Source of the DNA: Tistrella mobilis
GTDB lineage: Bacteria > Pseudomonadota > Alphaproteobacteria > Tistrellales > Tistrellaceae
Direction: 5' to 3'
NCBI RefSeq assembly: GCF_039634785.1
Contig: NZ_JBBIAB010000009.1
Location: 1-64,000 of the forward strand
DNA length: 64,000 bases
Part shown: positions 1 through 64,000 of the stretch, one piece after another
Layout: every line of letters begins with the position of its first letter
Numbering within the stretch: position 1 is the first letter of the stretch
Notes under the pieces: model-generated
What the model was told of the DNA's origin: nothing
Database searches by the model: none
The model's input: only the letters and a program-made list of their open reading frames with translations
Program-made: the position numbers and the translations under genes

Positions 1-283
1 GGTGGATCCGCGCCAGCGTGCCATCCCATTCCCACAGACCCAGATATTCATGCACCGTACTCCGGGGCGGCAGATCCTTGGGCAGAGCCCGCCATTGGCA
101 GCCGGTCATCAGCACATAGAATACGCCGTTCAGAACCTCGCGGACATCGACCGTGCGCTGCCGACCGCCGCGCTTCGCGGGCGGGATCAGCGGCTCGACA
201 AGCGCCCATTCTTCATCCGTCAGGTCGCTCGGATATCTCAACCCCGGCCGCTCATAAACACGGCGGGTTTCCGTCGTCCACAT
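1..283 (-). CDS. IS5-family transposase, N-terminal fragment (runs off window)
   Basis: Read on the minus strand from an ATG at 283 (an in-frame ATG at 297 is an alternative), the protein contains LTDEEWALVEPLIPP, a KRGGRQRTVDVREVLNG stretch and TGCQWRALPKDLPP, followed by a region with W-E-W-D-G-T-L. This is the N-terminal helix-turn-helix (DUF4096) region of IS5/IS427-group transposases. About 94 codons are present, and the DDE catalytic core lies beyond the left edge. It would mobilise its own element. Whether the full copy is intact cannot be judged here. The family call is confident; the subgroup is not. Confidence 0.85.
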   Translation of the reverse strand, partial: MWTTETRRVYERPGLRYPSDLTDEEWALVEPLIPPAKRGGRQRTVDVREVLNGVFYVLMTGCQWRALPKDLPPRSTVHEYLGLWEWDGTLARIH

Positions 284-362
284 TCTGTCCGCTCCCATTT
301 CCTTTGGGGCGGCATCGAATCACAACAGATTCACCGGATTCAATAACATTCCGGACGGGCTC
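1..362 (-). mobile_element. Partial IS5-family insertion sequence (one end)
   Basis: The first ~300 bases encode, on the minus strand, the N-terminal part of an IS5-type transposase, so the left edge of the window cuts through an insertion sequence. The element end nearest the next gene should lie at roughly 340-365, just upstream of the transposase start. The other terminus is outside the window, so terminal inverted repeats and target duplication cannot be verified and the boundary given here is approximate. The downstream NTPase reading frame stays open back into this end (no stop until 344-346), which suggests insertion into or beside that gene. Confidence 0.6.
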
Positions 363-382
363 TTACTGAGGTTCTTGATTTA

Positions 383-2683
383 TTGGATTCTGCAACCGAG
401 AAAGAATCAAGCTTCTTCAGATTGTCGGTTTTTGAAATATATAGAAAAGTCCTGGATATCGAGAATGCAAATTTAATAGTTAAAAGGACGCGCGATATTT
501 TGAATTCTACAAACAGAATGCATCGGTCTGGTGTGTATAAATATGGCGAAGATGCTGATGAGATTCAAAGATCTATCGAAGAAGAAAATATATTACACGA
601 AAATGCCTGGCTTTTTCTTTCAGAAGTGCCGCCAGGTGAGTGGAGCCAGCAGATCGTCAAAGATCTGATGGATGACGGGCTTGGGTTGGTATACGAGAGT
701 GGCTTAGAGCCCGAAATTGCGCTTAAGGTGCTGCTCGTTCATGGTCCGGGACGCGCGGTCAGCAGTCTTGCCGCTTTGCGTGCCAGTCATGCGACGGCCC
801 CCTGGAATATTGCCTCGATCCGTATGGCCGCCCATCTCGCGGCTGGCGGAGACCCTGAGGCTGAAGTCCTGCTGGCCTGGTTGGGACGGGTGGAGCCTGA
901 TCGGTTACCGTTGGCATCCGTCCGTCGCGATCCAGCGCAAGCACATAGTGTTCTGTCCATCTTTTTAAAGCATTGGGATGATGTTTCGGCATCGCGAAGC
1001 CTCAGGGAAGAGGCGGAAGCGCGGGTGATGGACGTTGTCTATGCGGCCTGCGGTGTGCGGGCGGCCTTGTCTGACCTCGGATTATGGGGACGGATATCCT
1101 TCACCCTCGAGGCCCTTGTCGGCCGTGCCATTCCCCGCCCTCGGTGCTGGACGCCCGATCAATTGGAAACGCTGAGGAAACTATACGCCGCTTTCGATGT
1201 CGGATCGGCTCATCGTGTCGCCCTGGCGCAGCACATCCAGGAACAGTCGCCGTCCGATGGCCTTGAATCTGCGCTACCGTGGCTGATACCCGGCTGGGTC
1301 CTGTTCTGGGTAACCTTCCTCTTCGTCTTCCCATGGTCGCGCACGGTCCAGGCGATCTTTTTCTGGAATCCGCGGGTCCGGGGCATGGTGAGCCTGGGTG
1401 CAGTCCCCCTGATGCTTCATCTGCCGCCGCTGCGTCGCCATCTGCTGCGCCCCTTCCGGGAGAAGCTTCTCGAGGAAGCCAGACTCGAGGCATTACCGGA
1501 CCTCGGCTTCTTCGGAGACGTTCGGGTACGGCATGGCGATGGGCCGGCGCGGCCGATCACGGATGTCCTCCCCGGCCTGTCCGGGGCGGTGGTGCTGCGT
1601 GGCGATGCCGGGCTCGGCAAGACGTCGATCCTGCGCCAGCTGGCCTCACAGCAGCGTCGGCCGGTGGTTTTCCTGCAGGCGCGGGACTGCGCGGATGGTG
1701 TGGAGGCAGCCGTTCTGGACCACATCGGCCGGATCCAGGAAGAGGGCTTCGTGCGCGGGGCGATCCATACCGGCGGACTGCTCGTCCTGATCGATGGGCT
1801 GAACGAGGTTTCCGTAGAGATCCGAATGAAGATCAGCGACCTGCTGAAGAGACGTATTCGAGGCGATATCGTTGTCGCCACCCAGCCGATTGAATGGGAG
1901 CCCCCGGCTGGAGTGCGCGTCTACGATCTCCTGCCGCTTGATCGTGAGGCGACACGCCGCTTTCTTGTGTCGCGACCAGTGGCGGCAGATCCGACTCATC
2001 TGGTCCATGGTCCGGCCTTCGAGGCCGCCGTCGACTGCTTTATCACCGGTGCGCTGGATCAGGCGCCGGGTGAGGGCGAGCGGGAAGCGGCGAAAATCAT
2101 CCTGTCCAATCCCTTTGATCTTACCCTTGCAGCCGACCTGCTGGCCCGGGGGCACATGCCTGCCGCCACGGGATTGATCGATGCCGCATTCCGCCTTGCC
2201 GATGAAGGCGGGCCGGGTGAACCGGGGTATCGTGCGAAGGCAGGGGTTCCCTTCCCGCTGGTTGCGTTCGGCCGGCACGCCGTACAGATGCGCCTGGAGG
2301 ATCGCAACTGGTTCCAGCCTGGTGAATTCGAAGCGGAGCAGCCCTGTCTGATCCACCAGAGAATGCTCGTACAACGCTCGGTGATGGCGTGGCGGGGCCG
2401 GGAGGGCGAAGCGCCGGAGCGGGTGATCTTCCGGCACGACCGGATCTGGGATTTCTTCATGGCGGCGGCGTTCGAGGCGGATGCCGATCTGGTGGAGGCG
2501 CATCTCGGAGATCCACGTTTCAGGGGGGTCTACCTTCGGATTGCGGAAACCTGGCCGCCGGAGAAGGCCATGGTGGTTTGGGATGCACTCGTTCAGGTGG
2601 CAGCCGAACGGAACGAGCATGCCGTTTCAGACGCCGTCGTAATGCGCCTCAAGGCGCGGCTCGGGGCGGTGAAGCCGGCATAG
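383..2683 (+). CDS. Membrane-anchored NACHT/STAND-like P-loop NTPase, possibly 5'-truncated
   Basis: About 766 residues from a TTG at 383. The frame is open back to 347, so the true start may have been lost to the adjacent IS. The N-terminal ~290 residues look all-helical (HEAT/TPR-like, low confidence). A hydrophobic segment follows at about 298-318 and a second weaker one near 335-350. The P-loop NTPase domain has Walker A GDAGLGKTS near residue 407 and a Walker B-like LLVLIDGLNEV near 466, and ends in FRHDRIWDFFMAA near 690, which resembles the helix following the NTPase in NACHT proteins. Bases 383-620 are clearly AT-richer than the rest of the gene and the neighbourhood, suggesting transfer or a mosaic origin. 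Proteins of this architecture are often signalling or phage-defence NTPases, but no effector domain is recognisable. The NTPase call is firm and the biological role is unknown. Confidence 0.7.
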   Translation: MDSATEKESSFFRLSVFEIYRKVLDIENANLIVKRTRDILNSTNRMHRSGVYKYGEDADEIQRSIEEENILHENAWLFLSEVPPGEWSQQIVKDLMDDGLGLVYESGLEPEIALKVLLVHGPGRAVSSLAALRASHATAPWNIASIRMAAHLAAGGDPEAEVLLAWLGRVEPDRLPLASVRRDPAQAHSVLSIFLKHWDDVSASRSLREEAEARVMDVVYAACGVRAALSDLGLWGRISFTLEALVGRAIPRPRCWTPDQLETLRKLYAAFDVGSAHRVALAQHIQEQSPSDGLESALPWLIPGWVLFWVTFLFVFPWSRTVQAIFFWNPRVRGMVSLGAVPLMLHLPPLRRHLLRPFREKLLEEARLEALPDLGFFGDVRVRHGDGPARPITDVLPGLSGAVVLRGDAGLGKTSILRQLASQQRRPVVFLQARDCADGVEAAVLDHIGRIQEEGFVRGAIHTGGLLVLIDGLNEVSVEIRMKISDLLKRRIRGDIVVATQPIEWEPPAGVRVYDLLPLDREATRRFLVSRPVAADPTHLVHGPAFEAAVDCFITGALDQAPGEGEREAAKIILSNPFDLTLAADLLARGHMPAATGLIDAAFRLADEGGPGEPGYRAKAGVPFPLVAFGRHAVQMRLEDRNWFQPGEFEAEQPCLIHQRMLVQRSVMAWRGREGEAPERVIFRHDRIWDFFMAAAFEADADLVEAHLGDPRFRGVYLRIAETWPPEKAMVVWDALVQVAAERNEHAVSDAVVMRLKARLGAVKPA

Positions 2684-2812
2684 GCCGCAGAGTTCCGGAA
2701 CGACATTTCCTTTCAGTCCGATCGCGGGGCGGTTAAACCGCGCAAGGATCGGTCCTGCGACGGGCGGGGCCGGTTGTCTCTCGTAACCCCCGCAAAAGAC
2801 TGGTGACATGAC

Positions 2813-4093
2813 ATGTTGGATGATGAACGCGGTCCGCTGCTTCGGCAGGCCCTCTCTCGTCTCGACGCGGCGGCCGCGTATCTCGACCTCGATCCGGACG
2901 TGGCGGAGAAGCTGGGTGCCCCCCGCGAGACCCTGAAGGCGCGGTTGCTGATCCGGATGGATGATGGTAGCCGGCGGGCCTTCACCGCCTGGCGCTGCCG
3001 CTATGACGACACCCGCGGCCCCACCAAGGGCGGCATCCGTTATCACCCCGCCTCGACCATGGACGAGGTGGAGGCGCTGGCCTTCTGGATGACCTTCAAA
3101 TGCGCGGTGATGAACCTGCCCTATGGCGGCGGCAAGGGTGCGATCCGGGTGGATCCGCACGGCCTGTCACGGGCGGAGCTGGAGCGGCTGTCGCGCGCCT
3201 ATGTCCAGGCCTTCGCCGGTGTGATCGGGCCGGACCGCGACATTCCGGCACCCGATGTCTATACCGACGCCATGGTCATGGGCTGGATGGCCGATGAATA
3301 CGGCTCGCTGACCGGTGCGCCGGCGCCGGCGGTGGTCACCGGCAAGCCGGTGGCGCTGGGCGGATCGCTCGGCCGCGGTGACGCCACGGCCCGCGGCGGC
3401 TGGTATCTGCTGCGCCATCTGGCTGCCCGTCTCGGCGTCGAGGACCAGCCCGGCCGCGTGCGGCGGGCGATCGTTCAGGGCTATGGCAATGCCGGCCGGC
3501 ATATGGCACGGCTGCTGGCGTCCGACGGCTGGACGATCGTTGGCGTTTCCGACAGCCGGGGTGCGGTGGCGGCACCCGGCGGTATCGACCTCGATGCGCT
3601 GGATGCCGCCAAGGCCCGGGGCGGGGTCGGTCTTCTGGAGGGGCCGGGCGTGCGCCGGGTCGATCCGGACGAGATCCTGGCCCTGGATGCCGAGCTGCTG
3701 GTGCCGGCGGCCCTGGAAGAGATGATCCATGCCGGCAATGTCCATCTGATCACGGCACCGGTGGTGCTGGAGCTGGCTAATGGCCCGGTGACGCCCGAGG
3801 CCGACGAGGTGCTGGCCGCCCGCGGCATCACCGTGCTGCCCGACATCCTGGCCAATGCCGGCGGTGTCACGGTCTCGTATTTCGAATGGGTCCAGAACCG
3901 GCAGGGCTGGTACTGGGGCGAGGCCGAGGTGCATGAGCGGCTGAAAGCGGCGATGGAGCGGGAAGGCGACGCGATCGGCGATCGCGTTGTAACCCTCGGT
4001 ATCGACTGGCGGACCGCGGCCTATGTCCATGGTCTGGCGCGGCTGGCGGATGCGATTGCCGCCCACGGCACCCAGACCGACTTCCGCGGCTGA
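2813..4093 (+). CDS. Glu/Leu/Phe/Val dehydrogenase (glutamate dehydrogenase type)
   Basis: A 426-residue protein of the usual length for NAD-linked hexameric glutamate dehydrogenases of the RocG/GudB class. These interconvert glutamate and 2-oxoglutarate plus ammonium in the cytoplasm. PYGGGKGAI around residues 103-111 carries the catalytic lysine (K108). IPAPDVYTD around 144-152 carries the catalytic aspartate. QGYGNAG near 222-228 is the Rossmann dinucleotide site. The C-terminal region contains LPDILANAGGVTVSYFEW, typical of the family. The start is ATG at 2813, preceded by a gap of 129 bases after the NTPase gene. Leucine or phenylalanine dehydrogenase activity is an alternative, as residues deciding substrate choice were not resolved. 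Confidence 0.9.
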   Translation: MLDDERGPLLRQALSRLDAAAAYLDLDPDVAEKLGAPRETLKARLLIRMDDGSRRAFTAWRCRYDDTRGPTKGGIRYHPASTMDEVEALAFWMTFKCAVMNLPYGGGKGAIRVDPHGLSRAELERLSRAYVQAFAGVIGPDRDIPAPDVYTDAMVMGWMADEYGSLTGAPAPAVVTGKPVALGGSLGRGDATARGGWYLLRHLAARLGVEDQPGRVRRAIVQGYGNAGRHMARLLASDGWTIVGVSDSRGAVAAPGGIDLDALDAAKARGGVGLLEGPGVRRVDPDEILALDAELLVPAALEEMIHAGNVHLITAPVVLELANGPVTPEADEVLAARGITVLPDILANAGGVTVSYFEWVQNRQGWYWGEAEVHERLKAAMEREGDAIGDRVVTLGIDWRTAAYVHGLARLADAIAAHGTQTDFRG

Positions 4094-4253
4094 CGATCGG
4101 CCGACTTCCGGGGACTGATGCCGGGCCGAGGCCGAGCCCCGCTCGTGCAGGGGGTGCGGAGCTTTCGGCCCGCGCCCCCTGGCGGGAAGACGGGCGGGGG
4201 GATAGGATCGCCCAGGCGTTCCCGTCTCCCCCGCTTCCGGATCCGCACCGCTG

Positions 4254-5186
4254 ATGTCTTCCACCCCGCAGAGCCCCTCGCCGGCGCTGCCTGCCGGCGC
4301 GCCCCCGGGGCTTGGCCGGCCGGCCGCCGCGGCGTTCGGCGCCTATGTCATCTGGGGCCTGTTCCCGCTCTATTTCTCGGCCCTGGCCGCGGTACCGTCG
4401 CTGGAGGTTCTGGCCGACCGGATCCTGGGCTCGCTGGTCGTGCTGATCTTCATTGCCGCGGGCCATCGTCACCGGGCCGAAATCCGCGCCGTGATCGCCC
4501 GGCCCCGGGTGCTGGGCCTGCTCTGCCTCAGCGCCGTCGCCATCGCGGCCAATTGGGGGGTCTATATCTACGCGGTCCAGACCGGCCGCGCGGTCGATGC
4601 CAGCCTCGGCTATTACGTCAATCCGCTGGTCTCGGTGGTGCTGGGCGTGGTGTTCCTGCGCGAAAGGCCGCGGGCGATGCAGATCCTGGCCTTCTTCCTG
4701 GCGATCGGCGGGGTCGCCTGGATTGCGGGGGAAGGCGGCGGCCTGCCCTGGATCGCGATCGCGCTGGCCATGAGCTTCGGCACCTATGGCCTGTTGCGCA
4801 AGCTGGCTGCGGTCGGTGCCGTCGCCGGGCTTGCGATCGAAACCGCGGTGCTGGCGCCGGTGGCTCTCGGCTGGACGATCTTCGCGGCAGCCGGCGGTGT
4901 TCTGGCCATCCCCTCGGCCGGGCCGCTGCAGGTGCTGCTGCTGCTGGCCGCCGGTGCCGTAACGGTGGTGCCGCTGCTGATGTTCGGCTTTGCGGCGCCG
5001 CGCCTGCCCCTCGGCCTGCTGGGCTTTCTGCAATACGTCAATCCGACCTGTCAGCTCGCCGTGGCTGTGTTTCTGCTGGGCGAAACCGTCTCCGAGGCGC
5101 AAGGTGTGGCCTTCGTTCTCATCTGGATCGCGCTCGCGCTTTATACCGGTGATGCGGTAGTGGCCCGACGCCGTTCTCTGCGCTAA
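4254..5186 (+). CDS. rarD: RarD-like EamA/DMT family permease
   Basis: A 310-residue very hydrophobic protein with about ten predicted transmembrane helices and two EamA repeats. The N-terminal YVIWGLFPLYFSALAAVP and the central NWGVYIYAVQTGRAVDASLGYY are hallmark segments of the RarD (chloramphenicol-sensitive protein) subfamily of drug/metabolite transporters. The substrate is not established for this family; amino-acid or metabolite export is the usual guess. It sits 11 bases upstream of the glutathione transferase gene on the same strand, so co-transcription is likely. Confidence 0.88.
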   Translation: MSSTPQSPSPALPAGAPPGLGRPAAAAFGAYVIWGLFPLYFSALAAVPSLEVLADRILGSLVVLIFIAAGHRHRAEIRAVIARPRVLGLLCLSAVAIAANWGVYIYAVQTGRAVDASLGYYVNPLVSVVLGVVFLRERPRAMQILAFFLAIGGVAWIAGEGGGLPWIAIALAMSFGTYGLLRKLAAVGAVAGLAIETAVLAPVALGWTIFAAAGGVLAIPSAGPLQVLLLLAAGAVTVVPLLMFGFAAPRLPLGLLGFLQYVNPTCQLAVAVFLLGETVSEAQGVAFVLIWIALALYTGDAVVARRRSLR

Positions 5187-5197
5187 AGTCCTTGGCC

Positions 5198-5866
5198 ATG
5201 CGCACGCTTTATCATCACTGGCTGAACCCTGGTTGCCGCGTGGTCCGACTGGCCCTCGGCGAGAAGCAGCTCGATCACGATCTGCAGCTCGAAAAGGCGT
5301 GGGAACGCCGCACCGAGTTCCTGAGGCTCAATCCGGCAGCCGTGCTTCCGGTTCTGGTTGAAGCCGACGACACCGTGGTCGCCGGCCATCGCACCGTGCT
5401 CGAATATCTGGAAGAGGCCTATCCGGAACATCCCCTGCTGCCGCGCCGGCCGGGAGACCGGGCCGAGGTGCGCCGGCTGATCGACTGGTTCGACCATAAA
5501 TTCTCCGACGAGGTCACCCGCAATCTCGTGGGGGAGAAGGTCGACAAGCGCCTGGCAGGCTTGGGACAGCCGACTTCGGCCGCGATCCGCGCGGGCCTTG
5601 CCAATATCAACTATCACCTGGAATACGTGGCCTTCCTGACCGAGCGGCGCAAATGGCTGGCCGGCGACCAGCTCTCGCTGGCCGATCTGGCCGCTGCCGC
5701 CCATCTTTCGGCGATCGACTATCTGGGCGATGTGCCCTGGGTCCGCCATCCGGTCGCCAAGGAATGGTATGTCCGGATCAAGTCCCGGCCGAGCTTCCGG
5801 CCCATGCTCAAGGACCGGATCATCGGCATTGCGCCCGCGGCGCATTATGGCGACCTCGATTTCTGA
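5198..5866 (+). CDS. Glutathione S-transferase family protein
   Basis: A 222-residue protein with an N-terminal thioredoxin-fold GST domain (YHHWLNPGCRVVRLALGEK, then NPAAVLPVLVEADD with the conserved cis-Pro motif) and an all-alpha C-terminal domain ending LADLAAAAHLSAIDYLGD. It likely conjugates or transfers glutathione in the cytoplasm; the substrate is unknown. ATG 5198 is chosen over an in-frame TTG at 5192. Its 3' end overlaps the start of queG by 20 bases, so the two are translationally linked. The pairing with an epoxyqueuosine reductase is a known neighbourhood in alphaproteobacteria but has no accepted functional explanation. Confidence 0.88.
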   Translation: MRTLYHHWLNPGCRVVRLALGEKQLDHDLQLEKAWERRTEFLRLNPAAVLPVLVEADDTVVAGHRTVLEYLEEAYPEHPLLPRRPGDRAEVRRLIDWFDHKFSDEVTRNLVGEKVDKRLAGLGQPTSAAIRAGLANINYHLEYVAFLTERRKWLAGDQLSLADLAAAAHLSAIDYLGDVPWVRHPVAKEWYVRIKSRPSFRPMLKDRIIGIAPAAHYGDLDF

Positions 5867-7061
5867 CCGGCGCCCGCCCGCGCCACCACCGCCCAGGCGC
5901 AAGGGGCCGCCGCTCGACCTTGATCCCGCCGGCTGGACAGCGGCGATCCGCGCCAGGGCCAGGGAGATCGGCTTCGATGCCGTGGGCTTTGCCCCGGCCC
6001 GCCTTCCCCCTGCGACAGGCGAGGCGCTCGACCGGTTCGTCGAACTCGGCCGCCATGGCGACATGCGCTGGATCGAGGACCGGATCGACTGGCGCCGCAG
6101 CCCCGATGCACTCTGGCCCGAGGCACGGAGCGCGATTGTCCTTGCCCAGAATTACGGACCGGCCACCGACCCTCTGGCCAATCTCTCCTGCCCTGAAACC
6201 GGCAGCCTGTCGGTCTATGCCCGGGGCGACGATTATCACGAGGTGATCAAGGCAAAGCTGCGCCGTCTGGCCCGCTGGCTCTGGGACGAAAGCGCGGTCG
6301 AGCTGAAATTCTTCGTCGATACCGCGCCGGTGATGGAAAAGCCCCTGGCGGCGCTGGCCGGGCTGGGCTGGCAGGGGCGGCACACCAATCTGGTTTCGCG
6401 TGATTTCGGATCCTGGACCTTCCTGGCGGTGATGCTGACCGGGCTGGATCTTGTCCATGACCGCCCCCATGGCGATCGCTGCGGCAGCTGCCATGCCTGT
6501 CTGGATGCCTGTCCGACCGATGCCTTCCCGGCGCCTTATGAACTGGATGCCCGGCGCTGCATTTCCTATCTCACCATCGAACTCGACGGGCCGGTGCCGG
6601 CGGAGTTCCGGGCCGCCATGGGCAACCGGATCTATGGCTGCGACGACTGCCTGGCGGTCTGCCCCTGGAACAAGTTCGCGAGAGGGGCCGCCGAGATGAA
6701 GCTGGCGGGCCGCGAGGCGCTGACGGCGCCGGCGCTTGCCGATCTGGCCGGACTGGACGATGGCGCATTCCGCACCATGTTCGCCAAGACCGCCGTCAAG
6801 CGGATCGGCCGCGACCGCTTCGTCCGCAATGTCGCGATCGCGATCGGCAATTCGGGGCGCCCTGATCTGGTGCCGGCACTCCGGCCGCTGCTGGCGGATG
6901 GGGCGGCGCAGGTGCGGGCGATGGCGGTCTGGGCGGCATCGCGGCTGATGTCGCCGGCTGAATTTGCAGGCGCGGCGGCCGGGCGGTTGCCGGGCGAAAC
7001 CGATCCGGTGGTGCTGAGCGAATGGCGGGCTGCCGGTGTCCTGTCCGAGGAGGGGCCATGA
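5847..7061 (+). CDS. queG: Epoxyqueuosine reductase QueG
   Basis: A 404-residue cobalamin- and Fe-S-dependent enzyme that reduces epoxyqueuosine to queuosine in tRNA, the last step of queuosine synthesis. Two ferredoxin-like 4Fe-4S cysteine clusters are visible: CGSCHACLDACPTDAF from residue 212 and CDDCLAVCPWNKFA from residue 265. The upstream DUF1730 region contains SVYARGDDYHEVIK and FFVDTAPVMEKPLA. The C-terminus resembles a HEAT-like repeat (RNVAIAIGNSGRPDLVPALR). ATG 5847 gives an N-terminus typical of the family and overlaps the GST gene. The next gene starts inside its stop codon (ATGA), indicating an operon. Confidence 0.93.
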   Translation: MATSISDRRPPAPPPPRRKGPPLDLDPAGWTAAIRARAREIGFDAVGFAPARLPPATGEALDRFVELGRHGDMRWIEDRIDWRRSPDALWPEARSAIVLAQNYGPATDPLANLSCPETGSLSVYARGDDYHEVIKAKLRRLARWLWDESAVELKFFVDTAPVMEKPLAALAGLGWQGRHTNLVSRDFGSWTFLAVMLTGLDLVHDRPHGDRCGSCHACLDACPTDAFPAPYELDARRCISYLTIELDGPVPAEFRAAMGNRIYGCDDCLAVCPWNKFARGAAEMKLAGREALTAPALADLAGLDDGAFRTMFAKTAVKRIGRDRFVRNVAIAIGNSGRPDLVPALRPLLADGAAQVRAMAVWAASRLMSPAEFAGAAAGRLPGETDPVVLSEWRAAGVLSEEGP

Positions 7062-8023
7062 CCGACCACCCCGCCGATCACGAGGCGACCGATCCCGTGG
7101 CCCTGCTTCGCCCTGTGGCGGGCGATGGCGGCCTGCTGTTCTGCTTCGGCCTGGGCTTTTCCGCCCGGGCTTTGGCCCGGGCCTGGATGGCGGCGGGCGG
7201 CCGGGTGGCCGGTACCTGCCGGAGCGCCGGCAAGCGCGATCAGCTGGCGGCCGAGGGGATCACCGCGCATCTGTTCGACGGCAGCGAAGCGATGGACGCC
7301 GCAGGTCTCGCGGATCTGGGACAGGCCGTGGCGATCCTGTCTTCGGTCGGCCCCGACGCCGGGGGCGATGCGGTGATCCGGGTCCACGGTGCGGATATTG
7401 CCGCCGCGGCGGCAGCCGGTGCGGCACGCGGTGCCGCGCCCTGGATCGGCTATCTGTCGACCACCGGGGTCTATGGCGATCATGGCGGCGGCTGGGTCGA
7501 CGAGACCACGCCGACCATCGACGCCGGCGGCCGGGGTGGCCGCCGGGTGGCGGCGGAACAGGCCTGGTCGGCGCTGGCGCCCGAGGCCCCGGCCCATCTC
7601 TTCCGGCTGGCCGGCATCTATGGCCCCGGCCGTTCGGCGCTCGATACGGTCCGCGCCGGGCGGGCGCATCGGGTGGTGAAGCCGGGCCAGGTCTTCTCGC
7701 GCATCCATGTCGACGACATCGCCGCCGTGCTGGCCGCCTCGATCGCCCACCCTGCGCCGGGGCGTGCCTACAATCTCTGCGACGACGAGGCCGCCCCGCC
7801 CCAGGACGTGATCCTGCATGCCTGCGAGTTGCTGGGGGTGACGCCGCCGCCGGAAGTGCCGTTCGAAGAGGCCGATCTCAGCCCCATGGCGCGCAGCTTC
7901 TATGCCGACAACAAGCGGGTGCGCAACAACCGGATCCGCGAGGAGCTGGGCGTGCGGCTGAAATACCGCACCTACCGGGACGGGCTGGCCGCCCAGCTTG
8001 CGGCGGAAGCGGCGCGCCGGTAG
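7058..8023 (+). CDS. NAD-dependent epimerase/dehydratase family protein (extended SDR)
   Basis: A 321-residue Rossmann protein. The nucleotide-binding segment is LFCFGLGFSARALARAW near residues 28-44, a variant of G-x-x-G-x-x-G. STTGVYGDHGGGWVDE resembles the S/T...Y segment of extended SDRs of the YeeZ/NAD-epimerase group, and FSRIHVDDIAAVLAASI is the conserved C-terminal HVDD segment. The usual Y-x-x-x-K is not obvious, so catalysis may be altered. The start overlaps the queG stop by four bases. It may act on a sugar nucleotide or another metabolite, but nothing here defines the substrate. Confidence 0.8.
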   Translation: MTDHPADHEATDPVALLRPVAGDGGLLFCFGLGFSARALARAWMAAGGRVAGTCRSAGKRDQLAAEGITAHLFDGSEAMDAAGLADLGQAVAILSSVGPDAGGDAVIRVHGADIAAAAAAGAARGAAPWIGYLSTTGVYGDHGGGWVDETTPTIDAGGRGGRRVAAEQAWSALAPEAPAHLFRLAGIYGPGRSALDTVRAGRAHRVVKPGQVFSRIHVDDIAAVLAASIAHPAPGRAYNLCDDEAAPPQDVILHACELLGVTPPPEVPFEEADLSPMARSFYADNKRVRNNRIREELGVRLKYRTYRDGLAAQLAAEAARR

Positions 8024-8029
8024 CCGCGG

Positions 8030-9610
8030 TCAGGCGGGAAGCCGCAGATGCCGCCCGATGCCCACCCGGGCGAGCAGGTCCGGATCATGGCTGACCAGGA
8101 CCAGCGCGCCATCCCAGGCGGCAAGTGCGGTCTCCACCGTCTCGGTCGCCTCCAGGTCCAGGTGATTGGTGGGCTCGTCGAGCAGCAGCAGCTCCGGCGG
8201 TTCCGCCTGGCCGAGCAGGCAGGCGAGAGCGACCCGCATCCGCTCGCCGCCGCTCAGCATGGCCGTCTGCCGCAATGCGGCGTCACCGCGGAACAGGAAG
8301 CGTGCAAGGATTGCGCGCAGGGCTTCCTCTCCGGCATCGGGCGCATGGCGCCGCAGATTGTCGAGCAGGCTGAGCGCCGGATCGAGCAGATCCGCATGCT
8401 GGTCGAGCAGGGCGATCCGGCCGGGGCGTCGGACCGAACCGCTGCGGGGCCGGTCCAGCCCGGCGGCGATCCTGAGCAGCGACGTCTTGCCGGCGCCGTT
8501 CGGGCCCGTGATCGCGATCCGCTCCGGCCCCGTGACGCTGAGATCGGGCAGGGAGATGCCGGCTGCCGTCACGACATCGCGCAGGTCGAGCAGCTCCCGC
8601 CCGCGGGCGAGGTCTGTTGCGGGCAGTGAAAAAACCGGCCGGCCGGTGAGGTCGAGCGCGGCGCGGGCGGCCGTCAGGTCGCCTGCTGCCGTCTCCAGAC
8701 GCCTTGCTGCCAGCCGGTTCCCGCGGCCCCGGCTGCGTTCCGCCCGATCCTGTCGGGCATCGAGCAGGATTTTCGGCATGTCGCCGCGGGCGCGATGCCG
8801 GCGGCCGGCGGCGTCGCGGCGATCCTGACGCGCGGCCGCCGCAGAGGCCTCGCGCTTTGTCCGGCTCATCTGATCCCGGGCGGCAGCCATGGCGGCATGG
8901 GCCGCGGCTTCCCGGGCCGTGCGCGCGGCAAGCCAGGCCTCGCCGCCGCCCGTGTGGTGGAAGACCCGGCCCGGCGCCAGTTCCAGAATGCGCGACAGTC
9001 CACGCAACAGGTCCCGGTCATGAGACGCGATGATCAGCCCGCCCGTCCAGTCTGCGATGAGAGAGGCGACCGCCTGCCGCCCGCTCTCGTCCAGATGGTT
9101 GGTCGGCTCGTCCAGCAGTAGCAGATCCGGTTCGGCCAGGATCGCGCCTGCAAGCCGCAACCGGGCGCGTTCGCCGCCACTGAGGGTCGCGACGGGGCGG
9201 CGGACATCCAGGTCCGAAAGGCCCATCCGGGTCAGTGCCGCGGCGATCCGGGCTTCAAGGCCCCAGTCGATGCGGGCTGCGTCACGGGCGTCGATGCGCC
9301 CCGCCAGCGCGCAGTCGATGAGGTCGAGCGCGGCCCTCTGGCCGATCAGATCGGCAACGGTCAGATCCGTCGGCGTGGCTGCCGTCTGGTCGAGCAGCAG
9401 GCAGTCGGCCGGCCGGACGATCCGACCGGCGGCGGGAGAGGCATCGCCGCTGATGATCCGGAGCAGGGTCGATTTGCCACTGCCGTTGCGACCGACGAGA
9501 CCAAGGGACTCCTGGCCCAGATCGAGATCGAGCCCTGAAAAAAGCTCACGCCCCCGGGGATCGATCGCGGCAATGCCGCGGAGGCTGAGGCGCACGGTGG
9601 TGGATGACAT
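8030..9610 (-). CDS. ABC-F family ATP-binding protein (ribosome-associated type)
   Basis: A 526-residue protein with two ABC ATPase domains and no membrane segments. Domain 1 has GRNGSGKST, then LSGGERARLRLAGA and LLLLDEPTNHLD. Domain 2 has GPNGAGKTS, then LSGGERMRVALACL and LLLLDEPTNHLD. A charged Arg-rich linker between them corresponds to the P-site-tRNA-interaction region of ABC-F proteins. These act on the ribosome, either as translation factors (EttA/Uup types) or as antibiotic-resistance proteins. Subfamily assignment needs a tree. Transcribed convergently with the epimerase gene, 6 bases apart. Confidence 0.88.
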   Translation of the reverse strand: MSSTTVRLSLRGIAAIDPRGRELFSGLDLDLGQESLGLVGRNGSGKSTLLRIISGDASPAAGRIVRPADCLLLDQTAATPTDLTVADLIGQRAALDLIDCALAGRIDARDAARIDWGLEARIAAALTRMGLSDLDVRRPVATLSGGERARLRLAGAILAEPDLLLLDEPTNHLDESGRQAVASLIADWTGGLIIASHDRDLLRGLSRILELAPGRVFHHTGGGEAWLAARTAREAAAHAAMAAARDQMSRTKREASAAAARQDRRDAAGRRHRARGDMPKILLDARQDRAERSRGRGNRLAARRLETAAGDLTAARAALDLTGRPVFSLPATDLARGRELLDLRDVVTAAGISLPDLSVTGPERIAITGPNGAGKTSLLRIAAGLDRPRSGSVRRPGRIALLDQHADLLDPALSLLDNLRRHAPDAGEEALRAILARFLFRGDAALRQTAMLSGGERMRVALACLLGQAEPPELLLLDEPTNHLDLEATETVETALAAWDGALVLVSHDPDLLARVGIGRHLRLPA

Positions 9611-9738
9611 GGAGAGCCTTCGGAACGGAACGACGACACGGGGTGGGGCGGTCGGTCGTCGTTCCGATCATCGGCAGGGCACTCCTGAAGGCTGCGGCGG
9701 CTGAAGGTTCCCGATATGTGGGGAGCCGTGGCCCCGGA

Positions 9739-10557
9739 TCAATCCGCTTCGACCACCAGCCGGCACACCTCGTCGAGGGTGCGGGTCAGCATGGCGATGT
9801 CGGACGGCGTCGAAAGCCGGTGATCGCCGCCCTTGACCAGTTCGATCCGGAGATCGGTGGTGGTCAGGGCCGCGGCGGTTTCCAGCGACAGCCGCCAGGG
9901 CACGTCGGGATCTTCCAGGCCGTGGAGCAGGCGCACCGGCCCTTCGAAGGGGATGGGGCCGTCGAGCACCAGATTGTCGCGCCCCTCTTCGATCAGCCGG
10001 CGGGTGATCACCGTGGGCTCCGGGTCGTATTCCGACGGGATCTCCAGGCGGCCGTCGCGAAGCAGCGCCGCCTGCTGGTCGGCGGTCATGTCGGGCCACA
10101 TCAGCTTTTCGGTGAAATCGGGCGCCGCGGCGATGCCGATCATGCCCTTCACCCGATCAGGGCGGGCCAGGGCGACGCGCAGCATGATCCAGCCGCCCAT
10201 GCTGGAGCCCACCAGGACCAGCGGGCCGTCGGTCAGGCGATCGATCATCACCAGCGCATCCTCGACCCAGCGGCCGATGCAGCCGTCTTCGAAGGCGCCG
10301 TCCGAGATGCCGTGACCGGAATAGTCGAAGCGCAGATAGGGCCGACCGGTGCGCGCGCAGAATCCGTCGAGCGCCATGGCCTTGGTGCCGGTCATGTCCG
10401 AGCGGAACCCGCCCAGGAACACGACGCCCGGCCCGGGCGCCCAGAGCTTGGGCAGATGGCGATGATAGGCCAGATGCACGCCGTCGCCGCGGTCGATGCG
10501 GCCGGTATCGGAACCGGCGGGATGGGCGGGGTCGGCGGAAGAGGTGGGGGTGGACAC
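9739..10557 (-). CDS. Alpha/beta hydrolase
   Basis: A 272-residue alpha/beta-hydrolase with the nucleophile elbow G-S-S-M-G (VLVGSSMGGWIML), an oxyanion-hole segment FLGGFRSDMTGTK and a C-terminal His in GGDHRLS. It is like the short-chain esterases/peptidases related to mammalian ABHD10/BEM46. The start is taken as GTG 10557, because GGAGGA lies 4 bases upstream; ATG 10569 would place that ribosome binding site inside the gene. It is transcribed toward the ABC-F gene with a 128-base gap. Substrate unknown. Confidence 0.82.
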   Translation of the reverse strand: MSTPTSSADPAHPAGSDTGRIDRGDGVHLAYHRHLPKLWAPGPGVVFLGGFRSDMTGTKAMALDGFCARTGRPYLRFDYSGHGISDGAFEDGCIGRWVEDALVMIDRLTDGPLVLVGSSMGGWIMLRVALARPDRVKGMIGIAAAPDFTEKLMWPDMTADQQAALLRDGRLEIPSEYDPEPTVITRRLIEEGRDNLVLDGPIPFEGPVRLLHGLEDPDVPWRLSLETAAALTTTDLRIELVKGGDHRLSTPSDIAMLTRTLDEVCRLVVEAD

Positions 10558-10759
10558 GCGATCCTCCATTTGGGGGATGGGGTTGGATGTGGACGAGGGC
10601 GGGCGTGACGGGCCGGATGCATGACAGGTGGACCGGTGACCATTTCGGGGCGTGGGCAGCCCGGACTTCTGCCCGAAAGGTCGCTCGTGTAGTCTGTGGG
10701 CGGATCCGGCCGGGTGGCCGGGCCAGCCGTGCCCGCGCCCGCATGGAGCCCTGAACCCG

Positions 10760-11980
10760 GTGCAATCGGACGATATTAGCAGCAAGCCCGCCCATGACCC
10801 AAACGACGGTCCTGTGAAACCCCCCGCGTCGGCCCCCCGGCCGCGCACCGTTCTTCAGGTGCTTCCGGCGCTGGGACCGGGCGGTGTGGAGCGCGGCACC
10901 GTCGATATCGCTGCCGGCCTGATCGCCGCCGGCTGGCGTGCCGTCGTCGCCTCGGCGGGCGGACCGCTGGCCGTGGAACTGGAGCGGCTGGGCGGCCGGC
11001 ATGTCACCCTGCCGCTGGCGACCAAGCGCCCCTGGTCGATCCGCGCCAATGCCGGGCGGCTTGCCGATCTGATCCGGGAAGAGGGGGTGGACCTGGTCCA
11101 TGCCCGCTCTCGCGCACCGGCCTGGAGCGCCTTTATGGCGGCGGAGCGCACCGGCACCCCCTTCGTGACCACCTTTCACGGCACCTATGGTCACGGCAGC
11201 TGGCTGAAGCGCCGCTACAACGCGGTGATGACCCGCGGCCGGCCGCTGATCGCGATCTCGGACTTCATCGCCGACCATCTGCAGACGGTCTATGGCGTCG
11301 ATCCGGCCGTGATCCGGACCATCCCGCGCGGGGTGGATGTTTCGAAATTCCATCCGGCAGCGGTCTCGGCCGACCGGATCATCGCACTCGCCCGCCGCTG
11401 GCGGCTGGACGAAAGCCGGGCACTGATCCTGATGCCGGGCCGCCTCAGCCGGTGGAAGGGGCATATGGTTCTGCTCGACGCGCTGGCCGAGCTTGGGCGG
11501 CGCGATGTGCAATGCGTGATGGTGGGCGCGGCCCCCGGCACCGAGAGCTACCGCGCCGAGGTCGAGCAGGCGATCCGGGATCGCGGGCTGGAGGATGTGG
11601 TGGGCATTGCGGAGGCCGAGCGCGACATGCCGGCGGCCTATATGCTCGCCGATGTGGTGGTGTCGCCGGCGACGGAGCCCGAGGCTTTCGGTCGGGTGCC
11701 GGTGGAGGCCCAGGCGATGGGCCGCTGGATCATCGCCACGGATCATGGCGGCGCGCGCGAGACCGTGAACACGAATATCGGCGGCATGCTTGTGCCGCCG
11801 GGGGATGCCGGGGCGCTGGCCCGGGCGCTGGGGCTGGCCCTGACCATGGATCCGAAGGCGCGGGCCGCCGCGGCGCGCGCGATGATCGCCCATGTCGACG
11901 GCCGCTTCACCCTTGCCCGGATGCAGGCATCCACGCTGGCGGTCTACGAGGAGGCGCTGGCCCGGGGGCGACCGGCATGA
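10760..11980 (+). CDS. GT4 family glycosyltransferase
   Basis: A roughly 390-406 residue glycosyltransferase with two Rossmann domains. The N-terminal donor/acceptor domain begins VLQVLPALGPGGVERG. The C-terminal domain contains MPGRLSRWKGHMVLLDAL and the E-x7-E region EPEAFGRVPVEAQAMG, followed by TDHGGARE, as in GT4 retaining transferases. The likely role is assembly of lipopolysaccharide or another surface glycan. The start is uncertain: GTG 10760 is preceded by GGAG, and GTG 10814 would give a tighter N-terminus. The stop overlaps the next glycosyltransferase by four bases (ATGA). Confidence 0.88.
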   Translation: MQSDDISSKPAHDPNDGPVKPPASAPRPRTVLQVLPALGPGGVERGTVDIAAGLIAAGWRAVVASAGGPLAVELERLGGRHVTLPLATKRPWSIRANAGRLADLIREEGVDLVHARSRAPAWSAFMAAERTGTPFVTTFHGTYGHGSWLKRRYNAVMTRGRPLIAISDFIADHLQTVYGVDPAVIRTIPRGVDVSKFHPAAVSADRIIALARRWRLDESRALILMPGRLSRWKGHMVLLDALAELGRRDVQCVMVGAAPGTESYRAEVEQAIRDRGLEDVVGIAEAERDMPAAYMLADVVVSPATEPEAFGRVPVEAQAMGRWIIATDHGGARETVNTNIGGMLVPPGDAGALARALGLALTMDPKARAAAARAMIAHVDGRFTLARMQASTLAVYEEALARGRPA

Positions 11981-12948
11981 AGAGGGCACAGAAGATCGTC
12001 GTGCCGCCAATGCCGGATCCGAAGGCCCGGGTGCTGGTGATCAAGCATTCCGCCTTCGGTGATGTGATCATGGCGCTGGGGCCGATGAAGGCGATCCGCC
12101 TGGCCCATCCGGAGGGCCGCATCACCCTGCTGACTACGAAGCCCTATGCCGGGCTGCTGGAACAAAGCGGGCTGTTCGACGAAATCTGGATCGACGAGCG
12201 CCCCAAGGCCTGGCAGTTCGGCAAGGTCCGCGACATGCGCCGCCGGCTGAATGCCGAAGGCTTCGAGCGGGTCTACGACCTGCAGACCAGCGATCGCAGC
12301 AGCAGCTATTTCCGCCTGTTCGACCGGCCACGGCCGCTCTGGTCCGGCATTGCGCCCGGATGCACGCTGCCCCATGCCAACCCGCAACGCGACCACATGC
12401 ACACGCTGGAGCGTCAGGCCGAACAGCTGGCCATGGCCGGGATCACCCGGGTGCCGGCGCCGGATCTCTGCTTCCTGAAGGCGGATCTGTCGGGCTTCGA
12501 TCTGCCGGGGCGGTTCGGTCTTCTGGTGCCGGGTGGCGCCGCCCATCGTCCGGGCAAGCGCTGGCCGGCCGTGAAGTATGCCGAGACCGCGGGGCTGCTT
12601 GCCGATCAGGGGATCGTACCGATGCTGATCGGCACGAATGCCGAGGCCGGAGCGATCGATGCGGTGGTGGCTGCCGAGCCGCGGGCCGTATCGCTGCAGG
12701 GGCGCACCAGTTTTGCCGAGATCGCAAGTCTCGCCCGACGTGCGGCGATCGCGGTGGGCAACGACACCGGGCCGATGCATCTGATCGCGGCGGTCGGCTG
12801 CCCGTCGCTCAGCCTGTTCTCGAAAGAAAGCGACCCGCAGCTGACCCGCCCCCGGGGGCCGCGCGCCTCGTGGGTACGGTCCGATCGGCTTGCCGATCTG
12901 TCGGTCGGAGAGGTCGCCACCGCCATCCGTCGGCTGCTCGAGACGTGA
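11977..12948 (+). CDS. GT9 family glycosyltransferase (heptosyltransferase-like)
   Basis: A 323-residue protein of the ADP-heptose:LPS heptosyltransferase (GT9) family. It begins LVIKHSAFGDVIMALGPMKAI and contains the conserved LVPGGAAHRPGKRWP and VGNDTGPMHLIAAVGCPS segments. It likely adds a sugar to the lipopolysaccharide core at the inner membrane. It is translationally coupled to the preceding GT4 gene. Whether the sugar is heptose is not decided by the sequence; many alphaproteobacterial members use other donors. Confidence 0.88.
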   Translation: MKRAQKIVVPPMPDPKARVLVIKHSAFGDVIMALGPMKAIRLAHPEGRITLLTTKPYAGLLEQSGLFDEIWIDERPKAWQFGKVRDMRRRLNAEGFERVYDLQTSDRSSSYFRLFDRPRPLWSGIAPGCTLPHANPQRDHMHTLERQAEQLAMAGITRVPAPDLCFLKADLSGFDLPGRFGLLVPGGAAHRPGKRWPAVKYAETAGLLADQGIVPMLIGTNAEAGAIDAVVAAEPRAVSLQGRTSFAEIASLARRAAIAVGNDTGPMHLIAAVGCPSLSLFSKESDPQLTRPRGPRASWVRSDRLADLSVGEVATAIRRLLET

Positions 12949-12977
12949 CCGGGGCTAAGTTGCCGTTCAAGAAAGAC

Positions 12978-13005
12978 TTGCACGACACCGGACCGTGACT
13001 ATCCT
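12978..13005 (+). promoter_or_regulatory. Candidate sigma70 promoter of infC
   Basis: TTGCAC at 12978-12983 and TATCCT at 13000-13005 are separated by 16 bases. They lie about 180 bases before the infC start and just after the preceding gene, where a promoter is expected. This is a pattern match only. Confidence 0.4.
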
Positions 13006-13018
13006 TCTGTCATATCGG

Positions 13019-13038
13019 CGACGCGCATGTGCGCGTCG
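13019..13038 (+). promoter_or_regulatory. Hairpin in the infC leader
   Basis: CGACGCGCA at 13019-13027 is perfectly complementary to TGCGCGTCG at 13030-13038. The resulting compact stem is near the start of the predicted infC leader RNA. No T-run follows, so it is not a classical terminator; a role in transcript stability or regulation is possible. Confidence 0.4.
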
Positions 13039-13188
13039 ACCCCGCCTCATGTCCTGTCGCCCGGTTCAAGAACCATCCCGTCGTCACCATATCCGGTTTT
13101 CACCGACCGGTGCCGTGGCCGGGCATGGGTTCTCTGGCCCGGCCTGCAGGGTGCGGGTTTCCGGTCGGCAATCGAAAGGGGACTGACC

Positions 13189-13782
13189 ATCGCTAGAAGA
13201 CCAATGCCGGTGGCGCCGAACGCGAATCGCGACGCCCATCGCATCAATGAAGCCATCCGCGTGCCGCAGGTGCGTCTGATCGACGCCGACGGCAACATGA
13301 TCGGTATCGTCTCCCGCGACGACGCCCTGAACCGCGCTGCCGATGCCGGGCTCGACCTGGTTGAGGTTGCGGCTCAGGCCGAGCCGCCGGTGTGCAAGCT
13401 TCTCGACTACGGCAAGTTCAAATACGAGTCGCAGAAGAAGGCCCAGGAGGCCCGGAAGAAGCACAAGACGATCGAGATCAAGGAACTCAAGTTCCGGCCG
13501 AACATCGACGACAACGACTACAACGTCAAGATGAAGCATGCCGTCAAGTTCCTGACCGAAGGCGACAAGGTGAAGATCACCATGCGCTTCCGCGGTCGTG
13601 AAGTGACGCACCAGGATCTGGGCATGCGCGTCCTGATGCGGGTTTCGGGTGATCTTGCCGAACTGGGCAAGGTCGAGCAGCGCCCGACCCTTGAAGGTCG
13701 TCAGATGACCATGGTGCTTGCACCGCTCGTCCAGCCGGGCGAGAAGGCCGAAGGTGCGGACAAGGCCGCCGAAAAGGCATGA
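13189..13782 (+). CDS. infC: Translation initiation factor IF-3, starting at ATC
   Basis: IF-3 binds the 30S subunit, prevents premature joining of 50S and checks the start codon. The 197-residue product has the N-terminal domain (RINEAIRVPQVRLIDADG), a Lys-rich linker (QKKAQEARKKHKTIEIKELK) and the C-terminal domain (VKITMRFRGREVTHQDLG). The best start is ATC at 13189: AAAGGGGA sits about 6 bases upstream and the resulting N-terminus (I/M-A-R-R-P-M) matches the family. ATG 13204 would lie too close downstream and lack its own site, and the upstream ATG 13027 gives an un-family-like extension. A non-AUG start is the known means of infC autocontrol in enterobacteria (AUU there). It heads the infC-rpmI-rplT cluster. 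Confidence 0.93.
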   Translation: MARRPMPVAPNANRDAHRINEAIRVPQVRLIDADGNMIGIVSRDDALNRAADAGLDLVEVAAQAEPPVCKLLDYGKFKYESQKKAQEARKKHKTIEIKELKFRPNIDDNDYNVKMKHAVKFLTEGDKVKITMRFRGREVTHQDLGMRVLMRVSGDLAELGKVEQRPTLEGRQMTMVLAPLVQPGEKAEGADKAAEKA

Positions 13783-13818
13783 GCTGACCGGTCTCGTGCC
13801 TGCTGGCTTGCGATGGGC

Positions 13819-13856
13819 GCCGGGACCCGTGGGATCCCGGCTGCCTTTTCGGCAGC
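13819..13856 (+). promoter_or_regulatory. Two adjacent hairpins in the infC-rpmI spacer
   Basis: GCCGGGA (13819-13825) pairs with TCCCGGC (13835-13841), and GCTGCC (13840-13845) pairs with GGCAGC (13851-13856), with TTTTC as the second loop. They share bases at 13840-13841, so the two stems partly compete. The spacer is 269 bases, longer than usual, and precedes rpmI-rplT, where L20-mediated control acts in other bacteria. The function here is inference. Confidence 0.35.
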
Positions 13857-14051
13857 GGCGTGCGTCCTGCACTTGCCAAGTGCCGGTGGCGTCGCTATAA
13901 AGCCGGCTTCGAAACGCCGGGACGGGCGACCGTTCCGCGCGACATGGTGGCCGTGGCTTCTGGCATGCCCGTCCGCCATGGATGCTCCGCATCGTCCCGT
14001 GCCGTTACCTGACGGCTCAGGGGGATGCGACCTGAACAGACGGAGAGCAAA

Positions 14052-14249
14052 ATGCCAAAGCTGAAGAGCAAGAGCGGCGCCAAGAAGCGGTTCCGCCTGA
14101 CTGCGAGCGGCAAGGTCCGCCGCGCCAGCGCCTTCCATCGTCACTGCATGTCGTCCAAGACGCAGAAGCAGAAGCGCAACAGCCGCAAGACCCAGATCCT
14201 GACGGCTGCCGACGCGAAGATCGTCAAGCAGTTCCTGCCCTACGCCTGA
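14052..14249 (+). CDS. rpmI: 50S ribosomal protein L35
   Basis: A 65-residue basic protein with the L35 signature beginning MPKLKSKSGAKKRF, then TASGKVRRASAFHRH and a C-terminal AKIVKQFLPYA. It is a structural component of the large ribosomal subunit. It starts at ATG 14052 after GGAGAGC and lies between infC and rplT in the conserved order. Confidence 0.97.
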   Translation: MPKLKSKSGAKKRFRLTASGKVRRASAFHRHCMSSKTQKQKRNSRKTQILTAADAKIVKQFLPYA

Positions 14250-14335
14250 CCGGCTCCCGGCGGACGACGACAGAAGATGCAGTGTCCGGCCGATGCCCGG
14301 CCGGCTCCGAATGATTTCCATCGGGAGTACAGACG

Positions 14336-14704
14336 ATGGCCCGTGTGAAGCGCGGCGTGACGTCCCATGCGCGCCACAAGAAGGTTCTGAAGCTGGCCGA
14401 GGGCGCCCGTGGCCGCTCGTCCAAGACGATTCGCGCCGCGAAGCAGCGCGTTGACAAGAACCTGCAGTACGCCTACCGCGACCGCCGCGTCCGCAAGCGC
14501 CAGTTCCGCGCGCTGTGGATCCAGCGCATCAACGCCGGTACGCGTGAGCTGGGCATGACCTACAGCCAGTTCATGGCCGGCCTGAAGGCCGCGGCCATCG
14601 AGATGGACCGCAAGGTCCTGTCGGATCTGGCCGTGCACGAGCCCGCAGCCTTTAAGAGCCTTGTCGAGCAGGCGCAGAGCGCTCTCGCCAAGGCCGGTGC
14701 CTGA
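14336..14704 (+). CDS. rplT: 50S ribosomal protein L20
   Basis: A 122-residue L20 beginning [19 protein letters not shown] and containing [19 protein letters not shown], both family signatures. It binds 23S rRNA early in 50S assembly and in several bacteria also represses its own operon at the translational level. It lies 86 bases after rpmI. Stem-loops and a terminator follow before pheS. Confidence 0.97.
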
Positions 14705-14715
14705 GAGACGCGGAT

Positions 14716-14735
14716 ACCGGGCGGTGACGCCCGGT
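14716..14735 (+). promoter_or_regulatory. Hairpin after rplT
   Basis: ACCGGGCG (14716-14723) and CGCCCGGT (14728-14735) form a perfect 8-bp stem with a GTGA tetraloop just after the rplT stop and 36 bases before the terminator. It could stabilise the message 3' end or take part in read-through control into pheS. Confidence 0.4.
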
Positions 14736-14770
14736 AACCCGGATCCGGCACAGAAGGACGCCGATCGAAG

Positions 14771-14804
14771 CGAGGGGGCCCGCGCCTGCGGGACCCCTCG
14801 TTTT
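14771..14804 (+). terminator. Rho-independent terminator after rplT
   Basis: CGAGGGG (14771-14777) pairs with CCCCTCG (14794-14800), with an inner CCCGC/GCGGG extension, followed at once by TTTT. It separates the ribosomal protein genes from pheS. No Phe-rich leader ORF is seen before it, so attenuation of the enterobacterial pheM type is not evident. Confidence 0.8.
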
Positions 14805-14959
14805 GCGTTCTGAGCCAGGTTTCCCCGGAAGAGCGCGGTGTCATCGAATCGTCACCGGTGAACGCGCATTCTGCCCCTCCGTCGGATTTCAAGACTCCGT
14901 CGGATCTCAGACGTCCGATCCGCATAAGACCGTCGAGCCAAACTGATCCCGAGGCCTCC

Positions 14960-16039
14960 ATGACCGACATCGACAGCCTGAAGGAGGAGATCGAGGGGCG
15001 CATCGCCGCTGCCGCCGATCTCGACGCGCTCGAAGAGGTGCGCGTTCAGGCCTTTGGCCGCAAGGGCCGCATCACCGAGATGCTGAAGGGCCTGGGCGCC
15101 CTGGACCCCGAGGCGCGCAAGGCGACCGGCCAGGCGCTGAACCAGGTGCGCGACCAGCTGCAGACGGCCCTGGAGGCCCGCCGCGAGGTGCTGAAGGCGG
15201 CGGCCCTGGATGCCCGTCTCGCGGCCGAGCGGATCGACGTCACCCTGCCGGTGCGCCCCGAGCCCCAGGGCCGTATTCACCCGATCTCGCAGGTGATCGA
15301 CGAGCTGACGGCCATCTTCGCCGATATGGGCTTCCAGGTGGCCGAAGGTCCGCAGATCGAGACCGACTACTACAACTTCACCGCGCTCAACATCCCGCCG
15401 GAGCATCCCGCCCGGCAGATGCACGACACCTTCTATGTCCGCGGCAAGGCCGAAGACGGTGCCAACCTGGTGCTGCGCACCCACACCTCGCCGGTGCAGA
15501 TCCGTACCATGGAGGCGGGCAAGCCGCCTTACCGGATCATCGCGCCGGGGCGGACCTATCGCAGCGACAGCGACATGACCCACACCCCGATGTTCCATCA
15601 GGTGGAGGGGCTGGTGATCGATCGCGACATCACCATGGCGCATCTGAAGGGCTGCCTGATCGAGTTCGCCAAGGCCTTCTTCGAGGTCGACGATCTGCCG
15701 GTGCGTTTCCGGCCGAGCTATTTCCCCTTCACCGAGCCCTCGGCCGAGATGGATATCGGCTGCCAGCGCGGCGGCGGCGAACTCAAGATCGGCAATTACG
15801 GCGACTGGCTGGAGATCCTGGGCTGCGGCATGGTCCACCCCAAGGTGCTGGCCATGGCCGGCATCGATCCCAACGAGTATCAGGGCTTCGCCTTCGGCAT
15901 GGGCATCGAACGCATCGCCATGCTGAAGTACGGCGTGCCGGATCTGCGCACCTTCTTCGAGGGCGATCCGCGCTGGCTGAAGCATTACGGCTTCGCGGCG
16001 GCAGATCTGCCGACGCTTGCCGGCGGTCTGACGCGCTGA
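14960..16039 (+). CDS. pheS: Phenylalanyl-tRNA synthetase alpha subunit
   Basis: A 359-residue catalytic subunit of the alpha2-beta2 class II synthetase that charges tRNA-Phe. It has an N-terminal coiled-coil ([13 protein letters not shown] onward), then the catalytic core with [13 protein letters not shown], motif 2 around [18 protein letters not shown] and motif 3 [13 protein letters not shown] near residue 313. ATG 14960 follows GAGGCCTCC. It lies 16 bases upstream of pheT. Confidence 0.97.
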
Positions 16040-16055
16040 ACGGAGATCACTCGCG

Positions 16056-18464
16056 ATGAAGTTCACCCTGTCCTGGCTGAAGGACCATCTCGACACCGAT
16101 GCCGATCTGGACCGGATCGCGCTGGCGCTGACCGCCGTCGGGCTCGAGGTCGAAGAGATCACCGACCGGCGCGCGGCCCTCGCCCCGTTCACCGTCGCCC
16201 ATGTCATCTCGGCCGAGAAGCATCCGGATGCCGACAAGCTCCGGGTCTGCCGGGTCGATACCGGCGATGGCGAGGTCCAGGTCGTCTGCGGCGCCCCCAA
16301 TGCCCGCACCGGCATGAAGGCGGTTTTCGCCCGTTCGGGCCTGACCGTGCCCGGCACCGGGCTGACGCTCAAGCCCTCGAAGATCCGCGGCGTCGAAAGC
16401 AACGGCATGCTGGTCTCGATGCGCGAGATGGGCCTGTCGGACGAGCATGACGGCATCATCGAGATGCCCGGGGATGCGCCGCTCGGCCAGCCCTTCGCGC
16501 CGGTGCTGGGCGTCGACGACCCGGTCATCGAGATTGCGATCACCCCCAACCGGGGTGACTGCCTGGGCGTGCGCGGCATTGCCCGGGACCTGGCCGCCGC
16601 TGGTCTCGGCACGCTGAAGCCGCTGGAGGCGACCCCGGTTGCCGGCCGTTTCCCGAACCCGGTCGCCATCCGGATCACCGATGATGCCAGGTCCGGCTGC
16701 CCGGTCTTTGCCGGGCGCACCATCCGCGGCGTGACCAATGGTGCAGCACCCGACTGGATGCTGCGCCGGCTGACCGCGGTCGGGCTCAGGCCGATTTCGG
16801 TACTGGTCGACATCACCAACTATGTGTCGCTGGATCTGGGGCGGCCGCTGCATGTCTTCGACGCAAAGAAGCTGACCGGCGATCTGACCATCCGCACCGC
16901 CGCCGAGGGCGAAAGCCTGAAGGCGCTGGACGAGCGGACCTATGCGCTGGGTGCCGGCCGCGACGTGGTGATCGCCGACGATGCCGGGGTGCAGAGCCTG
17001 GGCGGCATCATGGGTGGCGAGGCGACCGGCGTCGACGAGACCACCACCGAGGTGGTGCTGGAATGCGCCTGGTTCGATCCGAAGCGGATCGCCGAAAGCG
17101 GCCGGGCCCTCTCGATCCTGAGCGATGCCCGCTATCGGTTCGAGCGCACCGTCGACCCCGAGACGGTGCTGCCGGGCACCGAGATTGCGACCGCGCTGAT
17201 CCTGAAGCTTGCCGGTGGCGAGGCATCCGAGGTTACGGTCGCGGGCGAAGTGCCGGGCTTCGACCGGGTCATCGGCTTCCGCCCGGCGCGGGTGGAAAGC
17301 CTGGGCGGCATCGTCGTCGATCCGGCGGCGCAGGCCACCATCCTCACCCGCCTCGGCTTCGACGTGGTGCAGGAGAGCGACGCCCTCTGGCAGGTCCGGG
17401 TACCGAGCTGGCGCCAGGATGTCGAGGGCGAGGCGGATCTGGTCGAGGAGGTGCTGCGCATCAACGGCTATGACGCCGTGCCGCCGGTGCCGCTGCCGCG
17501 GGTGGATGTGGTGACCCGCACCGCAGCCAATGACCGCCGTCGCCGGGCCGGCTGGGTCCGCCGCGATCTGGCCGCCCGCGGCCTGGTCGAGACGGTGAAC
17601 TACTCCTTCCTGACCGCGGCCGCCGCCCGGCGCTTCGGCGGCGGGGCGGACGAGCTGCATCTGCTGAACCCGATCTCGGCGGATCTGGAAGTGATGCGGC
17701 CCACCCCGCTCGCCTCTCTGGTCATGGTGGCCGGTCGGGCTGCCGCCCGTGGCGAGCTGGACGGCCGGTGGTTCGAGGTCGGCCCCGGCTGGCGCGGCAT
17801 CGCGCCTTCCGACCAGCGCAACCTGGCGACCGGTCTGCGCACCGGCCGCACCGGGCCGCGCAGCTGGACCGGGCAGCCGCGGACGGTCGACGTCTTCGAT
17901 GCCAAGGCCGACATCCTGGCGGCGCTTGCGGCCGCGGGCATGGATGCCGACAAGGTGCAGATCGTCGCCGGCGAGGCGCCCGGCCATTACCATCCCGGCC
18001 GGTCGGCCGCGGTGAAGCTGGGGCCGAAGCTGACGCTCGGCTTCTTCGGCGAGCTGCATCCGCTGGTGGTCGAGGCCCATGACGTGAAGGGGCCGGCCGT
18101 CGGCTTCGAGCTGGATCTCGACGCCCTGCCGGAGCCCAAGCGCAAGGCCGACCGGACCCGTCCGGCGCTGGTGCTGCACGACCTGCAGCCGGTCGAGCGC
18201 GATTTCGCCTTCGTGGTCGATGCCGGGGTTGCGGCCGAGGCGCTGATCAAGGCGGTGCGCGGCGCCGAAAAGAAGCTGATCACCGACGTCTCGGTCTTCG
18301 ACCGCTACGAGGGTGAGCGGCTGGGCGCCGGCAAGGTCTCGCTTGCGGTGTCGGTGACCCTGCAGCCGGTGGAGCGCACCCTGACCGATGCCGAAATCCA
18401 GGCGGTGTCGGACCGGATCGTCGCCGCGGTCACCAAGGCGACGGGGGCCGTGCTGCGGGGCTGA
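16056..18464 (+). CDS. pheT: Phenylalanyl-tRNA synthetase beta subunit
   Basis: An 802-residue beta subunit with full domain order: the N-terminal MKFTLSWLKDHLDTDAD, a tRNA-binding OB domain (EKHPDADKLRVCRVDTG, around 50-150), B3/B4 editing region, B5, the catalytic-like core (VNYSFL onward) and a C-terminal FDX-ACB domain (RDFAFVVDAGVAAEALIKAV). It forms the heterotetramer with PheS, supplies tRNA recognition and edits mischarged Tyr-tRNA. It follows pheS directly. Confidence 0.97.
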   Translation: MKFTLSWLKDHLDTDADLDRIALALTAVGLEVEEITDRRAALAPFTVAHVISAEKHPDADKLRVCRVDTGDGEVQVVCGAPNARTGMKAVFARSGLTVPGTGLTLKPSKIRGVESNGMLVSMREMGLSDEHDGIIEMPGDAPLGQPFAPVLGVDDPVIEIAITPNRGDCLGVRGIARDLAAAGLGTLKPLEATPVAGRFPNPVAIRITDDARSGCPVFAGRTIRGVTNGAAPDWMLRRLTAVGLRPISVLVDITNYVSLDLGRPLHVFDAKKLTGDLTIRTAAEGESLKALDERTYALGAGRDVVIADDAGVQSLGGIMGGEATGVDETTTEVVLECAWFDPKRIAESGRALSILSDARYRFERTVDPETVLPGTEIATALILKLAGGEASEVTVAGEVPGFDRVIGFRPARVESLGGIVVDPAAQATILTRLGFDVVQESDALWQVRVPSWRQDVEGEADLVEEVLRINGYDAVPPVPLPRVDVVTRTAANDRRRRAGWVRRDLAARGLVETVNYSFLTAAAARRFGGGADELHLLNPISADLEVMRPTPLASLVMVAGRAAARGELDGRWFEVGPGWRGIAPSDQRNLATGLRTGRTGPRSWTGQPRTVDVFDAKADILAALAAAGMDADKVQIVAGEAPGHYHPGRSAAVKLGPKLTLGFFGELHPLVVEAHDVKGPAVGFELDLDALPEPKRKADRTRPALVLHDLQPVERDFAFVVDAGVAAEALIKAVRGAEKKLITDVSVFDRYEGERLGAGKVSLAVSVTLQPVERTLTDAEIQAVSDRIVAAVTKATGAVLRG

Positions 18465-18749
18465 CGGGGGGCCGGCGGCCCCGGACGAAACAGCCACGAC
18501 GAAAAGAGCCGGGGGCGGCACGGGGTGTGACATGCGTCGCAGACCGTGCCGCCCCTGCGTTTTTGACACGATCCATTTTTGCTGCGCTGCCGTATGATTG
18601 TCATCCGGGTGTCATTCGGATCGGTTGCGGCATTGATGGCGCCCGGAAACACGCCCATATGCGGTCGGCCTGCATGCGGTGGGACGGCCGTGCCTTCCGC
18701 CAGATCGCCACATCTCGTGCCATACCTGTCCGTCAGAGGCTGCCGGCGC

Positions 18750-20156
18750 ATGTCCGAAGTCGATCAACTGTTGCTTGCCCGGGAAAAGAAGGGCGTGCGC
18801 TTCGCGCTGGTCGCCCGGCTCGGCATGCTCGGCATCGTCTTCGGGTTGCATGTCTTCCTGTATCAGACCATCGGCGAACTGGCGCTGGTCGGTCTGCTCT
18901 GCGGCGGTGCTGCGATCGGGACCGCGGCCCTGCTGATGCATCTGGATCGCCAGGGCTGTCCCAAGCTGACCGGCTATCTGGCGACCCTGCTGGACGTGAT
19001 GGTGCTGAGCGGACTGCCCGTGATCTGGTATATCGGCTCGGGCGCCGAGCAGGTGGTCGGGCCGCAGTTTTTCCTGCAGACCCGCATGACCGTCGGCGTG
19101 CTGATGGTGATGGTGGTGAACGCGCTCGCCTTCCGTCCGGCCTATCCGCTGGTGATCGCCATCGGCTTCGTGGCGATCTATGGCGGTTTCTCGGGCATGA
19201 TCCTGAATGATCCGCGCACGGCGATCACCACCGACCCGCTGGCCGCCATGACCGGCATGGGGGTGGCGCCCAGGCTGGTGGTCGCCGATATGGTGATCGT
19301 GATGGTGGTGGGGCTGCTGCTCGCCGTCATGACCCGGGTCGCCCGCCGCATGGCGGTTCAGGCGGTGCGACAGCAGCATGCCTCGGACCAGCTTCGCCGC
19401 TATTTCTCGCCGGCCGTGGCCGCCCGGATCGCGGAAGGCGGTGACGATTTCTTCCGCCCCGGCGGCGTGGTGCGCGAGGTGGCGGTTCTGTTTGCCGATA
19501 TTCGCGGTTTCACCCACCTCTCCGCCCAGATGCCGCCCGCCCATGTGCTGGACCTGCTGCGCAGCTACCATGCCGAGATGGTCGCCACCGTCTTCGCCCA
19601 TGGCGGCACGCTCGACAAGTTCATCGGCGATGCGATCATGGTGACCTTCGGCTCGGCCGAACCCGACCCCAACCCGGCCCGCCGGGCGCTGGAGACGGCA
19701 CTTGCCATGCGCGAGGCGCTGGAGCGGTTGAACCGGCGGCGGATCGCCGCGGGGGAACCGCCGCTCGCCCAGGATGTGGGTGTCCATGTCGGCCCGGCGC
19801 TCGTCGGCAATGTCGGCACGCCCGAGCGGCTGGAGCACACGGTGATCGGCGATACGGTCAACACCGCCAGCCGGATCGAGGCGGCGTGCAAACAGCATGG
19901 CCGTGACCTGCTGATCTCGGAGGCGGTCGTCGCCAAGGCCGGCGGGGGCTTCCTGCTCGAACGGCTGGCGCCGACCGTGCTCGCCGGCAAGACCGACCCG
20001 ATCCAGCTCTATGCGGTGCTGGGGCATACCGCGGCAGATCAGGATGACGACGTGATCCTGCCGGGGCTCCACGCCACACCCTGGGTGGTGGAGATGGACA
20101 AGGCCGAAGACGACGCGCCGGCCGCGGCCAACGGGCTGGTGCGCGGCGCCGCCTGA
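18750..20156 (+). CDS. Membrane-bound class III adenylate/guanylate cyclase
   Basis: A 468-residue protein with about six transmembrane helices in the first ~210 residues and a class III cyclase domain behind them. Metal-binding aspartates are visible in FADIRGFT (D250) and in DKFIGDAIM (D294). The transition-state-stabilising asparagine/arginine region is [11 protein letters not shown] near 367-377. It makes cAMP, or possibly cGMP; the specificity-determining residues were not resolved. It resembles the CyaA/MASE-like membrane cyclases common in alphaproteobacteria. Start ATG 18750 with AGAGG upstream. A Crp-family gene lies at 54.1 kb but any functional link is speculative. Confidence 0.9.
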
Positions 20157-20305
20157 CCCCGGTCTGCCTGCGCCGGCCCACCGACGCCGATCCCGGTTGC
20201 CAGCGCCCCTTGCGGGCCTTATGTTCCCCGGCAACTCAAACGCTTGTGCCTGCCCGGCCCCTTGTGCCCATCCGGCTGACGGGGCCCGGCCCTTCGGGGA
20301 TGTCC

Positions 20306-22105
20306 ATGACCGACCTCGCGAACATCCGCAACTTCTCGATCATCGCCCATATCGACCATGGCAAGTCGACCCTCGCCGACCGCCTGATCGAGCGGCTGGG
20401 CGGTCTTCAGGGCCGCGAGATGAAGGAGCAGATCCTCGACTCGATGGATATCGAGCGCGAGCGGGGCATCACGATCAAGGCGCAGACCGTCCGGCTGACC
20501 TATGACGCCAAGGACGGCAAGACCTACGAGCTGAACCTGATCGACACGCCCGGCCATGTCGACTTCTCCTACGAGGTCAGCCGCTCGCTGTCGGCCTGCG
20601 AAGGTTCTCTGCTGCTGGTCGATGCCAGCCAGGGCGTCGAGGCGCAGACGCTCGCCAATGCCTATCTCGCGATCGACAATGATCACGAGATCGTGCCGGT
20701 GCTGAACAAGGTCGATCTGCCGGCGGCGGAGCCCGAGCGCATCAAGCAGCAGATCGAGGACGTGATCGGGCTCGATGCCTCGCAGGCGATCCCGATTTCG
20801 GCCAAGACCGGTGTCGGCATCGACGACGTGCTTGAAGCCCTGATTACCCGTCTGCCGGCCCCTGCCGGCGATCCGGCGGCGCCACTGAAGGCGCTGGTCG
20901 TCGACAGCTGGTACGACCCCTATCTGGGCGTGGTCATCCTGGTGCGCGTCAAGGACGGGACGCTTAAGAAGGGCGCCAAGATCCGCTTCATGGCGACGAA
21001 GCGCGCGCATCCGGTGGACCGGGTGGGCGTGTTCACGCCCAAGCCGCTGATGGTCGACGCGCTGGACTGCGGCTCGATCGGCTTCATCACCGCCGGTATC
21101 AAGGACATCGCCGATGCCCAGGTCGGCGACACCATCACCGAAGAGGACCGGCCGGCGGCGGCCCCCCTGCCGGGCTTCAAGCCGACGGTGCCGGTGGTGT
21201 TCTGCTCGCTCTTCCCGGTCGATGCCAGCGATTACGAGCATCTGCGCGACAGCCTGGGCAAGCTCCGGCTCAACGATGCGGCGCTGCATTTCGAGCCCGA
21301 GACCTCGACGGCGCTCGGCCTCGGCTTCCGTTGCGGCTTCCTGGGGCTGCTGCATCTGGAGATTATCCAGGAGCGGCTGGAGCGCGAGTTCAATCTCGAC
21401 CTCATCACCACCGCGCCGAGCGTGGTCTATAAGGTCTATAAGATCGACGGCTCGATCATGGAGCTGCACAACCCGGCGGACATGCCCGACCCGGTGCAGA
21501 TCGACCATATCGAAGAGCCGATGATCAATGCCACCATCATGGTGCCGGATGACCATCTGGGCGCCGTGCTGAAGCTTTGTGAAGAGAAGCGCGGCCGGCA
21601 GAAGGAGCTGACCTATGTCGGCGGCCGGGCGATGGTGGTGTATGAACTGCCGCTGGCCGAGGTGGTGTTCGATTTCTACGACCGGCTGAAGTCGGTCAGC
21701 CGCGGCTATGCCAGCTTCGACTATCAGCTTCAGGGCTATGAGGAGAGCGATCTCGTCAAGCTGACCATCCTGGTCAACAAGGAGCCGGTCGACGCGCTGT
21801 CGATCATCGTCCACCGCGCCATGTCGGAGGGGCGTGGCCGGGTGATCTGCGAACGGCTGAAGGACCTGATCCCCCGCCAGATGTTCCAGATCGCGGTTCA
21901 GGCGGCGATCGGCGGCCGGGTTGTGGCACGTGAGACCGTGAAGGCACTGCGCAAGGACGTGCTGGCCAAGTGCTATGGCGGCGACGTCAGCCGCAAGCGC
22001 AAGCTGCTGGAGAAGCAGAAGGAAGGCAAGAAGCGCATGCGGACCTACGGCAATGTCGAGATCCCGCAGTCGGCCTTCATCGCTGCGCTCAAGATCGACG
22101 GCTGA
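20306..22105 (+). CDS. lepA: Elongation factor 4 (LepA), GTPase
   Basis: A 599-residue ribosomal GTPase thought to back-translocate or rescue stalled ribosomes and to help 30S maturation. G1 is AHIDHGKST (residues 14-22), the switch region is around [12 protein letters not shown]3 is DTPGH at 80-84 and G4 is NKVD at 134-137. The C-terminal LepA-specific domain contains [19 protein letters not shown] 20306 is preferred over 20300 because GGGGA lies 5 bases before it. A strong terminator follows. Confidence 0.96.
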
Positions 22106-22138
22106 TCGACCGATCGGCAATCGTCCGGATAAAGTTGA

Positions 22139-22169
22139 TGCCCGGGGTTGATGCACCCCGGGCATTTTT
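22139..22169 (+). terminator. Rho-independent terminator of lepA
   Basis: TGCCCGGGG (22139-22147) and CCCCGGGCA (22156-22164) form a perfect 9-bp stem with an 8-base loop, followed by TTTTT. Confidence 0.9.
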
Positions 22170-22171
22170 CG

Positions 22172-22495
22172 TCAGCGCCGCCGACTGAACCGCCGACGCC
22201 GGTCACCCTCGCCGCTTCTGCCGCCGGTTGCCAGCAGCAGCACGCCCAGCACGCCCGCCACTGCCCAGATCGGCAGTTCCAGAACCGTCCGCACCGGCGG
22301 CCACAGACCGGGCCACAGGGCGTTCTCGATGCCGGCCTGCAGGCCGATCAGGCTGTTGCGGTCGATGGCTGCCCACAGGCTGGACAGGGGGATGATTTCC
22401 CATGTCCCCTGATACCAGGCCCCGACGGCTTCGAGACCGACGAGAACCAGGGCGGCGATGAGCAGCAGGAAGGCGAGGCTTCGGCGAACCGACAT
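22172..22495 (-). CDS. Small membrane protein, two helices, unknown function
   Basis: A 107-residue protein beginning MSVRRSLAFLLLIAALVLVG, an N-terminal hydrophobic helix. A second helix is at about 74-92 (LPIWAVAGVLGVLLLA), followed by a very basic tail rich in Arg. A short soluble segment between them contains WEIIPLSSLWAAIDRNSLIG. It matches the general form of a small inner-membrane protein found downstream of lepA in some alphaproteobacteria, but I recognise no function. It is transcribed toward lepA. Confidence 0.65.
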   Translation of the reverse strand: MSVRRSLAFLLLIAALVLVGLEAVGAWYQGTWEIIPLSSLWAAIDRNSLIGLQAGIENALWPGLWPPVRTVLELPIWAVAGVLGVLLLATGGRSGEGDRRRRFSRRR

Positions 22496-22673
22496 GCGGC
22501 AGACAATCTCCGTTCTGCGGGTGCAAGGACCAGCGACGACAAGCTTAGACCATCAACCCGTCTTGGCAACCGCCGCCGCACTTCGTCCGCCATGCGGTTC
22601 CGGCATATGCCCCGGCATGTCCAGGCTCCGGCATGCCCTTGCCATTATCCCGGCCCGGACCCCAGATCGACGG

Positions 22674-22701
22674 TTGCGCCCCGCCGTCGTCCGGCTATAA
22701 T
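22674..22701 (+). promoter_or_regulatory. Promoter of tRNA-Ser
   Basis: TTGCGC at 22674-22679 and a perfect TATAAT at 22696-22701 are 16 bases apart and about 74 bases before the tRNA, an unusually strong match for this GC-rich genome. Confidence 0.7.
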
Positions 22702-22774
22702 GCGCGCCGCCGGTCGACCGGGATGCACGCACCGCACAGCATCCCAAGCAAGACAGTCGACCGGGCACAAGGCC

Positions 22775-22864
22775 GGAGGGATGGCCGAGCGGTCGAAGGC
22801 GCACGCCTGGAAAGTGTGTATACGGTAACACGTATCGTGGGTTCGAATCCCACTCCCTCCGCCA
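22775..22864 (+). tRNA. tRNA-Ser (anticodon GGA)
   Basis: A 90-base class II tRNA. The acceptor GGAGGGA (22775-22781) pairs with TCCCTCC (22854-22860), then discriminator G and encoded CCA. The anticodon stem CACGC/GTGTG encloses loop CTGGAAA, giving anticodon GGA, which reads UCC/UCU serine codons. A long variable arm (TATACGGTAACACGTA region) and a T-arm with GGTTCGAATCC complete the structure. tRNA-Ser genes are frequent integration sites, and an HD/Panacea-like module follows directly. Confidence 0.96.
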
Positions 22865-22927
22865 TCTCAGTCGCCGCTCTGCATGCCAGGCGCGGCTGGC
22901 AGGGCGCGTCCTCTGCGCCTCGGGCAC

Positions 22928-22949
22928 GCCATCCTGTCGGATGGCCGCC
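22928..22949 (+). terminator. Candidate terminator after tRNA-Ser
   Basis: GCCATCC (22928-22934) pairs with GGATGGC (22939-22945) around a TGTC loop; CGCCG then TTTT follow. The distance from stem to T-run is longer than ideal. The rest of the gap up to the HD gene (22865-23157) shows nothing else I can support. Confidence 0.45.
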
Positions 22950-23157
22950 GTTTTGCCCCCTCTCCCTTCTTCCCTGAGTGTGACGGACGCCAGCACAGCG
23001 ATCCGTTTCGGATGGCTGTGATCGTTTGCCTTCAGGGCCTCTGGCGGCACGCCGGGTGCGCGATGGGGATGTTCTCGCGTCTTGCGATCGATTTCGGCCA
23101 TTGATCCCGCATAGGGTTGGGAACATAATCGGAACAAAGCCACGTCGCGGAGGCGAG

Positions 23158-24549
23158 ATGAAGGTTCAACGTATTCGGGATCCGTTGCACAACCTTATCG
23201 AATTCTCCGGGGAAGACTTCGAACAGAAGATGTGGGACATCATCCAGACGCCCCCGTTTCAGCGCCTGAGGCGTGTGAAGCAGCTGGGCTTCTCGGATCT
23301 GGTCTATCCCGGGGCGACGCATTCGCGTTTTGCCCACAGTATCGGCGTTTTCCATACGGCGCGGCGTCTGGCGGAGGTGGTCAAGCAAAAGGGAAGCGGC
23401 CGTGACGTGCATCGGATCTCGATTGCGTTGGCGGCTGCGTTGTTGCACGACGTCGGGCACGGCCCGTTCAGTCATGCCTTCGAAGCGGTCGGGAAGCGCC
23501 TTGGCCTGCGGTTCGCAAACCACGAGGAGATGAGCGATATCCTCATCCGGAGGGGCGAAATCGGCGAGCTTTTGCGCGGGCTGGGCAGCGGATTTGCTGA
23601 TGATGTGGCGGATATGGTCAAAGGGCAGGGCACTCAGACAATCCACAACGCGATTGTTTCAAGCCAGTTCGACGCAGACCGGCTCGATTACCTGCAGCGG
23701 GACAGATTGATGACCGGGACGCATCACGGCGGCATCGATTTTGAGTGGCTCATCGCCAATCTCGAAGTCGGGCAGGTGGTAAGCGGTGTCGATGATACCG
23801 CGATCGGTAAGATCGAGACATTCGTCCTGGGGCCCAAGGCCGTGATGGCGGCAGAAGCCTTCATTGCCGGCCTGTTCCAACTTTACCCCACCGTCTACTT
23901 TCACAAGGCGACGCGTGGTGCTGAGAGACTTTTTACAGAACTGCTGGTCAGGGTGATCGAACGAGGCCGATCTTGCGAGGCAGACGCGACCGGCCTGGGG
24001 AAGCGGCATCCGATCATCAGATTCGCGTCTGCTCCCGACGACCCGGAGCGTTTGCTGCAACTTGACGACACCGTTATCTGGGGCGCTTTGCCGGAACTAT
24101 CCGGTGCAACGGACCCCATCATTCGTGAGGTGGCGACACGGCTTCGGGAGCGGCGGCTGTTCAAATGTCTGGATATCCGCCGTAAAATCGAGCACGACCT
24201 TGACCCGTCCGGTAGTGGCGCACGTGATGACGAGATCAGCAAATGCTGTGTTCGGGTGAAAGAGAGTCTGGCAGGGCGCCTTACGGAACAGTCGGAAGAT
24301 CGCCTGCCGCCCATTCTGGTCGACCAGACGGTTCGCACCCCATATAAGTCTGGCGATCGGGCGAAGGGGGTACTGGATCGGATCAGCGTTCGCGACGACG
24401 CGGGGCTGATCGTCGATCTTCAGGAGCGATCCCGGATGGTGGCGGCGCTGCGTACGTTCGAGGTGTTCAGAGTGTATGTCGCCGATAATGCAGCCGCAGA
24501 CGAGGTCTGGCGCATCGTGGCGGAGGAGACCGGACATGCAGAACAGTGA
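23158..24549 (+). CDS. HD-domain phosphohydrolase (YwfO/dNTPase-like)
   Basis: A 463-residue protein of the HD superfamily resembling bacterial YwfO and the SAMHD1/dGTPase group, which hydrolyse nucleotides. The metal site is seen as H55 (THSRFAHSIG), H97-D98 (LLHDVGHGPFSHAFE) and D172/D174 (DADRLDYLQRD). The C-terminal half (about 250-463) has no motif I recognise. ATG 23158 is preceded by GGAGG. The gene overlaps the next by 14 bases, so the two form one unit. Codon use is less GC-rich than the neighbours, hinting at transfer next to the tRNA. It could be a nucleotide-depleting defence or toxin-like enzyme; this is inference. Confidence 0.8.
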   Translation: MKVQRIRDPLHNLIEFSGEDFEQKMWDIIQTPPFQRLRRVKQLGFSDLVYPGATHSRFAHSIGVFHTARRLAEVVKQKGSGRDVHRISIALAAALLHDVGHGPFSHAFEAVGKRLGLRFANHEEMSDILIRRGEIGELLRGLGSGFADDVADMVKGQGTQTIHNAIVSSQFDADRLDYLQRDRLMTGTHHGGIDFEWLIANLEVGQVVSGVDDTAIGKIETFVLGPKAVMAAEAFIAGLFQLYPTVYFHKATRGAERLFTELLVRVIERGRSCEADATGLGKRHPIIRFASAPDDPERLLQLDDTVIWGALPELSGATDPIIREVATRLRERRLFKCLDIRRKIEHDLDPSGSGARDDEISKCCVRVKESLAGRLTEQSEDRLPPILVDQTVRTPYKSGDRAKGVLDRISVRDDAGLIVDLQERSRMVAALRTFEVFRVYVADNAAADEVWRIVAEETGHAEQ

Positions 24550-25078
24550 GGCCCTGAAAGTGGCTGGCATCGTGCGCGATGCCGGTGGGCGGATCGTCGG
24601 ACGGACCCGGCTGCAGAAGACGGCCTATCTTCTTACCCTCGCCGGGCTCGAGGACGGGTTGTCGTTCAGCTACAAGCATTACGGCCCCTATAGCGAAGCG
24701 GTGGCAGAGGGCGCGCGTGTGGCCGGCCTGTTCAATCTGGTGACGGAAAGCGAGGGCAAGGCATCGTGGGGTGGATTTTATTCGACCTACGAGCTGGCGC
24801 CTGCCGGCGAGGAGGCGTTGCTGCCGACCGATGCCGCAACGGAGGCTTCGCGGCGTGCGCTTGCCGTCATAGCGGCCGATGCGAATGCCGTGGTGCTGGA
24901 GCTTGCTGCGACTGCCGCCTATCTGGCGGCTGAAGAAAATCACGCCACTCCCTGGGCCGAGACGGCCCGGCGAAAGCCCGAGAAGGCCGGAGAGGGGCGG
25001 ATCGACGAGGCGCGGAGGCTGTACGACCGGCTGCGGAAAGTGGCCACGCCGCGCCCGCTGCCCGAGATCGTGGATTGA
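24536..25078 (+). CDS. YwgA/Panacea (DUF4065)-like protein paired with HD protein
   Basis: A 180-residue protein whose N-terminal half, with TRLQKTAYLLTLAGL and FSYKHYGPYSEAV, resembles the L-Q-K-x-x-Y ... Y-G-P-Y/F pattern of YwgA and of Panacea/SocA-type antitoxin domains. The C-terminus (about 130-180) is helical and charged. It overlaps the HD gene by 14 bases, and ywgA and ywfO neighbour each other in Bacillus, so the pairing appears conserved across phyla. It may be a partner or inhibitor of the HD enzyme. The function is not established; the fold assignment is moderate. Confidence 0.65.
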   Translation: MQNSEALKVAGIVRDAGGRIVGRTRLQKTAYLLTLAGLEDGLSFSYKHYGPYSEAVAEGARVAGLFNLVTESEGKASWGGFYSTYELAPAGEEALLPTDAATEASRRALAVIAADANAVVLELAATAAYLAAEENHATPWAETARRKPEKAGEGRIDEARRLYDRLRKVATPRPLPEIVD

Positions 25079-25142
25079 CATCAGGCATCGGGCGCCGCGT
25101 CGGCGGAAGCCGGCACCGGCGGGGGCCGTCCGGCGAGGGCGA

Positions 25143-25919
25143 TCAGACCAGCGTCACCTTGCCGGTTGCGATGTCGTAGATGCCGCCCACCGCCTTGACG
25201 CGGGTGTCGGCGATGGCCTGGGACAGGACCGGGGTTGCATCTGCCAGTGTGCTGAGGGTGTGGCGGACATTGCCGATGGTTGCATCGGCCAGCAGATCTG
25301 CGGCTGTGCGGTCGACGCCGGAGGACAGGACCACCGGCTCGATCCCCGGGCGCATGGCATCGATCAGGCCGGGCAGATGGCCGGGCAGGATGGTGCCGTT
25401 GCGGATGACGTCGATGGTGGCGGAAACCGCGCCGCAGCCGGAATGGCCCAGCACCATCACCAGCGGAACGCCCAGCACGGCGACGGCGTATTCCAGACTG
25501 GCGATGCCGTCGTCATTGGCGAAATTGCCGGCCAGGCGCACGACGAACACCTCTCCCGGCCCCTGATCGAAGGCAAGCTCCGGGGCGATCCGGCTGTCGG
25601 CGCAGGAGATGATCGCCGCAATCGGATATTGCGCCCGGGCGCGGGCGTCACGGCCCGCCATCGGATCCCGGGCTTCGGGTTTGCCGGCGGCCCAGCGGGC
25701 ATTGCCGGCCATCAGCCGGGCCAGGGCGGCATCGCCGGTGACCACGGGGCGGGGCAGCGGATCGGCTGCCCAGGCCGGGCTTATGGCAAGGCTGGTTGCG
25801 CCGGCGCCCAATAGTCCCAGAAAACTGCGCCGCCCGATATCGTGGTGCAGCGGACGCGTGCAGTGCTGGGGGGTGTCCCCGGTCGGCAGCGATGTGTAGG
25901 GGGATGATGGCTGCGGCAT
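25143..25919 (-). CDS. Exported beta-class carbonic anhydrase (Tat signal)
   Basis: A 258-residue zinc enzyme that hydrates CO2 to bicarbonate. Zinc ligands are C106 in SCADSR, H159 and C162 in GHSGCGAV; D108-R110 form the catalytic dyad. The N-terminus carries a twin-arginine signal (GRRSFLGLLGAGATSLAIS...AWA, R30-R31), so the enzyme should be folded and exported to the periplasm. ATG 25919 has AGGAG eight bases upstream; a longer frame exists but lacks a site. It converges with the YwgA-like gene. Confidence 0.92.
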   Translation of the reverse strand: MPQPSSPYTSLPTGDTPQHCTRPLHHDIGRRSFLGLLGAGATSLAISPAWAADPLPRPVVTGDAALARLMAGNARWAAGKPEARDPMAGRDARARAQYPIAAIISCADSRIAPELAFDQGPGEVFVVRLAGNFANDDGIASLEYAVAVLGVPLVMVLGHSGCGAVSATIDVIRNGTILPGHLPGLIDAMRPGIEPVVLSSGVDRTAADLLADATIGNVRHTLSTLADATPVLSQAIADTRVKAVGGIYDIATGKVTLV

Positions 25920-26118
25920 CAGCGTCGCTCCTGTGCCTGGTCCTGGTTGCATGAGACGGAAGGCAGAGTGCGGCCGGGGTGCATCCGGCATTTTTCCGGC
26001 GGCCGATGCAGTTGATCATGGCGCTTTCCGGCGCAGTGCTCGATATATTTCACCGACAGAGGTCGCCGATCGTTCACCGGCCGGCCCGCCGCAGCAGACG
26101 CACCAGAGGACCTGTCCG

Positions 26119-26400
26119 ATGCCGATCACGCCCGAGACCACCGTCACCCGCAATGACGATCTGATGATCGCCGAGATCGATGGCGAGGTGGTGCTGATGC
26201 ATGTCGACAAGGGCAATTATTACGGTCTGGACCAGATCGGCTCCGACATCTGGGAGCGGATGGCCGCTCCGGTTTCGGTGGCCGATCTTCATGCCGCGCT
26301 GGTCGCCGATTACGAGGGCGATGCCGAAGAGATCCGCGCCGATCTGATGGAGCTTCTGGAACGGATGGCCGAGCACGACCTGGTGCGCGTCGCCGCCTGA
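26119..26400 (+). CDS. PqqD-like small protein (RiPP recognition element type)
   Basis: A 93-residue protein with the PqqD pattern: beta-strand E-I-D-G-E-V-V-L-M, then GNYYGLDQIGSDIWERM and a helix-rich C-terminus (ADLHAALVADYEGDAEEIRADLMELLERM). PqqD and the lasso-peptide B1 proteins use this winged-helix fold to bind leader peptides of RiPP precursors. ATG 26119 has AGAGGA 7 bases upstream. A lasso-leader-like 55-residue peptide lies 1.2 kb downstream on the same strand, a plausible client. No RiPP cyclase, B2 protease or radical-SAM gene is in the window. Confidence 0.82.
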   Translation: MPITPETTVTRNDDLMIAEIDGEVVLMHVDKGNYYGLDQIGSDIWERMAAPVSVADLHAALVADYEGDAEEIRADLMELLERMAEHDLVRVAA

Positions 26401-26526
26401 TCCGCCATCGCCCGGCCCGCCGCCGGCGCAACTTCGCCTGGACGCGGACGACCGCTGCGTGGGATGGTTTGGGGGTGTAGCCATGATCTGTGGCTTCCCC
26501 CTCACCCCGTCGCCAGGCAGTGCCTC

Positions 26527-27108
26527 ATGTCCGAAACCACGCCCGCCCCCGATCTCAGTTTCGAGATGCCGTCGGAGCTTGCAACCCAAGGCTTCGCCGT
26601 CCGGCCGCGCACGCCCCAGGACACCGACTTCCTGCGTGAGCTGTACATCTCGTTCCGTTGGGCGGAACTCGAGGCCGCCGGCTGGCCCGAGGCCACGCGG
26701 CGCAGTTTCCTGGCCGACCAGTTCCGGCTGCAGGACAACCACTACACCACCCATTACACCACCACCGCCTTCCTGATCATCACGCAGAACGGCGCGCCGG
26801 TGGGGCGGCTGTATATCGACCGGGGCGGCGTGCACGAAATCCGGCTGGTGGATATCATCCTGGTGCCGATGCTCACCGGCCGGGGCATCGGCTCGGCCAT
26901 CATCCGGGTCCTGCTCGACGAAGCCGCGCGCACCGGCCGCTATGTCGGGCTGCATGTGGAAAGCTACAACCCGGCCCGGCGGCTGTATCAGCGGCTCGGC
27001 TTCGTCGATCGCCGACTTGAAGGCCCCTATTTCTATATGAGCTGGGGAGATTTTCCTGCCGATGCCGGCACGGTCGCCGGAGATGGGGCTCAGCTGAACA
27101 CGATCTGA
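26527..27108 (+). CDS. GNAT family acetyltransferase
   Basis: A 193-residue acetyltransferase. The acetyl-CoA loop is VPMLTGRGIGSAIIRVLLDEA near residues 115-135 (R/Q-G-x-G-x-A/S pattern) followed by HVESYNPARRLYQRLGF. GNATs of this type occur beside microcystin-dependent-protein (phage tail collar) genes, as here. The acceptor could be a protein or the peptide nearby; this is not shown. It overlaps the convergent DUF6916-like gene by 19 bases. Confidence 0.82.
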   Translation: MSETTPAPDLSFEMPSELATQGFAVRPRTPQDTDFLRELYISFRWAELEAAGWPEATRRSFLADQFRLQDNHYTTHYTTTAFLIITQNGAPVGRLYIDRGGVHEIRLVDIILVPMLTGRGIGSAIIRVLLDEAARTGRYVGLHVESYNPARRLYQRLGFVDRRLEGPYFYMSWGDFPADAGTVAGDGAQLNTI

Positions 27109-27401
27109 TACCGCACCGTCCCGTCGGGATTGCGGCCGATCGGCACCATGAACAGGCGCATCTGGCCCATGGTTTCGTGCGACAGCAGAACCTCCTGGCC
27201 GTCGATGGCGATATCCGTCCGGCTACCGTCCAGAAACAGGCTGAACCGTTCCCGATCGAAGGTCGGCAATGGAGGCTTGCGGGTCACGCTTCTGAGCGTG
27301 AGCCGTTCGATCAGGACCCCCGCTTCGCCCGAGGGGATATCGAAGGGGTGGGCGGCGGCGGCTTCGAATTCGTCGGCGGTGAGATCCAGCGGGGAGCGCA
27401 T
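27090..27401 (-). CDS. DUF6916-like small protein linked to tail-collar genes
   Basis: A 103-residue protein with an N-terminal LTADEFEAAAAHPF and a C-terminal ETMGQMRLFMVPIGRNPDG followed by RYQIVF. It looks like the DUF6916 family, small beta-rich proteins usually coded near tail-collar/MdpB genes. ATG 27401 with AAGGG upstream is chosen; an upstream ATG 27431 is possible. No enzyme motif is visible. It may be a structural or chaperone partner of the collar proteins; this is inference from context. Confidence 0.6.
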   Translation of the reverse strand: MRSPLDLTADEFEAAAAHPFDIPSGEAGVLIERLTLRSVTRKPPLPTFDRERFSLFLDGSRTDIAIDGQEVLLSHETMGQMRLFMVPIGRNPDGTVRYQIVFS

Positions 27402-27572
27402 AATCGACCCTTCATGTGTGGGTTTGGGCATTGTATTGCTCGCAGCATCAGTGATATTCTACCCAGAGAACATGCTATGATCGTTGGGATGTTGACGCTG
27501 GTGTGAATGCTACTGAATGGTTGTTGTGCACAGCGTTGCGCGGAAAATGAACACTATCAAACAGGGTGTAGT

Positions 27573-27740
27573 ATGAGCAACAAAACTGCAGAAATGCGTC
27601 GCTCCGCAGAGAAAGTTTCCAAGGGGAAGGGCCTTCGGAGGCATTGGCAGGCACCAATTTTGACTGTTCGGACAGCAAATGCTCTCACCTTGGGCGCAGA
27701 TACCTATCTAAGCGACGGCGTTGATGGTGTTGTGTCCTAA
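27573..27740 (+). CDS. Lasso-leader-like RiPP precursor peptide candidate (55 residues)
   Basis: A 55-residue peptide from ATG 27573, preceded by AGGGTG. It has a basic N-terminus (MRRSAEKVSKGKG), then a leader motif HWQAPILTV with W25, P28 and L30, a Thr (T39) exactly 11 residues after the Pro, and a 15-residue tail beginning G41 with D48 as the eighth residue. This matches the plan of lasso-peptide precursors: a Y/W-x-x-P-x-L leader, Thr two residues before the core, a core starting in Gly, and an Asp/Glu at position 7-9 that could close a ring. The tail otherwise is rich in G, D, V and S. The local DNA is AT-richer than the genome. There is no cyclase in the window, so it is an orphan candidate. 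Confidence 0.62.
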   Translation: MSNKTAEMRRSAEKVSKGKGLRRHWQAPILTVRTANALTLGADTYLSDGVDGVVS

Positions 27741-28187
27741 TCAAGATTGTGCATTTTGAGTGCATAGGCACGGTATGTCGTCAATGTGGTCGAGTAAGTG
27801 GGCCTCATGGTACGCAATGCGGATGTATTTCGTGAGCGCCGTGCCTAGTGCTACTTTGTAGGCATGTAAGTTGGCCTTGTTCTGTGTGTTTTTGAAGAGG
27901 TGATGGGACCACAATCGGGACGATGTGACATAAATGAATGCAATTTGTTTTTCGGATTATTTTTCAATCCAAGATTAATTGGCCCGAAAATGATAATATC
28001 AGAGCTATTTATTTTTTATGATATGTGAGTATGTGTGTTTTTCGTTTGCCTCTTTTGGTTGAGTGTTTTCTAATTTAGCGGCGTGGCCAGCCGTGACGTG
28101 GGAAGTTGTCGCTCTGCTTTTTATCCGTTCCGCGCACGGCTGTGCTTGACCCGTAGCCCACAATAATCCCCGTGAGGACGACGCACG
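27741..28187 (+). other. AT-rich spacer between peptide and collar genes
   Basis: 447 bases with no credible gene. The right half (about 27930-28060) is markedly AT-rich, with -10-like GATAAT/TAATAT at 27992-27999 but no convincing -35. A promoter for the three collar genes is likely here. The composition contrasts with the GC-rich genome and supports horizontal acquisition. Confidence 0.5.
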
Positions 28188-28745
28188 ATGGACCCCTTCA
28201 TTGGAGAGATTCGCATCTTTCCGTTCGGTTTTGCGCCGAGCGGATGGATGCCTTGCGAAGGCCAGGAACTGCAGGTGAGCCAGAATCAGGCTCTTGCTGC
28301 CCTGCTCGGAAATACCTATGGCGGAAACTGGCCGACCACTTTTAAGCTCCCCGATCTGCGTGGCCGGGCGCCCTTGGGCCAGGGCCAGCACAATGGCTTT
28401 AGCTATAGCATGGGCAATGCGATTGGCAGCCAGACGGTGACCCTTACGGTCGGACAGCTGCCGCAGCACACGCACACAATGTCCGCCCTTAGTACCGAGG
28501 GAAACCTGGCGGTGCCGACGGCGTCCAGCGGTATTACAGCAATGCTTGCAAATACTGGAGATAATAGCTCTCAGCCGAACGGTCCGGAGGTTTATATTAC
28601 TCCGCCGCCGACCGCGACTCTGACGCCACTTCGTCCGGAGACGGTGACGTCGACTGGGGGCGGTCAGGCCCATCCGAACGAGCAGCCCAGTCTTGCGGTG
28701 TATTACTGCATCGCGACAACCGGGCTGTGGCCGCCGCGGTCCTGA
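28188..28745 (+). CDS. Phage tail collar/microcystin-dependent protein family, copy 1
   Basis: A 185-residue protein of the tail-collar (MdpB-like) family. The N-terminal half has GEIRIFPFGFAPSGWMPCEG, then QALAALLGNTYGGNW and FKLPDLRGRAPLGQG, the hallmark collar domain. The middle has QTVTLTVGQLPQHTHTM, and the C-terminus ends with HPNEQPSLAVYYCIA and a hydrophobic terminal strand. Proteins of this type are found in phage tail fibres and as stand-alone secreted or surface proteins. Start ATG 28188 with GAGGA upstream. First of three tandem paralogues; no other phage genes are nearby. Confidence 0.88.
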   Translation: MDPFIGEIRIFPFGFAPSGWMPCEGQELQVSQNQALAALLGNTYGGNWPTTFKLPDLRGRAPLGQGQHNGFSYSMGNAIGSQTVTLTVGQLPQHTHTMSALSTEGNLAVPTASSGITAMLANTGDNSSQPNGPEVYITPPPTATLTPLRPETVTSTGGGQAHPNEQPSLAVYYCIATTGLWPPRS

Positions 28746-28835
28746 ACCCGACCATCATCTCTGCGGCCGGTCATGCAATCACCGGATCGGTGTGCACAAC
28801 CGGTTGATAGATCTTCATCGACAGGATGAGACATC

Positions 28836-29387
28836 ATGGACGGATTTCTGGGCGAAATCAGGATGTTCGCCGGCAATTACGCGCCGGAAGACTGGGCAAT
28901 CTGCAACGGCGCGCTGCTGCCCATCGTGGGCAATGAGGCACTGTACTCGCTGCTCGGTGTCAAATACGGCGGCGATGCGGTGACCAATTTTGCGCTGCCG
29001 GATCTGCGCGGCCGGATGGCGGTACATGCCGGGCAGGGGCCGGGTATGCCGTTTCCGCATCCGCTGGCGCAGCAATTCGGCAGCGAGACGGTGACGCTGA
29101 CCGAGGCGATGATGCCGGCGCACAGCCATAGCTGGCAGACCTATCCGCAGCCCTCGACCACCGAGGCGCCCCAGGCGCAGGTGCTGGGCACCATCGTCAA
29201 GAGCGCGACAAGACCGACATTCGACGGTCTCTATCGGAGCACGCTTCCGACTTCGACCAATGTCGGGCCAATGGCGTCTCAAATGATCGGATCGACCGGC
29301 CTCGGCGGCGCGCATGCCAATATCATGCCGGGGCTGGTCATCAGCTTCATCATCGCCCTCAAGGGCAATTACCCGACCCGTCCGTGA
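28836..29387 (+). CDS. Phage tail collar/microcystin-dependent protein family, copy 2
   Basis: A 183-residue paralogue of the preceding gene: GEIRMFAGNYAPEDWAICNG, ALYSLLGVKYGGD, FALPDLRGRMAVHAGQG and ETVTLTEAMMPAHSHSW, then a variable centre and a conserved C-terminal HANIMPGLVISFIIALKGN. It lies 90 bases after copy 1 and 13 bases before copy 3. The variable middle regions, which differ between the copies, are where binding specificity would be expected if these are surface ligand-binding proteins. Confidence 0.88.
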   Translation: MDGFLGEIRMFAGNYAPEDWAICNGALLPIVGNEALYSLLGVKYGGDAVTNFALPDLRGRMAVHAGQGPGMPFPHPLAQQFGSETVTLTEAMMPAHSHSWQTYPQPSTTEAPQAQVLGTIVKSATRPTFDGLYRSTLPTSTNVGPMASQMIGSTGLGGAHANIMPGLVISFIIALKGNYPTRP

Positions 29388-29400
29388 GGAGAAGGCGATC

Positions 29401-29961
29401 ATGGCAGATCCGTTCTACGGTGAAATCCGCGCATTCACGTTCGCCTTCTCGCCGGCCAACTGGGCCTACTGTGCCGGGCAGGAGGTCCAGATCCAGCAGT
29501 ATCAGGCCCTGGCGGCGGTGATCGGCACGATGTATGGCGGCAATCTCAGCCAGAACAAGTTCAACCTGCCCAATCTGCAGGGCCAGGTGGCGGTCGGGTC
29601 CGGAACCGGTGTGGGGTTGACGCCGCGCACCGTCGCGCAGCAGATCGGGACCGAGACCGTGACACTGGCGATCTCGCAGATCCCGCCGCATACCCACACG
29701 GCGCAGGCGCTCAATGAAGCGGTTCTTACGGATGCGACGTTGACGCCGTCGAGTACTACCATGCTTGGTCGGGCAGTGGGTGCAGCTGCCTACGCCCTTT
29801 ATCCGAACCCGCTGCCGTCGCCGTCGCCGGTGGTGATGATGGATGTGCGCAGCCTGACCCAGATCGGCAACAATCAGGCACATGAGAACCGGCAGCCGGC
29901 GCTGACGCTGAATTTCTGCATCTGTGTGTATGACGGGTACTTCCCGGTCCGGCCGTCCTGA
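29401..29961 (+). CDS. Phage tail collar/microcystin-dependent protein family, copy 3
   Basis: A 186-residue third paralogue: GEIRAFTFAFSPANWAYCAG, ALAAVIGTMYGGN, FNLPNLQGQVAVGSGTG and ETVTLAISQIPPHTHTA, ending HENRQPALTLNFCICVYDG. It has the same domain plan as copies 1 and 2 with a diverged centre. ATG 29401 is immediately downstream of copy 2. The tandem array has no tail sheath, baseplate or integrase genes near it, so this is not a prophage remnant by content. Confidence 0.88.
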   Translation: MADPFYGEIRAFTFAFSPANWAYCAGQEVQIQQYQALAAVIGTMYGGNLSQNKFNLPNLQGQVAVGSGTGVGLTPRTVAQQIGTETVTLAISQIPPHTHTAQALNEAVLTDATLTPSSTTMLGRAVGAAAYALYPNPLPSPSPVVMMDVRSLTQIGNNQAHENRQPALTLNFCICVYDGYFPVRPS

Positions 29962-29983
29962 CCGGGGACGCTTTCAACATCCT

Positions 29984-30019
29984 CAGGGGCCGGGGGCGGC
30001 AGGCCGTCTCCGGCCCCTG
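29984..30019 (+). terminator. Long GC hairpin after collar genes
   Basis: CAGGGGCCGG (29984-29993) and CCGGCCCCTG (30010-30019) form a perfect 10-bp stem. There is no T-run after it, so termination is only presumed from its position after the third collar gene. Confidence 0.45.
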
Positions 30020-30170
30020 ATGCGTTGCGGCCGTGACAATGGCCACGCCCGTCGGGCCCTGTGGATCTGCGGTCTTGCAGCGCGATGTCGTCCCGCGACA
30101 TGTTGAAGAGGCTGCGGCCCCGGTGGCCGCACCTCCGGCGTGACCGAATGACGACAAAGAGGGCGAGATC

Positions 30171-30878
30171 ATGTCCGACGCCACCTCCCGATCCGGCCCC
30201 GGCGGCGCGAAGCCGAAGGGGGCGCTGGTCTGGGACCTGCCGACCCGCCTGTTCCACTGGCTGCTGGCCGCAGCCGTGATCGGGGCCTGGGCGACGGGTG
30301 AAGGCCCGCGCCAGGTTCATGTCTGGTGTGGCTATGCGATCATCGTGCTGATCGTCTTCCGCCTGATCTGGGGGGTGATCGGCGGTCGCCACGCCCGGTT
30401 CACCGATTTCGTGCGCGGGCCGACGGCGGTGGCCCGGCATCTGCGCGAGCTGCGCGATGCGAAGGCGGCGCCGCCCGAGGCCGGGCACAATGCCGCCGGC
30501 GGCTGGATGGTGCTGCTGCTGCTGGGGTTGATCGGCCTGCAGGTGACGCTGGGCCTGTTCACCGACGACGACATCCTGTTCGTGGGCCCGCTGGGGGAAC
30601 TGGTGTCGTATGACACCCGCCTGCAGATCACCGCGATCCACGAGGTGCTGGGCAATATCCTGCCCTGGGTGATCGGCGTCCATGTCGCGGCGGTACTGCT
30701 TTACTGGATCGCCCGCCGCCAGAACCTGATCCGGCCGATGATCACCGGCTACAAGCCCTGGGTGTCGCCGGTCGAGGTGAAGCCGCTGCCACCGCGGGCG
30801 GGCTCTCTGCCGCGGGCCGTCCTGGCCCTTGCGGTCGGGATCGCCGTCGTGGTGGCGATTATGGTCTGGGGCGGGTAG
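30171..30878 (+). CDS. Cytochrome b561-type membrane diheme protein
   Basis: A 235-residue membrane cytochrome with about four to five transmembrane helices and conserved heme-ligand histidines in DLPTRLFHWLLAA (H27), RQVHVWCGYAII, AIHEVLGN and VIGVHVAAVLLYW. It probably passes electrons from a quinol to a periplasmic acceptor; the cytochrome c-prime gene is its convergent neighbour, a frequent pairing in proteobacteria. The soluble tail (about 190-210) is Pro-rich. Confidence 0.88.
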   Translation: MSDATSRSGPGGAKPKGALVWDLPTRLFHWLLAAAVIGAWATGEGPRQVHVWCGYAIIVLIVFRLIWGVIGGRHARFTDFVRGPTAVARHLRELRDAKAAPPEAGHNAAGGWMVLLLLGLIGLQVTLGLFTDDDILFVGPLGELVSYDTRLQITAIHEVLGNILPWVIGVHVAAVLLYWIARRQNLIRPMITGYKPWVSPVEVKPLPPRAGSLPRAVLALAVGIAVVVAIMVWGG

Positions 30879-30901
30879 GGCAGCTGGTCCTGCGAATACG
30901 G

Positions 30902-30934
30902 AAACGGCGACATCCCTTCCGGGTGTCGCCGTTT
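30902..30934. terminator. Bidirectional terminator between b561 and c-prime genes
   Basis: AAACGGCGACA (30902-30912) and TGTCGCCGTTT (30924-30934) form a perfect 11-bp stem with an 11-base loop. T-rich sides on both strands suit termination of both converging genes. Confidence 0.75.
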
Positions 30935-30954
30935 CTCTGTCGGGGAGATGCGGT

Positions 30955-31395
30955 TTACTTCCCGCGATAGTCGTTGTGGCAGGCGCCGCAGGCCTTGCCG
31001 ACATCGCCGAAGGCCGCGGCGACGGCGTCCATGTCGCCCGACCGGCCGGTATCGGCCAGTTCCTGCGCGGCCTGGCGGAAATTGCGGGCGGCCGCTTCGA
31101 AGCCCGCGCGGTCGGTCCAGACGGTGGCCAGCGCCTTGGTGTCGCCGCTGTCCGATCCGGCGGGGAACAGCGACGGGATGCGCTCGGCATAGGCGATCAT
31201 CGCCTCGGCCGGGGCGACCACGGCATCGGCCGGGCCGCCGCCCTCCACCGTCGCCTTCACGGCGCCCAGCTGCTTGCGGATGGCCTGGAAGCCGTCCTGG
31301 CGTTCCTTGATCACATCGGACTGGGCGTAGGCAACGCCGGCCGCGATGGTGACGGTCAGGGCGCAGGCCGCGCCGATCCTGGTCAACAAGGTCAT
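30955..31395 (-). CDS. Cytochrome c-prime (class II c-type cytochrome)
   Basis: A 146-residue periplasmic protein with a signal peptide (about 1-23, LLTRIGAACALTVTIAAGVAYA) and a C-terminal heme motif C-G-A-C-H at residues about 136-140, the class II position near the C-terminus. The four-helix-bundle pattern fits cytochrome c-prime, which binds NO or CO and may detoxify NO or serve in electron transfer. It converges with the cytochrome b561 gene across a shared terminator. Confidence 0.93.
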   Translation of the reverse strand: MTLLTRIGAACALTVTIAAGVAYAQSDVIKERQDGFQAIRKQLGAVKATVEGGGPADAVVAPAEAMIAYAERIPSLFPAGSDSGDTKALATVWTDRAGFEAAARNFRQAAQELADTGRSGDMDAVAAAFGDVGKACGACHNDYRGK

Positions 31396-31542
31396 CTGTC
31401 TCGTCCTCGTGGAGGCGTGATCGCCTTCGTGGGCCGGCCGACTGTCGGGTGGCCATGCCGTGAACTACGGTCGTAATCCCGCGACGGATCACGGAACGCA
31501 CACAGTCTAGCCTGTTGCTGTGAATTTTCCCGTGCGGAAGAC

Positions 31543-31560
31543 CACAAGATCGATCTTGTG
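31543..31560. promoter_or_regulatory. Perfect 18-bp palindrome (operator candidate)
   Basis: CACAAGATCGATCTTGTG reads identically on both strands. It shares the CAAGA...TCTTG half-sites with the inverted repeat 76 bases downstream, as expected for paired binding sites of one dimeric regulator acting on cytochrome c-prime and/or the chemoreceptor. Confidence 0.55.
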
Positions 31561-31635
31561 CGGCAGCCTGCGGCATTCCGTCGCGGATCAGGCGCCCAGG
31601 TCCGCGCTTTGGCACAGATCAAGGCGGGTTCACGG

Positions 31636-31654
31636 TGCAAGACCTAGTCTTGCA
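31636..31654. promoter_or_regulatory. Inverted repeat related to the upstream palindrome
   Basis: TGCAAGAC (31636-31643) and GTCTTGCA (31647-31654) flank CTA. The half-site CAAGAC resembles CAAGAT of the 31543 palindrome. Confidence 0.5.
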
Positions 31655-31801
31655 ACCGCCGGACGGGGTCCGGCAGCCGGGATGCCGCACTCTGGTCCGC
31701 AGAGCCCTGTCCGCAGGGGGTGGGTATCGACCGGTCGTCTTCACAAAAAAAGGGCCGGCCTGCCTCCGCAGCCGGTCGTCAAGATCGGGAAGGCACATAT
31801 C

Positions 31802-33499
31802 ATGTCGCTCTCGTTGCCGCGCGTCAGGAACGCGACCATCGCCCTCAGGCTTGCCGTGATGGTCGGGCTGTCCGCCATCGGCCTTCTGGCGCTTGCGATG
31901 ATCGGCGCCTTCGACCAGCGCGCCCAGATGCTGGAAGATCGCGAGCGGCTTGTCCGCTCGTCGGTCGATGCGGCGGCGGCCATCGTGGTGGCCGAAGTGA
32001 AGCGCGCCACCCCCGCCACCGTCGATCAGGCCAAGGCCGCGGCGCTGCGGGCGCTCGCGGCGATGCGCTTTAATGACGGTGAATATGTCTGGGTCAACGA
32101 CCTGGATTACCGGATGGTGATGCATCCGATCCAGCCGCGGCTGAACGGCCAGGATATGAGCGATTTCAAGGACCCCACCGGCGATCTGATCTTTCACAAG
32201 ATGGTCGATGCGGCCACCGGGCCGGCGAAGTCGGGACTTTTGACCTATCACTGGCCGCGCCCGGGCGGGACCGAGCCGGTGGAGAAGCTGTCCTATGTGA
32301 AGCTGGTGCCGGAATGGGGCTGGGTCATCGGCTCGGGCGTCTATATCGACGACCTGAATGCCGAACTTGAAGCGGCGATGCTGCGCAATGCCCTCTGGGC
32401 CGGCGGGCTGGCCCTGGTTCTGATCGGGCTTGCCACTCTCAACGCCCGTGGTCTGTCGCGTGAACTGCGTAGCCTGACCGACGGTATGCGCCGGCTCGCC
32501 GACGGCGATGTGACGGTCAGGATCAGCGGTACCGACCGCAGGAATGAACTGGGCGAGATGGCGCGCGCGCTGGAGGTTTTCCGCGACAATGCTCGTGAGC
32601 GCCAGCGCCTGCAGGCGGAACATGATGCCGATCAGGCCGCCCGCAATGCCCGTGCCGCCCGGATCGAGGCGCTGGTGCGCGATTTCGATCTGGAGATCGC
32701 CGAACTGGTCGATCAGGTCGCCGGGGCCGCCAACGAGCTTGAATCGACCGCGGTCGAAATGACCCGCATCGCCGAACAGACCAATGCCCATGCCGGTTCG
32801 GCCTCGGCTGCGACCGAACAGACCTCGACCAATGTCCAGACTGTGGCGGCCGCGACCGACGAACTCACCAGCTCGATCCGCGAGATCGGCCGGCAGGTGA
32901 CCGAAAGTGCGCGCATCACCGCCCTGGCGGTGCGCGAGGCCGATGCCACCGCCTCTACCGTCCACGGCCTGGCTGATGCGGCGGACCGGATCGGCCGGGT
33001 GGTGGATCTGATCAACGGCATCGCCGCCCAGACCAACATGCTGGCACTGAATGCGACGATCGAGGCGGCACGTGCCGGCGATGCCGGCAAGGGCTTCGCC
33101 GTGGTTGCGGCCGAGGTCAAGAACCTCGCCCGCCAGACCAGCCAGGCGACCGAAGAAATCGCCGCCCAGATCCGCGCCGTTCAGGCCGAGACCGATGCGG
33201 CGGTGGATGCCATCGGCGGTATCGGCCGTCGGGTGTCGGAAGTCGATGCCATTGCGACCACCATCGCCTCGGCGGTGGAGCAGCAGGCAGCCGCCGCGAC
33301 CGAGATCGCCCGCAGCATTTCCGAGGCGGCCAACGGCACCCGCGATGTGGCGGAAACCGTGGTCAAGGTCTCGGCCGAAGCCAGCCGCACCGGTGCCGCC
33401 GGCCGCCAGGTGCTCACCGCCGGTGGCAGCCTGGCCCAGCGTGCCGACGTGCTGCGCGGCGACGTTACCCGCTTCATCGAAGAGGTGAAGGTGGCCTGA
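31802..33499 (+). CDS. Methyl-accepting chemotaxis protein with single-Cache sensor
   Basis: A 565-residue chemoreceptor. A transmembrane helix at about 15-35 is followed by a periplasmic sCache-type domain ([19 protein letters not shown] near 90-110; [13 protein letters not shown] near 172-185), a second transmembrane helix near 195-215, HAMP, and a cytoplasmic signalling domain whose hairpin tip is [18 protein letters not shown] near 410-428. It sends a signal to CheA/CheW, not present in this window. The ligand is probably a small organic acid given the Cache type, but this is a family-level guess. Confidence 0.92.
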
Positions 33500-33528
33500 G
33501 GAGGGCCACCCGCCGCCTGCAACGAAGA

Positions 33529-33564
33529 ACGCCCCCGTCACCCGAAGGTGGCGGGGGCGTCTTC
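33529..33564. terminator. Strong hairpin terminator between chemoreceptor and dadA
   Basis: ACGCCCCCGTCACC (33529-33542) pairs with GGTGGCGGGGGCGT (33547-33560), with one G-T wobble and a CGAA tetraloop. CTTC follows and GAAG precedes the stem. It sits between converging genes. Confidence 0.65.
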
Positions 33565-33622
33565 GCGCCGGACCGGAGCTTGGATCGGAACAGGACCGGC
33601 GAAGGAAAGCGAGACGGGCCGA

Positions 33623-34879
33623 TCAGGCGGCGTAGCGGTCGATGGCCAGATCGTGGGTGTCGATATCGGGCCGGTCGCCCGAGATCAGATCGGCCAGCAC
33701 CCGGCCCGAGCCGCAGGACATCGTCCAGCCCAGCGTGCCATGGCCGGTGTTGAGCCAGAGGTTGCGATATTTCGTGCCGCCGATGATCGGCGTGCCGTCC
33801 GGCGTCATCGGGCGCAGACCGCACCAGAAGCTGGCCGCCGCCACGTCGCCGCCCTCGGGGAAAAGATCCGAGACCGAATGTTCCAGCGCCTTGCGGCGAC
33901 CGTCGCGCAGCGCCAGGTCGAAGCCGGCGAGTTCGGCGGTGCCGCCGACCCGGATCCGGTCGCCCAGCCGGGTGATGGCGATCTTGTAGGTCTCGTCCAT
34001 CACGGTCGAGACCGGCGCCAGCTGGCTGTTGGTGATCGGCACCGTGATCGAATAGCCCTTCACCGGATAGATCGGCGCCTTGATGCCGATCTGCTTCAGC
34101 AGCAGCGGCGAATAGCTGCCCAGCGCCACCACATAGCGATCGGCGGTCAGCACGCCGCGGCTGGTCGAGACGCCGGTGATCCGATCGCCATCGGCGGCAA
34201 GCGCCTGGATGCTGGTGTCGTAGAGGAAGGTGACGCCCAGCCGTTCGGCCTCGGCGGCCAGGTTCTGGGTGAAGATGTGGCAGTCGCCGGTCTCGTCGCC
34301 CGGCAGGCGCAGCCCGCCCACGAATTTGTCGCGCACGCGGGCGAGGCCCGGCTCGGCCCTGATGCAGCCGTCGCGATCCAGCACCTCGAAGGCGACGCCG
34401 CTGTCCTTCAGCACCTTCACGTCGCCATCGATGCCGTCCAGCTGCTCCTGCTTGCGGAACAGCTGCAGCGTGCCCATGGTGCGCTCGTCATAGGTGATGC
34501 CGATCTCGGCGCGCAGCTCCTTCAGGCAGTCGCGGCTGTATTCGGCGATGCGCACCATGCGGGCCTTGTTGACCGCATAGCGCTCGCTGGTGCAGTTGGC
34601 CAGCATCTGCGCCAGCCACGACCACTGATGCATCGACAGCTTGGGCCGGATCTTCAGCGGCCCATGCTCCATGGTCAGCCACTTGATCGCCTTCAGCGGC
34701 ACGCCCGGCCCGGCCCAGGGGGCCGAATAGCCGGGAGACACCTCGCCCGCATTGCCGAAGCTCGTCTCCATCGCCGCCGCCGGCTGGCGGTCGACGACGG
34801 TGACCTCATGCCCCTTGCGGGCCAGATAATAGGCCGACGCGACACCAAGGACGCCGCTACCGAGGATGATGATCTTCAC
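33623..34879 (-). CDS. dadA: D-amino-acid dehydrogenase (FAD)
   Basis: A 418-residue membrane-associated flavoprotein that oxidatively deaminates D-amino acids, notably D-alanine to pyruvate, passing electrons to quinone. The FAD Rossmann motif is [17 protein letters not shown] near residues 7-23. The C-terminus contains [14 protein letters not shown] and [16 protein letters not shown], both family signatures. GTG 34879 is chosen because it gives the canonical [10 protein letters not shown]-terminus; the open frame continues far upstream without biological meaning. Alanine racemase follows the same direction immediately upstream, the standard dadA/dadX catabolic pairing. Confidence 0.95.
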
Positions 34880-34959
34880 AGGCTCTGCCCAGTCTTCGAA
34901 GGTGGCGGCGGGGCCGCCGGGGTGCGTGGGGTGTGGGTGGCGGGACGGCTCGGCGGTGC

Positions 34960-36126
34960 TCAGCCGTTCAGGTAGCGGCGGTGATAGCGGTTGCCCAGGC
35001 TGGTCAGCACCTCGTAGCCGATGGTGCCGGCCAGGGCCGCCACGGCATCCGGGGTCTGATCGGGGCCGATCAGCTCGACCAGGCTGCCGGGCTTCACGGC
35101 CTCGGGGGGCAGGTCGGTCACGTCGACGGTGATGCTGTCCATCGACACCCGGCCGGCGATCGGGGCCGCCCGGCCGTCGACCAGGACGGCGCCGCGGCCG
35201 CTCAGGCTGCGCAGCCAGCCATCGGCATAGCCGACCGAAACGGTGGCGATGCGGGTCGGCCGGTCGGCACGGAAGCGCCAGGAATAGCCGACATGGGCAC
35301 CCGCCGGGATCTCGCGGGTCTGCACCACCTTGGCCATCAGCCGGACCACGTTCTTCATCGGGTTGGGCAGATGGGGCTGCGGGTTCAGGCCGTAGAGCGC
35401 CGCACCCGGCCGGGCCAGATCGAACTGATAATCCGGGCCCAGGAAGATGCCGCTCGAATTGGCGAAAGAGGCGGGGGCGTCGGGCAGCAGCGCCTTGCGG
35501 CGGCGGAAATTCGCCAGCTGCTCGGCATTGGCGGGATGGTCGGGCTCGTCGGCACAGGCCAGATGGCTCATCACCGCCTCGACGATGATCCCGTCCAGCA
35601 GCGCCGGCGCGGCGGCGATGCGGGTGATGTCGGCCTCGGGCAGGCCCATGCGCGACATGCCGCTGTCGATCTGCACGAAGGCCGGCAGCCGCCGGCCCAG
35701 CGCCCGGGCAAGACCACCCCAGGCCTCGATCTGCTCCATGGAATTCAGCACCGGTACAAGCCCGGCATGGGCGCAATCGGCTTCCGCACCCGGCATCGGC
35801 CCGTGCAGCACCATGATCGCGCAGTCGTCGGGCAGGGCCTGCCGCAGGGCCAGGCCTTCATCCAGATGGGCGACGAAGAAATGCCGGCAGCCGGCCTCAT
35901 GGAAGACCGGCGCGATCCGTGTGGCCCCCAGACCATAGGCATCGGCCTTGACCACCGCCGCGCAGGCCCGCCCGCCAAGGCGGCTGCGCAGCGCCAGGTA
36001 ATTCTCGCGGAGGGCGGCAAGATCGATGGTGAGGAAGGCCCCGGCGCGGGCTGCTGCGGCATCTTCCGCGGTGCGGGGGCGTGTCGTCTCCCGGTCGGAC
36101 AGGGCGGCGCTGACGCTCACATTCAT
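34960..36126 (-). CDS. Alanine racemase (DadX type)
   Basis: A 388-residue PLP enzyme interconverting L- and D-alanine. The PLP lysine is K60 in [10 protein letters not shown]; the second catalytic tyrosine is in [22 protein letters not shown] is the C-terminal family signature. ATG 36126 gives an N-terminus about 30 residues longer than usual. It lies 80 bases upstream of dadA on the same strand, so it most likely serves alanine catabolism (DadX) rather than only the cell wall. An Lrp gene is divergently transcribed. Confidence 0.93.
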
Positions 36127-36213
36127 GGCATGCGGCTTTCGATCGGCGGTCGGCTCGGGCGGGGATGGCGCTCCACACAGCGTATGAACAAAGATCGTCG
36201 ATTGTCTTGCCGA

Positions 36214-36275
36214 TCTGCCGCAGAATCATCGAAGATATCGGGCTATACACAATTTTCTGCGAAGGAAACCGCAGA
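36214..36275. promoter_or_regulatory. Repeated TCTGC/GCAGA sites in the alr-lrp intergenic region
   Basis: TCTGC-C-GCAGA at 36214-36224 and TCTGCG-N8-CGCAGA at 36256-36275 are two inverted repeats with the same half-site, in an AT-rich 150-base gap between divergent alr and lrp genes. This is the expected place for Lrp-type autoregulatory and target binding. Confidence 0.5.
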
Positions 36276-36277
36276 TC

Positions 36278-36739
36278 ATGCCGTTGCATCTCGACCCGGT
36301 CGACGACCGCATCGTCCGCCTGCTCAGGAAGGACGGGCGCATGAGCAATGCGCGCCTCGCCGAGGCCGTCGGGCTGTCGCAATCGGCCTGCCTCAGGCGC
36401 CTGAGACTGCTGGAGAAATCCGGGGTGATCCGCGGCTATACCGCGCTCATCGACCTGCCCGCCGACGAGGAACCGACGGTGGTCATCGTCCAGATCACCC
36501 TGGAGCGCCAGACCGAGGAGGTGCTGAACCGGTTCGAGATGGCGGTCCGCCGCTGCCCCGAGGTGCGGGAGTGCTATCTGATGACCGGCCTGTCGGACTA
36601 TCTGCTCCGCGTGGAAACCGAGGATGCGGCCGCCTATGAGCGCGTCCACAAGGAGGTGCTCTCACGCATGCCGGGCGTGGCGCGCATCCAGTCGAGCTTT
36701 GCGATCCGGACGGTGATCCGCAACCGGCAGCCGGTGTGA
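36278..36739 (+). CDS. Lrp/AsnC family regulator of D-amino-acid genes
   Basis: A 153-residue Lrp/AsnC protein: an N-terminal winged HTH (DDRIVRLLRKDGRMSNARLAEAVGLSQSACLRRLRLLEKSGVIRGYTA region, residues 8-55) and a C-terminal RAM ligand-binding domain (YLMTGLSDYLLRVETED). It is transcribed divergently from alr-dadA, and by analogy to DadR it likely senses an amino acid and controls those genes. The start at ATG 36278 overlaps the second operator repeat, which would allow autorepression. Confidence 0.9.
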   Translation: MPLHLDPVDDRIVRLLRKDGRMSNARLAEAVGLSQSACLRRLRLLEKSGVIRGYTALIDLPADEEPTVVIVQITLERQTEEVLNRFEMAVRRCPEVRECYLMTGLSDYLLRVETEDAAAYERVHKEVLSRMPGVARIQSSFAIRTVIRNRQPV

Positions 36740-36832
36740 CGCGGAACCTCGGATGCCGTGACCGCAGCCGGATGGCCGGCCGTCGATCCCATGGCGATGC
36801 TCCTGCCATCGACAACGCAGGAGGAGCGACCG

Positions 36833-37594
36833 ATGTCGCAGCTTGAGGGAAAGGTGGCGATCGTGACCGGGGCGAGTTCCGGGATCGGTTATGAGGCCGC
36901 GAAACTGTTTGCGGCCGAAGGCGCGCGGCTGGTGGTGGTGGCACGCCGGCAGGCAGAACTCGACCGGCTGGTGGAAGAGATCGCCGCCCGGGATGGGGAA
37001 GCGGTGGCGGTCGCAGGGGATGTGCGCGACGACGCCGTGGCCCGGGCGGCGGTCGAGGCCGCCGAGGGGCAATTCGGCGGGCTCGACATTGCGTTCAACA
37101 ATGCCGGGGCGACCGGACCGGCGGTGCCGGTGACCGGGCTCGACGAAGCGGACTGGCGGATGGTGCTGGACGTGAACCTGACCGCCGCCTTTCTGGGCGC
37201 ACGGCACCAGATTCCGGCGATGATCGCCCGCGGCGGCGGTTCGCTGATCTTCACCGCCAGCTTCGTGGGCCCCGTGGTCGGTTTTCCGATGATGGGCGCC
37301 TATGCGGCGGCCAAGGCCGGTGTGGTCGGCCTTGCCCGGGCGATCGCGGCGGAATACGGGCCGCAGGGCATTCGGGCGAATGCGCTGCTGCCCGGCGGCA
37401 CCGATACGCCGATGGGGCGTGCCGCCATGCCCGACCCCGCGATCCGCGCCCATGTCGAAGGGCTGCACGCGCTGAAGCGTCTGGCCGAGCCCGCTGAGAT
37501 CGCCCGCTCGGCGCTCTATCTGGCCGGCGACATGTCGAGCTTCACCACCGGCACCGCGCTGGTGGTCGATGGCGGGGTCTCGGCGGTGCGCTGA
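36833..37594 (+). CDS. SDR family oxidoreductase
   Basis: A 253-residue classical short-chain dehydrogenase. NAD(P) site TGASSGIGYEAAK is at 12-24, NNAG at about 88-91, the catalytic Ser region FTASFVG, Y-x-x-x-K as YAAAKAG near 154-160, and a C-terminal DGGVSAVR. GGAGGAG lies 5 bases before ATG 36833. The sequence resembles the YgfF/glucose-dehydrogenase-like group; the substrate is unknown. It converges with the AraC gene. Confidence 0.88.
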   Translation: MSQLEGKVAIVTGASSGIGYEAAKLFAAEGARLVVVARRQAELDRLVEEIAARDGEAVAVAGDVRDDAVARAAVEAAEGQFGGLDIAFNNAGATGPAVPVTGLDEADWRMVLDVNLTAAFLGARHQIPAMIARGGGSLIFTASFVGPVVGFPMMGAYAAAKAGVVGLARAIAAEYGPQGIRANALLPGGTDTPMGRAAMPDPAIRAHVEGLHALKRLAEPAEIARSALYLAGDMSSFTTGTALVVDGGVSAVR

Positions 37595-37596
37595 GA

Positions 37597-38442
37597 TCAG
37601 TCGTCCAGCGGGATCCAGATTTCGTAGCCGCCATCGCCGGTGGCACCGTCGAAGCTTTCGGGATAGCGCTCGAAGTCCGGCGCCCGGGCCGGGGTCACGC
37701 AATGGGTCGGCAGCCAGTGGTTCCAGATGGTGTGGACCAGGTTGCGGATCTCGGAGATGTGCCCCGGCCAGGCGAAGACCAGATAGCTGCGCGCCGGCAG
37801 TTCCAGGCGGGTCAGCTCTGCCGGCAGGCCGTCGAAGCCGGCAACCTCGGCGCCGGCCAGATAGTCGAGCCCGCCCTCGGGATCCCCGCCATAGCACACA
37901 CCCAGCGACACGCCGTCCAGCCGCCCGGGCAGGGGCTCGTATTCCATCACCAGCCGTTGCCACAGGGCGGGGATGGTGCCGATGGTGCTGAGGTCGTAAT
38001 GGCCGCTGAGGCCGGCGACGCGCAAGGGGCCGAGGCGTTCGGTGCGCGGGGGCGGCAGGTTCTGAAGGATGGTCGGTTGCATGATCGCGGTCTCCGGAAG
38101 CGGGAAGCGGGATGGGTCGGCGAGGGCTGCCGTGCGAAACCGGTCGGGCGGAAGCCCGAAGCGGCTGCGGAAGGCACGGGTAAAGGCGGCGTGAGAGCCG
38201 TAGCCGCAGGCCAGCGCCACGGTCAGGATGTCCGGTGCGCCGGCCGCCAGCTGACGGGCCGCGGCGAGCAGGCGCACCTCGCGCAGCCGGCCGGTCACCG
38301 TGCCGCCGTTGGCGGCGGCAAAGGCCCGGCAGAGGTGAAAACGCGACACGCCGGCAACCTCGGCCATCCGGTCCAGGTCCAGCGCCTCGCGATAATGGCC
38401 GTCGATGAACCAGAGCACCCTGTCCACCGGCGTATCGGCCAT
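37597..38442 (-). CDS. AraC-family regulator with GyrI-like effector domain
   Basis: A 281-residue protein. The first ~105 residues are a double HTH AraC domain (MAEVAGVSRFHLCRAFAAANG; ILTVALACGYGSHAAFTRAFRSRFG). Residues about 125-281 form a GyrI-like/SOUL ligand-binding domain (RTERLGPLRVAGLSGHY to YEIWIPL), an arrangement known from Rob/SoxS-related sensors of drugs. GAGGAGAGG lies 9 bases before ATG 38442. Four tandem 19-bp repeats lie upstream and may be its own binding sites. Confidence 0.9.
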   Translation of the reverse strand: MADTPVDRVLWFIDGHYREALDLDRMAEVAGVSRFHLCRAFAAANGGTVTGRLREVRLLAAARQLAAGAPDILTVALACGYGSHAAFTRAFRSRFGLPPDRFRTAALADPSRFPLPETAIMQPTILQNLPPPRTERLGPLRVAGLSGHYDLSTIGTIPALWQRLVMEYEPLPGRLDGVSLGVCYGGDPEGGLDYLAGAEVAGFDGLPAELTRLELPARSYLVFAWPGHISEIRNLVHTIWNHWLPTHCVTPARAPDFERYPESFDGATGDGGYEIWIPLDD

Positions 38443-38528
38443 GCTTTGCCTCTCCTCGACGTTCTCGACCACATGATGATGGCATGATCGGCCAGGGTCG
38501 GTTTGATCGCGCTTGCCGTCATCGCCAT

Positions 38529-38604
38529 TCTTTCCGGAGAAGGCGACTCTTTCCGGAGAAGGCGACTCTTTCCGCAGAAGGCGACTCTTTCCGGAGAAGG
38601 CGAC
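38529..38604. repeat. Four tandem 19-bp direct repeats
   Basis: TCTTTCCGGAGAAGGCGAC occurs four times head to tail (38529, 38548, 38567, 38586); the third copy has one change (CGG to CGC). There is no spacer, so it is not a CRISPR. The array lies between the AraC start and the DUF1810 gene, on the helical face spacing expected for stacked regulator sites, though 19 bp is slightly under two turns. Confidence 0.9.
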
Positions 38605-38630
38605 CGGGGCCATCACGAAGGACAGGTTCA

Positions 38631-39059
38631 ATGACGCCGGCTGACGACCCTTATGATCTTGCGCGCTTCGTGACCGCCCAGGCGCCGGTCTTCGATCAGG
38701 CGCTGGCGGAGCTGCGGGCAGGCGCCAAACGCAGCCACTGGATGTGGTTCATCTTCCCGCAGCTGCGCGCCCTTGGCCGCAGCCCCACGGCGCAGCGCTA
38801 TGGCATCGGCGATGCCGACGAGGCCCGGGCCTATCTTGCCCATCCGGTGCTGGGCCCGCGACTGGTCGGTGCGGTGGAGACGGCGACCGCCGCCCCGGCC
38901 GCATCGCTGCACGCGCTTTTCGGCAGCCCGGACGACCTGAAATTCCGGTCCTGCGTCACCCTGTTCGGGGCCGTCTCAGGGGTACCGGTCTTCCAGGCCG
39001 CCCTGGACCGCTGGTGTGGCGGGATGCCCGATCCCGCCACCCGCGATCTGCTCGCCTGA
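38631..39059 (+). CDS. DUF1810 family protein
   Basis: A 142-residue soluble protein starting at ATG 38631. The family signatures DPYDLARFVTAQ, KRSHWMWFIFPQLRALGRS, RAYLAHPVLGPRL and DLKFRSCVTLFG are all present. The function of DUF1810 is not established. It is the divergent neighbour of the AraC/GyrI regulator across the tandem repeats and may be under its control. Confidence 0.9.
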   Translation: MTPADDPYDLARFVTAQAPVFDQALAELRAGAKRSHWMWFIFPQLRALGRSPTAQRYGIGDADEARAYLAHPVLGPRLVGAVETATAAPAASLHALFGSPDDLKFRSCVTLFGAVSGVPVFQAALDRWCGGMPDPATRDLLA

Positions 39060-39089
39060 TCCGCTCCCCGGATCCTCAGACCCGGATTC

Positions 39090-40790
39090 TCAGGCCCTGA
39101 TGCCGGCCAGGAAGCGGTCGAGCTGGGTCTGCAGGGCGCCTGCCTGACGCGACAGCTCTTCCGATGCGCCGAGCAGCTGGGCGGCGGCGCTGCCGGTGCG
39201 CGAGGCCGCTTCGCCGACGCCCGCGATCGCCTCGCTGACCTCGCCGGTCCCGCGCGAGGCCTGATCGACATTGCGGCCGATTTCGCCGATGGCCGCATTC
39301 TGTTCCTCGACCGCGGCGGCGATGGTGGCGGCGATGCCGTCGACCTCGCGGATCGCCGCGGCGATCCCCTGAATGGCGCCGACGGCGTCGCGGGTGACCG
39401 CCTGGATGTCGGTGATCTGGGCGGCGATGTCGCCGGTGGCGGTCGCCGTCTGGGTGGCGAGCGATTTCACCTCGTTCGCGACCACGGCGAAGCCGCGGCC
39501 GGCATCGCCGGCGCGGGCCGCCTCGATGGTGGCGTTCAGCGCCAGCAGATTGGTCTGTTCCGCGATGTCGGAGATCAGCTTCACCACATTGCCGATCCGC
39601 TCGGCTTTCTCCCGCAGGCCCTGGACCACGGCATTGGTGCCCTCGGCCTGGTCCGCGGCCGTGCGGGCCTTGGCGGCACTTTCCTCGATTCGCCGGCCGA
39701 TCTCGTTGCTCGATGCCGAAAGCTGGCCGGTGGCGGCGGCGACGGTCTGAACATTGGTCGAGGCGGATTCGGCCGAACGCAGCACCTGATGTGCCCGGCG
39801 TTCGGTGTCTTCGGCGGTGCCCGAAAGGGCGCGGGCCGAGCTGCGGAGCTGGTCCGCCGAGCCCGAGAGCCCCGTCACCACGCCCTGCACCTGGCTTTCG
39901 AAGCTCTGGGCGAGGCTTGCCATCTCGGCCTTCTTGCGCGCCTGGGCGTCGCGCTCGGCGGATTCCTGCCGGGCCCGGAAGTCGGCCGCCTCGATCGCAT
40001 TGGCCTTGAAGACCGCGACCGCGCCGGCGATGTCGCCGATCTCGTCGCGGCTGGCGACCTTCGGCACCTCGACCGTCAGGTCGCCGCGGGCGAGGGTGAG
40101 CATCACCCCGGTCAGCCGGCGCAACGGCCTGAGCGCCGCCACCGACCAGAGGCCGAAGAGCAGGCCCACCGCCAGCGCCACCGCACAGGCGATGATCATC
40201 AGCTCGCGGAAGCCGCTCGCCTTGGCCGCCGCAATGGCGCCAGCTTCCTGGTTCTTGACCTCCTGCAGGTCGATGAAGGCGTTGATCGCCGCCAGCCATT
40301 CGGTGAAGGCAGGGCGCGCACCGCTGATCAGCAGCTGCGTCGCCCCGGCGCTGTCGCCGGCGTCGCTCAGCCGGATGATCTGTGCCGCCATGGGCATCGT
40401 CCGTGCCTCTATTGCCTTGATCCGGTCGAGCCGGGTGCGGTCTTCCGCCGTCATCTCCGCGCCGGCGGCGATCATGCCGTCCAGGGCGCGGGCCGCATCG
40501 GCATAGAAGCCTTCCAGCCGGCGGATGTCGGCCACGACCTTGCGCCGTTCGGCGGCATCCTGGATCAGGACCAGATCGCGCAGGGCGATTGCGCGGTCAT
40601 GGACGCTGCCCCGAAAATTGATGGCGTGGCGCTGCTTGACCGAATTGACGGTGTTGATTCGGGTGAGGGTATCGTCGATCGTATCGACCTGAGAGATACC
40701 CACGGCCGTAAGCGCCGCCAGCATCATGAGCAGGACGGCGAAGCCCAGGATCTGCCTGACGCGCAGGCTGGTAGCGGTAAGGAACTGCAT
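39090..40790 (-). CDS. Methyl-accepting chemotaxis protein with four-helix-bundle sensor
   Basis: A 566-residue chemoreceptor. A first transmembrane helix at about 12-32 ([18 protein letters not shown]) is followed by a ~155-residue helical periplasmic domain of 4HB_MCP type, a second transmembrane helix at about 195-220, HAMP, and the cytoplasmic signalling hairpin with [18 protein letters not shown] near 410. It differs from the other two receptors in this window in the sensor domain only. The ligand is unknown. Confidence 0.92.
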
Positions 40791-40911
40791 CGGGCGCCTT
40801 GCAACGGAGGTGGACGCGGCAGAAGACGAGACGGCAGGATCACCCGTCCGGTCAAGCCTTCATCGCTGCAACGCTGCGTTCCCCTACCGGATCTTGTGAC
40901 TGAGCGAGCGG

Positions 40912-42126
40912 TCACTTATTTCCTTGGATTGTGAATGCGAGTGCCGCCAGCCCCGAGGCGCCGGTGAGCACCACGGCCATCGCCAGCGTCTGCGGCAGGG
41001 GCAGGGCCGTCACCAGCAATGTGGCGAGCGCCGCCATGGCCATCTGCAGGAAGCCGAGCAGGGCCGAGGCGAGGCCGGCCCGGCTGCCGAAGGGCTGCAG
41101 GGTGATGGCGGTGCCGAGCGGGTTGACCAGCCCCATCCCGAACAGGAACACCGAAAGCGCCGCCGTAAAGATGGCGATCCCGGGCGTGCTGCCGCCTGCG
41201 GCCAGCGCCAGGCCGCCGGCGAGCGCGAGCAGGGTGCCGGCACGGGCGACACGGCCGGCGCCGAAGGCATGGGCCAGGCGCGGTGCGGCGAAGCCGGCGC
41301 CGAACACGACGAAGACGGTGGCGGCGAAGAACAGCCCCAGCTCCAGCGAGGTGAAACCCATGCCGGTCATCAGGATGGCCGGGGTGGCGCCGAAGAAGGC
41401 ATAAAGCCCGCCGAGCACCAGCGAGACGGCGCTGGCCGGCAGGATGAAGCGGCGATCGCGGGCAAGTTCAACATAGGCCCGGGCGATGCCGCCGATGCCG
41501 GCAGGACGGCGGCGGTCGGCCGGGTGGGTCTCCCCCACCACGGTCAGATGGGCGATGGCAAGCAGGATGCCCGCCACACCCACAAGCACGAAGGCCGCCC
41601 GCCAGCCGAACGCCGTGTCGAGGGCGCTGCCCAGCAGCGGCGAGAAGCCCGGCGCCGCCGCCATGGCGACCATGGTCAAGGCCAGCGCCCGGGCCAGGGC
41701 CTCGCCGTCATAGAGGTCACGGGCGATGGCGCGGGAGAGCACCGAAGCGGCGCAGACACCAGCCGCCTGCACCACGCGGCCGGTGATCAGCGTGCCGAAA
41801 TCGGGCGCCGCCCAGCAGATCGCCGAGCCGATCACGAACAGCATCAGACCGCCGAGCACCAGCGGCCGGCGGCCGAACCGGTCCGAGGCCGGCCCGACCA
41901 CCAGCTGTCCGACCGCAAAGGCCAGGAAGAAACTGGTGAGGGTGAGGCCCAGATCCCGCGCCGGCACATCGAGCGCTGCCGCCATCGAGGGGAAGGCCGG
42001 CAGGATGATGTTGGTCGAGAGCGTGCCCAACGCGGCCAGCCCGGCGAGCAGGGCCAGCATGCCCCCGCTGAGGCGGCGGGGCGCCGCCGTGGCTGCGGCG
42101 GGCGTGGCGGTTTCGGCAGCCGACAT
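40912..42126 (-). CDS. MFS drug exporter of the Bcr/CflA type
   Basis: A 404-residue major facilitator with about 12 transmembrane helices. ALGTLSTNIILPAFPSMAAAL and the motif SDRFGRRPLVLGG are typical of the Bcr/CflA (DHA1) multidrug subfamily. It probably extrudes drugs or metabolites by proton antiport. Its promoter region contains a 15-bp inverted repeat nearly identical to one before the SDR gene 0.9 kb away, so both may answer to one regulator. Confidence 0.9.
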   Translation of the reverse strand: MSAAETATPAAATAAPRRLSGGMLALLAGLAALGTLSTNIILPAFPSMAAALDVPARDLGLTLTSFFLAFAVGQLVVGPASDRFGRRPLVLGGLMLFVIGSAICWAAPDFGTLITGRVVQAAGVCAASVLSRAIARDLYDGEALARALALTMVAMAAAPGFSPLLGSALDTAFGWRAAFVLVGVAGILLAIAHLTVVGETHPADRRRPAGIGGIARAYVELARDRRFILPASAVSLVLGGLYAFFGATPAILMTGMGFTSLELGLFFAATVFVVFGAGFAAPRLAHAFGAGRVARAGTLLALAGGLALAAGGSTPGIAIFTAALSVFLFGMGLVNPLGTAITLQPFGSRAGLASALLGFLQMAMAALATLLVTALPLPQTLAMAVVLTGASGLAALAFTIQGNK

Positions 42127-42163
42127 GGCCGGGCCTCCTGAAGATCAGACGGCGTTTATATGC

Positions 42164-42178
42164 TGATTATCATGATTA
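42164..42178. promoter_or_regulatory. Operator copy 1, before MFS gene
   Basis: TGATTATCATGATTA lies 38 bases before the MFS start and matches 13 of 15 bases of the site at 43043. A TATA-like stretch (TTATATGC) adjoins it. Confidence 0.6.
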
Positions 42179-42188
42179 AGCTCCTGGC

Positions 42189-42992
42189 TCAGGCCGGGGG
42201 CGGGGCCAGATAGCGGGCCGCCGGCCGGTCATGCGACAGGTTGGGGGCAAGCCTCGCCCGGGCGGCGTCATAGGCCGCCCAGTCGGCCGCATCGGGCAGG
42301 GACGGAATGGTGACCAGCTCACCCGCATCCAGCCCGGCAAGGGCGGCGTCGACCATGTCGCCGGCCTCCATCACCATATGGGCGGGGAAGTGGTCCAGGC
42401 TGCCGCCGGCGCGATCGAAGATCTCGGTGCGGGTGAGCCCGGGCAGAACCGCCTGGAAGCGGACGCCGCTGCCGGCGAGTTCGGCCGCAAGTGCCCGGGT
42501 CAGCTCCAGAACGAAAGCCTTGCCGGCGACATAGGGGGCGTTCATCCGCTCGGGGATCAGGGCGACCACCGAGGCGAGGTTGATGATGGTACCCCGTCCA
42601 CGCCCGGCGAAGACCTGCGCCGCGGTCAGCGTCAGCCGCTGCAGCGCGCCCACGTTCAGGGTGAGCATCGCGTCATAGCCCTGCGGCGGGGTCGCCAGCG
42701 CCGGCCCGGCGGGCCCCAGCCCCGCCGCATTGACCAGCAGCGACAGGGCCGGATCCGCCTCGATCCGCGCCGCGACCGCCTCCAACCCGTCCGTGGCTGC
42801 CAGATCGGCGACCAGAACCTCCACAGCCACGCTGTATTCGGCCGCGATCTGTTCGGCTGCCGCCTCCAGCCGCAACCGGTCGCGCGCGACCAGGATCAGG
42901 TCATGCCCGCGCCGTGCCAGCCTTCGAGCGTAGACCGCCCCGATCCCCGAAGAGGCACCGGTAACCAGTGCCGTGCCCATGCTCGTCGCCAT
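42189..42992 (-). CDS. SDR family oxidoreductase
   Basis: A 267-residue classical SDR. TGASSGIGAVYAR at 11-23 binds the cofactor, NAAG (about 92-95), the Ser in LASVV, and YVAGKAF is the Y-x-x-x-K. Its similarity is to the YqjQ/DltE-like group with uncertain substrate. ATG 42992 follows GGAGGGACAAGG. It lies directly upstream of the MFS gene on the same strand, with its own operator-like site; a joint role in detoxification is plausible. Confidence 0.88.
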   Translation of the reverse strand: MATSMGTALVTGASSGIGAVYARRLARRGHDLILVARDRLRLEAAAEQIAAEYSVAVEVLVADLAATDGLEAVAARIEADPALSLLVNAAGLGPAGPALATPPQGYDAMLTLNVGALQRLTLTAAQVFAGRGRGTIINLASVVALIPERMNAPYVAGKAFVLELTRALAAELAGSGVRFQAVLPGLTRTEIFDRAGGSLDHFPAHMVMEAGDMVDAALAGLDAGELVTIPSLPDAADWAAYDAARARLAPNLSHDRPAARYLAPPPA

Positions 42993-43042
42993 CGTCCTTG
43001 TCCCTCCAAGCCGTCCCGGTCGGTGCGGGTTCGGATTATATA

Positions 43043-43057
43043 TGATGATCATCATTA
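43043..43057. promoter_or_regulatory. Operator copy 2, before SDR gene
   Basis: TGATGATCATCATTA contains the perfect 14-bp palindrome ATGATGATCATCAT (43042-43055 region) and matches the MFS-gene site at 13 of 15 positions, each followed by an ATATA-like -10 on the minus strand. Confidence 0.62.
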
Positions 43058-43102
43058 AAAATGGCAAGGACATCCAGGGCGAAATGTTCTGCGCCACCAT
43101 CG

Positions 43103-43783
43103 TCACCCAAGCCAGAGGGTGAAGTTGTAGCGATACCAGTCTGCCGGAACATCGTGCAGCGGATCGACGCCATGCGACTGATCGGCATCGACGTCGAAAA
43201 GGATCGCTCGATTGGGCAAAGGGTCGATGACCCGTTCACCCCGGGCGGTGAAGACGCGAAAGGTGCCCCCCATGCCGGGGTGCCAGTCATCGTTGAAATA
43301 AAGCAGCAGGCAGAGCCTGCGTTCCGCGGCGCGGTCGTCATGCCGGGTCGAAAAATCATCCCGGCCCATGCGCCGGACCAACAGATCGGCGATCGCCCCG
43401 GTGTCGATGCCGGTCAGTGTGCCAAGCCAGTGCCTGAAGTCGGCGCGGCCGGCCAGAAGTTTGAAACCCACGATGGCGAGCATGCCGGGTGCCAGCTCCC
43501 GCCCCGTCTTCGGTGCCCGATAGTTTCCGTGGCGGAACAGGCGCTGATCCGCCGGGGTGGCATTGAACCGTTCGGCTGATGTCAGTTCGCCGCTGGCGTC
43601 GACCCCATAATGGGTCGTCCAGTCGCAATCCGTCCGCAGGCCCTGGGAGATCCGTGCATAGCGCTCTGGCAGCAGGACATCGTCCAGTATCAGCATGCGG
43701 ACCGGATCCGCTTCGAAATCGGCGCGCAGCTGCGATGTCCGCCTGTCGTCCAGGTAGATGGGATTGATCCACTTTTCCAACAT
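43103..43783 (-). CDS. 2-oxoglutarate/Fe(II)-dependent oxygenase, next to RiPP-like peptide
   Basis: A 226-residue oxygenase of the 2OG-Fe(II) (prolyl-4-hydroxylase-like) superfamily. The iron site is visible as H148-x-D150 (STRHDD) and H204 (QSHGVD), with the 2-oxoglutarate-binding arginine at R218 (DWYRYNFTLW). The double-stranded beta-helix core runs about 90-226; the N-terminal ~35 residues (MLEKWINPIYLDD) resemble the substrate-binding lobe of P4H enzymes. A 55-residue peptide is divergently coded 192 bases away, suggesting peptide hydroxylation; this is inference from context. AAGGAGA lies about 13 bases before ATG 43783. Confidence 0.82.
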   Translation of the reverse strand: MLEKWINPIYLDDRRTSQLRADFEADPVRMLILDDVLLPERYARISQGLRTDCDWTTHYGVDASGELTSAERFNATPADQRLFRHGNYRAPKTGRELAPGMLAIVGFKLLAGRADFRHWLGTLTGIDTGAIADLLVRRMGRDDFSTRHDDRAAERRLCLLLYFNDDWHPGMGGTFRVFTARGERVIDPLPNRAILFDVDADQSHGVDPLHDVPADWYRYNFTLWLG

Positions 43784-43975
43784 CGCTCGGGATAATTCTC
43801 CTTTGAGGTGATTCTCATCGGGGCGTCGAACAATAACGGCACAGATTGCAATCTGATGCCCGCCCTGTCGGGAAATATGCGCCCTCCGGGGTCCCTCGAT
43901 ACTCATCCATAGGCTATGCTTTACAGAACGAAGGCGTAAGAGGCGTCTTTCAGTATCGTTGAGAGGAAACAGGAC

Positions 43976-44143
43976 ATGAGCACGAGCATTGACCAGATCG
44001 GCATGCAGGGCGAGGCGACTGCCGACGTGACGAGGGATGCCGTGAAGGGGGTGTGGTCCGCACCACAATTGCAGTGCGTGGAGCTCGACGTGGTCACCCG
44101 GGCGCAGGCCGGTGCCAACCCCGACGGGGTCACCGTCTCCTGA
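43976..44143 (+). CDS. Lasso-leader-like peptide 2 (55 residues), next to 2OG oxygenase
   Basis: A 55-residue peptide from ATG 43976, preceded by AGGAAACAGGA. It has W27, A29, P30, L32 (VWSAPQLQ) and T41, again exactly 11 residues after the Pro, the same spacing as the peptide at 27573. The tail after T41-R42 is A-Q-A-G-A-N-P-D-G-V-T-V-S, with the D-G-V ending shared with the first peptide. The N-terminus is acidic rather than basic. Both have exactly 55 codons. The divergent neighbour is a 2OG oxygenase. No lasso enzymes are near, so it may be an unmodified signalling or export-tagged peptide, or a client of distant enzymes. Confidence 0.55.
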   Translation: MSTSIDQIGMQGEATADVTRDAVKGVWSAPQLQCVELDVVTRAQAGANPDGVTVS

Positions 44144-44460
44144 CCCTGCCGGGGCAGATGCGGTGGCTGTCGTCACCGCATCTGACGACCTGACAGGGGC
44201 GGGGGAGCGGTCCAAAGCTGATGCAGCTCTCCGGGACCTGATGGGAGGGGTCTGCATCCATCAAATTCCACGATGCGGCCACACATTCCGCTGATTTGAC
44301 CCATGCCCGCGCGCACCTCTATCGTTTCGGGTGATGAGGACGGTGGCCTGTTGCGATACCCCTCCGCCATCCGGCGACGTGACGGCCGCCGTTCTCGTCT
44401 GCAGCCGTGCTGCGATCCCCGCCGCATCCGCTTCGCCCGCGTTGAGGAATTCCCCGAATC
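44144..44460 (+). other. Gap with terminator-like hairpin after peptide 2
   Basis: 317 bases with no credible gene. It holds the perfect 11-bp stem CAGATGCGGTG (44155-44165)/CACCGCATCTG (44174-44184) just after the peptide stop, which likely ends that transcript although no T-run follows. Promoter elements for the acyl-CoA dehydrogenase were not found. Confidence 0.5.
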
Positions 44461-45615
44461 ATGGCCCTCGATCCCGAAACCCTGGAACAGCTGGTCGGCA
44501 CCGTCCGGCGCTTTGTGCGTGAGCGGCTGGTGCCGCTGGAGCATCAGGTCGCCGAGACCGACGAGATCCCGCATGAGGTGGTCGCCGAGATGCGTGAGCT
44601 CGGCCTGTTCGGTCTGTCGATTCCGGAAGAGTTCGGCGGGCTCGGGCTGTCGATGACCGAAGAGGTGAAGGTCGCCTTCGAACTGGGCTGGACCTCGCCC
44701 GCCTTCCGGTCGCTGCTCGGCACCAATAACGGCATCGGCGCCCAGGGCATTGTGATGGACGGTACCGCCGAACAGAAGGCGCAGTGGCTGCCGAAACTCG
44801 CCTCGGGCGAGGTGATCGGATCCTTCTGCCTCACCGAACCGGAAAGCGGCTCGGATGCGGCGAGCCTCAGGACCAGTGCCCGGCGCGACGGTGACGGCTA
44901 TGTGCTGAACGGCACCAAGCGCTACATCACCAATGCGCCCGAGGCCGGCATCTATACGGTGATGGCGCGGACCGACCCCGAGAAGCGCGGGGCCTCGGGC
45001 ATCTCGGCCTTCATCGTCGAGCGCGGCACGCCGGGTCTGACGGTGGCGAAACCCGACCGCAAGATGGGCCAGCGCGGCGCCCATACCGCCGATGTGATCT
45101 TCGAGGATTGCCGCGTGCCGGCCTCGGCGGTGATCGGCGGCGTCGAAGGCGTGGGCTTCAAGACGGCGATGAAGGTGCTGGATCGCGGCCGGCTGCACAT
45201 CGCCTCGGTCTGTGTCGGCGTGGCCGAGCGCCTGATCCACGACGCGCTCAGCTATGCGATGGACCGCCGCCAGTTCGGCCAGCCGATCGCCGAGTTCCAG
45301 CTGATCCAGGCCATGCTCGCCGACAGCCGTACCGAGGCCTATGCCGGGCGCTGCATGGTCGAAGATGCCGCCCGCCGCCGCGATGCCGGCGAGGACGTCA
45401 ACATGCTGGCCTCGTGCTGCAAGCTCTTCGCCTCGGAAATGGTCGGTCGGGTGGCGGATCGGGCGGTGCAGATCCTGGGCGGGGCCGGCTATATCGCCGA
45501 TTACGGCGTCGAGCGCTTCTACCGCGATGTCCGCCTGTTCCGCCTGTATGAAGGCACCAGCCAGATCCAGCAGATCGTGATCGCCCGCAACATGATCCGC
45601 GAGGCCCGTTCATGA
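44461..45615 (+). CDS. Acyl-CoA dehydrogenase
   Basis: A 384-residue FAD enzyme that makes the 2,3 double bond of acyl-CoA in beta-oxidation. FCLTEPESGSDAA near 120-132 and RYITNAPEAGIY belong to the flavin-binding middle domain. The C-terminal YEGTSQIQ places the likely catalytic glutamate at E364. Start ATG 44461 after TTGAGGAATT. It overlaps the acyl-CoA ligase gene by four bases (ATGA), so the pair can activate and desaturate a carboxylic acid. Confidence 0.94.
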   Translation: MALDPETLEQLVGTVRRFVRERLVPLEHQVAETDEIPHEVVAEMRELGLFGLSIPEEFGGLGLSMTEEVKVAFELGWTSPAFRSLLGTNNGIGAQGIVMDGTAEQKAQWLPKLASGEVIGSFCLTEPESGSDAASLRTSARRDGDGYVLNGTKRYITNAPEAGIYTVMARTDPEKRGASGISAFIVERGTPGLTVAKPDRKMGQRGAHTADVIFEDCRVPASAVIGGVEGVGFKTAMKVLDRGRLHIASVCVGVAERLIHDALSYAMDRRQFGQPIAEFQLIQAMLADSRTEAYAGRCMVEDAARRRDAGEDVNMLASCCKLFASEMVGRVADRAVQILGGAGYIADYGVERFYRDVRLFRLYEGTSQIQQIVIARNMIREARS

Positions 45616-47192
45616 CCGCCGCTGGCCCTGCCGAAGTTCCTGCCGCGGCACCGCGTTTCGAGGATCATGTCGGCGATCCGCATCGCTATCGCCGTCTGCA
45701 CGAGGTGATGGAGGCGGCCGCCCGCGCCCATCCGGACAAGCCTGCGATCATCCATGACGACGGCCGGATCAGCTTCACCGAACTGATGGCTGAGAGCGAG
45801 GCCCTGGCCCGCCGGCTCGACGGCTGGGGCGTGCGGCCGGGGGACCGGCTGCTGGTGGTGTCGGAGAATGCGCCCGCCCTGGTCGGCGCAATCCTGGCCG
45901 CCAGCCGCCGCGATGTCTGGGTCATCCCGCTCAATGCCCGGCTGACCGGTGCCGAGGTGGACCGGATCGCGGCCCATTCGGGGGCCCGGCGCATCCTTTA
46001 TACCAGCGGCGTATCGCCTGAGGCTGCCGCCCATGGTGCGAGGGCCGGGGCTGATGAGATCGATCTGGGCGCGCTCGGCCGGGTGATGCTGTCGCCCGAA
46101 AACCCTGAGGCGATGCCCGAGCCGGTGGAAGAGGGCCCGGGGCAGGTGGCGGCGCTGGTCTATACCACCGGCACCACCGGCAATCCCAAGGGTGTGATGA
46201 TCACCCATGCCAACCTGATCCTGGTGGCGGATGAATCCGGCCGTGGCCGCCAGATCACCCATCGCGACGTGGTCTATGCCGTGCTGCCGATGTCGCACAT
46301 CTTCGGCCTGTCGTCAGTGCTGACCGGATCGATGATGCGCGGGGCGACGCTGCGCCTGGCGCCGCGCTTCGACCCTGATGCCGTCTTCCGCGCCCTGGCG
46401 GACGAGGGCGTCACCATGTTCCAGGGTGTGCCTGCGATGTATCAGCGCCTGCTGGCGGTGCTGAAATCGCGCGGCCAGACGACGATCGCCAGGCCGCATC
46501 TGCGCTATTGCTCGGCGGGCGGCTCGCCGCTGGATCCGGCGGTGAAGGCAGCGGCCGAGGCGCTGGTGGGGACGTCGCTCCACAACGGCTATGGCCTGAC
46601 CGAGACGACCTCTGCCGTATCGCAGACCACCCCCGCCGAACCGGCCATCGACGACAGCGTCGGCCGGCCGCTACCGAATATGGCGGTCAAGGTGGTCGAT
46701 GCCGACGACCGCGACCTGCCCGACGGCCAGGTCGGCCGGCTCTGGATCCACAGCCCCGGGGTGATGAAGGGCTATTACAAGGCGCCGGAGTTGACGGCCG
46801 AGGTGATGAAGCCGGGCGGCTGGTTCGATACCGGCGATCTGGCCCGCCTGGACGGTGGCCGGATCTTCATCGCCGGCCGGGCCAAGGAGCTGATCATCCG
46901 TTCGGGCTTCAACGTCTACCCGCCCGAGGTGGAGGGGGTGCTGAACGCCCATCCCGACGTGGCGCAGTCGGCCGTGGTCGGCCGGACGGTTCCGGGTAAT
47001 GAAGAGGTGGTGGCCTTCGTCCAGCCGGTGCCCGGGCGGGTGCTGACCCGCGAGGCGCTTGCCGGCTGGGTGGCCGAACGGCTGGCGCCCTATAAGCGCC
47101 CGGCCGAATTCGTGATCATGGATGCCTTCCCCGCGACCGCCACCGGCAAGGTGCTGAAGGCGCAGCTGAAGGATATGGCCGCACAGGGTTGA
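45612..47192 (+). CDS. AMP-forming acyl-CoA ligase
   Basis: A 526-residue ANL-superfamily ligase that couples a carboxylic acid to CoA with ATP. The P-loop is YTTGTTGNPKGVMITHANL at 184-202; NGYGLTETTS is motif A4-like; WFDTGDLARLDGGRIFIAGR and FPATATGKVLK at the C-terminus are the A7-A10 signatures, the last carrying the catalytic lysine. Coupled to the acyl-CoA dehydrogenase. Chain-length preference cannot be read from the sequence. Confidence 0.93.
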   Translation: MTAAGPAEVPAAAPRFEDHVGDPHRYRRLHEVMEAAARAHPDKPAIIHDDGRISFTELMAESEALARRLDGWGVRPGDRLLVVSENAPALVGAILAASRRDVWVIPLNARLTGAEVDRIAAHSGARRILYTSGVSPEAAAHGARAGADEIDLGALGRVMLSPENPEAMPEPVEEGPGQVAALVYTTGTTGNPKGVMITHANLILVADESGRGRQITHRDVVYAVLPMSHIFGLSSVLTGSMMRGATLRLAPRFDPDAVFRALADEGVTMFQGVPAMYQRLLAVLKSRGQTTIARPHLRYCSAGGSPLDPAVKAAAEALVGTSLHNGYGLTETTSAVSQTTPAEPAIDDSVGRPLPNMAVKVVDADDRDLPDGQVGRLWIHSPGVMKGYYKAPELTAEVMKPGGWFDTGDLARLDGGRIFIAGRAKELIIRSGFNVYPPEVEGVLNAHPDVAQSAVVGRTVPGNEEVVAFVQPVPGRVLTREALAGWVAERLAPYKRPAEFVIMDAFPATATGKVLKAQLKDMAAQG

Positions 47193-47197
47193 TGGTC

Positions 47198-47233
47198 GGG
47201 TTGATGGCGGGGATCAACCCCCATCATCAACCC
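47198..47233. terminator. Inverted repeat between convergent genes
   Basis: GGGTTGATGG (47198-47207) can pair with CCATCATCAACCC (47221-47233) with a 3-base bulge, in the 58-base gap between the ligase and the transporter. It lacks a T-run; its role as terminator is by position. Confidence 0.35.
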
Positions 47234-47250
47234 CGCCTCTGCGCCCGGCA

Positions 47251-48162
47251 TCACCCCGCCGCCCGCCTTTGTCCGGCGGCGCGGCGGGTTTCCAGCCACA
47301 GGCAGGCGCTGACGATGATCGCCGCCCCCAGGATCGATGCCAGGCCCGGCGTCGTCCGCCAGATCGCCCAGTCATAGAGCACGGCCCAGGCGAAGGCGGT
47401 GTATTCCAGCGGGGCCACCCGCTGCACTTCGACCCGGGCCAGGGCCCAGGAAATCAGCGCGATTCCGCTGACGCTCAACCCGGCCACGACCAGATAGCCG
47501 GCAAGCTGGGTGGTCGAGACCGGCGTCCAGTCGATCAGCGCCACCGGGATCGCAACCGTGCCTGCCACCAGGTTGGCGCTCAGCGCCAGCGCCCCGATCC
47601 CCTCCGACGGCGCCAGCTTGCGGGTGGTCACGATGACGCCGGCATAGCCCACCGTCCCGATCAGGGCCGCCACATAGCCCGTCAGCGGGCCATGGCCCTG
47701 ACCGTCCTGGACCATCAACCCCGGCGACGCCACCACCAGCACGCCCAGAAAGCCGGCCGAGAGGGCGATGCCCGCCCCCTTGCCCGGCCGTTCGCCCATC
47801 AGCGCCCAGGCGAGCAGCACGGTGACGATCGGGGCAGTGAACAGGATGGCATAGGCCTCTGCCAGCGGCAGCAGGGTGAAGGCGGTGAAGAAGCCGAAGC
47901 CTGCGATCGCGAGCAGCACTCCGCGCAGCAGATGGGCCCCGGGCCGGGCCAGCCGCCAGGTGCTCCGCTCGGGCCTGAGCAGCCACCAGAGCCCGACCCA
48001 GGGCAGAGAGGCCGCGGATTTGAGCAGCACGATCTGGCCGATGCCATGGTCGCCGCCCAGCAGCTTCACCACGACATCCATGGTCGAGAGCAGGCAGACC
48101 GCCAGCAGCATCGCGCCGACCGGCCGGGCCCCGGCGGTTTCCGTCCGGTCAGACGCGCTCAT
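47251..48162 (-). CDS. EamA/DMT family transporter
   Basis: A 303-residue permease with about ten transmembrane helices in two EamA repeats (VGAMLLAVCLLSTMDVVVKLL; GYVAALIGTVGYAGVIVTTRKLA). It resembles S-adenosylmethionine/riboflavin-type DMT exporters but the substrate is unknown. ATG 48162 overlaps the upstream GNAT stop by four bases, making a two-gene operon. Confidence 0.88.
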   Translation of the reverse strand: MSASDRTETAGARPVGAMLLAVCLLSTMDVVVKLLGGDHGIGQIVLLKSAASLPWVGLWWLLRPERSTWRLARPGAHLLRGVLLAIAGFGFFTAFTLLPLAEAYAILFTAPIVTVLLAWALMGERPGKGAGIALSAGFLGVLVVASPGLMVQDGQGHGPLTGYVAALIGTVGYAGVIVTTRKLAPSEGIGALALSANLVAGTVAIPVALIDWTPVSTTQLAGYLVVAGLSVSGIALISWALARVEVQRVAPLEYTAFAWAVLYDWAIWRTTPGLASILGAAIIVSACLWLETRRAAGQRRAAG

Positions 48163-48728
48163 GCGCTGGATCCGAGCGGCAGATCGTAGCGGTATTCGAC
48201 CGAACGGCTCAGATCGTGAAGCGCGCGGGTGTGGGGGCCGCGTGTGAAGCCCTGCGCCTCGTAGAAGGCATGGCCTTCGGTGAAGCGGGTGTCGGTCCAC
48301 AGCATCAGATGGCGACCGCCGGCATCGCGGGCGTGTTCGACCGCCCGCACCAGCATCCGGCGGGCAAGGCCGGACCGCCGGGCCCGTGGCGAGACATAGA
48401 GCTTGAACAGCTCGAAATGGCCCGCGGGCTCCCCCTCTGCCGCCATCACCGCACAACTGGCCAGGATCGTGTCCGCCGTCGCCGGGGCTGCGGGATCGCC
48501 GCCTGCAACCGCCACCCAGGCGGCGCCGCCACGGGCGCCGACATGGCTGGCATAGTGACGCAGCTCCGGCAGTTCGGCGTCGACATCCAGGATGCAGCCC
48601 GGATAGGCGGACCAGCAGAGATCGATCAGCGCGATCAGCCCCTCCCCATCGGCGTCGACGAGTGGCCGGATGACCGGCACCGGCAGCGGGGTGACGAGCG
48701 GTGTATGAGCGGGGGCGGCGTCGGGCAT
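48159..48728 (-). CDS. GNAT family N-acetyltransferase
   Basis: A 189-residue acetyltransferase with the acetyl-CoA-binding LYVSPRARRSGLARRMLVRAVEHA near 118-142 and TDTRFTEGHAFYEAQGFTRGP after it. The N-terminal ~20 residues are variable. The start is taken as ATG 48728; an upstream in-frame ATG at 48777 region is possible. It is translationally linked to the DMT transporter, suggesting acetylation and export of one compound (inference). Confidence 0.8.
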   Translation of the reverse strand: MPDAAPAHTPLVTPLPVPVIRPLVDADGEGLIALIDLCWSAYPGCILDVDAELPELRHYASHVGARGGAAWVAVAGGDPAAPATADTILASCAVMAAEGEPAGHFELFKLYVSPRARRSGLARRMLVRAVEHARDAGGRHLMLWTDTRFTEGHAFYEAQGFTRGPHTRALHDLSRSVEYRYDLPLGSSA

Positions 48729-48903
48729 GGGGGCGCGTATCCGGCGATGGCGGGGGACGTCTGAAGCCTCGCCCATCTGCGGTCGCGGGTCCATCCAGGA
48801 TTTCTGGGGGTGAGGGGCAGTGCCGCTGAACCACAGCCGGACCGTCATCCGCGCGTCATGGTTGGTGTGATAGATCGGGCACACGACATCGACGGAGGGC
48901 GAC

Positions 48904-50988
48904 ATGGCCGGACGCGGCATCTTCAGATCCCTGCGCCTGCGCATCCTGGTGCTGGGCGGCGGTATCCTGATCGTCGGCTTCGGGCTGGCGACCGCCTATG
49001 TGCTGCACACCCAGGAAGAGGCGGCCAGGCTTGCGGCCGACCGGATTCTGGCGGAAACCGCAGCCGGCCAGGCGGCGGTGGTGGCCGAAGAGATCGGACG
49101 CGCGGTTGCGCTGGCCGAGACCATGGCGGCCGGGCAGACCGGTATGCTCGCGGCCGGCACCACCGATCGTGCGGTCCTGGCGGCGGCACTGCACGGGGTG
49201 ATCGCGGCCGAAGCGGGGGTGGTCGGCGGCGGCCTGGGCTGGCAGCCCGGCCTGCCCGACGGCCGGGATGCCGATTTCCGCAACACCGGGCTCGGCGATG
49301 CCGACGGCCGGTTCGTGCCCTACATGTCGCGCACCGCCGATGGCGGCGTGGTGACCGAGCCGCTGATCATGGATGCGGCGGCCGATGCCTGGTATGGGGC
49401 GCCGATGCGCGCCGGCCGCAGCCTGGTGACCGAACCCTATCTCTACCCCGTCGCCGGCCGGGACGTGCTGATGACCACGGCTGCCGCCCCGATCCTGCGG
49501 GCGGGCAAGCCGGTGGGTGTCGCCACCGTCGATCTGGGCCTCGACGACCTCCAGCACCGGATCGGATCGGCCCGCCCCTTCGGCAGCGGCCAGGTGGCGG
49601 TGTTGTCCGCCGACGGGCTCTGGGTGGTGCATCCCGATGACGCGCGGCGCGGCAGGCCGGCGACGGCCCCGGCGATCGCCGGCATCCTGAAGGCCGCGGC
49701 CCGCGGCCCCGTGGAGCAGGCGGCCGACGGTGCGGATGTGGCCGGCCCCGCCGGGCCGGTCCTGGTTCGGGCGCTGCCGGTGGATCTGGGCCATGGCGCC
49801 GCGAAATGGACGGTGCTGGTCACGGTGCCCGAAGCGGCCGTGTTCGCCGAAGCCCGCGCCGTCGAGCGGCGGCTGTCGATCGGGCTGGTGGTGATCGCCC
49901 TCGGCGCCGGCATGGCCCTGTTCTGGATGGGCCATGCCATCGCCGCACCGATCCGCCGGCTGACCGGCACCATGCATCAGCTGGCCGAGGGCGATCGTGC
50001 GGTCGAGGTACCGGCAACCGCCCGGGCCGACGAGATCGGCGCTATGGCCCGCACCGTGGTCGTGTTCCGCGACGGTCTGGCCCGGGCCGACCAACTGGCC
50101 CACGAAGCCGAACGCCGGCGCGAGGCCCATGAGGCGGAGCTTGCAGCCGAGCGACGGCGCATCGCCGATGCCTTCGAGCAGGAGGCCGGGCGGATGCTGC
50201 AGGAGCTGATCGCGGCGGCGGCACGGATGCGCGACACCTCGGCCGAGATGGGCCAGATGTCGGCGACCTCGATCGATGGCGCGCGGGCGGTGGATACCGA
50301 ATCCCGGGCCGCCGCCGCCAATGTCCAGACCGTCTCTGCCGCGGCGGAAGAATTGTCGGCCTCGATCGGCGAGATCGGCTCTCAGGTCGGCCGTGCCCGC
50401 GGTGCCGCGGATCGGGCGGTCGAAGAGGCGGGCAGCGCCGACAGCCAGGCGAAGCGGCTGGCCGAAACCGGGCGGGTGATCGGCCAGGTGGTGTCGCTGA
50501 TCGGCGACATCGCCGGCCAGACCAATCTTCTGGCCCTGAACGCCACCATCGAGGCGGCGCGGGCCGGCGAGGCCGGCAAGGGCTTCGCGGTGGTGGCGGC
50601 CGAGGTGAAGGCGCTGGCCGACCAGACCGCGCGGGCGACCGCCGACATCTCGGGTCGCCTGGGAGAGATCCAGGGCGCTGCCGCCGATATGGGCACCGCG
50701 ATCGACCGGGTGACGGTCAGCATCCGCGAGATGCACGAGATCGCGCTGACGATCGCCTCGGCGATCGACGAGCAGGGGGCCGCCACTGCGGAAATCGCCC
50801 GCAATGTTCAGGAAGCGGCCACCGCCACCGATCGGGTGTCGGTGCGCGCGGCCGAGGTGGGGCAGGCCTCGGACCGGACCGGAGAGGCCGCCGATGCGGT
50901 GCTGGCCGGCACCGAGGAGCTGACGGCCACCATCACCCGGCTCGACCAGGTGGTGCGCGAGATCCTGGCGCGGATCCGCGCCGGCTGA
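48904..50988 (+). CDS. Methyl-accepting chemotaxis protein with double-Cache sensor
   Basis: A 694-residue chemoreceptor starting after GGAGGGCGAC. Transmembrane helix 1 spans about 12-34. The periplasmic region (~35-310) has dCache features, e.g. [16 protein letters not shown] near 134-149, [19 protein letters not shown] near 160-178 and [17 protein letters not shown] near 201-217. Helix 2 is at about 318-345, then HAMP, and the signalling tip with [23 protein letters not shown] near 539-560. It is the third receptor in this window with a third sensor type. Confidence 0.93.
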
Positions 50989-51083
50989 TCGGCAACCCCC
51001 GGCAGATCGTTCTTGACGGGAAGGTGCGCCATCGCGCAGGCTTCCCCGCATCGGTTCATCACGCGCAGGAGAGGAGGGCAGTC

Positions 51084-51242
51084 ATGATCGTCGGCATCTG
51101 CACGCATGCCCGCCGCTCCCCGGCCGCCCGTGGCCGCTGCCTGGTATCGGTATCGATTGCGCGAATTTCCCGCCCGGTCTCTGCGGAGGCCGGGACCGGC
51201 GTCGTCATAGGGCGCCGGAGCGACGATACAGGCACCGCCTGA
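51084..51242 (+). CDS. 52-residue leader ORF before the IleRS-tail gene
   Basis: MIVGICTHARRSPAARGR is the start of a 52-residue Arg-rich ORF with an excellent ribosome binding site (GGAGAGGAGGG, 7 bases before ATG 51084). It has no recognisable domain. Its stop at 51242 is 15 bases before the first stem of a competing RNA structure that can mask the ribosome binding site of the next gene (51304-51310). This arrangement fits a translated leader peptide. TTGACG at 51013-51018 is a possible -35 with no good -10. Confidence 0.5.
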   Translation: MIVGICTHARRSPAARGRCLVSVSIARISRPVSAEAGTGVVIGRRSDDTGTA

Positions 51243-51256
51243 CCGTTCGGAGACGA

Positions 51257-51312
51257 GGTCCCGGTTTCAAACCGGAGGGACCGCCCGGCGGGGCGGTACG
51301 ACCGACGGGACC
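51257..51312 (+). promoter_or_regulatory. Competing hairpins able to sequester a ribosome binding site
   Basis: GGTCC-CGGT (51257-51265) pairs with ACCG (51271-51274) and GGACC (51278-51282). Next, CCGCCC (51281-51286) pairs with GGGCGG (51291-51296), which overlaps the first stem by two bases. Alternatively GGTCCC (51257-51262) can pair with GGGACC (51307-51312), which covers the GACGGGA ribosome binding site of the following gene. The structure is visible by eye; switching is inference. Confidence 0.45.
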
Positions 51313-51317
51313 CGATC

Positions 51318-52481
51318 ATGACCGAGCTGCTTCTTCAGGCCACCGCCGCGCCCTTCTCTGCCGACCTCACGGCCGGCGATCCGATTTTTTCTCCCGAAGC
51401 TGATCCCGCACGCGAAGCCCGGCTCGTCGATGCCTGGGCGGAGATGCGTCTGGACCGCCGGGCCCGCAGCGCCTGCGCCGGGCGCCCGCGTGCGGCCCTT
51501 CCCGAGATGTCCGAGCTTCTGCCGGCGGGGGCTGGCGTGGTCGAGGCGGCGCTCTGCCGGGACATGCTGGCGCGGGCCCGGCGCATGGCCGGCTTCGACA
51601 CCCCGCCGCCGGCCGGGGCGGCGCATGCGGCCGGACGGCGCCTTGGCCTGCTGGCGGATGCCGATGCCGCGGCGGGTGATGCCGGTGCCGACTGGCGGCG
51701 CTGGGCCGCGCGTGCGGACCAGGACGGCGCGGATCTGCTCCGTGCACGATTTGCAGCCGGTGACACTGTCGATGCGTCCGGGGCGGTCTGCGGCATCCGC
51801 GCGGCCCTGGGGCGCTTGCTCGATCATCTGGCGGTGGCACCGGCCGGGCTGCTGCCGCCGGCCGACCGGCTCGACATGCCCGAGATCCTGCTGCTCGCCC
51901 GGCTGGTCGAAATCGATGCCGAGTTGCGCGACGATCTGGAGGCGGCCGATCTGCCGGCGATGCTGGCCCGGCTGGCCCGATTCTGCGCCGACGAGCTGAC
52001 CGCCGGCTGGGCCGGTCTGCGGGCCGGTCTGCTGGCGGGGGATGCAGATGCCCCCGGGCGGCGGGCGGTTGCGGCGGTCGCGGCGCGCAGCTTCAACCAT
52101 CTGGTCGCCTGGATCGCGCCGCTTCTGCCCTTCATGGCCGAAGAGGCCTGGCTGGCGCGCTGGGGTGCCGGTGCCGGCAGTGTTCATGAACGTCTGTGGC
52201 CGTCGGTGGATCCGCTCTGGGCGACGCCGGGAACCATCCTCGCCAACCGGCGCCTGGACCGGCTGCGGGCCCTGGTGCGCGATGTGGCGGGCGGGCGCGA
52301 GATCACGGCGGATGCCACCGTCGAGCTGGATCTGCCCGCCGACCGGCGGCCGCCATTCCGTGAGGCCGAGCTTGGCCCCCTGCTGGGGGTTGGCCGGTTG
52401 CGTCTGCGCAGCCTGCCCGCCGGTGCAGCACCCGCAGCCCGGTTCGCCGCTGCTGGACCGGTGCTTGCCGCCACGGCATGA
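51318..52481 (+). CDS. Orphan IleRS post-catalytic/anticodon-binding-domain protein
   Basis: A 387-residue protein that looks like the tail of isoleucyl-tRNA synthetase without its catalytic core. GADLLRARFAAGD near 139-151 matches the GADxLRLW segment that follows the KMSKS loop; LARLARFCADELTAGW resembles the Fxx..FCxxDLSxxY segment; FNHLVAWIAPLLPFMAEEAW is the anticodon-binding-domain signature. No HIGH or KMSKS motif is present anywhere. Paralogous synthetase fragments sometimes act as tRNA-binding regulators or deacylases. The function is unknown. It is 7 bases upstream of a LysR gene, and sits behind a leader ORF and RNA structure. A degraded synthetase is an alternative, but the intact 388 codons and good ribosome binding site argue against. 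Confidence 0.6.
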   Translation: MTELLLQATAAPFSADLTAGDPIFSPEADPAREARLVDAWAEMRLDRRARSACAGRPRAALPEMSELLPAGAGVVEAALCRDMLARARRMAGFDTPPPAGAAHAAGRRLGLLADADAAAGDAGADWRRWAARADQDGADLLRARFAAGDTVDASGAVCGIRAALGRLLDHLAVAPAGLLPPADRLDMPEILLLARLVEIDAELRDDLEAADLPAMLARLARFCADELTAGWAGLRAGLLAGDADAPGRRAVAAVAARSFNHLVAWIAPLLPFMAEEAWLARWGAGAGSVHERLWPSVDPLWATPGTILANRRLDRLRALVRDVAGGREITADATVELDLPADRRPPFREAELGPLLGVGRLRLRSLPAGAAPAARFAAAGPVLAATA

Positions 52482-52488
52482 TCGGGGC

Positions 52489-53490
52489 ATGGCTGATGCT
52501 CCGCTCCGCGATCCCAATCCCGAACCGGGGGGCGCCCATGCCGATCCGGCGCTTCGGCCCGAGATCGCGCGGGCGCGCACCATTGCGCGCCTGCCGCTGA
52601 ACGCGATCCGGGCCTTTACCGCCGCGGCGCGGCTGGGTGGCATGGCGGCGGCGGCAGGAGAGCTTGGCCTCACCCCCGGGGCGGTCAGCCAGCAGGTGAA
52701 GACGCTGGAAGACCGGCTGGGGCTGAAGCTGTTCGAACGCGAAGCCCGCGGGGTCCGCCTGACCGCCGTCGGTGCCGACCTTGCCGATGCCGCCCATCAG
52801 GCGCTGGACGGGATGGCCCATGCCTATGAACGGGCGCTGGCCCGCACGGCGCCCGGCATCCTGACCGTCGGCGTGGCACCGAGTTTTGCAAGCCTCTGGC
52901 TGGCCCCCCGCATCGGCGGGTTCCTGAAGGCGCAGCCCGATCTGGCCGTGCGCCTCGACAGCCAGCGTCATCATGTCGACCTCGCCCGCGGCGAGGCCGA
53001 TATCGCCCTGCGCTGGGGGCGTGGGGACTGGCGCGGTCTGGTGGTGCTGCCGCTCGGTCCCGAACCCCTCACCCCGGTGGCGGCGCCTGCTTTGGCCGCT
53101 GCGCTGCGCACCCGCACCGATTTTGCGCCCGCCTGCCTGCTGGATCAGGTGCGGCTGCACTTCGCCGAACTCGATGATTGGGGCTGCTGGTTCCGGGTGG
53201 CGGGGGTGGCGATGCCGGAGGTGATCGCCGCCGGGCCGGGTGGACCGGTCTTCAGCGAATCGACCGCGGTGATCGAGGCGGCGGAGGCCGGCCAGGGCAT
53301 CGCCATCGGCCGGCCGTCGCTGACCGCCGATGCGATCGCAGCCGGCAGGCTGGTGCAGCTTTTCCCCGACATCCGTGCCGATGACGGCTGGGGCTATTAC
53401 CTGGTTGCGACCGAGGTGGGGCTGCGCCGGCCGGCGGTGGCGGCTTTTCGCGACTGGCTGATGGCGGAAATTGCGAAGATGCCGCGTTGA
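52489..53490 (+). CDS. LysR-family regulator (GcvA-like)
   Basis: A 333-residue LysR protein. The HTH is AARLGGMAAAAGELGLTPGAVSQQVKTLEDRLG at about 46-78, followed by LFEREARGVRLTAVG. The effector domain spans about 120-330 (DLARGEADIALRWGRGDW; FSESTAVIEAAEAGQGIAIGR). The GcvA-type group regulates amino-acid or antibiotic genes, often divergently; here it follows the IleRS-tail gene at 7 bases, so is probably co-transcribed. An N-terminal extension of ~35 residues precedes the HTH. Confidence 0.88.
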   Translation: MADAPLRDPNPEPGGAHADPALRPEIARARTIARLPLNAIRAFTAAARLGGMAAAAGELGLTPGAVSQQVKTLEDRLGLKLFEREARGVRLTAVGADLADAAHQALDGMAHAYERALARTAPGILTVGVAPSFASLWLAPRIGGFLKAQPDLAVRLDSQRHHVDLARGEADIALRWGRGDWRGLVVLPLGPEPLTPVAAPALAAALRTRTDFAPACLLDQVRLHFAELDDWGCWFRVAGVAMPEVIAAGPGGPVFSESTAVIEAAEAGQGIAIGRPSLTADAIAAGRLVQLFPDIRADDGWGYYLVATEVGLRRPAVAAFRDWLMAEIAKMPR

Positions 53491-53506
53491 ACCGGTCAAC
53501 GCTCCA

Positions 53507-54136
53507 TCAGGCGCTGCCGGTCCAGCCCTGCCAGGCCGGCCAGCCTTCGATCAGTGCGGCGAAGCGTTCATAGCCCGCAGCATCCGGATGGGCGCCATCC
53601 CCCGCCCGGACCTCTGCCATCCACACCGGATCTGCGGCCAGGGCATCGAAAACCGGCAGCCAGGGCACGCCCAGGCGCCGGCAGATCGGGCCGAGGGCGT
53701 CGCTCAATGCCTGAATGCGCAGATTGGCCTCGTCTTCCGCGATCGGCGGCGGGCCGATCATCAGCACCGGCCGACGGGCGCCGGCAACCCGCAGAATGCC
53801 CTCGGCATTGGCGAGGCTTTCGGCCATCGGCAGCCTGGTGCCGAAGGGTGTGGGCGCCTCCATGCGGTCATTGACCCCAAAGGCGAAGATCAGCCGGCCG
53901 TCGACGCCCTCCGGCAGCCGGGCGCGGCTTTCGCTCAGCCAGCGTTCGGCGATGTCGCGGCTGGTGTCGCGGCGGATGCCCAGATTGTAGAGGGTGAGAT
54001 CGGCACCGCGGGCGATGGCCTTTGCCGCCACCCGGCCTGCCCAGCCCAGGCAGGTGCTGTCGCCCGCGCCCGCGACGAAGCTGTCGCCGATGACGCAGAT
54101 CCGCAGGGGCAGACGCTCCTCGCCGCCCGCCGTCAT
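53507..54136 (-). CDS. SGNH/GDSL-type hydrolase
   Basis: A 209-residue hydrolase with the Ser motif GDSF (block I, ICVIGDSFVAGAGD at 13-26), block III G-x-N-D (FAFGVNDRME), and block V D-x-x-H (GDGAHPDAAGY) near the C-terminus. No signal peptide, so it is likely a cytoplasmic esterase or lipase. ATG 54136 overlaps the Crp-like gene stop, making an operon with it. Confidence 0.88.
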   Translation of the reverse strand: MTAGGEERLPLRICVIGDSFVAGAGDSTCLGWAGRVAAKAIARGADLTLYNLGIRRDTSRDIAERWLSESRARLPEGVDGRLIFAFGVNDRMEAPTPFGTRLPMAESLANAEGILRVAGARRPVLMIGPPPIAEDEANLRIQALSDALGPICRRLGVPWLPVFDALAADPVWMAEVRAGDGAHPDAAGYERFAALIEGWPAWQGWTGSA

Positions 54137-54816
54137 CCGCGGGCGATCCGGTCGAGGGCGGCGCGGTCGGTGATCGTCACCCGGCCATAGGCGCGGGCGA
54201 TCAGCCCGTCGCGGGCCCAGGCGCCGAGCAGGCGATTGACGGTCTGGCGCGACGTGCCGAGCATGTGACCCAGTTCCTCCTGCGGCAGATGCAGGGCGAT
54301 CCGTGTGGCGGTGCCTTCGACCTCTCCATAGGCATCGGCCAGCGCCAGCAGGCGCTTGGCGAGCCGGCGATCGAGCGGCAGGAAGGCTTCGTCTTCAAGG
54401 GCCGAGAAGGTCATGCGCAGCCGGCGGCAGAGCAGGACCAGAAGATGAGCCGACAGCGGCGGATGCTCTGTCAGCAGGCGCACGAAGGCGGCCTTGGGCA
54501 CCACGATCAGCTCGCTCTCGCCCAGCGCCACGGCGTCATGGGTGCGCCGGCCGCCGTCGATGAGGGCGATTTCGCCGAACCAGGCGCCGGGCTCCAGCAC
54601 GGCCAGCACCAGTTCACGACCGTCATCGCCGGCCGAGGCGATACGGACCGCGCCCGAAATCACGCCGAACAGGGCATCGGCCTCGTCGCCCTTGGCATGG
54701 ATCAGCCCGCCATCCGGCACCCGGCGCCGGCTGCCTGCCTCGGTCAGGCGCCGCACCGTGTCCTCGGGCAGGGACGAGGAAAGAAAGCCGCTCTGGTCGG
54801 CGAAGGGGATGGTCAT
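54133..54816 (-). CDS. Crp/Fnr-family transcriptional regulator
   Basis: A 227-residue regulator with an N-terminal cyclic-nucleotide-binding beta barrel (GAVRIASAGDDGRELVLAVLEPGAWFGEIALIDGG, the FGEIALI segment near 92-98) and a C-terminal winged HTH (LPQEELGHMLGTSRQTVNRLLGAW). The E-x(5)-R/T-S phosphate cassette is approximated by GEIALIDGGRRTHDAVA, so a cyclic nucleotide may bind, but effector specificity is uncertain. It has no Cys cluster for oxygen sensing. Divergent from the HD gene; the class III cyclase of this window is a possible but unproven source of its ligand. Confidence 0.88.
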   Translation of the reverse strand: MTIPFADQSGFLSSSLPEDTVRRLTEAGSRRRVPDGGLIHAKGDEADALFGVISGAVRIASAGDDGRELVLAVLEPGAWFGEIALIDGGRRTHDAVALGESELIVVPKAAFVRLLTEHPPLSAHLLVLLCRRLRMTFSALEDEAFLPLDRRLAKRLLALADAYGEVEGTATRIALHLPQEELGHMLGTSRQTVNRLLGAWARDGLIARAYGRVTITDRAALDRIARG

Positions 54817-54907
54817 CGGGCGGCGCGGGGTCTCGGGGATGAGGGGGCGCAAAGACGCGGCGGGATGGTTGCGTGGACTGTCGCAGGGCCGACAGACGAC
54901 AGGCAAT

Positions 54908-54924
54908 ACATGATCCTAGCATGT
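54908..54924. promoter_or_regulatory. Inverted repeat ACATG-N7-CATGT between crp-like and HD genes
   Basis: ACATG (54908-54912) and CATGT (54920-54924) are separated by seven bases in the divergent intergenic region, in the range of Crp-like dimer sites, though the half-site differs from the classical TGTGA. An operator for the neighbouring Crp-like regulator is plausible. Confidence 0.4.
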
Positions 54925-54999
54925 TTGTCCCGGAACCACCGTCCGGGCAAGGGGCGACAACCGCTCCGTCGAAGGATCCAAGGGAGGACGAGCCGTCAC

Positions 55000-55602
55000 A
55001 TGAACGCCATCACGCCGCCCGATGCCGAAGCCCGCGCCGGCTTTCGCCGCATGCAGGAGGGCACCGCCGAGGATTGGGCGAAGATCGCCGGCAGTTTCCG
55101 CGGCTATGCCCGGGCGCTGCCCGACCGGATTCTGGATCACCTGAAACTGCTCGACGGTGATTTCGGCGGATTCCCGATCGACCGGCTGCATCATTCGCTG
55201 CTGACCGCGACGCTGGCCCACCAGGCCGGCGAGAGCGAGGAATACGTGGTCTGCGCCCTGCTCCACGACATCGGCGACACGCTCGGCAGCTATAATCATC
55301 CGGATATCGCGGCCGCGATCGTGAAGCCCTTCGTCGAGCCGGAGCATCACTGGATGGTGGAGAAGCACGGCCTGTTCCAGGGCTATTATTTCTTCCACCA
55401 TATCGGGCTGGACCGCGACATCCGGGAACAGTTCCGGGGGCATCCGAATTTCGACCGCACGGCGGCCTTCTGCGAGAAATACGATGCGCCGGCCTTCGAT
55501 GCCGATGCCGCATGCATGCCGCTCGAGGCCTTCGAGCCGATGCTGCGACGGGTGTTCGCCGCCCCGAAGCAGTCGGTCTACAAGAAGGCGATGGAGGACT
55601 GA
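55000..55602 (+). CDS. HD-domain protein (possible PhnZ/MIOX-like oxygenase)
   Basis: A 200-residue HD-superfamily protein. Metal ligands are seen in RLHHSLLTATLAHQ (H66/67), LLHDIGDTLGSYNHPD (H88-D89, H99), EPEHHWMVEKHGL and FHHIGLDRDI. The spread of several HH motifs, as in the mixed-valence diiron oxygenases PhnZ and MIOX, is more like that group than a plain phosphohydrolase, but activity is unproven. ATG 55000 after GGGAGGACG. It lies 4 bases before the class II aldolase gene, a likely operon. Confidence 0.75.
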   Translation: MNAITPPDAEARAGFRRMQEGTAEDWAKIAGSFRGYARALPDRILDHLKLLDGDFGGFPIDRLHHSLLTATLAHQAGESEEYVVCALLHDIGDTLGSYNHPDIAAAIVKPFVEPEHHWMVEKHGLFQGYYFFHHIGLDRDIREQFRGHPNFDRTAAFCEKYDAPAFDADAACMPLEAFEPMLRRVFAAPKQSVYKKAMED

Positions 55603-55606
55603 CGCC

Positions 55607-56452
55607 ATGACCGCCCAGCATCCCACCCCGGCCGCCGATCCCGCCGCCAGGCGCCCCGCGACCGATCCGGGGCCGATGAGCGCCGCCGCGGCCCGCTACG
55701 GCAACCTGCCCCGCCCGCCCCGCTTCGAGCGGGTGGAAGAGGCCCGGCTCCACGCCAAGCAGCGCCTTGCCGCGGGTTTCCGCATCTTCTCGCGCTTCGG
55801 CCTGGATGAAGGCGTCGCCGGACATATCACCGTGCGCGATCCCGAACATCCGACCACTTTCTGGACCAACCCCTTCGGCGTGCATTTCAGCCAGATCAAG
55901 GTCTCCAACCTGATCCGGGTCGATGAAGAGGGGCAGGTGGTCGACGGCGATGCGATCTGCAATGCCGCCGCCTTCGCCATCCATTCCCGCATCCACAAGG
56001 CCCGCCCGGATGTGATGGCCGCGGCCCACAGCCACGGGGTCTATGGCCGCGCCTGGTCGACGCTGGGGCGGCCGCTTCAGCCGATCACCCAGGATTCCTG
56101 TGCCTTCTGGAACGACCATGCCGTCTATGACGATTTCGGCGGCGTGGTGGTCGAACTGGACGAGGGCGACCGGATCGCGCGGGCCTTGGGCAACAACAAG
56201 GCCGCGATCCTGCAGAACCACGGCCTGCTGACGGTCGGCGCCTCGGTGGACGAGGCGGTCTGGTGGTATGTGGCGATGGAGCGCTGCTGCCAGGTCCAGC
56301 TGATGGCAGAGGCGGCAGGCACGCCCAAGGTCATCTCCGATGCGTCGGCCGCCCAGGCCTATTCGGTCACCGGCACCGCCCAGGCCGGCTGGTTTCAGTT
56401 CCAGCCGCTCTATGCCCGGATCGTCAAGGAACAGCCGGACCTGCTCGACTAG
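55607..56452 (+). CDS. Class II aldolase/adducin family protein
   Basis: A 281-residue protein of the class II aldolase (AraD/FucA/adducin) fold. GVAGHITVRDPEHP (about 67-80), the metal-binding AAAHSHGVYGRAWSTLG with the H-x-H pair near 138-141, and ILQNHGLLTVGASVDEA with the third His are all visible. The family uses Zn to cleave or epimerise sugar phosphates, but many members act on other substrates. It probably forms a unit with the HD protein just upstream. Confidence 0.9.
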   Translation: MTAQHPTPAADPAARRPATDPGPMSAAAARYGNLPRPPRFERVEEARLHAKQRLAAGFRIFSRFGLDEGVAGHITVRDPEHPTTFWTNPFGVHFSQIKVSNLIRVDEEGQVVDGDAICNAAAFAIHSRIHKARPDVMAAAHSHGVYGRAWSTLGRPLQPITQDSCAFWNDHAVYDDFGGVVVELDEGDRIARALGNNKAAILQNHGLLTVGASVDEAVWWYVAMERCCQVQLMAEAAGTPKVISDASAAQAYSVTGTAQAGWFQFQPLYARIVKEQPDLLD

Positions 56453-56588
56453 GTCGTCAATGCGGATTGGTGCATTCCCGTGGATGCAGCGTTTCGCGTA
56501 AGACGCTGGTCGACGAGGGGATATCAGGCCATCTGGCAAAGGAAGCGGTGGTGACGTCCACCGCGCCCCTTGCCGGAGATCCAGAAAA

Positions 56589-57476
56589 ATGACCAATCAT
56601 TCATCTGACCTGGCGAGCCTCGTGCCGCCTGTGGACGTCACCCGCCGCGGCTTTACCCTCGGCTCGCTGGCGGTGGGTTTTGCGCTGGCCGCCAGGCCCG
56701 TGCGGGCGGAGACGCGGATCACGACCGATGCCGCGGGGCTGGAGGCGGGCGCCTTCACCCTGCCGGTCTCGGGCTTCGACGTGCCCTGCTATTTCGCCCG
56801 GCCGGCAGGGGGCGAAAGGCTCGCCACCATCCTGGTCGCGCCCGAAATCTTCGGCCTGCACGAGCACATCGCCGATGTCTGCCGGCGTTTCGCGCATGAG
56901 GGCTTTCTGGCAATCGCCTTCGATCCCTTCGCGCGTCAGGGAAACGTCACCACGCTGCCCGACGTGCAGACCATCATCTCGACCGTGGTCTCGAAAACGC
57001 CGGATGCCCAGGTGATGGCCGATCTGGATGCCATCGCCGCTCATGCCGCAGCCGAACGCGGCGGCGATCCGGAGCGGCTGGGCATCACCGGCTTCTGCTG
57101 GGGCGGGCGCACGACCTGGCTTTATACCGCCCATAATCCGAAGGTGAAGGCAGGCGTCGCCTGGTATGGGCGGCTGGTCGGGCCGTCGAACGAGATCACG
57201 CCGCGCCAGCCCATCGAAGTGGCCGCCGATCTGGCGGGGCCGGTGCTGGGCCTCTATGGCGGGGCCGACAGCGGCATTCCGGTTGCGACGGTGGAGCAGA
57301 TGCGTGCTGCACTCGCCGCGGCCGGCACGCCGGCGGCGCAGGCGTCGGAGATCATCGTCTATCCCGACACGCCCCATGCCTTCCATGCCGATTATCGGCC
57401 GAGCTATCGGCCCGAAGCCGCCAGGGACGGCTGGGCGCGCTGCCTCGCCTGGTTCCGCGATCACGGCCTCGGCTGA
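56589..57476 (+). CDS. Exported dienelactone hydrolase family protein
   Basis: A 295-residue alpha/beta-hydrolase. The N-terminus has a twin-arginine signal TRRGFTLGSLAVGFALAARPVRA (about 19-41), so it is exported. The cysteine nucleophile is in ITGFCWGGRT (Cys at about 169), and the catalytic His is in DTPHAFHADYR; DLH uses a Cys-His-Asp triad. It hydrolyses dienelactone-like esters or lactones in known members; the substrate here is unknown. It converges with mtgA 15 bases apart. Confidence 0.9.
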   Translation: MTNHSSDLASLVPPVDVTRRGFTLGSLAVGFALAARPVRAETRITTDAAGLEAGAFTLPVSGFDVPCYFARPAGGERLATILVAPEIFGLHEHIADVCRRFAHEGFLAIAFDPFARQGNVTTLPDVQTIISTVVSKTPDAQVMADLDAIAAHAAAERGGDPERLGITGFCWGGRTTWLYTAHNPKVKAGVAWYGRLVGPSNEITPRQPIEVAADLAGPVLGLYGGADSGIPVATVEQMRAALAAAGTPAAQASEIIVYPDTPHAFHADYRPSYRPEAARDGWARCLAWFRDHGLG

Positions 57477-57491
57477 GCCCCCCGGAGCCGC

Positions 57492-58232
57492 TCAGGCCGG
57501 CGGTGCCGCACAGGCTGTCGCCGGCCCCAGCTGCCCCACACGGCGGGTGATGACCCCCGCCCGGCGCTGGATGTAGCGCGTGGGCTCCGAGGCGCTCCAG
57601 CGGCGCGGATTGGGCAGAACCGCGGCGAGCAGTGCCGCTTCCCGTGCGGTCAGCGCCGCGGCGGGCTTGCCGAAATGGGCCCGGGCGGCGGCTTCGGCAC
57701 CATAGATGCCCGGCCCCATTTCGGCGACGTTCACGTAAAGCTCGATGATCCGCCATTTCGGCCACAGGATCTCGATCGCGAAGGCGAGCGGCACCTCCAG
57801 CGCCTTGCGCAGGAAGCCGCCGCCCGGCCAGAGGAACAGGTTGCGGGCGGTCTGCATGGTGATGGTGCTGGCGCCGCGCAGCGGCCGGCCGTCGCGCCAT
57901 TCCTCGATCGCCTCGCCGACCGCGTTCCAGTCGACGGCGAAATGGCTGCAGAAATTATTGTCTTCGGCGGCGATCGCCGAATTCGGCAGGGCGCGGGCGA
58001 TCTGATCCAGGTCGCGCGGCCGATAATCCAGCCGCCCCTCTTCGACCAGGCGGATCAGCATCAGCGGCGTCGCCGGCGGATCGATCCAGCGATAGGCGAC
58101 CAGCATGGCCGCCCAGACCGCCAGTATTGTCAGCACCACGGCCCGCACCGCCCGCAAAACCCGACGCAGCAGGCTGGGCGCTGGCCGGGCGGATCGGCCC
58201 GGGCGCGGCTTCGGGGGTTGGTCGGTGGTCAT
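57492..58232 (-). CDS. mtgA: Monofunctional biosynthetic peptidoglycan transglycosylase
   Basis: A 246-residue GT51 enzyme that polymerises lipid II. One N-terminal transmembrane helix at about 28-46 (VVLTILAVWAAMLVAYRWI) anchors it. GT51 motifs: AAEDNNFCSHFAVDW with the catalytic Glu, GASTITMQTARNLFL, RKALEVPLAFAIE and LYVNVAEMGPGIYG. There is no transpeptidase domain, hence MtgA. ATG 58232. It is divergent from the giant autotransporter. Confidence 0.95.
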   Translation of the reverse strand: MTTDQPPKPRPGRSARPAPSLLRRVLRAVRAVVLTILAVWAAMLVAYRWIDPPATPLMLIRLVEEGRLDYRPRDLDQIARALPNSAIAAEDNNFCSHFAVDWNAVGEAIEEWRDGRPLRGASTITMQTARNLFLWPGGGFLRKALEVPLAFAIEILWPKWRIIELYVNVAEMGPGIYGAEAAARAHFGKPAAALTAREAALLAAVLPNPRRWSASEPTRYIQRRAGVITRRVGQLGPATACAAPPA

Positions 58233-58464
58233 GCGCAGGCCAATCCTCGGTGCATGGCCGCCAGCATGCCTGAGCGGGGCTGATGTCGCCACGGGAAAAC
58301 CTGTGTCAGCTTCGGGGCGCGGCTCAGGGTTAAGGCGATGTAAACCCGGGTTGACCTGTCGATCTGTGGACCTTCCGGCACCGGTGCGGCTCCGACATGT
58401 TGGAGGCTCGGTCGGAGCGCCCGGCTCCGGCATCGGATCGCTTTGCCCGAAGGATGCGCGCATC

Positions 58465-61400
58465 ATGGCTGGCCACCCCCGCTCTCTCTGCCACGAGGTC
58501 GACCTGTCCCGCCGTCTCAGCCATCTGAGGCGGCGTCTGATGGCCGGTGCCGCCATGACCGTAATGGTCTGGGGGGCGGGCAGCCGCGACGAGGTTCTGG
58601 CCGAGACCATTCCGGTCGGCTCGGGTGATACCCCCCTCAGGCTTGAAGAGCTGTCGGATCTGCCGACGACGGTGGAGATCACCGCGGGGGCCAGCCGGAC
58701 GGTGACCGGCGATGCACCGGCAGTCGCGTCCGAGACGGCGGGCTGGACGCTTGAGAATGGCGGCGAGATCACCGCGGAGGGGCTGGCCGTGGGGCTGGTC
58801 GGCAGCACCCTGGTCAACGGCAGCGATGGCCGGATCACCGGTGCTGCCGGCGTGCAGATGGCCGATCCGGACGGTACCGCGGGCCTTGGGGTCGAGAATG
58901 CCGGCGTGATTACCGGCCAGGCAGGTGCCGGCCTGGTGGCCGAGGGGAGCGGCCTCTTTGCCCTCGACAACCGGGCGTCGGGCGCGATCTTCGCGGCGGG
59001 GCCGGCGCTCGCCGTTCAGGCCGTGGGCGCGGTGATCGGCAATGACGGCACGATCCAGAGCAGCGGGACCGATGGTGCCCTGATCGGTGCCGGCAATGTG
59101 GTTCTCGCCAATGGCGCAAACGGGGTGATCATCGGCGACGCCATCGGCCTCGGCATCACCGGCGGGGCGGTCGAGGTGACGAATGCGGGCACGATTGCCG
59201 GCGGTGCCAACAGCGCGCAGCCCGTGGCGGGCGGCATTGCCATTCAGGCCGACACCGCAACCGTGCGGAACGAGGCCGGCGGCACGGTGCTGGGCCGCGA
59301 GGCAGGGGTGACGGTCGAGGCCGCCGACACGGCAGAGGTCGTCAATGGCGGGGTGCTGAACGGCGTGATGATCGATGGCGAGACGCAGGCCCTGCTGCGC
59401 AATCTCGCCGGCGGCTCGATCACGGCCGAAACCGACAATCTCGTCACCGGTCGCGGCATCGTGCGGGTCGAAAACGCCGGCACGATCGAGGCCAGCGCCC
59501 CCGGACGGGGCAGCGAGATCGGCCTGATCGCGGGGATGCGCGAGGGCGCGGAGCGGCCGGCGGAGACCACCCTGATCAATGAGGCAGGCGGCCGGATCAC
59601 CGGCTTCAACGGCGCGGCCGTGCTTTCCGGTGACGTGATCCGCATTGAGAATCGGGGCACGATCGATGGCATTCTGGCCCCTGCCGTCAGCGCTACCGCC
59701 GATGTCACCCATGTCGTCAACGAGGGCCTGGTCGCCGGCGGGACCGGTTTCCTGATCGATGGCGATGCCACTCTGACCAACGCCGCCGCGGGCGAGATTC
59801 TGACCTGGGGGACGGCGGTTTTCGCCACCGGCGCCGCCGATGTGGTCAATGCCGGGCAGATCGTTACCGTCCACGGTGTCGTGCCCGCCGATGTCCCGGA
59901 CGGTGCAGTGGCCGTGGGCAGTGGCAGCCATATCGACAATCTTGCGGGCGGCGTGATCCTGAACCGCCGGTGGTCCGGCATCGCCGTGTCGGATGGTCTG
60001 GGGGATGAGGATCCGGCCGACCGTGAAACAGTCATCGAGAATGCCGGCCTGATTCGCTCCGAAGGCCGCGGTCGAGGGGTGACTGTCGATGTGGCAGGGC
60101 GCGTGACGATCTCCAACCGTCAGGGCGGGACCATCCTCTCGGCTGGTGCCGAAGGTATTCTGCTTCAGGCCGGCACGATCGCCATCGATAATGCCGGGGC
60201 CATCATCGGCGGCAGTGCCGATGAGGATGTGGAGATGATCGCGGGCGTTGCCGCCCTCGGAGACAGGACCGTGGTGACCAACCGGGCGGGCGCCATCATC
60301 GCCGGCGACGGGATGGGAGTCTCCCTCACCGCCGCGGATGAAGCGGTGATCGAGAATGCCGGCTTCGTCAACGGCGTGGTCGTCGACGGTGGCATGTCCA
60401 CCCGGCTGGATAACGCCGCGACAGGTGTTGTGGCTGCCTATGAACAGAACGGGCTGCTCGGCAAGGCGATCACGGTCGACAATGCCGGTGCCATTCAGGG
60501 TGGGGTCTCTGCCCTGGTTCTTGGGGGCGACACGGGGCGGGTCGTCAATACGGGAACCATCGAAGGGGGTAGCGGCGCCGGCATCGCGAGCGTCACGACG
60601 GCCGGCACCAGTGTCGCCAACAGCGGGGCGATCACCGGCGGCGTGGTCGGCATCGGCACCGAGGGTGGGCTCACGCTCGAAAATACCGGCCGGATTTCAG
60701 GCGGCTTCGTTGCCGTCAAGGCGGTGGGCAGCGCAACCGTCGACAACCGGGCCGGTGGCGAGATCGTCTCCGAAGGCTCTGCGATCGAGGTCGTGGGCGA
60801 AGCGCTGATCACCAATGCCGGCCTCATCCGGTCCGAGCAGGGCATTGCGATCGCGGTTGAAGGCGATGCGGTGGTCGGCAATGCTGCGGGCGGCGTCATC
60901 GAGGCGGCCGGACCGGCCCTTCTGCTGGCGGGCACGGCATCGCTCACCAATGCCGGGCGCATCTCGTCCACCGATCCGACCTTCGGCGGCGACGATGCGG
61001 AAGGCGTCGCCATCCTGGCCGGCAGCGGCGGGTTGATCGCCAATACCGGCGTGATCGAAAGCGGTGCCGGCGCGATTATGATCGGTGACGTCGCCGACGA
61101 TGCCGGGGAACTGACGACCGCCATTGCCAATGACGGCCTGATCCAGGCGCGCGGGGACGGCGTGGCGCTGGCGGCCGATATCGTCGGCGGGCTGGAGATC
61201 GCCAATACCAACACCATCGTTGCGGCCGACGGACCCGCCATGCAGGTCACTGCCGGCGAGGTGCTGCTGGGCAATGGCGGGGTGATCGTCAGCGACGGCG
61301 GCACCGGGATCCGGCTGGAGGCGAATACGGTGTCGGTTTCCAACGGCGCCGGTGCGCTGATCCGCGGCGGCGGCGGTGGTGACGAGGACGGCGGCATGTC

Positions 61401-64000
61401 CGTCCTCGGCGGGACGATCGATATCGGCAATGCCGGTGTCATCACCGGCGTGTTGACCGGTCTCGGGGCCGCCGGCGAAGAGGTGACCGTCACCAACGAC
61501 GTCGATGGGGTGATCGCCGGCAGCTTCCAGGGGATCGGCCTCGCCGCTGCACATAATGCGACGATCGACAATGCCGGCTATATCTCCGGCCTTATGGCGG
61601 CCGCCGACGACGGCGTGCTCAGCCTGCAGAACGGCGAAACCGGCGTCATCGCCGGCAACGCGCCGAACAGGCTCACCGGGGTGGAGGTCGTCGTCGACAA
61701 TGCGGGGCTGATCAGCGGCAACACGGGGCTGTTGATCGAGGCCGGATCGGTCGTGATCTCCAATAGCGGCCGGATTACGGGTGTGGATGAGCCGACCGAC
61801 GGTCTCGACGATATCGGCGATCTGGACAGCAGCATCGGCATCGTGGCTCTGGTCGATGGGACCGCCGAGATCGGGAACAGTGGCACGATCAGTGGCAGTG
61901 TCGTCGGTATCCTGGCCGAGGGAGATCTGCTTCTCGACAACACCGGCACGATTTCAGGTGGCGAAGCCGGTGTCTCGCTTCTCGGTGGTGTAATCCACAA
62001 TGCCGAGGGTGGCGTCATCTCGGGTGGCGGCGGCATCGAGCTTCTTGATCCGGAAGCTTCGGCCCAACTGATCAATGACGGCGCGATTCGGGCGACGGAA
62101 GACGTGGCCGTCAACTTCGGCAGCGGAGCGATCTACAATGCGGGCAGCATCGTTTCGCTCGGCCGCTACGATGAGGATGACCCTCTGGCCGACCCGGACG
62201 AGATCTATGCCGCCGTTCTGCTGGAGGGCGGCAGTCTGGTGAACGCGGCCGGCGGCCTGGTTCTGGGCGCGGAAGCCGGGGTGGTGGATCAGGGCGATGC
62301 CGATGGTGATGGCGCCGCCGTCCGCAATGAGGGGCAGATTCTGGCCGGCGTGGCCGTGACCAGCATGGGCGACGACTTCGTCCTCGAGAATATCGGCGGC
62401 CGGATTGCCGGCGGCATCCGCGCCGTCGACCTCTCGGGCGAAGACGCCATGATCGTCAATCAGGCCGGGCTGATCGATGGCGGTCTCTGGCTCAACGGCA
62501 ATGGTGCCGTGGTCGACAATCGTGCCGGCGGCGTGATGATCCGGACCGGTGCGCGCGGTGAAGACGGAAAGCCCGCCTCCGCCGTGATCGATCTGCTCGA
62601 TGTCGATGGGGCGGTCGTGACCAATGCCGGATTGATCGCGGGCAATGATGCCGACGGCATTGATGCCGGCCTCTCGGACGAGTCCGCTTGGGCGTCGCTC
62701 GAGGTGGCCAACCTGTCGGGCGCGCGCATCGCCGGCGTCACGGCCATTGATGCCGAGGTCGATACGCTCGACATCGACAATGCCGGCTTCCTGACCGGCG
62801 AGGATTATGGCGTCTACGCCACGGCCGATGATGTGTCGATCGTCAACCGGGCGGGCGGCGAGATCACCGGTGGGATCAGTGCCATCGATGTCGAAGGCGG
62901 TTTCGACATCGAGAATGCGGGCGCCATCTCGGGCGGGGATGACGAGCGGCATGCGCCCGCCATGTTCCTTATCGGCGACGGCACGCTGACCAATGCGGCC
63001 GGCGGCCGGATCACCGGTGGTGTCGCCATTTCTTCCGATGCCGACGGTCTGGTCGATGTGGTCAATGCCGGCGTGATCGAGGCAGAGCGCCTGGCGATCC
63101 AGGTCGGTGGTGAGGCTTCCGTCGAGAATCAGGCAGGCGGTCTGATCTCCGCGGCCCTCGGCATCGTCTTCACCAGTTCGATCGACCCGGACGCCCTGCC
63201 GATCGATACCCCGACACTGGTCAACCGTGGTGAGATCCGGGGCGGTGTGATCTATGACGCGGGTATGGTCAATATCGCCGATATCGGCGGACGGCTTGGC
63301 GCCAATGAAGAAGGTTGGGCCCTGACCTTCTCGGAAGATGCCGACGAGCGCTGGCTGACCGTGCGCGACGGCGCCGTTATCGATGGCGACGTTCTGGCGG
63401 GAGAGACCAACGACCTTAACGCCGCCCGCGACCGGGAAGACAGCGTCGCCACCTTCGAAGGCGGCGGCAGCTTCGCGCATGACCTCAGCGGTTTCGGCCT
63501 GATCGAGAAGGAGGGGGCCGGCACCTGGCGCTTCTCGGGCAATCTGCTCGCTGCCGCCTTCGATGTGAACGAGGGGGGTGTCCGCCTCGACGGCCGCTTC
63601 ACCGGCGATGAGATGACGGTCGGGACCGGGGGGACGCTTTCCGGCAATGGCACGATCGAGGGCGATCTGGTCAGTGAGGGCCGGGTGGCGCCGGGCAATT
63701 CGATCGGCACCATCACCGTCACCGGCGATTTCACCCAGACCGCAACCGGCACGCTCGCCATGGAATATGCCGCCGACGGTGCCGGTGGCACCGTCACCGA
63801 CCGGCTGGTGGTGGGTGGGGCTGCCACGATCGAGGGCGGTACGCTGTCGCTGACCTCGTTCGACGGCAGCACGCCCCGATATGCCAGCGCCGAACTGATC
63901 ACGGCGACGGACGGCATCACCGGTACCTTCGATACGGTCGAAACCGATCGGGCCGGTCTGGTCGGCCGTCTGTTGGCCGATGGCGACGTGATCTCGCTCA
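58465..64000 (+). CDS. Giant autotransporter-type passenger, repeat-rich; open at right edge
   Basis: At least 1,845 residues from ATG 58465 with no stop before the end of the window. The N-terminus (RRLSHLRRRLMAGAAMTVM...EVLA) looks like an extended signal peptide. From about residue 75 it is built of imperfect beta-helix repeats around the core N-A-G-x-I-x-G-G, e.g. ENAGVITGQAG, TNAGTIAGG, DNAGAIIGG; at least 18 copies of N-A-G in that context. Near the window end it has LSGNGTIEGDLVSEGRVAPGNSIGTITV (about 1726-1752), the junction pattern that precedes the translocator in type V autotransporters. The 12-strand beta-barrel must lie beyond the window. A surface adhesin is the usual role. The long minus-strand frames inside are artefacts of high GC. 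Confidence 0.85.
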   Translation, partial: MAGHPRSLCHEVDLSRRLSHLRRRLMAGAAMTVMVWGAGSRDEVLAETIPVGSGDTPLRLEELSDLPTTVEITAGASRTVTGDAPAVASETAGWTLENGGEITAEGLAVGLVGSTLVNGSDGRITGAAGVQMADPDGTAGLGVENAGVITGQAGAGLVAEGSGLFALDNRASGAIFAAGPALAVQAVGAVIGNDGTIQSSGTDGALIGAGNVVLANGANGVIIGDAIGLGITGGAVEVTNAGTIAGGANSAQPVAGGIAIQADTATVRNEAGGTVLGREAGVTVEAADTAEVVNGGVLNGVMIDGETQALLRNLAGGSITAETDNLVTGRGIVRVENAGTIEASAPGRGSEIGLIAGMREGAERPAETTLINEAGGRITGFNGAAVLSGDVIRIENRGTIDGILAPAVSATADVTHVVNEGLVAGGTGFLIDGDATLTNAAAGEILTWGTAVFATGAADVVNAGQIVTVHGVVPADVPDGAVAVGSGSHIDNLAGGVILNRRWSGIAVSDGLGDEDPADRETVIENAGLIRSEGRGRGVTVDVAGRVTISNRQGGTILSAGAEGILLQAGTIAIDNAGAIIGGSADEDVEMIAGVAALGDRTVVTNRAGAIIAGDGMGVSLTAADEAVIENAGFVNGVVVDGGMSTRLDNAATGVVAAYEQNGLLGKAITVDNAGAIQGGVSALVLGGDTGRVVNTGTIEGGSGAGIASVTTAGTSVANSGAITGGVVGIGTEGGLTLENTGRISGGFVAVKAVGSATVDNRAGGEIVSEGSAIEVVGEALITNAGLIRSEQGIAIAVEGDAVVGNAAGGVIEAAGPALLLAGTASLTNAGRISSTDPTFGGDDAEGVAILAGSGGLIANTGVIESGAGAIMIGDVADDAGELTTAIANDGLIQARGDGVALAADIVGGLEIANTNTIVAADGPAMQVTAGEVLLGNGGVIVSDGGTGIRLEANTVSVSNGAGALIRGGGGGDEDGGMSVLGGTIDIGNAGVITGVLTGLGAAGEEVTVTNDVDGVIAGSFQGIGLAAAHNATIDNAGYISGLMAAADDGVLSLQNGETGVIAGNAPNRLTGVEVVVDNAGLISGNTGLLIEAGSVVISNSGRITGVDEPTDGLDDIGDLDSSIGIVALVDGTAEIGNSGTISGSVVGILAEGDLLLDNTGTISGGEAGVSLLGGVIHNAEGGVISGGGGIELLDPEASAQLINDGAIRATEDVAVNFGSGAIYNAGSIVSLGRYDEDDPLADPDEIYAAVLLEGGSLVNAAGGLVLGAEAGVVDQGDADGDGAAVRNEGQILAGVAVTSMGDDFVLENIGGRIAGGIRAVDLSGEDAMIVNQAGLIDGGLWLNGNGAVVDNRAGGVMIRTGARGEDGKPASAVIDLLDVDGAVVTNAGLIAGNDADGIDAGLSDESAWASLEVANLSGARIAGVTAIDAEVDTLDIDNAGFLTGEDYGVYATADDVSIVNRAGGEITGGISAIDVEGGFDIENAGAISGGDDERHAPAMFLIGDGTLTNAAGGRITGGVAISSDADGLVDVVNAGVIEAERLAIQVGGEASVENQAGGLISAALGIVFTSSIDPDALPIDTPTLVNRGEIRGGVIYDAGMVNIADIGGRLGANEEGWALTFSEDADERWLTVRDGAVIDGDVLAGETNDLNAARDREDSVATFEGGGSFAHDLSGFGLIEKEGAGTWRFSGNLLAAAFDVNEGGVRLDGRFTGDEMTVGTGGTLSGNGTIEGDLVSEGRVAPGNSIGTITVTGDFTQTATGTLAMEYAADGAGGTVTDRLVVGGAATIEGGTLSLTSFDGSTPRYASAELITATDGITGTFDTVETDRAGLVGRLLADGDVISL

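Follow-up and report, generated by a model that had tools for sequence, protein, structure and literature searches.

We describe a gene pair of Tistrella mobilis, a 55-residue peptide and a divergently transcribed 2OG-Fe(II) oxygenase, which probably represents a satellite lasso-type precursor and its private hydroxylase, matured in trans. The pair lies in a stretch of 64,000 nucleotides, referred to here as the window. This reading is suggested by the joint loss of both genes in a sister species, where a scar remains, by a family-wide precursor motif, by family members located beside lasso genes, by a homologue of the oxygenase in a lasso cluster of Azospirillum oryzae, and by pairs of JmjC_2 proteins with related precursors. 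Against it stand the lack of local B1, B2 and cyclase genes, a core of minimal length that begins with Ala, the dispensability of the pair, and the rarity of the oxygenase family.

The peptide gene (43976..44143, forward strand) opens with an ATG codon downstream of a GAGAGGA-like ribosome site, and the oxygenase (43103..43783, reverse strand) comprises 226 residues that match PF13640 (E 1.3e-13; 52 bits against a cut-off of 27). A preliminary description of this DNA had reported that a 55-codon frame faces a 2OG-Fe(II) oxygenase with an intact HxD...H...R set across 192 bases. We observed exactly this arrangement, with the intergenic region spanning 43784..43975 and with the facial triad and 2OG-binding Arg present as H148-x-D150, H204 and R218. 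An in-frame oxygenase reading of 384 residues, extending to 44257, was rejected as unconserved; since the longer frame is not kept in T. mobilis KA081020-065, where the frame has 237 residues, the start at 43783 was taken as the right one. A hit to the cyclophane oxygenase YhhC (NF041706) was also dropped, scoring 16 of 150 bits, far under the cut-off, and an AlphaFold2 model of the oxygenase built from three sequences was set aside (pLDDT 36). The genes neighboring the oxygenase encode an SDR enzyme and an acyl-CoA dehydrogenase, with no evident relation to it.

The proposal of one leader family shared with a second peptide of the window (27573..27740, forward strand; core GADTYLSDGVDGVVS, with Gly1 and Asp8) was borne out: both have 55 codons and a W-x-A-P-x-L motif (W27SAPQL in the 43976 peptide, W25QAPIL in the 27573 peptide), and they also share the distances from Pro to Thr (11 residues) and from Thr to Asp (9 residues) as well as a C-terminal Ser. 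Two open reading frames in the window carry the full motif, where Markov-3 simulations gave an expected 0.017 per 64 kb. No family was assigned to the precursor peptides by Pfam and NCBIfam searches. An inventory based on profile searches, in which the training members of the model are included in the counts, gave 23 relatives at E<=1e-4 in the genome of the window, 21 in T. mobilis KA081020-065 and 17 in the sister species. Their shared layout consists of W-x-x-P-x-L, 7-8 residues, Thr, any residue, seven residues, Asp or Glu, most often followed by Gly, and then a short tail that ends in Ser.

This layout may be read as that of a lasso precursor, with an RRE recognition motif, Thr at position -2 and a putative ring acceptor at core position 8. 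In the 43976 peptide, the predicted leader covers residues 1-42 (43976..44101, forward strand), and the Y/WxxP criterion for lasso leaders corresponds to W27-S-A-P30, within the predicted PqqD/RRE recognition motif W27-S-A-P30-Q-L32 (44054..44071, forward strand), whose W, P and L are at least 90% conserved in alignment A2. W/YxxP is a motif described for recognition of lasso precursors and by PqqD (PMC12710340). According to the family alignment, the leader ends in T41-R42, which places T41 at the penultimate position and R42 at -1 of the predicted cleavage site, in a register that is the same family-wide; a penultimate leader Thr is the rule given for lasso precursors in PMC10368454. The predicted core AQAGANPDGVTVS (44102..44140, forward strand) has D50 (44123-44125) as its position 8, within the 7-9 range expected of an acidic ring residue. 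Asp or Glu occupied the ring position in 43 of 43 frames selected by regular expression, a count in which the feature itself served for selection; in alignment A2, the corresponding D36 is at least 90% conserved. The core ends in Ser, the C-terminal residue on which lasso kinases are known to act (PMC9266682), and its 13 residues equal the known lasso minimum, that of huascopeptin (13 aa; PMC12427821). It starts with Ala, and many other satellite cores likewise start without Gly. The pair had been described as belonging to no recognizable class, an assessment that does not hold given the WxxPxL motif, Thr at -2, Asp8 and C-terminal Ser. No B1, B2 or cyclase (C) gene, which are expected to adjoin a lasso precursor, was found near 43976; therefore, the locus was filed as lasso-type and acting in trans, and not as a complete lasso cluster.

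Both genes are kept in T. mobilis KA081020-065, with 97% identity for the oxygenase and 80% amino acid identity for the peptide. As the preliminary description had anticipated, the peptide frame is conserved: it is 88% identical at the nucleotide level with no indels in 165 nt, whereas the 192-bp spacer is 77% identical with 5 gap columns. Between the two strains, dN/dS was 0.40 for the leader, approximately 1.2 for the core and 0.09 for the oxygenase, all from small counts and, for the core, from few sites. Judged from these alignments, the pattern is that of RiPP precursors, in which the leader is constrained and the core varies, and the oxygenase is under strong purifying selection. In the sister species, the flanks align up to window position 43150 and again from 44247, with few bases between; the alignment shows a remnant of approximately 45 bases from the 3' end of the oxygenase, frameshifted and decaying faster. 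Because the flanks match and this scar remains, peptide and oxygenase are considered ancestral and jointly lost in a single deletion of about 1.1 kb, and this loss also marks the pair as dispensable. In a scan of a collection of genome contigs, the oxygenase matched T. mobilis only, and no close orthologues were found elsewhere in the collection.

The 27573 precursor lies in a locus with a PqqD-family protein, possibly a B1/RRE protein (26119..26400, forward strand; PF05402, E 1e-17), which scored 69.8 bits against NF033536 (lasso_PqqD_Bac), under the cut-off of 80. The syntenic loci of the other two Tistrella genomes hold different precursors: within this conserved locus (window 26119-29961; L229, L230) the 27573 precursor is swapped for one with core GNFYVTNTDGDYSNS in T. 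mobilis KA081020-065 and one with core GGGAPSDEVPEYLS in the sister species. Lasso-type precursors in Tistrella and Azospirillum also repeatedly have collar-domain ("tail fiber") proteins beside them in sets of three (window 28188-29961; L080 10007-11658; L231 7296-8985; L234 13119-14815).

Elsewhere in the genome, family members occur directly with lasso-type genes at four loci (C6:108-128k, C17, C6:359k and C13). The first of these contains HPrK-like, sulfotransferase, PqqD and cyclase genes, and C13 contains PqqD, a cyclase, a TP_methylase, two PF13759 oxygenases and three precursors. The best NCBIfam match of the C13 cyclase is the lasso cyclase model NF033535, with 251 bits where the cut-off is 525. 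The TP_methylase, which stands in this locus with PqqD, cyclase and precursors (L079 8609-9661), belongs to a family resembling borosin methyltransferases. Each Tistrella genome yielded a single PF13471 gene; the one in the genome of the window scores 73.6 bits on the lasso B2 model, whose cut-off is 33, and lies on C29 between leuA and a histidine kinase, distant from all precursors. Several members adjoining lasso cyclase relatives have Gly1, and a further genome, G082, has a member (core NLTAANSDATTVS) within a complete cluster with an ABC exporter, B2, PqqD, HPrK, sulfotransferase and cyclase. The plasmid pTM1 carries a tandem array of 5-6 diverging precursors followed by a GDSL esterase and an MBOAT acyltransferase (L006 8287-10292; L082 6972-8299); in PLSDB, the precursors of this array are annotated as hypothetical proteins only.

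Full-length homologues of the oxygenase are few. The one in Azospirillum oryzae KACC 14407 (32% identity over 100% of the length) lies in a cluster annotated with a PqqD chaperone, lasso B2, an asparagine synthetase-like cyclase and an ABC transporter, and a 58-residue precursor-like frame occurs approximately 5 kb from it, with imperfect Asp8 spacing (Asp7 if Thr is at -2). The same cluster holds three further oxygenases (PF13640, PF13759 and JmjC_2), three collar-domain proteins, a GNAT protein and a DUF6916 protein; collars, GNAT and DUF6916 are common to the 27573 locus, with 45-47% identity for the collars and 41% for GNAT. In genome G379, a lasso cluster contains a partial homologue whose frame is missing the distal His and the Arg; it was therefore taken to indicate family membership and nothing more. 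The precursor-like frame of that full cluster (L157 14220-14447) has a predicted core, GPSTFSSGQAAHVS, without Asp or Glu, and the usual ring is therefore impossible. The homologue in Sinorhizobium sojae has a non-lasso neighborhood with a B12-radical-SAM-like gene, and most of the distant PF13640 relatives recovered by profile matches have no such peptide nearby. Hence, the expectation that homologous oxygenase-peptide pairs would occur elsewhere stood for the closest full-length homologue, which shares a lasso cluster with a precursor-like frame, and failed for most distant relatives.

The notion of a 2OG oxygenase as a tailoring partner gained independent cases in the A. oryzae lasso cluster and in JmjC_2 and PF13759 pairs in Tistrella. 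In each of the three Tistrella genomes, a precursor of the family has a JmjC_2 protein next to it, and in Azospirillum sp. TSH100 a 40% identical JmjC_2 protein adjoins a Thr(-2)/Asp8 precursor inside a lasso cluster. PF13759 enzymes flank precursors at C13, and at C24 a distance of about 0.8 kb separates a PhyH gene from precursors; as a descriptive count, an Fe/2OG enzyme is nearby at 4 of approximately 13 precursor loci. By eye, the C-terminal extension of the JmjC_2 protein (L142 8630-9796) resembles a winged helix or RRE, and JmjC-RRE fusions have been reported (PMC12710340).

We propose that a PqqD-type B1 protein, whose gene lies elsewhere, would bind the WSAPQL motif of the 42-residue leader. 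The divergent oxygenase probably acts as a hydroxylase on the precursor in its linear form, the step that CanE performs on canucin with B1 assisting (PMC9266682). The single B2 leader peptidase would then cut after R42, and one of several Asn-synthetase-like cyclases would close an Ala1-Asp8 macrolactam, with B1, B2 and C all acting in trans. Hydroxylation and its site, trans processing, ring closure and threading are steps that we infer, and action of the enzyme on the 43976 peptide is suggested by genomic association only.

The precursor could be genuine and the oxygenase an unrelated neighbor acting on another substrate, such as a small molecule. The ordinary genes around the pair, the different cluster type in S. 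sojae and the distant PF13640 relatives that are not beside such peptides would fit this explanation; however, the divergent pairing is kept in two strains, one deletion took both genes, a homologue resides in a lasso cluster and Fe/2OG enzymes recur beside family precursors, and we regard it as quite unlikely. It is very improbable that the 43976 frame is spurious or a decaying, non-functional remnant of an old lasso cluster. A core dN/dS of about 1.2, the loss in the sister species and the absence of local machinery could be taken as signs of decay, but the 165 nt are free of indels between flanks that carry them, the dN/dS ratios are 0.40 for the leader and 0.09 for the oxygenase, and the remnant in the sister species, in which function was lost, displays what decay looks like, namely, a frameshift and faster divergence.

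A further explanation concerns the product, since PqqD-type recognition and an Asn-synthetase-like enzyme might yield an unthreaded macrolactam, an amide or other RiPP chemistry. The tails after Asp8 are very short (5-8 residues), the first core residue varies, the cyclase falls under the NCBIfam lasso cut-off and the G379 precursor has no acidic core residue. Set against these observations are a B2 protein above the lasso cut-off, the family-wide retention of Thr(-2) and Asp/Glu(8), and Gly1 in several members by lasso cyclase relatives; an unthreaded product is judged unlikely.

Of the known systems, canucin A (CanA/CanE, Streptomyces canus) likewise combines a short lasso precursor with an Fe/2OG enzyme, a likeness drawn from the description of CanE, with hydroxylation here predicted; the canucin genes form one cluster, whereas the Tistrella precursor and oxygenase stand alone. 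Paeninodin-type clusters (A B1 B2 C K D) share the split B1/B2, the invariant C-terminal Ser and, in related Tistrella loci, an HPrK-like kinase, but the 43976 locus has no kinase, its tailoring gene is an oxygenase and B2 is unlinked. Similar precursors lie inside lasso clusters in G082, in Azospirillum sp. TSH100 and, less cleanly, in A. oryzae. The plasmid clusters of A. oryzae KACC 14407 and TSH100, unstudied as far as we found, hold homologues of the oxygenase (A. oryzae), of the Tistrella JmjC_2 protein and of the collar and GNAT genes of the 27573 locus; there, all parts stand together with B2, cyclase and ABC exporter, whereas the Tistrella parts are dispersed. Prochlorosins are lanthipeptides in which one enzyme serves many dispersed precursors. 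The likeness lies in many precursors, few core enzymes and processing in trans, the last being predicted for Tistrella; they differ in RiPP class, and several Tistrella precursors also appear with a private tailoring enzyme. A literature search, with most subscription journals outside its reach, returned no paper on Tistrella lasso peptides or scattered lasso precursors. 2OG hydroxylation of a lasso precursor is already known from canucin and CanE, and it is the scattered layout that seems new.

Approximately 20 precursors are scattered in the genome and appear to share one central processing machinery. More tentatively, and with somewhat less than even confidence, the satellite pair at 43976 may be one unit of a dispersed lasso-type system of about 20 precursors at about 13 loci. 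Several of these precursors would have a tailoring enzyme of their own, drawn from four Fe/2OG families, sulfotransferases, a kinase, a glycosyltransferase and an acyltransferase, and all would rely in trans on one unlinked B2 and a handful of cyclases. Genome mining for lasso peptides seeks a precursor beside B and C genes; if unlinked satellite loci with their own modifying enzymes are real, such mining misses most products of these bacteria, and a natural combinatorial lasso platform would already exist. Several oxygenase families are added as candidate lasso tailoring enzymes, and it becomes testable whether one B2/cyclase set matures many different cores.

Follow-up and report, generated by a model that had tools for sequence, protein, structure and literature searches.

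A 387-residue protein encoded in Tistrella mobilis is derived from isoleucyl-tRNA synthetase (IleRS); it has lost the ATP-site signatures, the editing domain and the zinc module, and has kept the anticodon-binding helix bundle together with a remnant of the N-terminus. The gene (hereafter the orphan) is kept by purifying selection and is not a pseudogene, and its 5' leader is constrained at the nucleotide level, not at the protein level. The reading that we prefer, at a probability of roughly 0.4, is that of a genus-specific, catalytically dead paralogue of IleRS that acts as a binding protein, is encoded in an operon with a LysR-family regulator and stands behind a cis-acting leader. The features of the locus are listed in Table 1; all positions are those of the window, i.e., the whole 64-kb stretch of DNA that was analysed.

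Table 1. Features of the orphan locus, in window coordinates
Feature	Position	Strand	Evidence or remark
Chemotaxis receptor gene	48904-50988		Directly upstream of the leader
Upstream part of the conserved leader, from the receptor gene to the leader ORF	51010-51083	+	Includes the Shine-Dalgarno (SD) sequence AGGAGG (51072-51077); few differences to the other Tistrella species
Leader ORF, 52 codons; translation uncertain	51084-51242	+	TGA at 51240-51242; SD-ATG conserved in 3 genomes
Predicted multibranch RNA domain	51140-51242	+	Closing stem GTATCG 51150-51155 / CGATAC 51224-51229
Candidate long-range masking helix over the orphan start, with competing hairpin (51257-51282)	51237-51340	+	
Orphan IleRS-derived protein, 387 aa, non-catalytic	51318-52481	+	PF08264, IleRS profile, AlphaFold2/Foldseek, dN/dS
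LysR-family regulator, probable operon partner	52489-53490	+	Pfam HTH_1 and LysR_substrate

The Tistrella genome that contains the window has a size of 6.16 Mb. The gene order chemotaxis receptor, leader, orphan CDS, LysR gene is kept across the Tistrella genomes: the same locus is present in T. mobilis KA081020-065 (L039), with an orphan protein identity of 98%, and a second species of the genus (L010/L048) has it too, at an identity of 83%. Full-length orthologues were found in Tistrella only, in three genomes (two of them from one species), where all copies are intact and syntenic; the orphan comparison is made on these three. Stand-alone relatives outside Tistrella were not found in 385 genomes of the class, in a peptide-pattern scan of GTDB species or among plasmids. 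A short IleRS frame in another genome (L053) was considered as a stand-alone copy and rejected, as it is an IleRS truncated at the contig end. Two other segments of the window (32989-33340 and 39268-39597) show approximately 70-81% DNA identity to part of the receptor gene that adjoins the orphan in other Tistrella; both probably encode chemotaxis receptor signalling domains.

The ATG of the LysR gene lies 7 nt past the stop codon of the orphan, a spacing that is the same in all three genomes, and the two genes probably form one operon. The LysR protein is 98% identical in the second Tistrella species. The synonymous divergence of its gene between the two Tistrella species is low (dS 0.15, falling to 0.03 in one segment of 50 codons) compared with 0.41-0.42 for the neighbours.

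Residues 192-330 of the orphan match the Pfam family Anticodon_1 (PF08264) with 38.5 bits (gathering cut-off 25.1 bits), the sole Pfam family found; the helix bundle as a whole spans residues ~187-330 (~51876-52307). The best NCBIfam model is IleRS, at 27.4 bits far under its cut-off of 621.4, and a profile of alphaproteobacterial IleRS matched the bundle with an E-value of about 5e-26. The best matches in other genomes fall within IleRS frames. The orphan's own genome encodes, away from the orphan, a complete IleRS of 974 residues (C8) with HIGH, KMSKS and the zinc motif CxRCW, as well as ValRS (C5) and LeuRS frames; the IleRS frame matches the orphan with 37% identity over query residues 127-329, whereas the ValRS frame gave no match. 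In a tree with ValRS as outgroup, a phylogeny of the kind that the sequence-only reading had proposed as a check, the orphans group as a single clade, whose branch is very long (about 6.6 substitutions per site) and lies inside the alphaproteobacterial IleRS. For their placement as sister of Tistrella's own IleRS, AU p was 0.325, which lends it no support and does not reject it. The structure prediction, likewise proposed, gave an AlphaFold2 model whose pLDDT averages 63.7 and is about 64-87 in residues 150-320; its top 12 Foldseek matches were all IleRS. By own-genome match, tree and fold, the orphan belongs to the IleRS lineage and not to those of ValRS or LeuRS.

HIGH and KMSKS are absent from all three orphans in the alignment, the CP1 editing domain and the C-terminal zinc module are gapped in the alignment to IleRS, and the orphan stops before CxRCW. 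The sequence-only reading had described the protein as an IleRS tail only. As far as the missing signature motifs and the retained anticodon-binding domain are concerned, that description stands; it has to be amended at the other end, where residues ~30-55 align to the N-terminus of IleRS (EARLVDAWAEMRL versus EPGLLDRWSGQDL) and residues 1-65 align to IleRS from the first methionine. Taken alone the N-terminal match is weak (E 0.005-1.1 when 10,000 sequences are assumed; 5e-5 for the second hhalign hit). As the N-terminus is IleRS-like too, the orphan is better described as an internally collapsed IleRS, more than a tail. The placement of residues ~57-117 is ambiguous, being the HIGH region according to hhalign and the region before KMSKS according to MAFFT, and the pLDDT of the AlphaFold2 model is <50 there.

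Between the two Tistrella species the orphan has a dN of 0.099, a dS of 0.42 and a dN/dS of 0.23, compared with a dN/dS of 0.065 for the receptor gene and 0.055 for the LysR gene, i.e., the constraint on the orphan is weaker than that on the two adjoining genes by a factor of 3-4. This relaxation would be expected of a duplicate of IleRS that is losing its function while the conservation of the locus is carried by the neighbouring regulator, and the 183 IleRS-invariant columns that are gapped in the orphan, the long branch and the restriction to Tistrella point the same way. We nevertheless regard such decay as unlikely: the gene is intact in all three genomes, with lengths equal to within one residue, and dN stays under dS in every interval of the gene, with the smallest values, 0.02-0.08 per 30 codons, across most of the bundle. 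The scattered, pseudogene-like fragments under relaxed selection that would have spoken against a functional gene were thus not encountered, yet the selection is weaker than that on the neighbours.

Within the preferred reading, the orphan would work by binding and not by catalysis, most likely to the anticodon arm of tRNA(Ile) or to IleRS itself, and this binding would modulate the supply of isoleucyl-tRNA. This would be a 'tRNA-linked' role, as suggested by the fold that the orphan has retained. All three orphans have kept 24 of the 47 aligned IleRS-invariant positions within residues 181-330 and 22 of the 67 within residues 1-180. About half of those in the bundle are therefore altered (the FYFD.RKD stretch, e.g., is gone), and with these changes and the missing zinc module the affinity for tRNA may have been lost.

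The leader ORF of the window does not differ from that of the second species at any of 156 positions, and the orphan CDS is identical too over its first ~27 nt, whereas the intercistronic segment (51243-51317) differs at 6 of 75; the yardstick is the dS of the flanking genes, 0.41-0.42. Recombination between the window and the second species could add to the exact identity of the ORF. The comparison of KA081020-065 with the second species still gives only 8 differences in 156, far below the synonymous level, which places the constraint on the nucleotides. Conservation begins upstream of the ORF and ends within the CDS and does not respect the borders of the ORF. This letter-by-letter conservation suggests a control element, and in the preferred reading the leader would be a cis-acting RNA element that sets the translation of the orphan-LysR operon, both proteins being made from one mRNA.

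The sequence-only reading had noted a 52-residue ORF with a strong ribosome binding site, and this observation holds: an AGGAGG lies six bases ahead of the ATG, and the three Tistrella sequences agree in start, SD and stop. Chance alone would give about 3.4 sites of this kind on the two strands of the 64-kb window, or roughly 0.007 per 250-nt leader. Despite the conserved SD-ATG, the ORF has no coding signature and does not look protein-coding. Its codon likelihood is -4.07, compared with -4.07 and -4.08 for the antisense frames and -3.4 to -3.6 for real genes, and 7 of the 8 changes between the window and KA081020-065 fall at codon positions 1-2. No protein family was detected in the leader ORF, in a longer GTG ORF, in the antisense ORF or in the intercistronic frame. 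Five substitutions at 51118-51127, all to T, are confined to KA081020-065; the more distant species agrees with the window.

These properties would also be expected if the leader were an element at the DNA level or a separate RNA, for instance the promoter/operator region that serves the LysR operon, or else a small RNA, with a 52-codon ORF that arose by chance and is not meaningfully translated. A codon likelihood equal to that of the antisense frames, sister-strain changes that spare third positions in all but one case, and a conserved block that starts upstream of the ORF and stops inside the CDS make this a serious possibility. The retention in all three sequences of a well-spaced, perfect SD-ATG, of which so few are expected, speaks against it, as does the result of a search for signals at the leader, in which neither a match to the sigma-70 consensus promoter nor a terminator was found. 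If the cis-acting reading holds, the ORF would act via the passage of the ribosome (coupling), its peptide being unimportant. An AT-richer patch with repeated GTATCG lies inside the GC-rich leader (51144-51167, GTATCGGTATCGATTGCGCGAATT); it could be bound by a protein just as it could form an RNA stem.

The predicted multibranch domain has a stability of z -2.3 relative to shuffles, compared with -2.75 for a stretch of the receptor gene taken as a coding control; its sole substitution (51202) turns a U-G into a C-G and keeps the pair. A covariance model of the leader RNA, run over 190 genomes, recovered the Tistrella copies and three weak hits with E-values of 0.002-0.006 per genome, where about 1.9 hits are expected by chance at E 0.01 over 190 genomes. 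Rfam searches of the leader gave no match up to E=1 and none at the gathering threshold. A T-box, a tRNA mimic and a known Rfam leader were considered as candidates for the leader and rejected.

Two mutually exclusive pairings are predicted around the start of the orphan, in agreement with the sequence-only reading: a local hairpin, in which 51257-51262 pairs with 51277-51282, and a mask, in which 51257-51263 pairs with 51306-51312 and covers the weak SD GGGA. The mask is extended by 51245-51250/51322-51327 and 51237-51242/51335-51340, by which the stop codon of the leader ORF is tied to the start of the CDS. Two changes in the mask leave the pairing intact (U-G to C-G at 51246, G-C to G-U at 51311), no two-sided (compensatory) change was seen in the leader stems of the three Tistrella sequences, and the stability of the element is modest (z -1.7 to -2.5 relative to shuffles). 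The cost of opening the ribosome binding site (-18 to +6, computed in the context -89 to +90 and with 120 shuffles) is 6.9 kcal/mol in the window, compared with 15.1 for the start of IleRS, 17.1 for LysR and 11.4 for the chemotaxis receptor. In the longer context 107 of 120 shuffles mask the site at least as well; in a shorter one (to +30) masking is somewhat above the shuffles, of which 10/120, 8/120 and 1/120 reach it in the three sequences. The masking stem can therefore be retained as a predicted pairing, not as an exceptional one. With a ribosome on successive leader codons the predicted cost is about 7-12 kcal/mol in the window and 6.7-10 in the sister strain; when the leader carries no ribosome, two sequences reach 15.7 and 14.0 kcal/mol and KA081020-065 only 6.8. 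The stems are real as predictions and weak as evidence of a switch. Translational attenuation, as originally proposed, is possible but unsupported, given masking that is not exceptional, a cost that depends little on ribosome position, no covariation and an ORF that is not coding-like.

The leader ORF contains 8 rare codons, where 0.45 are expected. Rare Val/Ile codons (GTA, ATT, ATA) are among its codons. The run GTA, TCG, GTA, TCG, ATT, GCG, CGA and ATT at codons 21-28 holds GTA twice and ATT twice, whereas GTA, ATT and ATA jointly account for 0.2% of the codons in four reference genes. In an attenuator that responds to isoleucine and valine, ribosomes would stall at these codons when charged tRNA is short and the downstream fold would change, for which the descent of the downstream protein from IleRS would be fitting. 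These GTA codons, however, together with a portion of the first ATT, belong to the 5' arm of a predicted stem in the RNA that alone could explain them, which leaves this mechanism a minor and rather unlikely rival; the cost of opening the ribosome binding site varies little with the position of the ribosome, and a terminator is lacking. More speculative still is a protein-based proteobacterial counterpart of the T-box, in which a free-standing relic of IleRS that binds the anticodon arm would sense uncharged tRNA(Ile), bind its own leader or the tRNA and set its own translation and that of LysR; we consider this improbable.

The leader ORF and the orphan CDS share one frame, and the TGA at 51240 is the sole stop between them. 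Readthrough of this UGA would fuse both into a protein of ~465 residues, and the frame is indeed open over 51243-51317 (open frame of 412 aa). A shared frame has a one-in-three chance, however, the homology to IleRS starts at the ATG at 51318 and the leader is not coding-like, so that readthrough is highly improbable. Its selenocysteine form was rejected: no SelB was found above the cut-off in the orphan's own genome, and homology runs from 51318.

Translational attenuators of the erm/cat type and the leader peptides of ilv and trp operons consist of a short ORF with an SD, followed by alternative stems at the regulated start. The orphan leader resembles them in its short ORF with an SD and in its alternative stems at the start, and differs in lacking a demonstrated stall site, a coding signature, masking above chance and a terminator. 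As a highly conserved element, it is a direct place to test for regulation of the orphan.

In the sequence of its bundle, in its predicted fold and in its N-terminal remnant, the orphan is like bacterial IleRS1 (PDB 1QU2/1FFY, 8C9E/8C9F), from which it differs by the absence of HIGH, KMSKS, the CP1 editing domain and the C-terminal zinc module and by its length (387 versus ~938 aa). No paper on a free-standing paralogue of the IleRS anticodon-binding domain was found in searches of an open-access library, which misses most subscription papers. Synthetase duplicates with new jobs are common. Proteins resembling aminoacyl-tRNA synthetases with inactive, lost or added domains form a class (PMC9437257). 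For IleRS, a review of such duplicates names only IleRS2, the mupirocin-resistant synthetase, and SbzA, the homologue in altemicidin biosynthesis that transfers Ile from Ile-tRNA (PMC9437257). The IleRS-derived duplicates described so far act on isoleucine or Ile-tRNA. Like these two, the orphan would be an IleRS duplicate with a second role, but it is without the ATP-site signatures of the catalytic domain. With HisZ, PoxA and YadB it shares the state of a diverged synthetase paralogue beside an intact synthetase (PMC9437257), and the intact IleRS in the same organism allows a comparison with the orphan. YadB is a catalytic domain without an anticodon-binding domain (PMC9437257), whereas the orphan keeps the opposite part, the anticodon-binding bundle. 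As a selected, genus-fixed paralogue that has discarded catalysis and kept the bundle for tRNA recognition, it would exemplify cleanly the conversion of a tRNA-binding module into a possible regulator.
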